From NCBI GenBank assembly GCA_002794775.1, contig NBAY01000012.1, positions 129,001 through 193,000 of the forward strand: 64,000 nt of DNA. Reading direction: 5' to 3'. Position 1 is the stretch's first letter; every line of letters begins with the position of its first letter. Below are positions 1 to 64,000 of the stretch, piece after piece. A program made the position numbers and the translations under genes. Origin of the DNA: Porodaedalea pini (Eukaryota; Basidiomycota; Agaricomycetes; Hymenochaetales; Hymenochaetaceae). Under the pieces are notes generated by a model that was not told the DNA's origin, did no database searches, and saw nothing but the letters and a program-made list of their open reading frames with translations.

Positions 1-729
1 AGATCCAGCTTGGAGGACTCAGGGGACTCGTCGTGATTAGATGAAGCACGATGAGCGAGAAGATGTAGTATGACACAGGAAGCGAGTAGGTCTCAGCGCG
101 GACGAAACTTGAGATATTTAAGACGGGACCGATGTCAGAGGTCCTGGTATACGTATCCTAAAATATAGACACGCGTGCGGATGAGATCTAATGCAGCACT
201 GGGCCAGACGGTCATCGATATGCAGACAGATAGAAGTAGTAGGACAAGAGGGGTTTAAGATCTGAATCTCTTGAATCTGAGGCTGACGAAAAGCAAAGTG
301 AAATTCAAAGGGTCGGGTGGGACCAGCCGCGTAACATCTGACCCCAAACGATACGAATGGGCTTTCGAGATCTACTGAGAACGGCCTAGGGAAGATCTGA
401 GAGACAGACGAGCGCAATATATGGACTTGAATAGCGCGCGGCAGTGTGAAAGACTGAAGCGAGTTGGCAGCAATTTCCGCCGAACGTGCCAGTGATGATT
501 CGAGCATCATGGCCTTCGACAAGGTGCAGATCTACAGATCTCTCAATTGTAAAAGCAAAAATGCTTACGCACCTCGGAGTCTATTGCTTTCCACTTATGG
601 TATAAAGTTTGAAAAAAATAGACCTGATGCGGGCAATTTTCCAAACAGACTTGTCGAGCTTTACACCTTGTCTTCTGCCGTCACCAGGAGACGTAGCGTT
701 CAATTGCAACAAGGACGCATTCCTGACGC
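1..729. other. Left edge, no gene established
   Basis: Stretch upstream of TRM61. A minus-strand open frame at 118-522 (134 codons) begins with a Ser/Ala/Arg-rich stretch that could be a mitochondrial presequence at the 5' end of a gene running off the left edge. I recognise no family in it and cannot find a convincing downstream exon before base 1. It may equally be chance. The stretch also serves as the 5' region of TRM61. Confidence 0.3.
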
Positions 730-2731
<2,002 letters not shown>

Positions 2732-2949
2732 AAGAAAGAGGAACACACTTCGACATGCGGGAACGATGTACCTATGAAACTTGAAGAGCAAGCTGAATGA
2801 GCAGTTGTAATGGTACGTACAACTCTAATTTCTATTATTTTGGTGTACAGTAGACTAAATAGATCCTCCAGATTAAGAAAGAATAATGAGTCGTTGCAGA
2901 ACGGGGACGTAACTAAGGGTAGGAACCGAAGAGAGAACACTATGTAGTC

Positions 2950-5900
2950 TCATTCTGCAACGGCTTTACGGTACGCGGCCTCAGCTTCTTTTTCAGCTTT
3001 TATCTTTTCTGTAGTCTTGGGAACACGCGCCCGCAACACTCTCGTGGATGGAGACGGTGTCGTAAACACGAGTTCAGATCGCTTCCGCTTTAAAATGGAT
3101 TTTGATGAACCTGCGCGCCGCTGACGTGGATTCTTCGCATCCTCGCCGTCATCCTCCCCATAACTGCCCAGACCGCTATTAGCAAGATCATCATCGCGGT
3201 CTGAGGATTCAACCGAAGACGTGGAAGATGGAGTTCCATTGCGTTTACGAGCCGGACGGCGTCGTCTGTTGATCTTCCCCGCATCGCCGTTTTTGCTCTG
3301 GCGCGTTGTTGCAGCGGAAGAGTTAGAAGTCCGTTTCTCTGACGAACGAGTCGTGCGATTGTCGGACTGTTTGGCTGATATTGAAGAGTCCGCTTCAAGC
3401 GTCTCTGCGGGCATCTGAGCACGTCCGCCGATGAATTCGGTAGTGTTCGTCCCCATTTGTCGCGTTGCACTCTCCTTAGCAAGCTCGCGCATTGACTTCG
3501 GAGCTCGGGCCCCCGCAGACGTAATAATCTGGCCGTTGGTCGTAGGCAAGATCTCCTCAAGATCATCATCGTCCTCATGCTCGAGATCAGCGTCTAGATT
3601 GGTGTTTGTTGGAGGCTGAGTGCCTGCCGGGAGATCGACAGTCTCGTTGGCAGTGATCTTATCAAAAGCTTCGTCTCTTTCAGCAGCGGTCCCCACGTTA
3701 GAGGGATGCTGGTATGCGCTGTGCTCGAAACGCGGGAGATGGAAAGGCTGGACTACTGCATCCGCTTCTGTGAGGAATCCTCCTGGCTGCTCAATCTCCG
3801 GCTGTGGGAAGAACATGAGAATGACTCCTGACTCCGCCTTTACGACACACGTACCGCCATTTCACCGTCGTCATGTCGTAATCCCGACGTTGAAGGTTCG
3901 CCGCCATCTGCATATTGCTCCTGCAGGCGCTGCCGTATGCGCAATCCATGGATAAGCCTCGTCCAGCGCTTTATGACACGTTCCTTCCGTTTCGTTTGTT
4001 CCTTTTCTTCCGCTTCGCGCTCGGCTTCCCAGTACGCCTAAATGACTAACGTAAGACCATTACAGGTCAATTTTAATGGATGCAAAATTCTCACCTCGAG
4101 CAAAGCCTCTTCGTTTTCAGACGCAACGACGATCCCCGAAAGAACGGGGAATGCACGTCCCTTCTTGAATTCGAAGCTCGTCACCGCTTCAGCATAGTCG
4201 AAACCAAGTCTTCTTGCAACCTTCGCAGCTCTCTTGTCTAGTACCGCCAAACCGATCTAAGTATATCATTCTGGCAGCGGAAAAGACATTCTTACACGGG
4301 ATATGCGCAGCTCCCTTGGGCAGCATTGAAGAGGTGTAAAGATCGATGTTTCCGAAATCATTCCTAGGTATGACCCCCTGTGAGATTGAAACGTGTCAAA
4401 TAGACTTCTCGAGATTTGCCAGAAACACTTACATCAACGATTGGGTTGGGAATGTAGAGCTCCGTTTGTGCCTCTGAATAAAGCCCCTGAAGCATCTCGT
4501 CACCTTCCTGCTGAGCAAGTTCCATTGCGCGCCGTCGATGTATTGTCACTGCGCGTTGTTTAACCCATTTCAGCGCCTGGGCGCCCTCTTTTACCCGCCG
4601 GCCCGTGCGCATCCAATTCTCTGCCGTTTTCAATGGAACTATGCTTGAGCGCGGATAGACAGGCTCGCCCCTAAACTTTCCAATCTCAGTCTTCGGAAAT
4701 ATTACCTCCTCCCGCTTGAGGTGCTGTTCCAATGTATAGCTGAAATGATATGGGCAGTTAGCATTGAGCGTGTGGGAGACAAAGAAAGAGGCATACAGAG
4801 GATGATTCTTGAACCCTGCGACAGAAGTCGGCATGCCCTCAGTATACTTGTTGTACTCAAACTCATCGTCTTCCATATCGTCACGAACCAACCTGTACGG
4901 ACGAGTTACGAGTGCCATGACAGACTCCCACCACTCTTTCCGGCCCTTCCCCCCGAGCTGAGCTTTAGAGGTCTTCGTACCATAGTCCTTTGCGTACCGC
5001 GCCGTGACGTCTCGGCAATAGCCATCTTCTTCAACAGCTACGACATACACCATTCGATTGTTTCTATCGTGCGGAGGAGGCTCGAATGTTTTGCGCTTAT
5101 TGACTATGTATCGCGTTGGATCGACAGGCAGCCATTTTCCGTCTGGCTTCGAAAATACTTCCGTCCAGAATACAGGTGGGTAGCCTCCAATAGGTGGCGC
5201 TGGTGCTAATAAGAATGAGTATTTCGGATGAGGCAGGGGAGAGTAGGAATAAAGGCTCTTACTGCTTTGTCGTGAGCTAGTACTTGAACCCAATCTCTGG
5301 CCAGTGGATTTCGATTTGCGAAGCTTGACGACATGTTTCGGTAACGGTTTCTCCTTTCCCTTGAGGCTCGGAGTACTGACACCCGATAATGTCTGCCCTT
5401 CTCCTGGGAAAGCACCCTCCTTGCCTCTATCCTTCTCGTCGCGGAATTCAGGAATAGAAACTTCTTCCATATCATCATCCTCAAGTTCAGCACCTCCAGT
5501 ATCGGCGTCGCTCCCTTGTAACTCGGAATCAGAAAGAACATCCGCCCTTGCCTTCCCCTTTCTCGATAGCTTCTTTCCGGACGGTTTTGGCTTTCCGGCA
5601 CTCGCTTGCCAAGGAACACTTTGGAGGCTAACAACAAGCCGGGTGGGGATACCGAGAGCTCTGCACAAAGCGGTGAAGAGCTGAGAACTGACGTCTCTGC
5701 TCCCACGACGCTTCAACGCGTGCTTCATTAGACTCTTGGGACTCCTAATCACTTCGCCCTCACTATCTTCAAAGTCGATCTCGAACAGTACCTTCTGCAC
5801 CTGGTCGAAGGTGCGGGATTTAATGTGCCCGTCGCCTTCGATCTCAAAGAAGTCTTCGTACCACCACTGGGTGAGGCGCATTATGGCAGATTCGAAAAGA

Positions 5901-6482
5901 CGACCACGTTTCGCAGCCTCTGGATGACGTTTCTTGGTGATCATAGCAAACGAGTTTTGAAGCGCCAATGGTGTTAAAGACAAAAGGCGACCCTGAAAAA
6001 AAATCTTCAGCGGTTCGTTTCGGATTGTATAAGAGAATTAGACAGACATGCAAGAGAGGATCGTTTATCCACCTGTTGCGGATCAGAGCATTCGAGAGCA
6101 AGGCAACCGTATGAATCTTATGACAAGTCAGACGAAGCGCTCGGAGTTCAGCGTTTTGTTCCGCCTGCTTCCTGTGATAGGAGTGAGATTGTCGCAGCTA
6201 AGAAGAGTGAATTCGAGTACTTTACTTTCGCTTAGGATCGACCTTGTGCACCTTCTTTAATGTGATCTCGATGTTCCCTGTACCCATCTCGGCGTTTGTG
6301 CTGTTGGATGGACCAGCCTCTTCAGCTGCTGCTTCGAGGTCGTAATTAGGCACACTTTCTGAAGCTACTGTTGTTCCCGCAGGAGGCACGGCTACCTCTT
6401 CCCAGTCCATTTCTTCATCACTTTCTCCATCTGCCCCGGATCCTGCAAAACTGGAGCTGGCAGCGAGTTGAGGAGAGCTCAT
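2950..6482 (-). CDS. RAD4: DNA damage-recognition protein Rad4/XPC
   Basis: Nucleotide excision repair sensor that binds distorted DNA with Rad23 and recruits TFIIH. Exons in transcription order: 6482-6226, 6171-6048, 5992-5263, 5205-4797, 4739-4433, 4377-4296, 4237-4095, 4037-3855 and 3801-2950, giving 1028 aa. The order of domains is an acidic N-terminus, a transglutaminase-like fold interrupted by Lys/Ser-rich sequence (PPVFWTEVF, KWLPVDPTRY), then BHD1 (HPLYTLEQHLKREEVI), BHD2, and BHD3 (GVIPRNDFGNIDLYT through FDYAEAVTSFEFKKGRAFP). A long disordered basic tail follows. Two introns (5206-5262 and 4740-4796) are exactly 57 nt with no stop, so an unspliced transcript would stay in frame. 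Removing them restores the conserved HPLY-TLE join. The 58-nt intron 4238-4295 restores HIPYKRAAKVARRLG. The start at 6482 is divergent from the hydrolase at 6847. Confidence 0.93.
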
Positions 6483-6846
6483 TGTAAGGTCTGCGCTTCA
6501 ACGGAATCTTGGCTTCTTGCAGCGTAGTTTAGAGCTCGTCACAAATAAATGAAGGAGCCGAAAGACAATGATGATTTTAGCTAGAACATGTGGGAGCACT
6601 GAGAATGCGTTGGTTGCGGTCGTCGCGAACGAAGACCCGGAAGAGCTCAAACAAACTTGACTCGGATAACCATATGACGTGAGCGGAGTCAGTCGCGGCG
6701 CGTCCGCCGTCCGCCGTCCCCTCCTTTGATCCTTGTCTTCAACCTCGACTCCCGAAGGAGGTAACGTCAAGTATGGACAAATAAATTGGCGTCTTCGACC
6801 TTGCTGAAAGCGTAGAGCACTATCGACTTGAGCTCAGAAAGGAACC
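6483..6846. promoter_or_regulatory. Divergent promoter region RAD4 / alpha-beta hydrolase
   Basis: 364 bases separate the RAD4 start codon (minus) from the hydrolase start codon (plus). The only open frame here (6498-6770, minus) has no recognisable protein features. The region probably holds both promoters. I saw no clear TATA box. Confidence 0.5.
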
Positions 6847-8043
6847 ATGTCTGAGGAGGAGCGTCCCCAGCTATATACTTTCCCCTACAAAAGTGTGGGT
6901 CAACGGGTCAATTGTGTCGACGTCTTTTTGCCACCTAGCCCTTCAGAGAAGCCTTTGCAAGCCATTCTGTACTTCCATGGTGGAGGGTTGACTGTAGGAA
7001 ATCGGAAAAGCTGGTTTCCTCGCTGGATCCATGGTGCGTCTATTCTTCGTGTAAATTGTCCTCAGAGCTGACTTGCAAAGACAGACCGTGCGATGCAAGC
7101 GGGCTACGCTTTCATTTCTGCAGACTACACTCTTATAGCACCAGCCACTGGGCACGACTTGCTTGAAGACATCAAAGATGTGGTTCGCTATCTGGACAAG
7201 GGCCTGAACGAGGACCTCGGTTCGACCGGCGAAAACATTCCGATCGATGCATCGTCCATAATCGTGTCAGGGTCGAGCGCTGGTGGATTATGCGCATATC
7301 TGGCTGCTTTGCACGCTGTACCGAAGCCAAAGGGAGTATTGTCATTATATGGGCAGGGAGGCGATTTTCTGGTGATTTCAAGCTTATGTCCTATCTGAGC
7401 GACACACTTGTCTCATTTTTCCTCTCATGTCTAGTCGCCACAATATCTGACAGTAAAAACGGAGCCCTTCTTTTTAGGACGTGAGATATTGGATCCTGAG
7501 GTCTTTCGGAAATTTTTGTACCCTTTCCCTTCTGATCTCAAGCCGACATCAGACTCTCCCCTTGCATACCATCCGGTCGATCATCCTTCTACTCCAGGCA
7601 TGCCAGCGAACTTGCGAATGCAGCTCTGCAGACTTTATTTGCAACTCGGAGTCTTCTTGGACTATTATACTGGAGAGCACGAACCCAGTCTGAGTGCTCG
7701 ACTTCGCTCCGTTCTCGAAGAACAGCATAATAATCCGGAAACGTTCACGACTGCTTTTCGCGAGCTCATTCCCGAGAAACACATACCCTTGTTTCCGCAG
7801 TTTCTCATCGATTCATCTTTTCCCCCGACATTCTTGTTACATGGAGAGCTGGATTCGGCGGTACATTCGCGAGAGTCGTGCCATGTAGCACGGCTGCTCA
7901 CTTCGAGCGGCGTAAGGAATACTTTTCTTATCGCCAAGGGCGAGGAGCATTCCTTTGACTACGCAGAGGGTGCAACCGAGAAATACATTGCTCTTTTCGA
8001 CGAAGCTTTCGACTTCATCAGAGGTGTCTTTGAAGGGGTTTAA
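6847..8043 (+). CDS. Alpha/beta hydrolase (HSL/abhydrolase_3-like)
   Basis: Probable cytosolic esterase or lipase-like hydrolase; substrate unknown. Exons 6847-7033, 7085-7371 and 7435-8043 give 360 aa. Visible features: the oxyanion-hole motif HGGG about residue 44, the nucleophile elbow GSSAGG with the catalytic Ser, an Asp in HGELDSAV and a His in GEEHSFD near the C-terminus completing a Ser-Asp-His triad. No signal peptide or membrane segment. The second intron (7372-7434) was placed so that the conserved QYLTVKTEPFFLGREILDP stretch reads through. It is convergent with the sirtuin gene, with 88 bases between stop codons. Confidence 0.85.
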
Positions 8044-8131
8044 CCCGTGCTTTCGGTACCAGGGATAATACAGGATATATTGGATACAAATAGACTTAGA
8101 ATACATGCTTTGTTTTCTTGGGTCTCCGCAA

Positions 8132-9832
8132 TTAAAGTTTGCCTGTTTCTGTTAGATTACTAGCGTCCGCATTTCGCTCGGATGGCGGCGCTGGCTCCGA
8201 TTGGTTTGCGCTAGAAGATCCTTCCGACGAGCCTTCCTCCGAATGATGTGGATTGGAAGGACTTTCGCGAGATTCATCAGGTGTTACAGACTCAGATGTG
8301 CCCCGGGCGCTTGCCGTTTCCCCTTCCGTAAGGTGCTGCTCAGTTCGCTCCTCTGTTTTAGATGATCCTTCATCTTCGAGCCTCACTTCGCCAATAATCT
8401 CCGCTAGCTTATCCACAACGTCTTCGAGCAGCTCCTCACTGACTTTCTTTCCATCGGTGTCTATCGTTTCCTTACCTTCCTTATCTTCGCTCTCTTCTTT
8501 CTCTCCGTTCTCCTTAGTCTTCTCCGCTTTCGCATCGACCCTATCTTCGTCGGCAGCTGGAATCTTCCTCGGCGACGGGTTTGTCTCCTCCCACAGCGCC
8601 TCCAACTCCTCTTCCCAGCCAAGAAGCTTACACAGCTCTCTTACGGCTTTATCGCATGGCATGAGACATGCGACGTCGTTGGTGCGCGAGCCCCAGCCAC
8701 CGACATGGTCGAGATTTAAAAGCAAACGTGCGCATTCTTCCGGGACCATTTCCGCGAGCGATGCGAAGGGATGCACGGTGAGCGAGGTCCCCATTACGAT
8801 GAGTAGATCTGTGTCCCTGAGATGACGCACGCCGGCCACGAATTCGTCTGGCAGCTTCATAAGGCATCAGAATCGAGAAAGTCAGATATCCTGAAAATGA
8901 CACAAATAAGCCGATAAAAAATACTCACAGACTCCCCAAAGAATACAATATCAGGCTTAACATACCCACCGCATCCGCGTCTCTCACAGATAGGTATCTC
9001 CTGCTTCTCGATCTTCGTCTTGATCTTATCATGCGGGTAAGACGCTCCACATTTTACGCAGTGTTGGTCTGCGAAGCTGCCGTGTGCCTCGATGATTTTA
9101 CCTGGTGGAACACCAGCGGCTCGTTCGAGCGTGTCTATGTTTTGCGTGAAGCATGTATGAAGAAGTCCTTTCTCGGCAAGGAGCCTGATGAACGAGTGGG
9201 TCGGGGTGGGTCGGAATTTGCCCGGCGCAAGCTCGTGAGCAAGTACGTAGACTAATGTGATAAAGAAGCAATGAGTCGGCACTAGAGCTGACGAATTTCA
9301 TTGGTCTGAGATGCTTACAAGGACGAGGGTTCCGCTTAAAGAAGTTGATGTCAAAAACTGCCTCTGGGTAAGGTAGATTAAGTCTAGCAAGATTTGTCTG
9401 TGATAAAGAAACCTTTAAAATACGTTTCAAATAGAGCTAGACTCGGAGATGCGCACATAGAGGCCTAAGAGATGCTGCAGCTCAGTATTCCAAAAGACTT
9501 TGAGAATGTAGATCCACGCTTACCAGTATCTGGAGATCTAAAGTCAGGAATTCCAGCTGAAGTGCTTATACCTATCATGCAAATCAGATACCATCCAGTC
9601 ACGCGTAGCACAGCTATAAGCGATACACTATAAGCGATACACATACCCGCCCCTGCCTAGTAATGAGTAAATTATTGAATAATATTGAATATTATCGCAA
9701 TTTATGGGCGGTTCAGCTTACCATGACGAAAACATTCTTGCATGTGTCGCTTTTCATAAACTTTGCGATCCCCGGCAAGTCAAGTGATTCAAGGAATTGC
9801 GGTACATCATCATCCGATATTGACCTCCACAT
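8132..9832 (-). CDS. HST2: NAD-dependent protein deacetylase, Sir2 family (Hst2/SIRT2-like)
   Basis: Removes acetyl groups from lysines using NAD+; Hst2-type enzymes are largely cytosolic. Exons in order: 9832-9722, 9656-9647 (10 nt), 9571-9524, 9464-9457 (8 nt), 9397-9319, 9251-8929 and 8854-8132, giving 433 aa. Visible: [21 protein letters not shown] (NAD-binding loop), FTQNIDTLERAAG, the catalytic His in EAHGSF, a four-Cys zinc site (CVKC ... CERRGC), KPDIVFFGESLP and the GTSLTVHPFASL segment. The acidic Glu/Lys/Ser-rich tail is not conserved. The two microexons encode the first residues of the GAG loop and the Gly-Leu-Tyr that ends it. Without them the motif and the frame are both broken. 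The symbol is by family resemblance; another Hst class is possible. Confidence 0.9.
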
Positions 9833-10139
9833 AGTTCAAGGTATCGAGCTTTCCAGACGATGGTGGTTCAAGTATAAGTTATGAGCGTCATTTGCTGATT
9901 GAGGATGGTAAAACTTTCCTAATTAGTACTCAGCCGCCGGCAGGGTCTCGGCCTTTACCCGGAACCCGTCGTTAATGAATATCTTGATATTATGATAAGA
10001 TGGAGAATTTGAAACGCAACGAAAGTTTTTGGACACATGTTAATGGCGCTTAGGGCAAGGCAAGCTGATATGCATGGCTCGTGAGCTTCAGCAACGAGTC
10101 GGAATTGAGACTACAAATGATCCTGCATGGCGGAAAATA
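9833..10139. other. Intergenic, sirtuin 5' region
   Basis: 307 bases between the sirtuin start codon and the stop codon of the membrane-protein gene, both on the minus strand. I see no gene here. It should contain the terminator of the upstream gene and the sirtuin promoter. Confidence 0.5.
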
Positions 10140-10911
10140 CTACGTAGCAGACTGGGCTGAAAAGGAGTGATATGTAACCTTGTACAATTCGCAGACGGTT
10201 GGGTGCAGGAAATCATCAACGATAAGGTAGACGCCAGCAGCTCCAGCGATGAAACGGACGATATCGGTAACAGCAGATTCAATGGAAGAAATATTGGCAG
10301 CCGTAGAGGTAATCGAGCGCCGCGCGCCCATGGATTGCATATTCGAGAAGAGGGATCCCGCCGGAGTTGTAGCGCCATAGTAGCGCGACTGGAAGGAAGC
10401 CGCTGGAGAAACTGGATAGATTTGGGAGTGTCAGTTAAATATACGAGCGCTACAGATGTAGATGAAGCATACGGAGACGGACACCTTCGCGCGTGAAGCC
10501 AATGAGCCTGAAGACGATGAGTCTAAACAATTGAACGGTAATCGAAGCAATGGCGAGGACAAGGATAATGACAAGCGTGACGAGCTTTATGGCGATGAAA
10601 ATGAAGACCGGGAAACAGCATGAAAACAGGAGCCCGTAGCCGGCAAGTTTCTGCGGCGAGAGCACTAGACATTCGTCAAGAAAGGAAGGGCAGAGGGAGT
10701 ACACTGCAGAGTACTTACGGTTGGCATGTTTGATGAGTTTCCAAACAGTATCTCCAAAGTGCTGCACTTTTGCCCGTACTGAGTGCCAATCAATCGAACG
10801 CCAGAGTTCGATGAGATAGTCCTTCCATTCTTCAATATTTGGCTTCTCGACCTCCGATTCGTGGACTACGAAGGGAGCCTGTAGCTTGGAAGCAATGACA
10901 TGAGGGGCCAT
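10140..10911 (-). CDS. Small membrane protein of unknown function
   Basis: Exons 10911-10719, 10664-10485 and 10411-10140 give 214 aa in consistent phase. The soluble N-terminal 65 residues contain an acidic/Trp-rich helix (NIEEWKDYLIELW). A 45-residue, almost uninterrupted hydrophobic stretch follows (starting YGLLFSCCFPVFIF), long enough for a membrane hairpin or two helices. After it comes a Ser/Ala/Arg-rich segment with a second weakly hydrophobic stretch (VRFIAGAAGVYLIVDDF). I do not recognise the family. The C-terminus is uncertain, because a GT-AG pair after codon 203 could add a different tail. It is divergent from the RecQ gene. Confidence 0.6.
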
Positions 10912-11943
10912 TCTGAAAAAGCACTTAGTGAGCACCAACTTGAGGCGGCAGCGAGTGAAATAAAAGGCACTCACACAGGATGTACTGAGAAAGAGCAGCA
11001 AGGGGTCCTTCAGCGCAACGCAGCCTGTATATAACTGGGTGAGGCGACGCTCAGTCGTGTTGTGCTTCACAGCTGTTAGATGTGCCTCGTGGACACAAAG
11101 AGGCACTTAAGCGCCCAAACCAAGTACAGCTACATAAGGTTTGGTGACACGTATATCCTGGAATACAGTAGAACGAAGGACACAGCACTGACGAGGCGAA
11201 ACGGATTCATTTTTGATGAAGCTTTCCAGAGGAAAGGCATAGCCGGATTCGACATACCTGTGCAACAACCAGCAAACATCAGAACCTTGCTCATCAAATC
11301 TAAGAAAGTTATGTGAGGTTGCATGAAGACCGGACACATATAACTTATAATAAAGTTATAAGACGATAAGAGTTTGATTGGTTGCACATATGCATACGGT
11401 GTGAATGAGGGTAACAAAGGAAAGGGAGTGTTTAGGCTGTGTCTAGTAAAACATCCTGTCTTCCCATTGAGGACCCACTAGATCCCTGCATCGGGTCTGA
11501 CGGTACGATTCGCACCCGGGATGCTCAGAGCGGTGCTGCAGTCGGTGAGCCGCTTCAGGCCACGATAGAAGTGTAAACTGTATCGCATCTGGGATGCTCA
11601 GAGTGGCACTCCCATCGGTGAGCCCTTCAGGGCTTCGACAGCCAAAATCGCCTCTGTCGCATGTTCTCCAGATGGAAACCGCATCGTCTATCCGCATCTG
11701 AGATGTTCAAAGCTGTTGCGAATCGAGACAGGCGCTATGCCGGGCCAAACGAGCCGTTTCAACGAGTCAAAACATGGCCGTTATCGACAAGTAGCAACAG
11801 GCGATAGAAAATTTCACAGCGCGAGACAATAATGCCCAAAATGCGACTGCCTGTGACGCGTGGGCGGCGTAGCTCGTGACTTTCTCGTGATCAATTCGAA
11901 CGCGTTGTGATTAATCGCGCTTGACCGTACTGGCGACCACGGC
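10912..11943. other. Intergenic region with a diverged direct repeat
   Basis: About 1 kb between the membrane-protein gene (minus) and RecQ (plus). Small open frames here are short and unlike proteins. At 11505-11559 and 11579-11632 two units of about 52 bases share GGATGCTCAGAG and TCGGTGAGCC. A degenerate partial third copy lies at 11690-11714. Otherwise I see nothing identifiable. Confidence 0.5.
11505..11714. repeat. Diverged tandem direct repeat, about 2.4 copies
   Basis: Two neighbouring units (about 11505-11559 and 11579-11632), offset by roughly 73 bases, share a CGCA(C/T)C(C/T)GGGATGCTCAGAG core and a following TCGGTGAGCC block. A weaker match to the first core starts near 11690. 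It could be an eroded minisatellite. Confidence 0.4.
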
Positions 11944-14900
11944 ATGGAGGACGTAGGCTTCGTCTCTGGCGCTACACTCCATAGAGTGGATGAGAGCCCG
12001 CAAGAACTGACGGCCTCAACGTCCAAGCAAGCGACGCTTGGCTCGTACTTTGGCGCTTCAGAAGGGAGCAAATACGAAATCAAGAAGAGAGAACGTGCAA
12101 TCGTGTCAGACAAGGACTGCTATAGGTAAGTATGCTCTCTGCCCTCACTACGTGCTGCAGCTAAGCTATCATCAGGATACTTAGAAAAGGTTCACTCGAG
12201 TCTCCTGCTATAAATTGAGCTTGCTCATGCTCTTCATGGGTGGATCTAGTATTCGGACATGAAGGTTACAAAGGGAAACAGAAGGAGATTATAGAAACGG
12301 CAATTCTAGGTGCGTGCATGGAAGTCTCGTGAAGGTTGCTGCTGACGTGCTGCGCAGGCGTTGACGTTTTTGTCGTTGCTCCGACAGGCATGGGAAAGGT
12401 GCGTTGAACATACACATAAAGCCCATTTAACTCTACACTAACAAGCAGATAGAGCGCCTGCTTTCAGATCCCAGCAGCTGCAGAGAAGGTCAAATTTTCG
12501 TGATCTCAACCGTTCAGCTCATGCTGACTTGAGAATATAGCATGGCATAACTCTGGTAGTCTCGCCCCTTCTAGGTGGGTTTCGCTTTTTATTTGTCTTC
12601 CAAATGTGCTGAAGTTCAGATTCTAGCACTGATGAAGAATCGTGAGTTGAATGAACGAGTCGTTTTCTTCAAAAGAGACTGATACCGGTGCGCAGAGGTC
12701 TCTAGGCTCCAAGACCTGGATATACCGGCTGCTTCATACACATCGGACAGCCCCACTTCAGAAAGGAAGAAGGTGGAACTTGAAATCCGAATTGTTTAGG
12801 TCCAGGCTGACGCTTCACAGATACTTGCTGATCTGCAAACTGGTCGCCCAACAACTCGCTTGATATACCGTAAGCAACCGCTTTATTATTGGGTGCGGCC
12901 AAGACTGAAAGCATGTGGCAGTCACCCCGGAGATGCTGTCCACGGGCGAGTTCAACAAGATTGTTGCAAGACTATATCAGCGAGGAGAGCTCAATCGACT
13001 CGTAGTGGACGAGGCACATTGTATTTCGGTAACTCTACCCTTTGATCTACTAGTCAGGCTCCTAATCGCTGGACAGGAATGGGGACACGACTTTCGCTCA
13101 GAGTACCGAAAACTTGGATCCTTTCGAGAAAAGTATCCAGACGTGCCAATAATGGCCCTGACCGCCAGTGCAACGAAATCGTGAGTTCTTCCTTACCCTC
13201 ATTAAAGCCTCCATTACCTGAACATCACTCTTAGCGTCCAAGAAGACATCATCACCAACCTTGGGATAGATCGCGATCGTATGCTTCGCGTTTCACATCC
13301 ATTCAATCGCGAGAACCTCTTCTACGAGGTGCGCTATAGTGCGGACTTATCGCAGGAGGAACGAATGGCAGACGTGCACCAGTTCATCGCGCTTCTTCAT
13401 CAACGCCGCGGACGTCCGTCATCGGGCATTGTGTACTGCCGCCTTCGTTCTACCTGTGATGAATTATCGCGTTATTTGCGATGTAATGGGCTTAGCGCCA
13501 GACCATATCACCGCGGCCTCAAGTAAGTGCGACTATAGTTGTATTATATCAACTTACAAAATGTTTTGAAGACCGAAAGAACTCGATAAGACGTTGCAAG
13601 AGTGGTCGGAGGGCGGAAATGGTGAAGGCGGTTGTGACGTTGTGAATTTATCAAATTAATTCAACGATGGCTTGGACTAAGGCAAAATCATCAGGTCATA
13701 GCTACGGTAGCCTTCGGTATGGGTATCGATAAAGCGGACGTGAGATATATCGTACACTACGACTTGCCAAAGAGCATTGAAGGTATGCACGCCAGGCAAA
13801 TAGCTAATGCGAAGCTTTGCTTATTTTTGATGCAAAGGATACTATCAAGAAACTGGTCGAGCAGGTCGAGACGGTGATGTGAGTGCTTTTCTCTAGCTTA
13901 TTTGTTTGTACATTGACGATTGTGGATTCGCGATAGCCTGCGAAGTGTGTTTTATACTATAGTAAAAATTTTTCAACCAAATGCTTTGTATTGCGATGCT
14001 CAACTTTCTTAGCGAGGGAGGATGCCCTATCGGTGAATTACCTCGTGAAGCGCTCTTACAATGATCGGAAGCAAGCTGCTCAGGCACTGGCATTGTTTGA
14101 TGCACCCGAACCGAGTCAACGGAGTATGGATAGCTTCGGTGCAGTGGGTTATTTACTACCCTCTATAGCACATCCTTGATTGAAAGTTGCGCAGCTCATT
14201 AATTTAGCAGAGAATATTTCGCTTTGTCGACATATCGTAAGTTTACACCCGTCGTTTTCCTGTGTTCCACCGGTCTAATACTAGCCAGTCACTATGCCGA
14301 TACTTTGGAGAGTCTATTGACGAGAATGACGAGTTCGCACGCAAATCATACTGTGATAGCATGTGCGATGTACGCAACGTTTTTCCCTTTCTAAATCTTC
14401 TCATCCTCACCTTTTTCTGTGCGAAACCGACATAGGTCTGCAAATACCCTGAAAAGGTAAAACGCCGTAAGCTCGAGCTCTCTTCGGAGGAAGGTGTCCT
14501 TGCACAGATTGAGAAGCTGCAGAAGCGTGCCACGTCTGGGGAGGACGAACAAGAGATTCATAAGGGTGGAGACGACAGTATGGGTCTGAATAGAATGGGT
14601 GAAGAGGATGACTGGGGTGACGCAGGAGACAATGAGTATGGTCGAGTATCTTCCAAGCCAGCGATTACGCGTGCAGGATCAGCAAATGCTCAGATGTGCC
14701 ATCTTGTGTCTACAGGAGCTCCAGGTCTGAAGCGCGCCGCTTCGACAACAAGCACGTATTCACTCGACGTTTCCAAACGACCGAGGGTGGATTATTCCAG
14801 TGAGCTCCGTTAGTTTGATGACTGCATGATAATCGGTAACTGACTTATTCCGAGCAGAACCACTGTATGCTTCCGGGGCATCAGGTGCAATGAAGAACCC

Positions 14901-15891
14901 ATTCAAGGCGCCCTTCAAGGTGCCTTTCAAGGAATCACTGCAGAAGCGTGTGGAGGGCGCAGCTCGATCTGCTCCGCTATCTCGAGCAAGCAGCTCAGCC
15001 AGCAAGTCTACGAGCCCGCCTGTCCCTGCCGCTGCGTCCCCATCAGTACCGAGAATAGCCAGCGTCGAGTTCGTAGATGAAGGCCTACAATCAGGCTCAA
15101 AAGCGAATAAAAAGGATATGCCTGTTGAGATGATCGAGATAGAGGGCGAGTGCGACGAGGTCCGCGATGCGGTGCAAGAGTCTGAGAAGGAAGAAAGTAG
15201 ACCGCGAACGTCGAGCTCGGTGTTGGCTCTTTTCGACGAGGCAGAGCGCGAGCTTCTAGATGATAGCCAGAGTCAGAGTTTGCAGATGGATATGGAGGAG
15301 AGCAGAAAAAGGAGCCGTGAGTGCTTTCTTGTCATTTGCGAGTCAATTGTTATACTAAATGACGTTTAAGCCTCGCCTGCTTCTGATTTGGAAGAGAAGG
15401 ACGATGTAGAACTGGAGGCTTCTTTCTCATACAAGATCCCTGTGACTACTGCATGTTGCTATTAGGAGGAAACCGACTGAAAATGCATTTTGCAGATACC
15501 TCTGCGCGAGCAAGCCTTGTCCAAGATTAAAAGCGCGTTGCACACACTTTTCATCAAGGATATGCGAGGCGAGGCGCTGTGGAAGAAGACAGGTGTGCGC
15601 ACTCCCTGGCAAGACGAGCGGTACGTAAACTCGCCGCCTCGACCACCTAAATATTAATACTGATTACCATTCAGGAGTAGACTGCTGGTACCCGTTGCAC
15701 GCGAGGTTGAGTTCAGCACTGTGTTCCTATTGAGCGTGACAAACAATGGATACAAAGACCGGATCTCGTGGAGCATCACTGCTATTGAAGCGTTGACAAG
15801 CGATGATGCATGGACTGACGGTTCCGACGAGGCGTTGGAGGACGCAAGGGAGGTAGCGGCTATTATCCGTCGAATTGTGAAAAAAAAGTAA
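11944..15891 (+). CDS. RecQ-family ATP-dependent DNA helicase
   Basis: 3'-5' DNA helicase acting in replication-fork and recombination repair. I resolve 24 exons: 11944-12125, 12176-12189, 12250-12309, 12358-12398, 12453-12488, 12541-12574, 12627-12641, 12696-12772, 12821-12869, 12922-13028, 13077-13180, 13235-13522, 13572-13641, 13695-13782, 13838-13878, 13937-13961, 14013-14143, 14195-14236, 14289-14369, 14436-14799, 14858-15316, 15371-15441, 15496-15620 and 15675-15891. These sum to 906 aa. Visible: [14 protein letters not shown] (motif 0), [10 protein letters not shown] (Walker A), [16 protein letters not shown] (DEAH box and aromatic loop), [34 protein letters not shown], and a four-Cys zinc-binding module (CRHI ... 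LCRYFGES ... CDSMCDVC). A Pro/Phe/Lys tandem ([13 protein letters not shown]) and a further conserved-looking C-terminal domain follow. The closest class is probably RECQ5/Qde3-like, but I cannot fix it. Confidence 0.9.
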
Positions 15892-16124
15892 ATTTTATCT
15901 TTGACAACGCTGTCGCGTTTTGCCAATGGAAACTTGAATGGATTTGCTGCGAGTTCATAGACATAATAAAGTTTCAATGCTTGAAACTAAAACATCCGAT
16001 CAAAATTGCACGTGGATATCGTCTATGTCTAGGGATGACGTAGTCAGGATTAAAATGGTTGACCATATGCATGCCAAACCTCCTTCGTATTTAATGCGCC
16101 TAAAGTCCTATCCCCTTTACCATC

Positions 16125-17858
16125 ATGTCCTCAACCGAGACGTACAGCGTCCTCTTCACAATACACCGCGCTGCCAATGTCCCTATCGCTGACTTCCACA
16201 ACCTCTCCGCCGACCCATACGTCCTCGCAACTCTCAAAGCGCCGTCTCGTCCACAACCGCCCGAAGAACCAAAACTGCGCTGGAGAACACCAACAGTGCG
16301 TGTCACGCGCGACCCTGTCTGGGAGGACCGCTGGATCGTTGGCGGCGTCCCGCAGGATGGATTCGAGCTCAAGCTGAGCGTCATCGACGAAGATTTGAAC
16401 GACCGCGATGACCGCCTCGGACGGGCAGTAGTGAACTTCACAAGGGAGATGATGCGTGAGGGGTTTGAGTTTAGCGAGCGCGAGTTCAAGGTCCAGAAGC
16501 GCCGCGGGAGCGTCGTGCCTTACGTGATGACATACGCCGTAGCGCTGCTTCCGGGGCAGCGCGTCAGGAAACACAACCGCGTCGTCCTTAGTGCGAAGGT
16601 CTTCGGCAAGACGAAGGATTCGAACGGCTTTCGAGTACACACCATAGGACCAAGTATGTACACTCTTAAATCTGAGTCCAAACTTTTCTCAATCCGAATC
16701 GTAGATGCATACACCCAGCACTTTTCACCGCTGATAGGCTCCGTCGTTAATCGACGAAATCATGCCACGAAGGGCCTCCCGAACCAAGAAACAGGCAATG
16801 CGAAAAAGCCTGCATCAGCATCCACCTTCGTAGCCTGCAAACTCCAACTAACGGGTCCAGTACCCAAGGAACTGCACCACCACTATGTTGGGTACAACTG
16901 GTTTATCAAGATGCTCTACGCCAGGCGAGGACTCTCAGGACGTTTACTCTTCCAGAGCCTGCGAAAGCAGTATCGCACAGTTTACTCGTATAATAAGAAT
17001 ACGCTGTACGGAATCATTGGAACTACGGAAGACGATAGTCCAAACCATGCGGAGGCGTCCACAGCTCCACAACGTTCCGAAGAAGACGAATCGCGCGCAT
17101 TCGCACAGGAGTTCCTCAAGATGACGAAGTTTGGAAGAGGTGCGCGCCTGCAGACGTACGTGCTCACGTTGGATGCGCAATGGCGCTTTTGCGAGACGGG
17201 AGATGAGTTCGCAATCGACTTTCTCAGCAAGCATATGATGCACGCGGACGGCGAGCAGATTGTTGCATACGCAGGCGAGTTCTTTGTACGGCGGATAGCG
17301 GCGGGATCGGGCGAGGGCGAACAGGAGCGCGCTGGCGAAGGCGGAGGAGATGCAGGAGAAGAGGGAAGAGAACAAGGGGAGGCCGACGACTTAAATGACG
17401 ACGACCCAGCGCACTACGAGCTCGTGATCGACAACGACTCGGGGACGTACCGCCCGCCGGAGTCTACGCTGCCGGTATTGCAGGCCTGGCTCGCGGACAA
17501 GCGGCGCCTTGGTGCACTCGGGCGCGTCACTACAATGCATTGCTTTGACGACAAGCTGCAAGCGCTAAAGAAACAGCGAAAGGAGCTTAAGAAGCGACTT
17601 GCGGGCGGGGAGCCGCAGAAGCGGCACCAGGCGAAGCGTGCTGGCTCGAGTGCCAGCAGCATGAGGGTAGACGGGCGCAAGTTGAACAGCGGAGAGGTGG
17701 AAAAGATCATTACTGAACACGAGCAAGAGAACGAGAAGCTATACAATGGGGAGGCAAATTTGCGCGGAGGAGAGGAGAAGGCGCACTCAGAGAAGGACAC
17801 GAAGAAAGACACACATGGATCTACGAAGACACCGCCCGATTCTGGTATCGATGTCTGA
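16125..17858 (+). CDS. C2-domain protein of unknown role
   Basis: Open over 577 codons. The N-terminal 130 residues look like a C2 domain (VLFTIHRAANVPIADFHNLS, DPYVLATLK, DRWIVGGVPQDGFELKLSVIDED), which suggests phospholipid and perhaps Ca2+ binding. The middle has a fungal-specific segment (YNWFIKMLYARRGLSGRLL, YRTVYSYNKNTLYG) and an ELVIDNDSGTY motif. The tail is charged and coiled-coil-like. A likely 51-nt intron at 16654-16704 (GTATGT...CGTAG) contains no stop and is a multiple of three; removing it gives about 560 aa. The segment resembles uncharacterised fungal C2 proteins I have seen, but I have no name for it. The upstream gap from RecQ is 233 bases. Confidence 0.75.
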   Translation: MSSTETYSVLFTIHRAANVPIADFHNLSADPYVLATLKAPSRPQPPEEPKLRWRTPTVRVTRDPVWEDRWIVGGVPQDGFELKLSVIDEDLNDRDDRLGRAVVNFTREMMREGFEFSEREFKVQKRRGSVVPYVMTYAVALLPGQRVRKHNRVVLSAKVFGKTKDSNGFRVHTIGPSMYTLKSESKLFSIRIVDAYTQHFSPLIGSVVNRRNHATKGLPNQETGNAKKPASASTFVACKLQLTGPVPKELHHHYVGYNWFIKMLYARRGLSGRLLFQSLRKQYRTVYSYNKNTLYGIIGTTEDDSPNHAEASTAPQRSEEDESRAFAQEFLKMTKFGRGARLQTYVLTLDAQWRFCETGDEFAIDFLSKHMMHADGEQIVAYAGEFFVRRIAAGSGEGEQERAGEGGGDAGEEGREQGEADDLNDDDPAHYELVIDNDSGTYRPPESTLPVLQAWLADKRRLGALGRVTTMHCFDDKLQALKKQRKELKKRLAGGEPQKRHQAKRAGSSASSMRVDGRKLNSGEVEKIITEHEQENEKLYNGEANLRGGEEKAHSEKDTKKDTHGSTKTPPDSGIDV

Positions 17859-17969
17859 AATTTACTCAACGGACGATTCTATGGACGTATACCCTCTGAA
17901 CTTGTGCTAATGCTTGCATCTTATTGACATGCAGTCTGCGTAATTGTATACATGCATATTTTTGTTCTT

Positions 17970-19109
17970 CTATTCCTTTCCGGCGTCGTCTTGCAGAACT
18001 GTCGGGAGACCTGCTAGCTTCATCTTGACCCCGATCTCAAAGAGATAGTCCAAACACTACAGGGAGTAAGGAGTAAATCAAAAGGCATTCGAGTTAAGAA
18101 ATAATTCAATATACCTCCGTCTGTGTTTTCGCCTTTTGCCAATCAAGACCTGGTTGAAGCATTAGAAAAAGCTTTCGGGTCGTTGAAGGCACACGTACCC
18201 CAAACATAGATCCCATGCCTCCTTACCAGCACAGCAGCTGCATCAGGATACTCTTTCATCGCCTAGGAATCTCAGGTCAGCATTCTCATCGGGTATGAAT
18301 AGGCATTTTGTCTTCGTTCACCTCTGCCATACTGTCCTTCAAGTCCTCTTCGTTCGGCGTGTTCTCAATGATTGGAATGACAAGCGTGTCGAGGTATGAT
18401 AGGGCCGTTCCGGTTCCGGCTATGCGAAGACCTTTTATCATCTACGAAGGGATTAGATTTTTGTACAGCATGAAGGACGCGCATATAGTTTACCTCCTGT
18501 GATCAGCCAAATCATCAGCTCAGACACCAAGAAGATTTTTAAAAAAGCGCAAAACGCATAACAAGGCATAACAAACCTGATGTGAGATCCTAAATTCGCT
18601 GCCAGGCCATAAGAGCGTCGCCATAACCGCGTGCTGTGAATGGGTATGTATGCATGCGCCCGCGTCACGTAGGTCGAACGCATTCCAGAACAGAGGCGTG
18701 CAAGCGGACTCTTTGAGCGCTACGCGCGGACGGCGGAGGAAGACACGGTCCGCGTTAGGTGAAGGCTGTGGGTAAGGCAGAACGAAGATGTGCGAAGGCT
18801 CGATGCGCTCTTTCTGCACGCCGGAGGGCGCGATGTAGACGATGTCACTGTGGTAGCATAGAGATGAGTTAAGATAGAGAAAGGAAGGTGATAGGATGCA
18901 CGGTACCCTTCGCGTATGGTGATCCCGCCTCCTGTACCAGTGACCCACCCGAGCTGGTAGAATAGCCTGCAGAGCTCCGGGATCAGGTTTGCTGGCTGGC
19001 ACAGTGCGTATGTCAGCGACTTTGGACGTCTTCATACCGCGTGGTTGCGTACGTGATTGGGATCGGAGGACGTGATGAGGGCATCCTGGTTGGCATCGAC
19101 GGCGGCCAT
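17970..19109 (-). CDS. MDE1: Methylthioribulose-1-phosphate dehydratase (Mde1/APIP)
   Basis: Zinc enzyme of the methionine salvage pathway that dehydrates 5-methylthioribulose-1-phosphate; class II aldolase fold, cytosolic. Exons in order: 19109-19053, 18995-18907, 18847-18577, 18496-18494 (3 nt), 18441-18322, 18262-18199, 18149-18115 and 18056-17970. They total 241 aa, the length of animal APIP (about 242). Visible: [43 protein letters not shown] block, zinc ligands His116 and His118 in HTHS and His196 in RRHGIYVWG, and [13 protein letters not shown]. The Glu of HQE (residue 140, equivalent to the catalytic Glu139 of human APIP as I remember it) is supplied only by the 3-nt exon. Both flanking introns have normal signals (GTTTGT...TCACAG and GTAAAC...TCGTAG). 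It is divergent from ECM16 over 207 bases. Confidence 0.93.
18494..18496 (-). other. MDE1: Three-nucleotide microexon (GAG) of MDE1
   Basis: Sits between an acceptor ending CACAG and a donor GTAAAC. Without it, exons 3 and 5 would join in frame but lose the invariant Glu of HQEMIKG, and the intervening intron would be 135 bases rather than the usual 50-80. With it, two introns of 80 and 52 bases result, the second having TCTAATC near its 3' end as a plausible branch site. Confidence 0.8.
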
Positions 19110-19316
19110 GGCGGTCAGGAAGAAAGGAGCGTCGAAAGCAAAAATACGCCATCGGGATGCGCACGCTCGTGCTGGCTGTCGATCTCGAGGAGGTCCAAAC
19201 TAAGTAATTTTGTGATCAGCGGATCTGCACCGTTCAGAACTCAAAATTTCTGCCGCCGACAGCCCGTTCACCTTCCTGGCATCGACATTCGGGTGACAAC
19301 GGACGACGGACACATA
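19110..19316. promoter_or_regulatory. Divergent promoter MDE1 / ECM16
   Basis: 207 bases between the two start codons on opposite strands, with no gene inside. Presumed shared bidirectional promoter; no core element is obvious by eye. Confidence 0.5.
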
Positions 19317-23855
<4,539 letters not shown>

Positions 23856-24069
23856 TAGTGCCCAAATTATGACGAGTGTCTCATCATAGTTCATGGTGTT
23901 ATATGTGTAAATTGCGATAAAAGTACACAGATGGTACAAAATCTATTGATACATTAATGTGCGTCTAGCGGGGATGATACTGTATGCAAGTGCAATCCAA
24001 ATTGCGAGGATAAACCGACTGAATTATGCACTGAAACCAATGAGAATTTATAGGAAAATGTTTCTCTGC

Positions 24070-27000
24070 TCAACGTTTCATGAAAGGGTTGTTTGCTTGC
24101 TTTTTGCGTCTGCGAAAAGCCTCGAGCTCTCTCTCCGCTGACGTCCTTTGGGGTCCGGCAGCTTGCCCATTCAAATTGGGTGGTCGTACTCCTATCTGAG
24201 GCATAGGCAGATTCAGAATGGTAGACGGACTCGGCTCAATGCCATGCGTGTTCGTCCAACTGTTGTTTGGTTGGAAACGTGAATTTTGTTCTCCGTCAGG
24301 TGGCTGTTTCTGCTCTGCGGGTGGCACAATGCTTTGGCCTGAAAATGCAGTGCTGGCACTATCGGGACGTCTGGCATCCATGGCCTTCAACCCCTGAGGA
24401 ACCTTCCGAGGCGCTGGCCCTTTCGCTACTTTGGGTGAAAATAGCTTCGGCTCCGGGTTTTTCTGAGCTACCAGCTCCGGTTTCGCTGGAAGGCCTTGTA
24501 CGCGCGAAGTTGTTGCGTTCTCCTCAACAACATTCTGGTTAAAAATGGCTACGTTTTTAGCAAAATATGATGTGTCCCGCTGTGAGTTTGATTAGTAAAA
24601 TACTGTCTAGCACACACAGTCATGCACTCACAAGCTCCACAAAGCATGATCGTGAACGAGCATCATCGATGATGTCCTTCCAAGTCTTATTGCTGCGTTG
24701 TAGCGTAGGTGCGTGTCCAAAGATAAAGAGAGATGACCTTGAACGAGTGATAGCGACATTCATGCGACGCATGTCTAACCAATGTTTCAATCAAATGAGC
24801 TCCTCGTATTAGATACTAAAAACTTACCAGACAAGAATCCAACTGTCGAAAGGGACGTGCCTGCACGCACGCACGATAAGATGATGATATCCTTTTCTTG
24901 GCCCTGAAATCCGTCGACCGTTTTGAAGTCGACCTTGTCTAAAATTTCAGAGCCGAATCTCTGTTTGAATGTATTTCGCAGCTCCTGAACCTGAGCACGG
25001 TACATAGCAACAATTCCGACCCGATAATCGAAATTTACCGAGGGGAACTGCTTTCGCAACCGGTCGTAAAGTGCTGCTATCATCCTGCATTCATCTCGAT
25101 TGAGGAAAGAGTATCCAATACGACCCCCTTCCTCTCTTCCGCGCTCCACGCTATAGAACTTGTAAACCCCGAATCGTGGCTCTACATGCCATGGCTGAGC
25201 AGTCTTCTTATCCATGTCGGGACCGTCTCGAAGGCGTCCACCATAGAAGATTTTGCTCGGTAAAAGACTGATTTCCGGATGCATACGATACTGGATGCTG
25301 ATGCGCAAGTCAGAATGATGCAGAACGAAATAACAGAACTCGAACCTAAGCAAGTGAACAGCACTGGGCCGATGTTTTTGCAAGCGGACAAAAAGAGATT
25401 GATCATAACCCCACTTCGATGCTTCCGGGGAGAGGACAGTGGGTGGCAACTGCTGAGGATCTGACCGATCGCATGTGAGAGTGTATCAGAAAGGAGTAGG
25501 TAACAACTATTCACCTCCAACCATAACACATCTGGTGCACTGGTATTTGAGAGGAATAAGCGAGCTCAACTCAATGGACTGAGCGGCCTCATCAATGATG
25601 ACCATGGAAAAATCGAAGGGCTCAAGTTGCTCGTGCCCAGAGCCTGACAATGTGCAACATATGATGTCTGCTTCGGCTAAGATTTCGTACCGGTACTTGC
25701 GACGGAGGGCCTCGGCGTGTCGATTCTGGGACTTCTGCTTATCTCTCAATCGATCAAGTTTTTGAATGAGAGTAATTCGCTTTGCGTTCAGAGCTCTAAT
25801 CTCGTCCTCCAGTGAAAGGACCCTCGATGCATTATTGCTGGTGCTCTGAAGTTCCTCTTTCGTTTTCTGACTAGATTTCTTCACAGCTTCTATCTCGGCT
25901 CGGAGAGAAGCCATTTCAGCTGCGTCATTGCCTAGCAGTTTGCTTCCATCCGCATTCATCTTTTCCCCGACAAGGGAATCAAGAGAGACTTCCTTAACAC
26001 TAACGTTGATTTGAGACTCGGAACCGACTCTGACCACTTTAGGCGTAAGTCGCTGGCCCTGAGAACCACGGACTCCCTCGATGAGCCGCTTCGTCACTTC
26101 GTCAACAGCAGCATTGCTTGGGGCGCAAACAAGAAGTTTTTGTACTGCAGGCTTCAGACCAGGTTGCACTGCTCTACCGGGAATTTCGATAGGCATAGGA
26201 GTTGTGCGCCACGACGATAAGAAAGCACCGACTAGGCCGCATATCGTCCATGTCTTTCCGGTACCCGGCGGTCTAAATAGTGATTCAGCTTTTGAATCAC
26301 AACCGAAAGCTTGTCTTGCTCACCCCTGAATCAAGGAGAATTCTTTCGTTCTCATGGCTGAGATGATTGCTTTTGCTTGAGGCTCATTAACCCGATAAGC
26401 CTTCATAGTCTGCTGGACTTCATCAGCACTTGCAATTACTGGATCCGAGAGTCTAGGTCGAAAAATGACATCAACCATATCATAGTACGGAAGAGCCATC
26501 AGAGCCGCATATTCTCTGTGAAGGGTGCTGAGACTGTTGAAATAAGGTTTGTGAACATGAGCAGCAAGTGAAGCCTGTATACTTACCTGAACACGAGGCT
26601 AACATTCCAAAATGAGCCATACGAAAGACCAGGATCCGCCTCAAGCGCTCTGGTACAACACCGCAGGCCGAAAGTGATACCATCACTAGCTTTCCAGAAA
26701 AACGTGACTTTCGCCATTATACTCAGTTTCTCCTTTACATGTCGTAACAGGACAATGTCGGTTTCAGGATTAAGACGCCAGTCAGATCTCGGCACTTGGT
26801 CAAGTGACACCTCCAGATCTAGCCAAGGATGCGACAAACTGCGAGAATAAATCTTGACTTGAAATATCTCGGACGACGTTTCCTCCTTAGATTTGACAAT
26901 CTGAGACCATGCTTCAAGCATAAGCAAGGGCCGGAATATGCGTATGTACTCGCCAAAGTTCGTAAAGGAGTCTGGGACATGAGCGAGTGCCGGCAAGTCC

Positions 27001-30000
27001 ATTGGAGGTTCCGAGCCTTCATGATCGTAATTCCAAGACAATATTGTAACATGAAGAGAGGTGATATCCGGCTTGAGACGCATAGCATTCCTCCTCGCCT
27101 TTTCATACTTTCCTTGCCGCTCTTGAGCCTCGATTCGAGCCTGCTGTAGCATGGGGTCCTCGATAACTTTGATCTTTCGATGCTCGACAGGCTGTTTGAT
27201 CTCCTTTCTACTCTCCGCCTGCTTCTTGGCGTAGTTCATCAATAAAGCAATACCCTTTGCACCATCCGAGTCCTCGGATTCGCTGCTTGAGGAATATGTC
27301 GACTGTGAGGCTGGGAGTGTTGATCCACTTGCAGCAGGACGACGACCGAGTGATCCTTCAAACTTTGGCTCTCGCTTAGCAGAGGTGGACGCAACTGGTT
27401 TCCCTAGATTCTGAGGCTTTCGGACAGCAGAACTCGACGACGAGGACTTTCCGGAGAACGGCAGCTTCGTCTGTTTAGTACTCTTCGCCGCTCCTTTGGA
27501 AATATCGGGAATGGGAACCTTCTTAGTCCTCTGCTTAACGCGCCTAACCGGCCCTTCGACTTCAATAACCTCTGATGATGAGCTCCTATCAATTATCTTC
27601 CTTTTCGCCTTCGATTTCCAGCTGACAACCTCTACTTCGTCTTCATCCTCGTCGAAATCTGCGATGGCAACTTCGAGTTCTGCTAAGTCCGCCTGATTAA
27701 GGAACGAAACGCGCTTGGAATCTTTGGACGACTTGTTTTGGTCGATGAACTTTGACAGCTTCGCAAGAGCCTCGGCGGACGGCTTGATCTCCACTGTGCG
27801 AAAACATTGGAAAAGCGACTTCAAAAGAGCGAAGGACTGATAAAGGAGCTCTGTATCCGTTAAACGAAGCCAGGCTTGCAATTCCAAGAGAACATCCTGC
27901 AGGTCCTCGACCATCTTCTTCCCAATAGATGAAGGTTTACGCGGAGAAGCCATGATATCGTCGTCCGCAGTAGCGAGGGTGGCCGCCTCGAAGGACCTGC
28001 GGCGCTCAAGCAGATCTCGTGCGAAGATTAAGGCGTCACGCATCCATTCTAACATCGTTTTGTTGTCGAAGTAGTCGGCCCATTTAGATGTACGCTTAAA
28101 GATGACAGCGATAGACGTGGTCATGACCTTCCACAGCTTAGGCAACTCATTCTTCAATGAGAAGTTGTCCGTCATATTCCTCTTGACGTACGCCGGATCC
28201 TTCAAGAGGCCACCAGGCGAATTCCCAAGAACCTCGATTACATCCGTCATGCAGCGCACAAGGGCTTTCGAAACATTACAGGCTTCAGTGACCTTCAACG
28301 CGTACGAGTTGAACTTGGTCATATAGTGGTAAAGGCCGTTGAAGGACGACTCGGGCATTGCGTTGAGGATTGCCCGGAAGCAATCTGCACGAACATCAAC
28401 ATCGAATGCCTGGCCAACCAATATCTGTGCAGCTACGTGCAAATCTTCAACTGGCGAAAGCATCAGAAAGATGAGATGCTTGACTAGATCGTTCCGACGC
28501 ATCGCATCGGTCAGAACCGAGGACGTATTGTAATTCGCGAACTTGGTCACGGCATCTAGGAACCCATCCCGAATAACTGTCAACGAGGCATTGACGGAGT
28601 CTACTGCAGAATCCACTGCTTCCAAGAGCCCTTGGGGAGGTTTCACTTTTTTCGCATCGTAATGCTTCCATATCGTTCGAGATGTAACTCTTTTAGAGAG
28701 CTTGTCCAACTTCGCTGACCTCGCAGCAAGGTCAAGAAGCATTGATATCCCCTCTACGTCTGTACCGGTTATATTGGTGTAGACTTTCCACCATATTTGA
28801 CGGCGCACTGAAGGAGCGAGTTTTTTGACATCTTCGGTATCAACTGTGGCCTCCAACATCGAAAGTTCAACGACAGCAGTTGACAGCTGTTCAACGTCAG
28901 AGGACAACACGGTTTGGATCAGCGAAAGCGCAGACGGACGGGCTGGAGCCCATTCTGATCCGGCATACTCGGGAGAGAAAGACATGGCCACGATCAAATC
29001 AAAATGGATGTCGAGCACATTCATAATAGCTTGACGATGTAAGGGCGACTTGAGCTTGTTGGCTCTTGCTAAAGCAGCTGACAGAATCTAGACAAAAATT
29101 ATCAGTTAGACCCTAATAAACGAATGGAATTAATTACCTGCATGGCGATGTTCATAACGAATGGTCGTTTTTCCTTGAAACGTTCATGCTGTAACTCATC
29201 GCACGTGAAAGCCGCGAATTTTGCTAGAACATCTCCGAAGATTTGCATATCCCAGACACTTCTGAGATACTCGAGGAAGAAGAGCAAAAACCAAGGCTGT
29301 TCCTTTTTCCCATCGTGAACGAGTATCAGATCTGTATAGCTTGGGTTGTCCTTTATAGAGTCAAAGACGACCTGTGGATAATCGGCACTTTCTCCAGCCC
29401 AAAGTTTATTGCTAAGTTTCTTCGTAGCTTGAAGCATACATCGAAGAACTTCACGAAAGTCTACGAATATAAATCAATCAAATGAACTTGACAATAAAGA
29501 CAATAGACTAACGTGGGCTGTTGTCGTGTAGATGTCCCATAATCATCCGATGCAACCCCCAAGATTCATATATTTCACTTGGAATAAGGTGCAATATCGA
29601 AGCAAATCCGGCCCAGATGTCACCTTGCGACTTCGAGAAAGGGAACGCAGTGTCAATCTCCTTCGCAAGAGGAGTGAGTATTCGAGGAGCGGTAGAAGTA
29701 TTTAGATCGCTATTCCCAGCTACTCTTTTGAGCAGAACCTGTAGAGAAAGGTCATAGTTACTGTCAAAATGTTCCCGGTTTACTGGTTTCACCTTCGCTA
29801 CGTGCTCCAAAGCCCAATCTCGAATCTCTTTGTCGTCGTGCACGACGAGAAGAAAGTATCCCGGAGGAGGTGGATCCATTGGCCAATCAGCCGTGCGAGG
29901 AAGGAATGGTTGGGACGATATGACCCCTAGGATGAAAGGATCACTAAGCGCAGCAGGCTTTGAAAGTATGTGGTAAAACAAAGGCGAGGAGACATCTGCA

Positions 30001-30513
30001 AGAGACTTGCTGGAATCTGGAGTGATGTTCGCTGCAGCCAACGCCTCGATGATCGTTTGAATCTCGAACTTCTCAAAGTTGACCCAAAATCTCGAGAGGA
30101 TGACCTCAGAGAACGCGCCGAAGTAGCTACGGCGATATCATGAGCCACGCCTTTGACCAGGCAGCACACACTCACGTAGTCCTTGACGTGCTCTTCGCCT
30201 CGTCCATACATCTTATGCAGTCCGCACAGCCCCGCCATACTTCCGTCATCCGCTTTCTCCACTCGACCACTTTGTCGTTATTATACGCGTGTAGGCGTAG
30301 TAAAAAGACCGCCAGTTCGCGCGTGAGGGGCTCCGCTCGTGGACAGAACCAATGTAACACGCCGTCAGCGCTGGGCTTCACACGCATGAGACGAGCGTGC
30401 AGCGGAAGCATATCCTTGTCCTGCGTTCCGGCCGTGTTGAGAGGGACATCGCGCAGCTGCTTGAGTTTGGCTTCGACTTCATGCCTTGATGCCCCCGCGG
30501 GCTCCAGTGGCAT
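24070..30513 (-). CDS. SEN1: Sen1-type superfamily 1 RNA/DNA helicase
   Basis: 5'-3' helicase for transcription termination of non-coding RNAs and R-loop removal. Exons in order: 30513-30176, 30126-29513, 29460-29138, 29087-26587, 26533-26324, 26272-25515, 25460-25346, 25297-24828, 24774-24632 and 24579-24070, giving 1993 aa, close to yeast Sen1. The N-terminal helical domain (LHARLMRVKPSADGVLHWFCP) spans the first half and a Ser/Lys-rich linker follows. The helicase core shows QGPPGTGKTWT, CAPSNAAVDEV, VIIDEAAQ, GDPQQLPPTV, IQYRMHPEIS, VDGFQGQEKDIIILS and MNVAITRSRSSL. A coiled prong region (Glu/Arg-rich, about 25800) sits between motifs. The chosen start (30513, MPLEPAGASR) is internal to a longer frame that begins at 30657; that upstream part looks unlike protein. 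Confidence 0.9.
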
Positions 30514-30744
30514 GCCAAAGCGATTTTTAAGGAGAGTAGGATTGAGATCGTGGTATGGGAGTGAAAGCTCGCGAAGACTGTGATGGATGGTCTTTCGTGT
30601 CTTTGTCCCAAAAAGAAAGAGAAGGAAAGAAAGCAGCACGTCGACGCGTCGCGTCAAAATCTAATTCTTTTTCAAGTTTTTGACGCCATCAAGCCCGCAC
30701 GCGTCTTGATTCCGTATTGTCACTACATAGTCTACCTGTCGATT
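30514..30744. promoter_or_regulatory. Divergent promoter SEN1 / translin
   Basis: 231 bases between the SEN1 start (minus) and the translin start (plus). Presumed shared promoter. Part of it is covered by the unused upstream extension of the SEN1 frame. Confidence 0.5.
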
Positions 30745-31814
30745 ATGGACGCAGCTGATTTGGACCACCTCAACATCCTCCTGGATCACGATATAGAAAT
30801 AAGAGAGGTATGCTGTATTGTTCCCTGTCTTGCACGAATGGCAGGCTTACTGGTCCTATTCGTGGCAGAAAATTAAGGATAATGTACAGGACTTCGAGAA
30901 GAAGACGCGGTCGATTGTGGGCTCGCTGAACAAGATACACGGCACTCCGTCTGATGCTAGTGCGTTTCTATTGCTTCATTAGCGTCATAGACACCTGACT
31001 TACCTATAGTTCCCTTACTGCTGGATGGCGTACGACCGATGCTTAAGGAGTGCTCTGAATCTATAGCATCGATAGCTGCCCTCATCCCAGCAAATGAATG
31101 TCAGTCTTATTCTCATGCTTCTTTACCTTCTAGCCTGTCATTCTGACCCTTGTTGAACAGACTGGCGCTGGTCGAATATGTGGACGAATACGCTGCGATC
31201 CGCAGTATTTGCCGCAGTCCTTATAGAATATCTGGACAGCGGAAGCCTCCTATCCCACGCAGGCGCAGCAGATGTCCTCGGAGGTATGCGTATATCCTCT
31301 ACGAGTCATCGATCTCAAATACTAAAGACTAACATATCGTAGTCAAGGAGGACTCGGACTCTAAAATGATGGTACAAGCAGAAGATTACCTGCATGGTTT
31401 GATTAGTGTGGTGAACGAATTAGTGAGTCTAATTATATGCATGTTTTACGACTTGTCGACAATATTTATATCAGTCGCGATGGGCTGTGAATTCCGTTAC
31501 TCTCGGAGACTTCGAGCGACCAATCCGGATAAGTATTTTCGTGAAAGATCTATTCACCGGTTTCTCCATGGTAAGTCTGCTTCCCTTCCTGCAAAATCAA
31601 AGCTAACATAAAGGTTAATGCAGCTTAATCTTAAGAACGATTCGCTTCGGCGACGTTTCGACAGCCTAAAGTACGACATTAAGAAGATAGAGGAAGGTGA
31701 GATACTGGACTTTTGTGGTTCCAGAATCTCAGCTGATTTCATTTCGGTCCAGTTGTGTATGATGTATCCTTACGGAAATTGGCTGATCCGAAAGGGGTCG
31801 AAAAGCATGCATAA
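30745..31814 (+). CDS. TSN: Translin
   Basis: Single-stranded nucleic-acid-binding protein that forms an octamer and, with TRAX, the C3PO RNase that trims small RNAs and tRNA fragments. Exons 30745-30807, 30869-30959, 31010-31099, 31161-31283, 31343-31422, 31475-31570, 31624-31696 and 31753-31814 give 225 aa, the usual length (about 228). Visible: the N-terminal EIREKIKDNVQDFEKKTR helix, YWRWSNMWTNTLRSAVF, VKEDSDSKMMVQAEDYLHG, VTLGDFERPIRISIFVKDL, and the C-terminal LRRRFDSLKYDIKKIEEVVYD. No partner TRAX gene is in this window. Confidence 0.93.
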
Positions 31815-32120
31815 AAAATCGCAAGTCTCTGTCTACGCTCAGGTTTTCATTTTTCTGTCTCTCGAAATAAGATTGAACATTTGTACTACCTCATTTTGTG
31901 TCTGCATAGCCAAACGCATTCTGTTTCCGTTTCTCGGATTTTGAAATCCATTTGGTAATCCGCTTTCCAAATGTGGCTTAGCGCGGACTTTGAAAGTGTG
32001 CGGACTTGATCGAACACTCATCTTGATTCTTTGACTCCCGCCACTTCCCCATCCTTGCTTAGTCTTGTTCTCCTCAAAAATTCCCTCGAGGAGCCTCAAG
32101 AACGCACCTCAGAAAGTCGT
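31815..32120. other. Intergenic translin-SGF29
   Basis: 306 bases holding the translin 3' end and the SGF29 promoter/5' UTR. An open frame runs into the SGF29 start from 32031 without resembling the family. No other gene seen. Confidence 0.5.
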
Positions 32121-33523
32121 ATGGACCGCCGCCGTGCACTCACGCAGCGTCCAGCCTCAACTGAAGGTAACCCCTCATTTTTATCCAAGCACCCACTTTC
32201 TCACGAGCGCTGATGTGTCCCTTTCCCTGACTCTTCTCAACCAACTCGTCTATTTTTTCCTTATTGGGCAATTCCTCTTTAACAAAGAACTCCAATGTTG
32301 GGCACATGCATTGGCGAAGCTGAATGCCTGCAGAGACACTTATGACAACCCAGCGACGCTCGAGGCGATGGCACGCGTAAACCGCTCCATTTCCGCGTGG
32401 CCGACTATGAGCGGCGAGAACGGAGAACCATTGGAGTCGTTCGAGACTGTCAAAGCTACTTATAAGAAGCTGAGTTCCGGACTCACCGAAATCAAAGATG
32501 CTGCCGAAATCGAAGCGAAGTAAGTTCAGAAGTAGTCTGGCAATGATTGCTAATTTTAATTTGCCTCCGAACTTTCAAGAGTCATCGACGAGGCTCTTGA
32601 GTCGCTCTCCGTACTAATAGCAATCCGTAAAGCGCCGGAAAACCAGACAAATCAAGGTATATCCACCAAAAGTGATATATGCGCTGTCAGTCATAATGCA
32701 TACGTTGCGATAGATAAGCGCAACAAAAGACACCGTGGCTCGTCTCCTTTATCCGCGCCGGCAACACCTACCCCAACACCGGTCAGCAAAATCACACTCA
32801 ATGTGAAAATAGACCGCGAGCGGGCCTCCGAAGGCCCAATAGCACCGCCTCAGCAGCCTTTTAAAAATGACACGAAAGCACGGCATAGATTCTACACAAA
32901 GCAGCTCCCTCTCCAGGAAGGCCGGAAGGTAGCCTTCCACCCTCCCAGCACAGGTGGAGCGGAGACAGACGAGAACACTTGGATACTTGCGGTAATAACG
33001 CGGTGTCTGAACCAGGAGAAGAACAGGTAGGCTTCTGAAATCTAATTTTAGGGACAGCGCTAACGCAAACTCAGATACGAGGTTCAAGATGCAGAGCCTC
33101 AAGAAGACGGACAGCCCGGACAGTGCGTGCAGATTCAATAGCCCCCAACTATTTCTAATGATTTTTTTGACAGACGATACTCGTCTAATCTGAAGACTAT
33201 GATACCATTGCCTGATCCTGAAGCGCCTCCAAACAGTCCATCCCATCCGAATGCGTATCCTGTCTTTAGCACTGGCTCAACAGTCATGGCTCTATATCCT
33301 GATACGAGCTGCTTCTACCGTGCGGAAGTCACTGAAGTCATCGCTGCGCCTCGAGAAGGCAGGGTAAGTGATTCACTGCACTGCACATCAGTAGCACTAA
33401 CGCTTTTTACATGCACAGATTGGTTCGGCGAAACAAGCCTACCGGCTTCGCTTTGAAGACGATGACGACCAGGTGCATACGGTTGCAGCTCAGTGGGTCG
33501 TCGAGTGGCCCGGCTCACAGTAA
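32121..33523 (+). CDS. SGF29: SAGA-associated factor 29 (tandem Tudor H3K4me reader)
   Basis: Subunit of the SAGA acetyltransferase module that binds H3K4me2/3. Exons 32121-32166, 32288-32519, 32580-32656, 32714-33026, 33075-33122, 33174-33363 and 33419-33523 give 336 aa. The N-terminal half is helical (ELQCWAHALAKLNACRDTY; a conserved coiled-coil). A short basic linker (DKRNKRHRGSS) precedes the SGF29 C-terminal tandem Tudor domain with GRKVAFHPPST, ENTWILAVITR, RYEVQDAEPQE, MIPLPDPEA, STVMALYPDTSCFYRAEV and YRLRFEDDDD. The start ATG 32121 (MDRRRAL) fits the short basic N-terminus. The first intron is long for this window (121 bases). Confidence 0.92.
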
Positions 33524-34043
33524 TGATTTATTGGGACGCACTGTTATCTGCGCGAGATATTTATTGGGATCCAGCTTCCTTCCTTTCTTGCATATTATAT
33601 CTAACCATCTTATATTCCCTCTTGTTGTTTTTGTAGTGGCTTGTATTTTTTTCCTCCCATGACTTGCAATGAACGACGACGTTCATCCTTACTTGATCTG
33701 ACTTTCAGACCGTGACCGCTAGTCATGGCTTTCGGCGCGTCGACCCGAGGCTCAGAGAATTGCCGAAGCATGATCTGCAATATTCCAAATCGGGGCAGGA
33801 TCTGCACTGGATCGACGTTTCTGGAACTCTCGGGACTCGACGGGAGCCCCTTGACCATTCCATAAGCTACAACATGCATATGTATGTTCTGGATGTTTCG
33901 AGCCGGTCTATGACTTCATCTCATGAACGGTATAAAACGGGCGTCTATGCCCAGCCTCCCCACCTGCAAGACTACCATCAACTACTAAGAAACTCTCTAC
34001 CAACACACCCAAACTAAAAACCTAGTCAGCTAATTCACCCAAA
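33524..34043 (+). promoter_or_regulatory. Hsp20 promoter with TATA box and heat-shock-element-like site
   Basis: 520 bases upstream of the Hsp20 start. A TATAAAA box is at 33931-33937. An inverted TTCtgGAA at 33819-33826 matches the core of a heat shock element, and TTC units recur near 33891 and 33901. A CT-rich and A-rich stretch (33955-34043) leads into the start codon. Heat-induction is inferred from these sites and the gene family. Confidence 0.55.
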
Positions 34044-34708
34044 ATGTCACTCACCCGCCAATTCCTTCGCGAATTCCGTCCGCTCTTCCGTATGCTCGAA
34101 GAGCCCTTCGGGCGGCCCGCAGCACTCGGCGGTGCTTACACGCGGCACAGCGGCTCGCCCTCAGCGTGTTCAATGACCCGTTCTTCAATGGCGCAGGCGT
34201 CGGCGCGACCCTGAACGTCCCCGCGATCGATGTCTCGGAGGAGCCCAATGCCTTCGTCGTCGAGGCGGAGCTGCCCGGCGTGAAGAAGGAGAATGTCGAT
34301 CTTCGGATTGGCGACAATGGTCAGAGCCTTACCATCGAGGGCCGCACGTTTGTGCAGTCCAAGTCACCGTCTGCGTCGGAAGGCGAGCCATCTGCTCAGA
34401 CTGGCCAACCTACATCTGAGGCAACGCCATCTACTGGTAAGATGACTACATCTATTAGCGTGCCAAGAAATTCCGTACTTACTGCTGTTTCTATAGGCGA
34501 GTCGCAAGCCCTTACGCAGACGAACAACACATCGACGCAGCTCTCGACGGAGCGCACCTTCACTGGCTCTTCATCGTTTTCACGCACAGTCTGGCTGCCC
34601 CGCCGGGTTAACGGTTCAGCTGTGTCTGCGAAACTCTCCGACGGGATCTTGACCGTGCGTGTCCCGAAGGCAGAGGACCAGGAGAGCGTCAAGGTCAATA
34701 TTGAATAG
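34044..34708 (+). CDS. HSP20: Small heat-shock protein (Hsp20/alpha-crystallin)
   Basis: ATP-independent chaperone that holds unfolding proteins. The N-terminal frame from ATG 34044 begins MSLTRQFLREFRPLFRMLEE, a typical fungal Hsp20 start. From about 34160 the reading continues in another frame with SVFNDPFF, VPAIDVSEEPNAFVVEAELPG and VKKENVDLRIGDNGQSLTIEG, and ends with the crystallin strands AKLSDGILTVRVPKAE. No GT-AG intron can join the two frames; one extra base near the CCC at 34158-34160 would. A stop-free 60-nt intron is likely at 34437-34496. Corrected length would be about 201 aa. The gene is therefore probably intact, with an assembly error, but a true frameshift is possible. Confidence 0.85.
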
Positions 34709-35190
34709 ACGCTCTTTAACTTACTACTCTCCCTTCTCTTCTAAAAATGTTGCATCATCACAATAATTATGTATTCATTCATTGCGTCCCCTACTGTCAT
34801 GTAACAAAATGTATGCTTGTATTGTTGTTCATAATGATGTACGACCTGTAATATCACAATTCAAGGACTTACAATGTTGGAAATTTTGACTGCGAACAAC
34901 TTCGCTAACAAATAACAAACTAGCAACGAGCTTTTGAGTACATAGAGAGATTTTCAGTACATGGACTTGTTTTCTAAATTCACAACAATTGTTAATCTTG
35001 TTCAGGATATTAGTATGGGAGAACAGCATTGACAAACACAAACGTTACAGCAGTGTAGCAGTGAGCAGGTATTCATTCTAAACTACTAAATAAAAGGAAA
35101 AGAATAGACCTGAATATTCGCACATATCTAGATATCTCCCCAATTCCCTTACCCCGTATCTGTATCCAAGACGTGTGCATTCCTGTCCTA
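34709..35190. other. Convergent intergenic region
   Basis: 482 bases of AT-rich sequence between the Hsp20 stop and the stop of the minus-strand oxygenase. Contains 3' UTRs. No coding signal seen. Confidence 0.5.
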
Positions 35191-37337
35191 TCAATCATAC
35201 CTTCCCTTACCAGTTGCGAAGTTGCTTCCGACTTTCTTCAGGAGGAACTCGCCATACACAACTGGCGAATAGTGCCTCTCGACGCTGAGGGGCGTGTACG
35301 CCGTATGCGAGTGCGAGATCGGGGTATACGGCGTCCAGGGGCTGTGCGACTTCGTCCCACCAAGCCCCATCCCTGTCCCATTCGAGGCAACTGACAGCGA
35401 GCTGCGCACGCTCGTCCAGCCCGTCGTCGCCTTGTCCGAGTCCACGTCGTCGCCGTCCTTCACCGAGAGCGCGGAAGAGGAATCGGACGAGCCCGACGAC
35501 GGCGGGGCGCCTTCGCGTTTCTCCGCAGCGGCGAGCTCCTTGAGCCGCTGCGTGAGTGTCTCGGCGGGTTCATCGTGGTGGCAGTGCGGGTAGTGGATGT
35601 GTGGAGTGTGAGGCGTGTATGCGTACGCAGGTTGAATGGAGTCTTTTTGCAGACGGAGTGCGGCAGCCAGAGGTGCGACGTGAGCGTTGAAGTTCGGCTC
35701 GAAGAAAAAAGGAACACTAGAGTGGCAGGCATTGTTAGTCTATGTATATCGAACTACGGTAAATAAACTAGGACTCACGAGACACTGCAAAGGGGAAGAA
35801 AAAAGTCAGTAGTGTTTCGTGAAAACCCGATGGAACATACCGATAGTTTGATCCCTGATGAACAACGCGGTGTAAAGTGCTCTTATACAATCCGTTCGTC
35901 CAGATCTCCCACACTGTCATGCCTATCAGTACTCTCTTCTCGCGGGGCTAAAAATAATGAATTGAAGCCCACTTTCACCGATATTACAAACCACACAACC
36001 CGGCAGAGGGTCCGCACTAATCCACATGCCCTCCTCTCCGTCCTGCTCCTGAAACACCTCTGCATCGTCCTTGGAGGCGTTCACTGGTTGTCTCGGATTC
36101 TGTGCATTTGAGGGCTCGACGCCATCGATAAGAGCACTCGCTGCGCTGGGTGCGAGGCCGCTCGAGGAGGTCGCAGGCACGGGGGTTGTTGCAGCGTCGT
36201 CAAAGACGCCGTCCCGAGGGAGAAAGACCTGGAGAGCGTTTGGTGTCGGGTCCGCATAAAGGAAGCTATAGCAGAGATTGAATCTAAGCTGTAGTGATGA
36301 CTTATGCGTATCGGAACGCGTACGTCAGGCAACCATAATCTCTTGAGTGAGGACAGATTGTCATCAGCATAGAAAGTTATTTCAGGCCATTCGCACTGCT
36401 CACTTGTGTGCCCCACACGAAAAACCATCATAATCGTTCGGCAGCGGCGGATATCCTGAGTGAATCGGGCGTGAGCACATACTTTTCGCTGACGATCTCG
36501 GAGGTTTTCGAGTTATGTAAACAGCCTCAAGACTCACCTATGAGACGCATAACCCAGAATGAATCGTCGACTTTACTCTTTAAGTCCTCCCATTCTTCGG
36601 GCGTCATACCCAGCCCGACCGACATTCTTTCCAAACACAATCACACCGAATCATTCGCATCACGCAAAACGTAATTGAGAAAAATCAAGGCACTCACGCC
36701 TCCATTACGACCATTCCCAGTCTCTTCATCTTCTCCATCCAGCGCTCATAATGTTCGCGGAACCCAGGGACGACCTCGTCCGCGGGCCATTGATTCTCAC
36801 CGTGCAATGGTTTTGATTTGTCTGGCTGTTCGACAGGGGCATAAAAGTCAAGTCCCTCGTGGTTGTCCGCCTTGCCATTTGTGACATTCTCTTTCAATCT
36901 TTGGTAGCCTGAGTAATTTGTTTAAATGGATAAGCTGAAGATATAAATAGACGTAGATAGAATGACACACACACCTCTTGCGCCGTCCTGGTTCGCAAGC
37001 CCAAGTTTATCCTTCTCTTCCTGCGGGAGCGCAAAGAACCGTCTGCAGACCACACCGCAGATGACGCTCAGCCCCCATCCAATACTCCCATCACACTCAG
37101 CACGCACCTCGCAAGGTCCGAAAGCTCGTCCATCTCCTCTTGGTCCGCATAGCTTGAGATATCGAGGTAGAAGAAGCCGTAGGTAAGACATGCCGCATGC
37201 AGAGCCGCGGCCGTCGAGCCGCGCCCGCCGTTGTGCCCGCGAACGTGTGCCGCATCGGGTGCAACCCACGGCGCGATGTCGATCACGGGCAGCGAGCGCA
37301 GCTTGTATGGAGACGAGGGTGATCTCGACGAGGGCAT
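35191..37337 (-). CDS. 2-oxoglutarate/Fe(II)-dependent oxygenase (isopenicillin-N-synthase-like)
   Basis: Non-heme iron dioxygenase; substrate unknown. Exons in order: 37337-37108, 37042-36975, 36908-36698, 36626-36538, 36455-36404, 36341-36324 (18 nt), 36265-35973, 35913-35841, 35783-35778 (6 nt) and 35716-35191, giving 521 aa. The DIOX_N domain has LPVIDIAPWV, ACLTYGFFYLDI and RRFFALPQEEKDKLG. The iron triad is His216-x-Asp218 (GAHKDYG) and His335 (TLHRVV). The 2OG-binding R-x-S is Arg345-Val-Ser347, and the 6-nt exon supplies the bases that complete these three codons. An unusual insertion of about 60 residues (Ser/Ala/Asp-rich) sits between the first and second iron ligands. A 100-residue disordered tail precedes a terminal VVYGEFLLKKV motif typical of fungal members. 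Confidence 0.9.
35778..35783 (-). other. Six-nucleotide microexon of the 2OG oxygenase
   Basis: TGTCTC on the minus strand, between an acceptor ending TTGCAG and a donor GTGAGTCC. It enters in phase 2 and leaves in phase 2, completing Arg345, all of Val346 and two bases of Ser347 of the conserved RVSVPFF segment. Confidence 0.8.
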
Positions 37338-38002
37338 AGTAGTGGGTAGTAGTGAGGAGAGTGTGGCGTCAACAAGCCTGACCGATGACGGCTGAGTGTA
37401 TGCAAAACAATCAATATGTGTGACGACGATGGGCGCGTTGGACCACAGTGGTGATCGGCGCCCAAGTATAAATACGCAACTGGGCGCGCTAAGTATAGCG
37501 TGCACATTGGAACCGCGTTCACGTTCGGGTCACTGATAAATCATCTCGGGCCCACTCGGACAGAAAGGAAGAGAAGAGCCAGAGAAAATAATTAGAGAAA
37601 TATCAATCAAGTATACAGCGGACTTGAAGACTTTTCGAAAAGTCCTGTGAATGAGTATATACGCACTTGAGTCTCAGCGCGCGACAGAGGAGGAGGGAGG
37701 GATGATACAGAGGGATATGGCCCAGACTATAACCACCAAACACGAACAGCAACAGCGCAGAAAGGAAGGCAAGAAGAGGGGTGAGAGAACGGGATTGCAC
37801 GGAATGCGGCCACACATATACATATCATGAGGGAGACGGAAAGAACACAGAAACACAGGAACCCAGCATGCGCGTCCAGGAACCTTCGGGTACGTTAGAG
37901 CAACAGAAAGGGAGAGATTGGATACAGAGGAGAACAACAAACATAGCCTGCCGGCGACATCAGTATGCACAAATTGCGGTTGTTTCAGTTAACAGCACCA
38001 AG
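37338..38002. other. Intergenic, oxygenase promoter and PP2C 3' region
   Basis: 665 bases between the oxygenase start and the PP2C stop (both minus strand). Open frames on the plus strand (37781-38122) are shadows without family features. Nothing else recognised. Confidence 0.45.
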
Positions 38003-40593
38003 TTACCCCTTGATCGGGGACTCGCTGCCGTCCATGAGGCCTTCGGCTTTGACTACCGGTGCAGCCTCGTCTCCGCCCGGCGACGAACTCAGTTGTTTCA
38101 CCTTGAGATCGCCGTTCACTAGCGATGTGGGTGGCGGAGGTGCTTCGCCCGATGCCTTCGTGGAGATTCCGTTCGTCAAGTTCGTCTGCGCACCGAATGC
38201 CTGCTGCGCCTCGTCTCCAGGATCACTCATCGCCTGATCGTCTCCCGGCTCCCGCCCATGCGCCGCGTCGTCGATCGTCTCGATGTGCGATCCCGACCCC
38301 GAACCATCGTCACTATCCTCGAGCTCGTCGAGTTGTGCTTTCAGGCTCTTCGTCACATCTGATTGTGGCGAGCGCAGGCCCAAAGCGGTAAGGAACTGCT
38401 GCTCGCGCGTCTGCTCATCAAGTGCACCTTGTCCTCCAGCGCCGGAATTCCCCATCTCGATGTCGTCGTCGCTATCATCGTCCGAGTCGTCATTCGTGAA
38501 CATCAGCGTTTCGTTGTCACCACTAATACCCGAAGTAGGGTGGAATGAGATGCCCGTGCCGAGCATACTACGCGCAAACCCGCCGAGCCCACCGGTAGGG
38601 CCCACCGCGCGCCCACCGAACACACCTGCAAAACCACCCTCCGAACCGCTGTCCGACCCAGATGAGTCACCTCCCGCTGAGCGGTCGTGCGCAGCACGCT
38701 CTGCAGCACGTTCCTCGTACGCCTGCCTCCGTGCGCGGAATGCGCTGACACGGCTCGGTGCGTACAGCTGCGGAACCTCTGCGGGCGTTGGGTAGCCGTA
38801 CTTTTGCTTCACGCGGTCCTCGATCCAGTCGTACCACTGCTCCTTGGTGCGTCCGTTGAGAATTGCGACGATAAGGACTGTCATGTTGTCGCACCCGATG
38901 CCCGCGCCCGACGTTGTGTCAGGTGCGAGGCAGAGGTCGCAGAGGAATTCAGCAATCTCGGAGAGTTCTTTACGCTGTGAGACTTGAAGGCGAATGATGT
39001 TCACGACCTGCTGCGAAGAAAGACAATCCCAGATACCTTTGTGCGATAGTCAAAACAAGGTAAGTATAAGTGATGTTCACTCTGCATATCCACAAAACGT
39101 ACCATCACACGCGAGCACGAGGAACTCGTCCTCCTCGGCGATCTTGTGCTCCGTAATGTCTGGGTTCGCAGTAATCATTTGCTCCTCCGGCGACAAAGAG
39201 ACGTTTTTCTTGAACTCAAAATCACCAATTGCTCGAGACAATGCCAAGTTGCCTGAAGGTTAAAAGGCTCAACGTCTATCGCTCCCGCACTAAAGACATA
39301 CCACGCACCGTTCACGCGACCATACTCGACGTATCCGCCGGCGGCCCGAATTCGCGTCATTTCGGCTAGACGGGATGAGATTCAATATCATTTCATGACA
39401 GCAGAGAATGCACGCTGACATTCATTCAGCGGCTTGTGGTCAAAGCTCAACGGCTTGACCTCGCCTTTCACACTGAGGACTGATCGCGAATCGCCCGCAT
39501 TGGCCTGCGCAGCTTTCTTCAGCTGCTTCCCGAAAGCAGAAATAATTCATCAATGCCTACCACAAATATGCGCCCGTCTTCCGTGATCAGCGCCGCAACT
39601 GCCGTGCACCCAGACGGGTCCCTGAAAAATCGAGATTCTGTCACTCCCCAGGAAAGACATGAGTCGTTGAGAATCAGAGAGGGACTACTGACCAGAACTC
39701 ACCCGACCGGATGTCCTCATCCGTACCGAGAAAGGCGCGCTTGAGCGCGTTATCCCACTGTTGCTCCGCGTACGACTCCTCATTCACGAGCCGCTTGTGT
39801 ACATTCTCACCGGAGTACTTTGCCACCGTACCACCTGTAGGACGCACCGTACAAGAACGATGAGAATGATTGTGTGCATGAAAAGAAGGAAGAGGGACAT
39901 ACCGCCGTGCCCATCGTATACTGCAAAGAACGAGTTGTTCCCACCTTTGTTATCCTCTAATCTCAGTTCAATTGCGTGAGCATCTTCCATAGCTGTAAAA
40001 CATAATGAATAGGTTAGCCATGTTCGCCCTGTGAATAGAACAAAGTATTGCGATAGTAGCAGAGAAGTCATCGCCACAACAACGAAGAGAAAGTCTTTCA
40101 GGCGTTCGCTCGGCATCACCACACATACAAGCAAGGTAAGGAAAGGAATGCAAACTATATGGAAACTTGACAAGTAAGACCTGTAATAGGCATGCTCTTG
40201 ACCACCGAGTATAGAGAAATATACAGAGCTTGATGGCGTGCCCTCTGCCTCCACCAAATCCAAAGAAAACTTTCCGAGCAAGGATACGAAATACAAGCGT
40301 TGACTCACAGATTCGCCAGCCCTGCATCTCACACAACCCATACGTAAAGCGATCATCTCCTCCTGATTTCGTGTGTTTCTCGGTATCTGCGCGAGACAGA
40401 GAGCAAAGTTACGAGCTAATCAGTAAACGGTCCGACACATATAGACTGCTACATATGCACGCGCAGAGCAAGGAAAAGGAATATATGCGTACCGGGTGAT
40501 GAGAGCGTTTGACCCTGTGCACAAAATTTACATTGCAGGGTGAGTGTCTGTGCAAAAGGAAGAGGAAAACCGCGTGAGGGCGAGACACACCAT
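38003..40593 (-). CDS. Protein phosphatase 2C (PPM family, Ptc2/Ptc3-like)
   Basis: Mn/Mg-dependent Ser/Thr phosphatase that damps stress MAP-kinase and checkpoint signalling. Exons in order: 40593-40591 (only the ATG), 40514-40493, 40386-40309, 39992-39903, 39834-39703, 39637-39561, 39504-39420, 39365-39309, 39252-39103 and 39036-38003, giving 575 aa. Visible: MGQTLSSP with a myristoylation-like Gly2, [26 protein letters not shown] (metal-binding Asp), [48 protein letters not shown] and [12 protein letters not shown] (metal-binding Asp). The 250-residue acidic C-terminal tail is low complexity, as in Ptc2/3. The first coding exon consists of the start codon alone, directly followed by donor GTGTGT; this placement rests on the conserved GQTLS block. 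Confidence 0.9.
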
Positions 40594-42161
40594 GATGGAG
40601 CGAGACGAGGAGTGTATGCAAGCTCAAGCAGTGGATTATTTGCGCGTGAGATGAGAGCGCAAAGCGGGGAGGATTAGACGGCTGGTACGGTATACTTTGA
40701 GAGGAATACGTGGACAGAACGAGGAGTTTGTGGGGATCGTGTGCTGGTTGAAGGCGTACGGTAAGTATGAGGAATCTGGACCGCACCGCCTTAGCTCACG
40801 GGACTCGAGTCACATCCATTCAAAAGTTTTCTCAAACTCTCTTTCAAAATTGCTACTAGGACTGCATCCTCTTACAGTGCATCCCTATGCCACAGAAAGC
40901 CTCGACTGACTGGCTGACGCGCCACGATAAGGGCATCCTGAACTGTCCAACGAGAATATGGCTGTACGTGGACGCAAGCGGTAAGCGCTAGCCCAAGACA
41001 GCGAGAGCGCGAGAAACGCAGTACACCACTAGGATGGCGACATGTGTAGCCTGTGCAACCCGTTTGCTTGGGCTGTGTTCATGTTGTGTATGAGAATATT
41101 CACCCCGGCCTATTTCTGGGTTGTACTCGCGCATTGCTTTACCATGATTTCATTTCGAAACTCAGTCTGTACGCGGATGTAATCCGCAGCTCAGCTCACC
41201 AAACCTTTCGTCTTCATCATGAATGAAGTATTCGTGGGGCTCGATACATCTCTTGACTGCTTGCTGTTCATTTTAATACTAACTATTGGATAAATCGACT
41301 TGAGGCTTCTGTTTGCGAGCGTTCAGGCTATTCTATTAATATGATATGTTTTTTCTAACAAGATACTATTCTGCATATGTAAAAGAAATCATATCCAACT
41401 CATGGATAACATCACAAACAACGACCAGCTGTCCTTGAAATTTGCGGCCAGAATTTGCATTTTCCACTCGGACAAGAACACAGCCGATTGCCGGTTAGGG
41501 AATACGTCGATCGCAACCCATTAGGACGCGTCTCACCTCGTATTACAAGTCCTCCCCAACATCGTGTAAAATCAGGATTTTTGGGACATTAAACGCCTAG
41601 TTGCATATAAATGTCTTGCGATTGAATACATGTCCTTTCCCAGTCACCGCGGGTGGGGAAATGAGTGTGAGTATTGTATTGAAGAAGGTCAGAATTCAAC
41701 AAGACACGTCCTCTTCCTGAACTTGCTCTCGTCCAATACCCCGATCTTTCAGGCTTTTTGCTTAGAAAACAGGATGGCAGGTTTAAGCCGGAGGCTCGAG
41801 ATGACATGGAAAGGTCATATTCCTTGGTCTACCCGCGACATAAAATAAAAAAAGACGAGGAGAAGTACGAGTGACTCGGAGGTGCAAGAAAGTCGCGGCA
41901 GTCTAAGGCATGCGGGTAGCTACGTACGATCGCGATTCACAGGGTTGGTACGGCTGGCCAAGCTGCCGCCACTCTTCCCCCTTTGCCTCCAACATCCATC
42001 ATCAGTCTGCCTCTACCCTGTTGCCCACACCGCTCGCCGCCGTCATCCACCACCGCTGCCTCCTCCTCGTGCTGCCCATCCTTCGACGCCACTAGGCCTC
42101 TCGCGCACTGTTTTCGTCCCCTCAATTGAGTACAAAAGACGACGCGGACCGGCTTTCGCGA
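40594..42161. other. Long divergent intergenic region
   Basis: About 1.57 kb between the PP2C start (minus) and the histone-fold gene start (plus), the longest gene-free stretch in the window. It contains AT-rich sequence near 41260-41420 and a GC/CT-rich stretch before 42162. Open frames at 41589-41848 on both strands show no protein features. Probably two promoters with long 5' UTRs; a non-coding RNA cannot be excluded. Confidence 0.45.
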
Positions 42162-44146
42162 ATGGCACCGCGCATCACCTTCCACAGCTCTGCCAGCAGC
42201 AACAGTAATGGCAGGACGTGGCCTGCACCTGAGCAGCACAACACCAACGCCAATGCGAATGGCAAGAACGTGGAAATGGACATCGACGAAGACGAGGACT
42301 TGTCCGAGATAGACGAACCGTCCCCGCAGGAAGTGGACGAGCTCGACGAGTCGGACAGCGGCTCGCGAGAGGCTCAGCCACAGTGGGAGACCATCTCCTC
42401 CACGTCTACGCCTGCATTCGCTAACGTCGCCTCCGCGAAGGCGGGCGCAAAGAGGCAGCGCGCGAAGCCACCCACGAGCCGCATCCCGGGCCAGACAATC
42501 GTTCCCATGTCTCGCATAGAAGCTATTGTCCAGGCGGACGGTACGTTCCCCTGCTTCTTACCCCTCCTCATTTACTGACCTTGAATCTAGTGGCGCAGAA
42601 CGGGACACCGTCAAAGGAGGCCTCATACATTATCTCCTTGGCCACAGTACGCATCTCTTGCTCAGCCTCTCGTACGGTTATTGACTCTGTGGCTTTCAGG
42701 AGGAATTCATCCGCCGTCTCACCCGCGTCGCACATTCTCGCTCTCGCGTTGATAAACGTCCTCTAACCACCTACAATGACTTCGGTGCGTCTAATTACAC
42801 TTCCGCTGTTTTGCTCCGTCCCTCGAGATTAACTGAATGTTATTCAGCGGACTCCGCTTACTATTTTGACGAGTACAAGTTCCTCCAGGGTATGTCGCGC
42901 ATCCTTCCTCTACTTTTCGTTTACTAAACACCGACAATCGACCTGTCGTTCACTCGCGCACAATCTAGAAATAATGCCGCGGCCGCTTTCACCGAAGACT
43001 GCGCTCGCAGAGCATCAACGCGTTCTTGAACAGCACGATGCGCTCCTCAACGGGCTCGACGCCAACGGTGTCGACATTGACACTATGAACAAGTACAAAA
43101 ACGAACAGGCATCGGGATCGGCGTCGACATCCAAGGCGTCGACGCCAATACCCAGGCTGAGCAAAGCAAAGGACCCTGCGAATGCAAGTACGAATAGGAA
43201 AACGTCCTCAAAGGCTAAGAACACGACTGTGATCACGACTGCTCCAGTTGTCCGGAGCGAGAGGCAGAGGAACAAGAAAGCGCGCTTAAGCTATGAGTCT
43301 CAAGCATCGGGAGAACTGAGTACGACCGCGAATATGGGACCTCCTGCGTCGTCTGCTCGCAATGGACACGGGCCTGGGGATTCTGTCGTCGCCAATGGCT
43401 CTACCAGTAGTAGCACCGGCGGTAGTGTGAAGATCAAAATCCGCCCTCGTATGGCGTCTGCTGCGTCTACAGCGGTCCCACTTAATGCTGCTCCCTCACC
43501 GCCCATCCTTCCCCTCGGCCCACAAGCAGAACCATCTTCTGCCGGTGCGCCCGAGCATGAGGTCTTGAAGCGATCGCGATGGCGCCCTCAGCAACGCAAT
43601 GCCGAGGACAGCGATGCTCCCATCCTTTTCGAAGAAGATACGAAGAGCGGCGCGGCGAACGACGGCGCGAATGGGAAGGGTGGTAGTGTACAATTTGCAC
43701 CTGTGGGTGTCGACGCGACCGACCAGCCGCTCTGGACGCGTGTGCCTCTACCTCCCCCGCCTTCAGCGAAGGTCACGAAGACACATACTGAGTATGAAGA
43801 CACGAGAAATGGGTCCATGGTTACTGACCTCGATAGCGTCGTAGAGCAGGCGCGAGTGTCAAGGGTGCAGAAATCCGCGAAGTCGCGCTCTGGGCCAGAG
43901 CGGGAGGGGAGCGCTCCCAGTTTTCCTCACGAGTCGAAGCCAGCTGAGAATGGGAGCGGTCCTGAACTTGCGGCGCCTCCGGCGAAGAAGTCTCGACAGC
44001 GGCAGCGCTCGGGGGATTCTTTCAGTATGAAGGGAAAGGCAAATGGAGAGACGGTTGCGAATGCAGCTCCTGGCAAGGGAGGTCTACGCGACGCGTTGAA
44101 TGGGACCTTGCCTAATCCCGGACGGACGATATACTCCCAGCGGTAA
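42162..44146 (+). CDS. CBF/NF-Y-type histone-fold protein (Dpb3/CHRAC-like)
   Basis: Exons 42162-42540, 42591-42646, 42700-42784, 42849-42890 and 42969-44146 give 579 aa. After an acidic N-terminus (EMDIDEDEDLSEIDE) there is a single histone fold at about residues 105-190: GQTIVPMSRIEAIVQAD, SKEASYIISLATEEFIRRLT, RPLTTYNDFADSAYYFD, then EYKFLQEIMPRPLS. This organisation (Arg-containing first helix, long second helix, short third) fits subunits such as Dpb3 of polymerase epsilon or CHRAC chromatin remodellers. The 380-residue tail is low-complexity and basic (VKIKIRPRMAS), likely disordered. The start is the first ATG in frame; the upstream in-frame TTG is not a likely start. The partner subunit is not in this window. 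Confidence 0.8.
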
Positions 44147-44863
44147 AGGTGAAGCCCCTTGTGCTTGATAGCTTTTGCGTCTTTGGAGCGAACGGATAGT
44201 GACGCGACACGATGCTGACGGAGCATGTAGTGCGAGTCTCGATACTTCGCCTGTTATAGAGGTCCAATTGGGTACTGTTGAAAAGAAAGAAAGGACTCAT
44301 TGGTCGAGTCCCTTGGACAATTCGACATCAACTTCGTCAGCAGCATCTTTCGTTTTTGGGTTTATCTCTCTTCCTTATGTTTATGCCCTTCTGCCAACTT
44401 CCACTTCTCGGTCAAAAAGACGCTACATTATACTCCACGACGTCCCACCAATCGTACATTCACCCGCATTGTTACCAGCTAACTCTTGACTTCGTCCGTC
44501 AATGAACCCCCATCTCTCCCACTCTTGGCATTTATTTTATTCAATCCCGCGGCAGTTGGGATATCCTATGTATTCTTTCTTCTGCCTTTCCCTCCTTTTT
44601 GCGAGGGTGCGAAACCCTCTCATAATGCATCTCAGATTCCCCAATTATCACTTCTTTCTCACACTTGCCCTGTTTTGTTTCTCCTTTGCCTTGGTATCAT
44701 ATGAAAGACCTGGCCCGCCTCGGCTTGTAGCGACTAGGTCATTAAAAACTGGGATAGACTGGCTCAGAGACTAGAATCTAAATATAACTTTATGAACCGC
44801 TCGTTTGGATTGATATACAAAAAATATGCAAGAAATACAGGACTCGTATACACGTTCAGCACG
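44147..44863. other. Convergent intergenic region
   Basis: 717 bases between two stop codons facing each other. CT-rich and AT-rich tracts, short frames only (44175-44774). Probably the 3' UTRs of both genes. Nothing else recognised. Confidence 0.45.
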
Positions 44864-46828
44864 TCAGACGACCTGTTTCACCACAACCAGCTCCTTTTCG
44901 CAAAGACACAGCAGAACAAACGTGCCGCCTGCCTTCTTTAGCGTGCCGACACCAAGCAAGGCACCCAAGCTTCCGCCGCTAGCCTTTAATACCGCCTGCT
45001 TCGCCCACACGGCCTTTGAGCCACGGTAGATGTACACGTTCCCACCACCAGTGCCTGTCCCACTTTCGAACGCGAGCACGGCGGTGGAGGAGACGTGGAA
45101 TGTGAAGCGCGTGTCGCGCTTTGAGGCGAGGACGAAGGCAAGCGCGGGGAAGGTCGATATATGTTTCCATGCATTCGCAGACGCAGACGCAGACTCGTCG
45201 CCGAATGTGAATGGGGGCAACGTGAAAAGCAGCCCGTCGATGTCGCTGCGGACTACCAGAGAGGGCGTGGTTTCCTGCAAACCAGGGATGGGCACTGAAA
45301 GCAGGGAGGACGACGTGCTCTCCTCTCGTGGGGGTACTGTACCGTCCACGCTAACCCATGTTGTAACGAAGCGCCTTCCGACTGAGCTATCGACCGCCTC
45401 ATCGAGCTCGCCTTCCGCGAGGCTTGGTACGCCCGAGCCGAGTCCAAGTCCACTCGCATCCTCGCCCTTCTGCAGCGCACTCGTATACTTTTCGAGCGCC
45501 TCCCGAATAACGTAAAGCTCGGAGGGGTCGAGCGTCTCCGGTACTTCTTCGTCCGTTGGACCGGCCTGTGCAGAGGCAGGGGCAGTTCCCGCGGACGCAA
45601 ATACCTGCGCCCACCGCGTATCCTCATGTTGCTTGTCGAGATGCAGCGTAAGCAGCCCAAATTCCCTATCCGCCTCGCGGTCCCACGTCCAGAAACTCGA
45701 CGCCGGGTTGATGCCATCCCAAAGCTGCTTGAGCGCATAGCGCGGAAGTGAAGCGGACGTCGGGAGCTCGTGCTTCACGAGGAGTGATAGCGTCTTCGCG
45801 GTCAGCGTTACGTGGATTGCGGATTTGGGGACATTGGAGGGGAGCGCGAAAGCTACTGTGACGGAGTCTGAGGTCTGCGTCCATGAGTAGGGGGGTGGTT
45901 TGATTGGAGCGTCCGGCAGAACTTCTCCGGCTCGAGGTATGGGTGCTACCTCGTCACTTGTCGGCTCATAGACAGGAGGAGTAGCAACACCGACTCTTCT
46001 GTACAACGAGCTTCCCAGAATGAAGAATGCATTGCGAGAGCTGTCGTAACCGACGTGCATCGGAACGTCATGCCCCTCGCTTGACAGATTACTTTCAAAG
46101 CCCGAGGCTCATCCGACCGTGCATCGACTGGGATCTCAACAAGTAGAATGTCGAAGTGAGGGACACCAGGTTTTGTTGGATTGTGAGTCTCCGAACTGCC
46201 CGAGTTGGCTGTATGCCGACATGAAAGCACGCAAAGTGCTATACTGGGCGATTTGAGCTGGGCTGTATGAATCCGGAAGGGTGTATAGGCGGAAGGAGAG
46301 TCGTCGTTCGGCAGGTGGTAAAGCGCTACGATTCGGTTGTCTTCTTGGCGTTCTGAGAGGACGTATAATAAGCCTGTGCCATCTGAGACGAGCCACGAAT
46401 CTTCTAATGACACCGCGGAGGGGTACTCTCTGTGCTGATTTTCGACTAGTTCGTCACTCTGTATCGGCTTGGGAAGTTCAACGAGAGTAGAGAATGTCGG
46501 TGTCAAGTCCTATGCCTTCCTCAGCACGACTCATGCATGAACTCTATCCGTTACTCACCGAGTTCAAGACGACTCGAATGACATTGAGGTCATCATCCAC
46601 ATATATCGCAGATTGTGAGTCCTGCGAAATAGCGAGGTGGTTGTGCGTAATGCGCGACTGAACCTCCTCGAAGGACAGAGGTGTCCGCGACCTTCCTGAA
46701 ACATTGGCCTGCGTCGGGTGTGCGCTCAAAGGAAAATGGGCGACCAGTTCGTCCTGTTGAAGTGGGAAGAGCTTGTAACCTTCAAATTTAGGATTTAACA
46801 GGGACCTGTTCGTTGGAAAGGTAGCCAT
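44864..46828 (-). CDS. NudC-domain protein (NUDCD1-like, CS domain)
   Basis: Putative Hsp90 co-chaperone/dynein-related factor. Exons 46828-46559 and 46509-44864. The N-terminal half has beta-propeller-like sequence (FEGYKLFPLQQDEL, SAIYVDDDLNVIRVVLN, EDSWLVSDGTGLLYVLSE). The CS/p23 domain begins at PPPYSWTQTSDSVTVAF and runs through HVTLTAKTLSLLVKHEL and LWDGINPASSFWTWD. Near 46073-46076 the frame changes inside the conserved ARG-HDVPMHVGYD block. The second exon reads ...KVICQARG in one frame and HDVPM... in another, and one extra base in the run of four G (minus strand) would join them into 638 aa. No intron fits. I annotate it as one gene with a probable single-base sequence error. Confidence 0.85.
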
Positions 46829-47029
46829 TTGGATGAAGTCAAGGTACTACATGTTACGAAGTCGAGCTATGTATATGCGGGCAACGCAGCTCGTGCTTCA
46901 GACACAGCCGCACGACCAAATCCATAGATAGACTTAAAATATTAAATAATACACAAGTTGCAAGACTACACAAAATACAAAGAAAAAGAAAAAAAAAAAG
47001 ATTGCGATGATCAAAATAACTGCTGGGTT

Positions 47030-50000
47030 CTACCGATAACCTTTCCGATTTACATGATGAGATGCTTCACTTATTGAGCCAGGATTACGGCCGCCCTCCC
47101 GTCCCTTTACAATCCTCCTCCGAGGTTCTGGATCATTGTGTATAGAACGGCGAAAGTCTTCCCTGAACTCCGTTAGAGAAGTTGGACCAGGTGGAGCAGG
47201 GGTCTGCGCTCGTGCGTGCCGACGGGGCTGTGACTGTAATTGTAAAGAGCGGCTCGACTGGGTCTCACGGCGCTGGCGACGACGTTCAACGTCACTGTCG
47301 TCCGCATCGGAATCCTCAACCTCTATGACACTATCACGGCCGAACTCATACGCGCGATCTTCAATATGGGTCGCCTCGGGAGATGAAAAGGAGACACGTC
47401 GTTGCTCGCGCGACCTGCTTCTCAAAGGCGTCTCGCGAATCGCAGACTTCGGTCGGCCATCTTTCGGACCGCGAGATTGCGTTCGCGACCTTCTACGGTC
47501 CTGAACTGGCCGTTTGGTCGGGGATGACGGCACGCTTTCCGAGTAATCCGAACCCAAGGGAGATGACGTCGGAGGGGCACTCGCTGTTGATTGTGGTGTG
47601 TCGATATTCATAGATCGGTTGTGGTGTCGCGGGGTATATGGAGGCCATGGCTGGTGTCCGTGCTGTCCGAGAGACGGGGGAGGGGGAGGAGCGTGCGACC
47701 CAGTCAATGGTGACGGGGGAAAGGAGAGCGCACCGCCCATTAAGAAAGACAGACTTTGTAAAGCCTGTGCTAAATGATACTGGGCGTTCGGATCCTGGAA
47801 GTTCGGAACTGGGGCAGGTGGTTGCTGTTGTGCGAGCGACGGTGCAAAATGGGTGCCCCCATAACTTTGAAATCCAGCGGAAGAAGAATGCGGAGGGGTG
47901 AATGAGAAAGTGCTGAGTTCCGGAGGCAGCTGAAGACGCGAAGTGCTTTCAGGTGGTTGTTCTCCTGAGGGTTGGGAGCGCGAACGATAACCAATCGAAG
48001 TTCGTGAACTTGGACCAGCCTCACGTTCGTCTGAAACTGATAAGACTCAGTCCATAGGCTTTGTACCAACAAATGACAGTACATACCATGCGAGTCAATC
48101 TCATTAGCAACACTCCGCCGAGACGACGAAGCTCGCCGAGAAGGATTTCGGGAGGAAGGATGAGGAGGACTGACCATCACTACATCATTCGCGCTAGCCC
48201 TTTCACTGAACTCGTCTAGAGCAGGCGAGTATGCGCGTCTCCGTTTCTTGCTGGCTATAGACAATCTCTTCGGAGATTCCAACCGATTTCGTTCTCGAGA
48301 TTGGGAGCGCGTTGCGCCAGGAAGATCAAGTACATTAGGCGATACTGACTTCGATTCCCTGTCAGTTTCGTGGACCGAGCCATAGTCGTCTATCTCGGTC
48401 GCCCTGGCTTTACCCTTGGCTTTCGCGCTCTTCTGGTGTAAAGCAGGGTTAGCACGTTCGCGAGGAAAGTCAAGATGATTGTCCACAAAGCCAGTTCCTT
48501 CTTTGAGAGTTTTCTAGGTGAAGACCAAGGAAGGCCATCAATATAAACCTCCGGAACAAATTTGAACTTCTTGATCAAATTAACTGGTGTTCGGTTAGGA
48601 CGAGGCTTCGTTTGCTTCTGCTTCTGACCCTTGTTTGAAGGAGCAGGTTCGCTTTCTGCCTCTGAGTTCGAGCTTTCTGATACTGTGGATTCTATCCTCA
48701 TTGGTGTCTTTTTCGGCCTGGAAGACTTTCCGCGCCTCTTCCGCGAGTATGTCGACGTAACTTTGCCATTACGAGCTTCAGGTCCGAAGGATGTAGAGCG
48801 TGGAGGGGTCTGCAGCTGAATAATAGGAGCAAGTGAAGGCGTGCGAGACGCGGTCGTTTTCTTCCTAGGTGGCGCCTTGGGCGGGATGCGGACTATTGGA
48901 GTTCCATTTGACGGTTTGAACTTTTGACGTCTTCCTCGACTCCTTCCCTTTCGTGATAATGCAGTGGCTCTGGAGTTCGAGTCGGTGTATGTTCCCTGGA
49001 GCTTTTGCGCACTTTTTCGTCGGCAGAGCCTTCGCTAAAGTCATCTACAGAGTACAGCGTACTTCCTTCATTGTAATCCCATGCGCCCAATTCGTCCTCT
49101 GAGTCTCCGCCTGAAGTGACGACAAGCGGGTCCTCCGCGACAGCTTGTGCGTCCTCAACGGCGGGTTCGATATTGATAATGGTTTCTGCAGTATCAGAAC
49201 CCTTCTCCACATACGAAATATCAAGGATGTCAAATTCTGGAGAGCCGGAAGGAGTGGAGACCCTTGAATAGTTCAAGTGATTGTTCCTGTCGTCGTCATC
49301 ATCATGAATGCTCTCCTGGTAGACCTCTTCCTCCTCATCTCCAGAGCTACGCATTTCACGTTTGGTTGAATCCCCTTCAGTATCAGATCTTGGAACAGCT
49401 GTATCCGCACCGAAGTTTTCTCCTCCATCCTCCTCCTCTCCTGCCTCATTCCCCTGTCCGTCTCCTTCCTCGCCATAATCCTCCTCGCCCTCTTCTATCT
49501 CTTCGAGTAAAATTCTTCATCTTCATCTTCATCTCCATCCGGATCCCCGAACGTCTCCTTCCGTGACTGTTCCGCTTTTAAAAACTCTGCCAAATCTGCC
49601 GCATCGGCGGGGTCGACCTCGCGTACGGGAGGGAGGCGCTTTGATTGCTGAGCCAATTCCAAACCATCCTCTTCATCTCCGTCCGTTTCAGAACGTGAAA
49701 CGCTATCCTGAATGTCTGCGAATGCATCGAGTTCGTCCGGCTCGTCATCTGCAGGAATTAAAGGTTGACCGTTGTCCAAACGTTCGGCCCTTTCGTGTTC
49801 GTCAGCAAAGCAGCCTATCTCGAACATGTCGTTGGAAGATCTAAGAATGCCATAGTCCTTAACAATGGTCTCTTTTTCTAGGTCCACAATGTCGTCTTCA
49901 TCGAGCCGCCTAGAATATTTGTCCGCAAGCTGTGACCAGACGTTCAGAACTCGAAAGGAACTGGCGCGCCGCGCGACATGAAGATCCTCTCCGGGGTCCA

Positions 50001-50265
50001 CAGACGCGTCGAAGGCAAAGGCAGGGGTCACGGAGGAAGATGAAGCGGAGACTACAGAATAGCTACGTGCGCCTGGACCAAGCAGAGATGGTGTACCGGA
50101 CACTCTGCGCTTCTTTATCGGCGAGGGCCCGTCTGACTGGCGGCCGAACGGACGTTGAACGGGTGGTGAGGCGGAAGGTGTCATCAAAGGAAATCGGGAC
50201 GGCGGATCTGGAGGAGGTCGCATTGAAGACGATCGCGACGGTGGTCCCAAGCCATTTTTGCTCAT
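47030..50265 (-). CDS. Large disordered protein with Scm3-like motif (candidate CENP-A chaperone)
   Basis: Best model: 50265-49013, 48947-48585, 48513-48087 and 48030-47030, about 1014 aa if one base is added at the run of four T near 49509-49512. The N-terminal segment at about residues 107-140 (VWSQLADKYSRRL, then DEDDIVDLEKETIVKDYGIL) resembles the fungal Scm3 motif, a W..I..KY block followed by an acidic D-hydrophobic-DL..G-E-IV.D.G-L pattern. Scm3/HJURP deposits CENP-A at centromeres, where the motif binds CENP-A. The rest is acidic, then basic, with KFKPSNGTPIVRIPPK and Ser/Arg-rich stretches, all low complexity. Intron 48948-49012 has a weak acceptor, and the donor of intron 48514-48584 could instead be nearer. 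The function is inferred from the motif only. Confidence 0.6.
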
Positions 50266-50441
50266 CGTCGTCAGCGACGAGAAACACAGTGTGGAACGGC
50301 GGCCACACTAGTCTTTACTTGTGAGAAATTTGTAGTGTAGCGAGGTTAACAATAAGTTAGCGCTTACTTTTTACCAGAAGTGGAAAGACAATCAAGTTCG
50401 AGTTTATTAGTAAGCAAATTACGCTCTACACCTGCATCGCG
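50266..50441. promoter_or_regulatory. Divergent promoter, Scm3-like gene / ARC1
   Basis: 176 bases between opposite start codons. Presumed bidirectional promoter; no element identified. Confidence 0.45.
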
Positions 50442-52132
50442 ATGGGTCTACTGCAGCGCTCCTTGCCCCCTCTACGCGCGTTCAACTTCAAGTCAAGCGC
50501 TATCGCGTACAGACAGATGACCTCTAACGCTGTTTTATCCATTCTGCCATCGCCGCTCCGCGATCTCGTTGCCGCCGCCACCCCGCGCGATGAAGACTTC
50601 GGGGCGAACGAGAAAGACAGAGCGGACGTCTCTGACTGGATTTCAAAAGTTGCCAAGGGGGATATCGTGCAGCCATCTGCTACAAAGGAGTTAGATGCTA
50701 CGCTGACACCGAAGACATACATCGTCAGCAATTATCTTACAGCTGCGGATGTCGCGTTGTACGGAGCTCTACATCCTACCCTCGTGAGTCGCATTTCTAT
50801 ATGCGTGAGTATATACTAATAATTCTTTTTGTCTTTGTGTGAACAGTCACAGTTACAACCTTCCCAATATTACTCGCATCCTGCCCTCACTCGCTACTTT
50901 GATCATATTCAAACTCGTCCTTCGGTTCGCAAAGCTGCAGATACACTCTCCCCAGCCTTTTCCCTTATCACTTTCGACTTAGACAACATGCCCAAGCTCG
51001 AGCGTAAGGCCGATCCCCCAAAGAAAAAAGACAAAGCTCAGAAACCTGCACCTGATGGAACTGTGGCTGCCACTACTGGGAAGACACCCAAGCAGGCCAA
51101 GACGAGTGCTTCTGATGTTGCTCCTGATGCTAAGGACGCGGCGCTTAAGAGGGATAAGAAGGAAAAGAAAGAGGCAAAGGAGAAGGGGGCTAACACGGAC
51201 GGAGGTGCGGCCAAGAAAACTGCAGGGAAAAACGCGCCTGCTGCTGAGGATTCTGGGGAGCCTGTGCCTTCCATGATAGATCTTCGAGTGGGGTATATTG
51301 TTGATAGTAAGCTCTCTCGTTTTTGTAATGTACCGATTCTCGCTAATCTTAGATTTTAGTTAAGAAACATCCAGATGCGGATGGATTATACGTTGAGGTA
51401 CCTTTAGGAAATAAACTATTGATCGTCAATTGACTAACGACAGGCGTGTAGCAAATCGATATCGGAGAAGAAACTGGGCCACGAACCGTTGTTTCTGGCC
51501 TAGTGCACTACATCCCTATCGAGGAGATGCGGGACAAGTACCTTGTTGCCGTGGTGAGTAGCGTTTTGCCGCCTTTATGGCACTCAAGGGTTTTAACGCG
51601 TTAGATAAGTGTAACCTTAAACCAGCCAACATGCGTGGTGTAAAAAGCTTTGCTATGGTGCTCTGCGTAAGCTTTTACGTGGAGAAATGGAGCTGTGCAT
51701 CGATATACTGAATACACCTTTCAGGCGACATCAAAGGACGGCAAAGAGGCTGGCATTGAGCTCATCCAACCTCCGTCCGGTTCAAAGCCTGGTGATCGGG
51801 TGTACTTTGAGGGTGAGAAGTATGAAAGTAAGAATCGACTAATATCAGTCCTCCGATTTGCGTTCACTGATCAGAATCGCAATGACAGACGGAACACCTC
51901 TCTCCCAACTCAACCCCAAAAAGAAGATTTTCGAGACCATTCAGCCTGGTTCGTATCGGATTTGATCGTACTAGGAACAATACAACTAACTTCAAGCCTT
52001 TCCTCAGGTTTCACAACCCTAGACTCGAGAGAAGCGGCTTGGGTGGATCCGGTAACAAAAAGCACCCATAAAATCCGTACTGCGAATGGTGCCTGCGTGG
52101 CACCTACCCTCGTTGGAGCGTCGCTATCATGA
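50442..52132 (+). CDS. ARC1: tRNA-binding aminoacyl-tRNA synthetase cofactor (Arc1/AIMP1)
   Basis: Arc1-type cofactor that binds tRNA and tethers methionyl- and glutamyl-tRNA synthetases in the cytosol. Exons 50442-50783, 50847-51306, 51360-51397, 51452-51553, 51610-51666, 51725-51827, 51889-51948 and 52008-52132 give 428 aa. The N-terminal 165 residues look like a GST-C-type interaction domain (NYLTAADVALYGALHP, HPALTRYFDHIQTRP). A Lys/Ala-rich tRNA-binding linker of about 90 residues follows. The C-terminal EMAPII-like OB fold has IDLRVGYIVDIKKHPDADGLY, GPRTVVSGLVHYIP, CNLKPANMRGVKSFAMVLCA and DRVYFEG. An alternative start at 50517 is possible; the first 25 residues (Arg/Ser-rich) could be a presequence. 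Confidence 0.9.
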
Positions 52133-52633
52133 TCTCATAGAAGGTGCAAATTTTGAACTATCTAGAAGCCGATTTGTTGTATTATAACAATGACCAACGA
52201 TGGCACCTCGCCTCAGAGCAAACCATCGCTTCATCTTCCGAGTCACGAAGGAGCTTGTCTCTGTCAGGCGGTCTCTGAACTTCCAGCGCCGTGCTTCGAG
52301 CCGTCGAAAAGGATGCGTTGAAGAAATCCTTGCTTCTGCTAGTCTCAGATGCCTTGCTTTGTCAAATACTGCTAGGTCAAGTGACGCTTATTTCTTGCTT
52401 CCACAACACGTTCGAGCGTATGTTAGCGGACTGCCGCGGACCCGCATCCATATATAGAACTCAAGGATCGTGCGGCCCGCCTCCTCCAGTCTTCTCTCAC
52501 ATTCGCGAAGCCACATGAAGCCAATAACTTCCTCGTGACCAGGCATGATGGCATAGCACCAGACGAGAGTCAGACCTGGCATAACACATATAAAGCGAAC
52601 TATTACTTCAGAATGAGTTTGGTATAGACCAAT
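52133..52633. other. Intergenic, GH28 promoter
   Basis: 501 bases between the ARC1 stop and the GH28 start, with no recognisable gene. Short frames at 52200-52518 are unlike proteins. Confidence 0.45.
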
Positions 52634-54869
52634 ATGTTCAAGAACCTGCTGGCGACCCTTGCCGTGTCTTTTTTCATTGTCAACAAAGTTGCAGCGAGCA
52701 CTTGCATACTGTCACCTCTCGGGATAGGCAAAGACGATACTGATCAGGTATGCGCTCAGATACGAACTAGGTGGACTTCAATTGATAACAAAGCAGATAT
52801 TGAGAGCCATCGACGAATGCGGGAAAAATGGACGAACGGTCCTGCAACAAGGGACTTATAACATAACCAGGTTTCTTTGGGAAATTCGGAAAAATCGAAT
52901 TTTATGCTGACAGCAGGATGAGAAAAATGACTTGGAACCTTGAACACGCGCAAGTTGACCTGCACGGAGTCCTCAACGTGAGCTGCTGTGATCCATCATA
53001 GATGCTATTCAACTAACGGCTCTTGTTTCAGTTCGTTCCAGACATCGAATACTGGTTGAATATGAACAGCACATACCGTGTTGTCTTTATCCAGGTAAGT
53101 GACATACTACTGTCTCATGATGGATGTTGAATCCTCTTCTATTTACTTGATTTAGAGTCAGTCTTCATGGTTCGTTCTCACGGGGAACGACTTTGTTGTC
53201 GATGCACACAATGAAGGCGGCATTGAGGGTAACGGCCAAGTAAGCAAGTTAGCTTAGTCTTCGAATGAAATCGAACGATTTTCGCAGCCTTGGTGGGAGT
53301 ATTTTCAAAACCACACTCGCGAAGATGGTGACGGAAGGCCTTTATCTCTGACTCTTTATGAGGTCGAGCGTGGTGTCGTGCGCAACTTCCGCATTCAGTC
53401 CCCGCCATTTTGGTGCAACGCAGTCGCCAACTCTCGAGACGTGCTCTACGATGGTATGACATGCAATGCAACGAATACGAATCCCGACTTCTTTGGAGAA
53501 AAGTGCGTCAAGTTCTGTAGCAGTTGGACTAAATGTAGCTTACGTTTCAATGATGTAGCATTGTTCCGAACACCGACGGCAAGAGACCTTTTACTTCTCT
53601 GCAACTGTATTCTGATCATCATACCAGGAATCGACACCTATCGAAGCGATCATGTTACTCTTCGGAACTGGGATGTAAGCATCAATTTTGAATTGAACGG
53701 CTTTACTTTGATCAAGAACCTTCTGCCAGGTCACTTGTGGTGATGATTGTCTGGCGATCAAGGGTGTGAGTACTGCATTTATTTAATCTGGAAGCACACT
53801 GAGATTGGGAAATTGCTATAAGAACTCCACAAACATCATCGCACAGGGCATAACTTGCCGTGGGGGAAATGGTATTGCATTTGGATCTCTGGGACAATAT
53901 GTACAATTCGTGAGCCTGACCTCTGTCAATGAATAACTTTGGTCCTGAAAGCTGAAGAAACTCATTCGTTAGAACGATAATGTGCAAAATGTTCTGTTGG
54001 AAGACATCACGGTACCTATATGCACATTGCTTATTACACGCATCGATCACTCATGCTATTGCCTTTTCTTTCTTTCTCTGCTCTAGCTCATTCGCATCAA
54101 CTCGTCTATACAACCTAACATGATATCCGGAGTAAGTGAAGTTGCCATTTTCCCAGGTCGTATCTAACAGGATGGTATGCGACTCAGGTCTACTTCAAGT
54201 CATGGACGGACACTGTGAGCGGTGTACCCCCAACAGGCGGTGGTGGAGGCGGGGGTAAGTCACGCCTAACTCGACAAGCATTAAATTCTTGCGGAGTGAA
54301 TAATTCACAAAATAGGCACTGTGAGAAATGTCGTCGCAAGGAATGTCTCTTTGAATTCTGTGGACACTCCCGTGGCTTTATATCAGAATTATGGGGATAA
54401 TCCGTGCGTTCACTGTTTCTCTTCCTTTGCAACTAAATACATTCACTGAGTGAGACTCGTAGGAGCGATATACCATCATTCTTAAGTTTCGGCGACCTCG
54501 TCTTTCAGAATTGGGCTGGGGATGCAAGTACGAACAAACGTGCGTGATCATTGAAGTTCGTGTTCATATATATATTTGGAGCTCACGTCGCTATCTTGTT
54601 ACTATGAAGTTGTCGACATTGAATGCAGCTCAAACGCCCCGTGCTCAAACATCACGTTCAGCGACTTCAATATCGTGACTCCAAGCAATGAAGCACCGAG
54701 CTTCATTTGCATAAATGTTGAGAGTGAGAGTGGACTGCCTGGTATGCCCGATATTTTCATTGCCGTGTATTTCTCTTCTGATTATGCGCCTTTCACTTGC
54801 AGCGCCATGCAACGCTACTGGTACGTCTTGAATCGACGCGGATTGAGTTAAGCGTACTTGGATTCGTGA
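52634..54869 (+). CDS. Secreted glycoside hydrolase family 28 (exo-polygalacturonase/rhamnosidase-like)
   Basis: Plant-pectin-degrading exo-enzyme, secreted. Exons 52634-52747, 52797-52870, 52917-52977, 53032-53094, 53156-53239, 53288-53502, 53559-53578, 53628-53674, 53730-53765, 53823-53909, 53973-54011, 54087-54131, 54188-54251, 54316-54403, 54463-54539, 54610-54741, 54803-54820 and 54853-54869 give 426 aa. A signal peptide (MFKNLLATLAVSFFIVNKVAA) precedes the beta-helix. Catalytic acidic residues are in PNTDGIDTY and CGDDCLAIKG. The usual catalytic-loop GHG is replaced by GNG (GGNGIAFGSLGQY), and VYFKSWTDTVSG with PPTGGGGGGG replaces the RIK motif of endo-enzymes, which points to exo-acting rhamnosidase/rhamnogalacturonase types. 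Many N-x-S/T sites. The intron after 53578 starts with GC. The last two exons are short and less certain. Confidence 0.88.
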
Positions 54870-55164
54870 CCTTGCCCAATGTGCGTGAATAGCCTCCCTG
54901 CCAATCTATTTCCTCTTCTTGTGAAATCGTGAAAAAACAATGTCGTGTGCTTTAAGCTGCTGGAATGACAGATTCGGATCTAAGTAAACAACCGCATTTG
55001 CTCCTAAGATACGTCCAAAGCAGCAGTCTCGGAGCAGGAAATGTGAGGAAGCTTAACGGGCAACGCTCGGTTCGAATAATTTAGAGACAGTCGGACGATA
55101 TATGATTGGAAGACCTCCAAAATATGACACGGGTTGCAGGGATATGGAATTACACGATGAATCC

Positions 55165-57051
55165 CTACACATCCCCACCCTTATCACTAGCAACCTTTGT
55201 GGTAACCTTCCTAACATCAGGAATAGCCGCATCTGTTGGCTCATTCTTGTCCAACGCCTCACCAACGTATGTCGGGAACCTATAACGAGTCAATCACAAG
55301 CATCGTATCGAGTTGGCTTGCACTGACCTCGGTACACCATCCAGGGTGAGCTCCTGGAACCGGTACGTGATGATTGACCCAAGTTTCGGCGGCTTTCCTC
55401 GCTGTTTGTCGCTGAAACCAGTGCCGACACTGAAAGTCTAGGGAGGGCATGTCTTTCAGACGTCGGAATGTCAGCAGATTGTTCTGGTTCTAGGCGTACC
55501 TTTCCTGATGCCATGACACACTTGAGGGCGCCCATTGCACCTTTATGTTTCCCCTTGCCGGGTACGTACCCGGTCACCTTAGCTTCCGCGTCGTAGAACG
55601 TCTAAAACGAGACATGAAGAGGATGTATCGGCCGACATGGTAGACAAAGGAACGCACCTTTATTTTCTGCAACGTCGAAGACCTATGACCCTCATATTGA
55701 CTGTAGATACAACATGTCAGTCAATAAGGGTGTAAGATGAAACGAGAAATACGACGAACGATCCAGGCTTCCTCAGCATTAGCCCTTCACCACCATCCTG
55801 CTCCACTTCCTTCAGCAACTCCAGCACATGCTCTCGACTCTTCGCTTTCAGATGCTCGACAACAACAATGTGCTTCTCTTTCCTCTCGCCGGAGAGCTTC
55901 ATGAACGTAGACTTGAGCCAGTTGAAGCGGTCTTCAAACGGCTCCGTACCCATCGACGGCACGTCGAAGACCTGGAATATGATATCCTTCCAGCGTGGTG
56001 TGTTAGGCGTCTTCACGATGGAGACCGTGCTCTGGAACTGGCCTCGTCCACCGAAGAGCTGTGAATTCATAGAATACTCAGTATGACGGTGCTGTGAGAA
56101 GCAGCCAAACAAACCTCTCCGTCCAGCGTAACGTCCTTAGGCAGCTCTATAAAACAGTGTCAAATATTGGCAGTAATAACAATGCTAAATTGCATACTTT
56201 CTGTAAACCATGTCGGAGGAGTGAATGGGTTTCCTAACCGACTGAGCATCCTCTTCCCATCCCAGAAGACACTAACAATCTCTCATTATCATAAGCTGAG
56301 ACGATCTATACCTAACGACTCACCGAACACCGTCGAGCTTCTCAGAAACCCACCAACCTGTAGGGTCCACACCCTTCTCGAGGTCCCATTTGACCGCAAG
56401 CAATACTTCAACCGCAGTCTTGCCTCCTTCGTCGCTTTCCTCTTCCTCTTCCTCGTCATCCTTTTCGTCCGTCGCTTCATTTTGAGACACAGGCTTATTA
56501 CCAGTTCGTGTCAACTTCGATCTTTTCTTTGTGCTTTCGCTGGCGTCTTCGTCTTCATCGTCCCGCTTCTTCCTCTTAGTTGAGCTCTTGCTCTTACTAG
56601 CTTTAGAAGCCGAATTGTTAGAGGCACCATCTGGGTTCATATGTTTGATGCGCGCGTCTTCATAGGCGTCCCCGAGGACGGACCGTAGATGCTTGCATGA
56701 ACGCGCATTCACAGGAGCGCGGGATTGATTCCGCCATGCCTTGAAATATGTTCGAAAAGGGGAGGGAAAGAATCCTTGTTATAACGTACAGGGCAGGTAC
56801 TATCCGGAGGTCAGTTTGAGGTACAGCAGCGCGCACAGCGGAAGTAGCGTACCAATAATAATGATCCCAAGTTCTTTTGATCTTGTACACGGAGTTACTA
56901 CGTTCCTCAAATGGTCAATTTCCTCGCCTTAACTCCCGAAGGTCGACGTGGCTAACCTCGTATGCGACTTGGCTTCGCACTCGTCGCCATCTGCGAGGTA
57001 CTTCTTGGGCTTGACGCCGTTGATGACAGCGAGCTCGTCGTCGGAAGACAT
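55165..57051 (-). CDS. ATP-dependent DNA ligase, small (viral/bacterial-type) with SWIM-like finger
   Basis: Exons in order: 57051-56957, 56897-56853, 56799-56790 (10 nt), 56739-56324, 56271-56198, 56146-56115, 56058-55760, 55700-55658, 55601-55500, 55437-55328 and 55279-55165, giving 446 aa. The N-terminus (residues 33-67) has SVYKIKRTWDHYYCTCPAW and ARSCKHL, a C-x-C ... C-x-H pattern like a SWIM zinc finger. A Lys/Glu-rich linker of about 100 residues follows. The adenylation domain has the nucleophile Lys184 in SEKLDGVR, LDGELFGGRGQF, FQVFDVPS, EGLMLRKPGS and LQKIKTFYDAEAKVTGYVPGKGKHKG. The OB fold follows (FSVGTGFSDKQR, ITYRFQEL). It lacks the helical N-terminal domain of eukaryotic Lig1/Lig4, so a nuclear or mitochondrial repair role or an acquired gene is possible. 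Confidence 0.88.
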
Positions 57052-57428
57052 TTAGAAAGGTAGTGGCTTAAGCACTGTCAATGAGGTCGATAATGAACCA
57101 TGGATTTCCCAGCTTTATACGCGTGCGAAGTTCGAACGTGAATGTCATGCTGAGTGGCTTTAAATTTGACTGACGTTTGCACCACCATGACGAAGACAGG
57201 AGTCGCGCGCCCCAGGCGGTAGTAGCGGTGGCTGTACAGACGCGTCGCATCACAGAAACATCGGCACAGCGACTCGGATATTACCACCACAAACGCAACT
57301 CGCGGTGTGCTGAAGAACAAACAGAATGCCTAAATAATCTATGAAATTAATGCAGTAATACTACAAAAATTCATCCATTGAGAGCAAACCAAAAGCAATG
57401 ACATAAAATAATTATAAAAGTAGTACGT
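57052..57428. other. Intergenic, ligase promoter
   Basis: 377 bases between the ligase start and the ZIP stop, both minus strand; AT-rich towards 57330-57428. No gene recognised. Confidence 0.45.
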
Positions 57429-58656
57429 TCAGTGCTCGTGTCCAGAAATCAGAGAAATCAAGAAGGGTATAAACATTCCAAGAATAACGAGTCCAGTTCG
57501 CAGTCTTTCGTTCATCTCCATAGACGTTGGTGAGCGACCTTCCTGGTGCGACACCGGCTGTAGGACAGTCGCAACGTACAAGAAAGTTCCGCCCTGTGCG
57601 AGTTAAATCAGCAAAGAGAAGGTAAAGAGATTCGGAGAACATACAGATATAAGCAACGCAATCCCGGGCCAATCTCCCCCTGAACCAGCGCCGCCCAAAG
57701 TGAGGAGCCCAAACGCTGCGAGAGCACCAAGTGGCGTAGAGGCACTGAATACCGCAAGGTGTTTTCTGCATTCAGCAGGAGATAAAGACGACATCAGCGA
57801 CATAGAAAGCGCAAGCGCTGTTGGTGCTATACATGTTTTGTGCATTAGTATAGCGCTTTGCAAATCACATTTAAGAATGCTCACCTTTATGAATGATCAA
57901 AGCTAAGAAAACGACCAATGAAAGTTGTGTGCTCTGACTGTCACCATCACCATCTCCCTTCCTAGGAAGGGCAGATGCGCCCAGTGCGAGTCCATCTGCC
58001 AAGCTGTGGATAACCAAGCCCAAGGTCATCGGAAACGCGCGTGCCTTTTCTAGCCTTGCTTGACTATCCGCCCGCCGCAGCATAGATTGCCCGACGTCAT
58101 GACTGCTCCCCGTACCTGCGCCTTCAGCATCCTCAAGCTCAGCTAGGGATAAATCAAACTCCTCGGTAGATGAAGCGGCTCCGGGCGGGTGTGGATGGAG
58201 CGACTCTGGCGGGGCGGACATTGGCAGTGGCGAATGCAGGTGCTTGTGCGCGTGCGCATGCCCCGACGTGAGCTGCTCGACGACAAGCATGAACGCGAAA
58301 CCCGAGATGAGGGACAGAGCCATCTTGTGAGCTGGGTCCGAGGTATTCGACGAAAACAGCGTTTCGACTCCCCTGCAAACGTATTCTGGATGAGTGGCGA
58401 CGCTCATGAACCTGGATTTATGGAACTGACTCCGGTATGATTATGGCCAGTGCCGCACCCAGCAGCAGACCCGTTCCAATCGTTGACAAGTACGCGATAC
58501 GCGTTCCTAGAATAAAGTGTTTAGTCTCAGCGTTTCGTCGTCTTTGAGAGGTAAGTATTTACGTGAGAATGTGAAGAACAGTGGCAACATGCCAATCCCA
58601 AACGACGTCGCGCCCAACAGCGCCGACATAAGCAGGACGGTCAGAATACCCGCCAT
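57429..58656 (-). CDS. ZIP-family metal transporter (SLC39A9-like)
   Basis: Membrane importer of zinc (possibly Mn/Fe) into the cytosol from Golgi or other compartments. Exons in order: 58656-58563, 58506-58431, 58372-57885, 57826-57645 and 57593-57429, giving 334 aa. Visible: a first helix (MAGILTVLLMSALLGATSFGIGM), YLSTIGTGLLLGAALAIIIPEG, a His-rich cytosolic loop (HAHAHKHLH), TLGLVIHSLADGLALGAS in helix IV with the metal-binding His and Asp, FLALIIHKAPTALALS in helix V, and C-terminal helices (GGTFLYVATVLQPV, TGLVILGMFIPFLISL). The HSLADG/IHKAP signature is that of the SLC39A9 group. Confidence 0.9.
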
Positions 58657-58916
58657 GTTATCTGCTAGCGGCGGGTGTAAAAAGAAGGGTTGAGGGTATG
58701 AGGTGAAGAGGGAACAAAGCTGTAGTGAGGGTCATGGCAATAGCTTGGACCGTCGCGTCTAAGGCAGACAGTAGTGCTGGTCGATCACCGACGAGCTGCG
58801 GAATAGCCGCGCCTCAAACTTCAAAATCTAAATTCTATGATATAACAGACACAGTGGCAAAATACGCTGCAAAAATAAAGCAGGAACTGCAAACGTCCAC
58901 ACGAAGCCAGGAATAC
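58657..58916. other. Intergenic, ZIP promoter
   Basis: 260 bases between the ZIP start and the Sec14-like stop (both minus). No feature identified. An alternative last exon of the Sec14-like gene could reach into it. Confidence 0.4.
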
Positions 58917-60263
58917 TCAAATCTCGTTTGCGCTCACCATCGTCGAGGAATGAGGTGAAATCGGCGCACTACTCAGCCTTTTCCCCTTCTCCTTTTCTCT
59001 ATCCTGTAAATCTAATCCAGGACGCGCGATCTCTCCTTTAACCCACTTTTCGCGCCTTTCCTTCCGCCCCTCCATCCACGGGCCGACGTTGCTGTATTGG
59101 CACCCGCCCGCCTCGCTGCACGTACACTTTCCGCCAAGTGACGTGGGTAGCTTCTCTGCGTCGATGTGCTCTAGGAGGAACGGCGCGTAGTCTGAGCCGA
59201 AGATACACACTTTGTCTTGCGTCTCCTTGGCCAGCATCGGTTTGACGGCTGTCCATATTGCAGCAAAGGTGTAGGGCGCATTGATTATCACGAGCAAGCC
59301 CATGCTTTCAATAATGTTAGTGTTTTCTCTGCAGCAGCCCACGATAGACTCGAAACTCACGTCTCGGGAAAGTAATCCTGGGAGATCTGGAAAGAGTCTC
59401 GAACCAGGCTCTTCATCTGCCAGAACTTCCCTAATCTAAAAGTGGAGTTGATATGAGAAAGATCGCACATATAAACGACAACGACGAGGACGTACCCGAA
59501 GTCTTTGAGGTCAACAATGACTAAGATATCGTCGACAACCCGTCCTGCAGCATACGAGCACCCTACTAGGATCTCACGCATAGCTCCTTCCGCAGTTACG
59601 ATTATTGTCTCCCAGAACCTCTCAGGTGTCATCACTTTGTAGAGCGCCGTGACATCAGTCCCACCGAGAGCCTGGACATTCACCGGCCGGCCCTTCTATA
59701 TTGGCGTTAGAAGACATAATTCCTTGTAACGTGACTAAGAGATGCTCAATACTTTGTCCATCTGTAGGTCGAATGGTAAATTCAAATGAAACACACATAT
59801 GATCGTTCAACTCGCATTATGGTACCACAGCGGCCAGTATTTGAAGACTTCCTGCCTCTCTGGATACTGAGTAGTTTACGCCCAATTGTGAGTCGACGAG
59901 GTCTTGGGGACAGACGGCTGGACTCACGTCGTACGGATCCAACCTCCGGTAGAGCTCGTCAATTCCGACACCTTGTACGGTTCGTCTCCACTCGATGCAG
60001 TTCTTAATCATGATCTTCGAGTTCTTGAGGTTGTACTTTCGTGCTCGCAGAAAGCGTCTTCATAGTTATCATTCAAATTGAAGTAGCAAGAAACCGAACT
60101 CAGAAGAAAGTACTTACAACAGGACCCAATCATACTGCGTCCCGAGCGAGTCTCCCTCCTCTGTAATGATACCTTCGTCGAGCAACTCCCGTCTGAAAGT
60201 ATGCAGGACAGACTCTTGCTCCTCCGTGAGTTCTGGATGCTTGCGGACGAGTTCCTGAGACAT
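58917..60263 (-). CDS. Sec14-like CRAL-TRIO lipid-transfer protein
   Basis: Phosphatidylinositol/lipid exchange protein. Exons in order: 60263-60118, 60057-59928, 59866-59816, 59761-59753 (9 nt), 59695-59496, 59435-59361 and 59304-58917, giving 332 aa. The N-terminal CRAL-TRIO helices (YDWVLLRFLRARKYNLKNS) are followed by the lipid-binding domain: WPLWYHNMDKKGRPVNVQ, VDLKDFGLGKFWQMKSL, SFQISQDYFPETMGLLVIINAPYTFAAIW, VKPMLAKETQDKVCIFG and LPTSLGGKCTC. The 9-nt exon supplies Met-Asp-Lys of the conserved HxxDKxGRP loop. The intron before it (59762-59815) starts with GC (GCGAGT) rather than GT. The C-terminus is uncertain, because a strong donor at ATG|GTGAGC near 58932 could change the last residues. 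Confidence 0.85.
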
Positions 60264-60617
60264 TTCGCTGCACACGCTAACTGTAGCTTGCTTGGCAGGC
60301 TCAGACCAGCCCTGTCGGTTGACGTTCGATGTTAGGATTTAAAAGAGATGGCGCCCTCAGAAAAAGCAGAGAAACGTGTCGTTGTCAAGCAGTGGCAGCC
60401 CGTCATGATCATTGCTCACACAACGAAGTAAAGTTAGGCGTGGGTGCATCACTTAGGTTCGACGCTGATCGTCCAATCCGCGTGCTTCTGTCTACTCGAT
60501 TGCAGTCATAATTGGTATACAGAGTTGCCAGTCGTTAAAGATACCCAAGTAAACATATAAGTGTGCCTTCTACTGAGAGAGTAGCTCTCGAGAAAAGAAA
60601 AGAAAAGACGCTCGTCA
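60264..60617. other. Intergenic between Sec14-like and CET1 genes
   Basis: 354 bases, both neighbours on the minus strand. An upstream in-frame extension of the Sec14-like gene exists for about 17 codons, ending at a possible acceptor near 60315. Otherwise nothing recognised. Confidence 0.4.
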
Positions 60618-61789
60618 TCATGCAGGTCTTGTATTTCGTACGAGAATCCGCACATTGTTCACAAAGGCACGCACAAGCTCGTCAAATGCGTCGCGTTCGA
60701 GTGGGGGTGCTGTTGGGTCTCCGCGAACAGCTGCCGTAGATAGGAGGATGGCCGGCCGTGCAAACTCGACTTCCAACTCATGCATGACTTGCGGCTATGG
60801 AAAGGTCGGTTATCTGTCTAGGACACAATATCGAAATTCTAACATACCTGTCCACCTGGACCAGACGTTTGAGTGACCTGCGTGAGGTCGATCATGAACT
60901 CTTCATGCGAATACGACATGCGATCTTTTCTTCGCGTGAACGTAGGGGAACCTAAAGGATGGGGGACTATATATTTTCTATGAATAACAAGAGTTCCAGT
61001 GAAAAGGATTCGTCCTCACCAGGAACTTCCATATTCACACTCACCCGCCAGTCTGCATTCCATTTTGGACTGTAGATGTCCAAGTTCCCCAAGCGGATTT
61101 TCGTCAGGCACTCCTTCACCTCGCCGGTTTTCTCGTCTCGAGTCACGCGGATCTTGTCAGCGCCGTCGGATGGATAGAACGAGTCGATAAGGTACGAGTG
61201 CTGGTATCGAATAGGGGAAGTCGGATGGTTTGCCTGGTGGGAAGATGCCTCGAGGGAGTTTAGTTGCGTGTTGAAGTGCTTGTGCTGTGCCTTAAGCACT
61301 ATTCAGTAACGATCCAAGTCTGCGGTTCTTTCATCGGGACGTACCGTCGTCATGTTGGACTCGAATCTGTGGTCATCACTGGCAATGACTGGACATAACT
61401 TGAGACAAGTGGAAGATGAGATGGAATGACGCGTACTCACTCGTCTCAGAACGTACAGGGAACGCGACACGCATATTCTCCTCCCGTAACTTGAGTAAGC
61501 CGAGCTTCGCCTCTACCTCCACCTGTCCGTTCAAATTCGGTCTCGACATGATGAGTCCATGGATAAAATCGGCTATCTCTTTGATAAATTCATCGAGAGG
61601 CTCGACGCCGAGGATGGAGAGCGAAAGCGGCTTCAGCTGCGTGCCCATCCCGTTGGAGGTTGATGGTCGGGACGAAGACGGCGAATAACGCGTTTTCTTT
61701 GCTGTGCTTTCCGGCGTTGGAGATCTAGGCCGGCGACGATTATAAGAGATTTCTTGAGCACCCGCGCCGCCGTTGCTGTCGTTATACAT
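60618..61789 (-). CDS. CET1: mRNA-capping enzyme RNA 5'-triphosphatase (Cet1)
   Basis: Metal-dependent triphosphate-tunnel enzyme that removes the gamma phosphate of nascent mRNA before guanylylation. Exons in order: 61789-61441, 61378-61345, 61290-61020, 60966-60848 and 60794-60618. Visible: a disordered N-terminus, LGVEPLDEFIKEIADFIHGL, the tunnel motif VEVEAKLGLL with alternating Glu, HRFESNMTTAQHKHFN, KIRVTRDEKTG, EVKECLTKIRLGNLDIYSP, DWRVSVNMEVPV, RRKDRMSYSH and HELEVEFAR (second ExE motif). The first junction does not close: AG-GTGAGT would be in phase, but the sequence has a single G, so the model is one base short (316 aa after correction). ATG 61789 is the first in-frame methionine codon. 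Confidence 0.9.
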
Positions 61790-61952
61790 ATGATTGGGAA
61801 CGTGGGCGCCGAAGAGTAACAAGATTCAGAAGCTTAAGGCGCAACGCGCGTTCAATCCTTCTTTTGTCTCGGCGAACTCCTCTTTCCACAACTTACATCC
61901 GCCATTACAACATCAACCGCTTTCCCTTTAGAGTCTCGGCGTACATCGAACA
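61790..61952. promoter_or_regulatory. Divergent promoter CET1 / BUD22
   Basis: Only 163 bases between the start codons of the capping enzyme (minus) and the ribosome-biogenesis factor BUD22 (plus). Presumed shared promoter, the shortest in the window. Confidence 0.5.
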
Positions 61953-63694
61953 ATGGCAGAAACTGTCAAACGCGGCGTGAAGAGGAAGCGTGAGACTCAC
62001 GGAAAACTGGTGCGAGGCACTGTTGAAAGCCTAGCAATTTTCAAATTTATCAAGTGTTTACAGGAAGACATTCCGTCAAAATTACGCGCAAAACTCGTCA
62101 GTCGCTTTATGAAATCAATACAAGGTATCTAAACGCGACAAGTTCTCATTGCAAGTGTAGCACCATGGCTTGAAGGAGATGAAGAAAACAAGCAAGAAGG
62201 TCAAGACATTTGAAACGCAGAAGGTTGTGAAGAAGTTGAAGGATGCTCGGTGAGCCCGGTCTTGTTTCTCTTTTGAGACCTCACAAACGTACTAACACGA
62301 CTATGTCATTCCGCTCAGGAAAAGTGAAGATGAAAGTAATATCAAAAATCTTGAATCACAGCTTGAATGCCTCAAGGTACTTTTCACATCGTGAACTCTA
62401 CTGCGAGCGATGAACTGAGGTTTGCATTGCAGCACATCGACCCCGAAGGCATAGCCTTCAGGTCTCTTCGTTCGAGGATCAACAAGGACGCATTCTTATC
62501 CAACAATGCAGACTGCCATGCTGCTGTTTCAGCAGAACTATCGCTTCCACTGAACAATTTTGCGAATGATTTGCCTGCGCGCGCACTAGTAGAAAGTCGA
62601 CTGTTGAGCTCGAAGGTCATATCGTCAGAGATCACCAACGTCATACAGTCCCTAAAACTGGCGTTGGGCGCAGGCGGGCAAGAAACGCCGATGACAGACA
62701 GGTACAACAATATGGACGGCGTGGAAGAGGGTGAGGAAGAGGAGAAAGGGGCTATAGCAAATGCGGAAGTTCCACCGCCAAGCAAAAGGCTCGAACTAAA
62801 GAAATTGAGAGCGAAGCTGAGGGAGAAGAGGAGGAGAAAGAAGGAGAGGAAAGCAACGACGGTGCTGCATGGACTGGCTTCAACGATGAAATCCTCGATG
62901 AATCCGAACAGAGCGACGAGGCCGATGGTTGGGAGCCGGGAACCGTTCATTCCCAAGATCTGGAGGCCCTTTCATCTACATCTGACGATTGTGAATTGGT
63001 CTCTCCACGTCAAGCCTCAACAGTGGAAAAAGCGCTGTCGATTGGCTCAGTTCCTAAGGAAAAGAAGGGAAAGGCAGGAGAGTCGACGTTCTTGCCTTCC
63101 CTTTCTGTTGGCTTCATCAATGGCGACTCGGATTCGGAATGGAGTGATGCAGAGGTTGATCTCGCGGATGCACCCGAGAAGAAGAACAGGAGGGGCCAAA
63201 GAGCGCGGAAAGCGTTCGTTCTCTAATCTTCTTCTTCACTCTGCTGAAAGTGACAATCTGACGTTTGTATGTTTTTTTCCAGGATCTGGGAGAAGAAGTA
63301 CGGGAAGAACGCAAATCACATCAAGAAGCAGCATGAAAACGACGTCAGTGCTGCGGTGCAGACAGCGTACGGCCAGCGTGGCGGACGAGGGAGGGGTGCA
63401 TCGCGCGGAGGTATCGTCAGAGGGCGTGGTCGACCGATCTCTGAGGAAACACATGTACCTTCTTCACATACCAAAGCACCCCCGGCCGGTCGCGGACGTG
63501 GTCGAGGCTACGACGAACGTACAGCTCGAGGCGATCTGGACGTGAAGGCGACGTCGAACGTGCGTCCCCGCAACCACGGCCTTGGCGACGACAGCAGGCC
63601 GCTGCATCCCTCATGGGAAGCTAAGCGGAGGCTGAAGGAGAAACAGAGTCCTGCGATCTTGCCTTCGATGGGGACGAAGATGACGTTCACTTGA
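61953..63694 (+). CDS. BUD22: Ribosome biogenesis factor Bud22 (SRFBP1-like)
   Basis: Nucleolar small-subunit processome-associated factor for 18S rRNA maturation. Exons 61953-62009, 62064-62096, 62161-62249, 62319-62376, 62433-63213 and 63283-63694. Visible: a basic N-terminus (GVKRKRETHGKLEDIPSKLR), Lys-rich helices (KKTSKKVKTFETQKVVKKLK), IDPEGIAFRSLRSRI, acidic middle, then SVGFINGDSDSEWSD, an RGRG-rich stretch, and the terminal signature LHPSWEAKRRLKEKQ with PSMGTKMTF. The frame switches at the run of four A at 62784-62787: one reading has VPPPSK and the other continues KARTKEIESEAEGEEE; one extra A joins them (476 aa). The open frame from 62367 that continues past this point to 63545 is therefore partly a shadow. 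Confidence 0.85.
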
Positions 63695-64000
63695 CGCTAT
63701 TCAGTCGTGTGCCGAACTTGGTGGATCGAGCTCGTCCAATCTCTCTCGTTCGCTTATTTCATGCATCAGATACCATATGAAGTTACGTCCTCGACATGCA
63801 TGCTTGCCTTACTTGTGGCTTCTTTATACAGCTTCCAAAACGTCTCATGCAAGAGAGATCTTTCCATGATCACTAAGATCTTGACCCTTGATCTATGACG
63901 CTCTTGTCCGATTTGTCTGTCAAGTGCGCTCTGAAACAACACGTGAAAAGTCTGCATATGAAGGTTCCGTCATAATTGCAAAACAGCATCATATTGCCCA
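63695..64000. other. Right edge, BUD22 3' region
   Basis: 306 bases after the BUD22 stop with no coding signal that I can support on either strand. Confidence 0.45.

Follow-up and report, generated by a model that had tools for sequence, protein, structure and literature searches.

The MDE1 gene of Porodaedalea pini, found in the 64,000-nt stretch of contig NBAY01000012.1 analyzed here (the window), very probably contains a genuine and normally included exon of three nucleotides, the GAG at 18496-18494 of the minus strand. We consider it equally likely that this exon is old and common to much of the Agaricomycetes, that it is often mis-annotated and that its splicing is unregulated. Inclusion of GAG exactly repairs the near-invariant motif HQ-E-MIKG, and related fungi repeatedly show annotation failure at precisely this position.

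The MDE1 gene and the gap between exons 3 and 5

MDE1, the gene for a methylthioribulose-1-phosphate dehydratase, is complete and lies on the minus strand, running from 19109 to 17970, with eight exons (Table 1, the final exon being counted through the stop codon) and a product of 241 amino acids. Its seven introns measure 57, 59, 80, 52, 59, 49 and 58 nt and all are of the GT-AG type. In a DNA search of the whole 53.3-Mb assembly the window locus was the single match, which ruled out a second copy or allele of MDE1.

Table 1. Features of the MDE1 locus in window coordinates.
Feature	Position	Strand	Length (nt)	Content	Basis
MDE1 exon 1	19053..19109	-	57	start codon at 19109	gene model
MDE1 exon 2	18907..18995	-	89		gene model and alignment to 4m6r
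MDE1 exon 3	18577..18847	-	271	HTH (residues 116-118), ends in ISHQ	gene model and alignment to 4m6r
Aldolase_II match over the exon 3 region	18598-18852	-
MDE1 intron 3	18497..18576	-	80	GTTTGT...ATCACAG
MDE1 exon 4 (microexon)	18494..18496	-	3	GAG, Glu140	aligned with human APIP E139
MDE1 intron 4	18442..18493	-	52	GTAAAC...TCTAATCCCTTCGTAG
MDE1 exon 5	18322..18441	-	120	first bases ATG ATA AAA GG (MIKG)
MDE1 exon 6	18199..18262	-	64	VRRHG	gene model and alignment to 4m6r
MDE1 exon 7	18115..18149	-	35		gene model and alignment to 4m6r
MDE1 exon 8	17970..18056	-	87	stop codon TAG included; stop after residue 241	end computed from exon lengths, bases checked

The initial annotation had placed the catalytic glutamate in the gap between exon 3, which ends in ...ISHQ at 18577, and exon 5, which starts with MIKG at 18441, and its description of this region was accurate. 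The gap at 18442-18576 is exactly 135 nt long, and the GAG at 18494-18496, with ...GATCACAG before it and GTAAAC after it, splits it into two GT-AG introns of 80 and 52 nt with a 3-nt exon between them, such that the glutamate becomes residue 140. The triplet had also been named as the sole source of this residue, and in a search for exons of up to 60 nt, with both flanking introns at least 45 nt long, it was indeed the only 3-nt exon that the gap permits. The single alternative candidate within that range, an exon of 25 nt, was rejected as frame-breaking. When the gap was shuffled with preservation of its dinucleotides, the arrangement AG-GA(A/G)-GT arose in 11 of 20,000 cases, and in 4 with a pyrimidine before the AG. 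Given how often the motif occurs in a 264-kb background of this genome, taken from both strands and not from introns only, 0.007 such arrangements are expected in the gap, or 0.003 with the pyrimidine.

Retention of intron 3 introduces an in-frame TGA, and retention of the 52-nt intron 4 shifts the frame. Skipping of exon 4 keeps the reading frame, as the initial annotation had stated, with both outer splice sites being GT-AG, and an annotation error at this exon is therefore silent. Splice sites were compared to a crudely inferred set of 78 introns from this genome with lengths of 45-80 nt, a small reference in which the donor of MDE1 intron 2 falls into the 0th percentile. On this scale the donors of introns 3 and 4 are ordinary (38th and 33rd percentile) and the acceptor of intron 4 ranks in the 79th percentile. 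The acceptor before GAG is weak, in the 1st percentile of the same crude set, and three other CAG acceptors of MDE1 are found in the 4th to 12th. Note that the reference was limited to introns of 45-80 nt, so that these scores cannot rule out a single intron of 135 nt. An earlier intron model with lengths of up to 160 nt was dropped as contaminated, with 70 AAG acceptors and a median length of 126.

Two reading frames of the plus strand flank the gene. An interrupted gene that extends from 19317 to at least 23014 is divergent from MDE1, with 207 bases separating the two presumed starts as read from the open reading frames, and presumably encodes a DEAH-box RNA helicase, which it resembles. On the other side, an unbroken open reading frame of 577 amino acids (16125-17858) is convergent with MDE1; its stop lies approximately 110 bases from that of MDE1, and its start resembles a C2 domain by eye. 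Further class II aldolase loci (L001-L008), some of them with a stop in the frame, are present on contigs C70, C90, C121 and C16. The aldolase pairs on C70/C90 and on C70/C121 score identically, which suggests that these contigs are duplicated or haplotypic.

The catalytic glutamate of the dehydratase

The MDE1 product is predicted to be a member of the methylthioribulose-1-phosphate dehydratase family (MtnB/MDE1/APIP). Against the family model TIGR03328, with a curated cut-off of 137.05, it scored 198.9 bits with the glutamate and 188.2 bits without it, and as the cut-off is passed even in the latter case the score does not decide on the microexon. Residues 16 to 231 align with human APIP (PDB 4m6r), and the zinc-binding histidines are conserved at the APIP positions in this alignment, in the HTH motif at 116-118 and in VRRHG. 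The assignment of the catalytic residue by spacing in the initial annotation agrees with this comparison to human APIP: Glu140 follows the second histidine of HTH (118) by 22 residues, the same spacing as in human APIP, and the alignment to 4m6r is ungapped there and pairs E140 with the catalytic E139. Counted from H115 and H117 in the human sequence, this distance makes the residue the counterpart of E139. The presence of a glutamate at this position depends on inclusion of the GAG microexon.

The human protein is the same enzyme (PDB 4m6r; PMC5008309, PMC6602929, PMC3532061), and in the accessible parts of these three articles a one-codon exon is not mentioned for APIP. According to the parts of PMC5008309 at hand, in which APIP histidine mutants are named, C97, H115 and E139 are essential for MtnB activity, and mutants of these residues failed to restore proliferation after APIP knockdown in a methionine-salvage test. 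The conserved glutamate is described as important in substrate deprotonation in the portion of PMC3532061 that we consulted. By analogy, Glu140 would have the role in the fungal dehydratase that E139 has in human APIP.

Gene models and transcript-like contigs of related fungi

Three protein searches, of which the best 120 of 3391, 4117 and 5016 matches were used, together yielded 137 different proteins. The 106 that come from NCBI records were classed as genome-derived; the other 31, from jgi/lgn sources, were classed as short contigs, with lengths of 924 to 4348 nt. The database searched was clustered at 90% identity and its representatives may favor the longer form, so that a less abundant isoform without the exon may have escaped notice. 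The nearest matches were Fomitiporia mediterranea and Sanghuangporus weigelae with 89% each. A weakly resolved tree was built from the window protein, all 31 contig products and 50 of the 106 genome-derived sequences; here the window protein groups with Fomitiporia, Sanghuangporus, Phellopilus, Coniferiporia and Phellinidium, a position that by itself points to Hymenochaetales. The Fomitiporia model reads HQEMIKG, and the one from Rickenella also contains the glutamate.

The matches listed include 82 genome models of Agaricomycetes that belong to neither Cantharellales nor Sebacinales. The junction holds E alone in 36 of them, the glutamate is exactly absent in 32, and the remaining 14 are otherwise altered, 12 with something else in place (a Q in five cases) and two with a disrupted junction that could not be parsed. 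In five of these 14, from Phellinidium, Jaapia, Mycena venus, Auriscalpium and Amylostereum, an E still stands directly after HQ or before MIKG. As evidenced by the alignment of the 82 models, the loss is an isolated one-column gap at E140 in 32 sequences, with a count of 2 for the next worst column; gaps of several columns at residues 75-78 occur in 7 to 9 models. The listed models without the glutamate span Hymenochaetales, Agaricales, Boletales, Russulales, Auriculariales and Sistotremastrum, with three taxa looked up for their placement in orders. The genome models listed for Cantharellales (10/10), Sebacinales (2/2) and Tremellomycetes (12/12) all retain it, and for the matches listed an altered junction in 46 of 82 models versus none in these 24 corresponds to a Fisher p of 1.3e-7.

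Several altered junctions seem to preserve traces of splice sites. A valine directly after HQ, as in Gymnopilus (VRG), Mycena crocata (VRR), Amylostereum (VRP) and Suillus (VK), would fit a GT donor following CAG, while the EVN of Jaapia and the EVC of Mycena venus would fit a GT donor following GAG; the window itself would read EVN from GAG GTA AAC. The model of Phellinidium reads ...LQE, which hints at a CAG acceptor before GAG. These remnants bear on a different view of the relatives, which does not question the microexon in the window but only how far it is shared: most other species would have a single intron beside the Glu codon, with a tandem acceptor at GAG-ATG that was miscalled. As GAG itself ends in AG, a sequence NAG-GAG-ATG could indeed drop one codon in this way. 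No GAG abuts the ATG in the window, however, where TTCGTAG precedes it, and valines after Q as well as after E are expected from GT donors on both sides of the codon. Moreover, 32 misses in one column in several orders fit poorly with a repeated choice of a weak GAG acceptor, and we regard this view as improbable.

Some models are observations in their own right. Amylostereum P0109 reads ...HFSWEMIKG, where the W before E is unlike an AG acceptor directly before GAG, so that the exon may differ in this species; a further departure is the EASGE of Auriscalpium. For Favolaschia claudopus four MDE1 models are listed (P0051, P0056, P0075 and P0117), on contigs of different length, three with the glutamate and one without. 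A scan of viral contigs with the Fomitiporia protein revealed no MDE1 DNA from relatives.

The products of the short assembled contigs among the matches listed contain the glutamate in 31 of 31 cases. These contigs were judged to be transcripts at the protein level, from their length and unbroken product, with the sample type unstated in the records. In our reading of the tree 24 of them are placed outside Cantharellales, Sebacinales and Tremellomycetes, and seven were set aside as belonging there or uncertain. The presence of the residue in 24 of 24 placed contigs compared to 36 of 82 listed models yields a Fisher p of 1.3e-7; the 12 contigs in well-supported groups with named members of the other orders alone give p = 2.3e-4, and the seven whose length demonstrably leaves no room for seven 45-nt introns alone give p = 0.005. 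In Pisolithus microcarpus the model P0081 and the product of a 927-nt contig, P0061, match over 234 residues, and the glutamate missing from P0081 is the sole difference; the residue is for this reason very probably present in the mRNA and lost by annotation. A second model, P0068, differs from P0061 only in a Q at the position of that E. As the models from P. microcarpus differ from the contig only there, the models without glutamate look like annotation failures, and we infer from the proteins that the microexon is present in other species.

Splicing, origin and significance of the exon

The one-codon exon is probably constitutive. Its two short flanking introns would be removed separately by the spliceosome through intron definition, presumably one before the other because three nucleotides would not seat both exon-side complexes at once, and the mature mRNA would then read CAG-GAG-ATG. 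The initial annotation had proposed that the exon could be dated by its relatives, and the comparison of proteins points to a probable origin after Cantharellales and Sebacinales split off, two early branching orders whose position the MDE1 tree does not resolve. The estimate is based on the failure at the junction, which spans Auriculariales to Agaricales but affects none of the 24 from Cantharellales, Sebacinales and Tremellomycetes. The exon would thus probably have been present in the ancestor of Auriculariales, Hymenochaetales, Russulales, Boletales and Agaricales; for Polyporales no name was recognized among the matches listed, and this order is unsampled. The exon is presumably retained because the enzyme would be dead without this codon, rather than for any regulation of its splicing.

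A combination of both elements, in which the one-codon exon with the catalytic residue goes back to an early ancestor of the majority of Agaricomycetes, some of which, at least, also make a minor isoform by skipping, its dead subunit dampening methionine salvage under particular conditions, seems to us very improbable. The proposal of the initial annotation that splicing of one codon switches the enzyme on or off found no support and is likewise very improbable. It would make GAG a cassette exon whose skipping leads to an in-frame, dead but foldable subunit that tunes methionine salvage, and the preserved frame and the GT-AG outer splice sites allow for this. A dead subunit could also have a role, since APIP mutants in C97, H115 or E139 without MtnB activity still stimulated proliferation and the activation of AKT and ERK, as stated in the accessible part of PMC5008309. 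Nevertheless, none of the 31 contig products listed lacks the residue, the models without it are explained as annotation failure, with an otherwise identical contig product that contains it, and the RNA fold over the microexon region is not unusual (z = +1.14). That a single intron of 135 nt is removed and the organism truly makes MDE1 without glutamate, with its activity lost or the enzyme compensated, is hardly credible: the models of the close relatives Sanghuangporus, Phellopilus and Coniferiporia do read HQMIKG or HLMIKG, but outside this residue the protein shows good conservation (89% with each of the two nearest matches), the Fomitiporia and Rickenella models have the residue, and a fitting GAG exon is present that shuffling of the gap so seldom produced.

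Microexons are reportedly part of a long-read re-annotation of Coprinopsis cinerea, and the MDE1 exon may already be contained in its supplementary table. Among openly licensed PMC papers we did not find a conserved one-codon exon that holds the MDE1 catalytic residue. It is already known, as far as the accessible parts of the sources go, that conserved and mis-annotated microexons of plants can be as short as 1 nt (PMC8831610) and that fungi have microexons (PMC11121469, PMC1184071). Those of plants, among them APC11 and VPS55 with their 1-nt exons, resemble the MDE1 exon in that they are tiny, conserved in a large clade and missed by annotation, and in the parts consulted (PMC8831610) their inclusion is mostly above one half and needed for the correct protein; the MDE1 exon, in contrast, is a whole codon for one catalytic residue, and it is fungal. 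The Xlr2 microexon of Trichoderma virens likewise affects protein function in a filamentous fungus, a group in which functional microexons were previously undescribed according to the abstract of that study, but Xlr2 is an ascomycete transcription factor with glucose-dependent inclusion in the excerpt available (PMC11121469), whereas inclusion in MDE1 seems constitutive. The P450 genes of the Agaricomycete Phanerochaete chrysosporium also have exons of very small size, and introns of 45-55 bp are frequent in them; within the accessible text (PMC1184071), the shortest exon reported there has 6 bp (two amino acids), in a large multigene family and with no catalytic residue singled out. The arrangement had been called rare in the initial annotation, a term to be taken with reserve, as a one-codon exon with this catalytic residue is apparently common to many Agaricomycetes.

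Among the matches listed, 46 of 82 public models of this sulfur-metabolism enzyme from Agaricomycetes other than those two orders, Cantharellales and Sebacinales, are altered at the catalytic junction, 32 of them lacking the residue, and work on such a protein expressed or modelled as annotated would probably concern a dead enzyme. Single missing columns at invariant residues could flag other hidden one-codon exons in fungi. The MDE1 exon itself provides a clean natural test of the spliceosome on a 3-nt exon between two short introns, as well as of how one-codon exons last over long evolutionary time.
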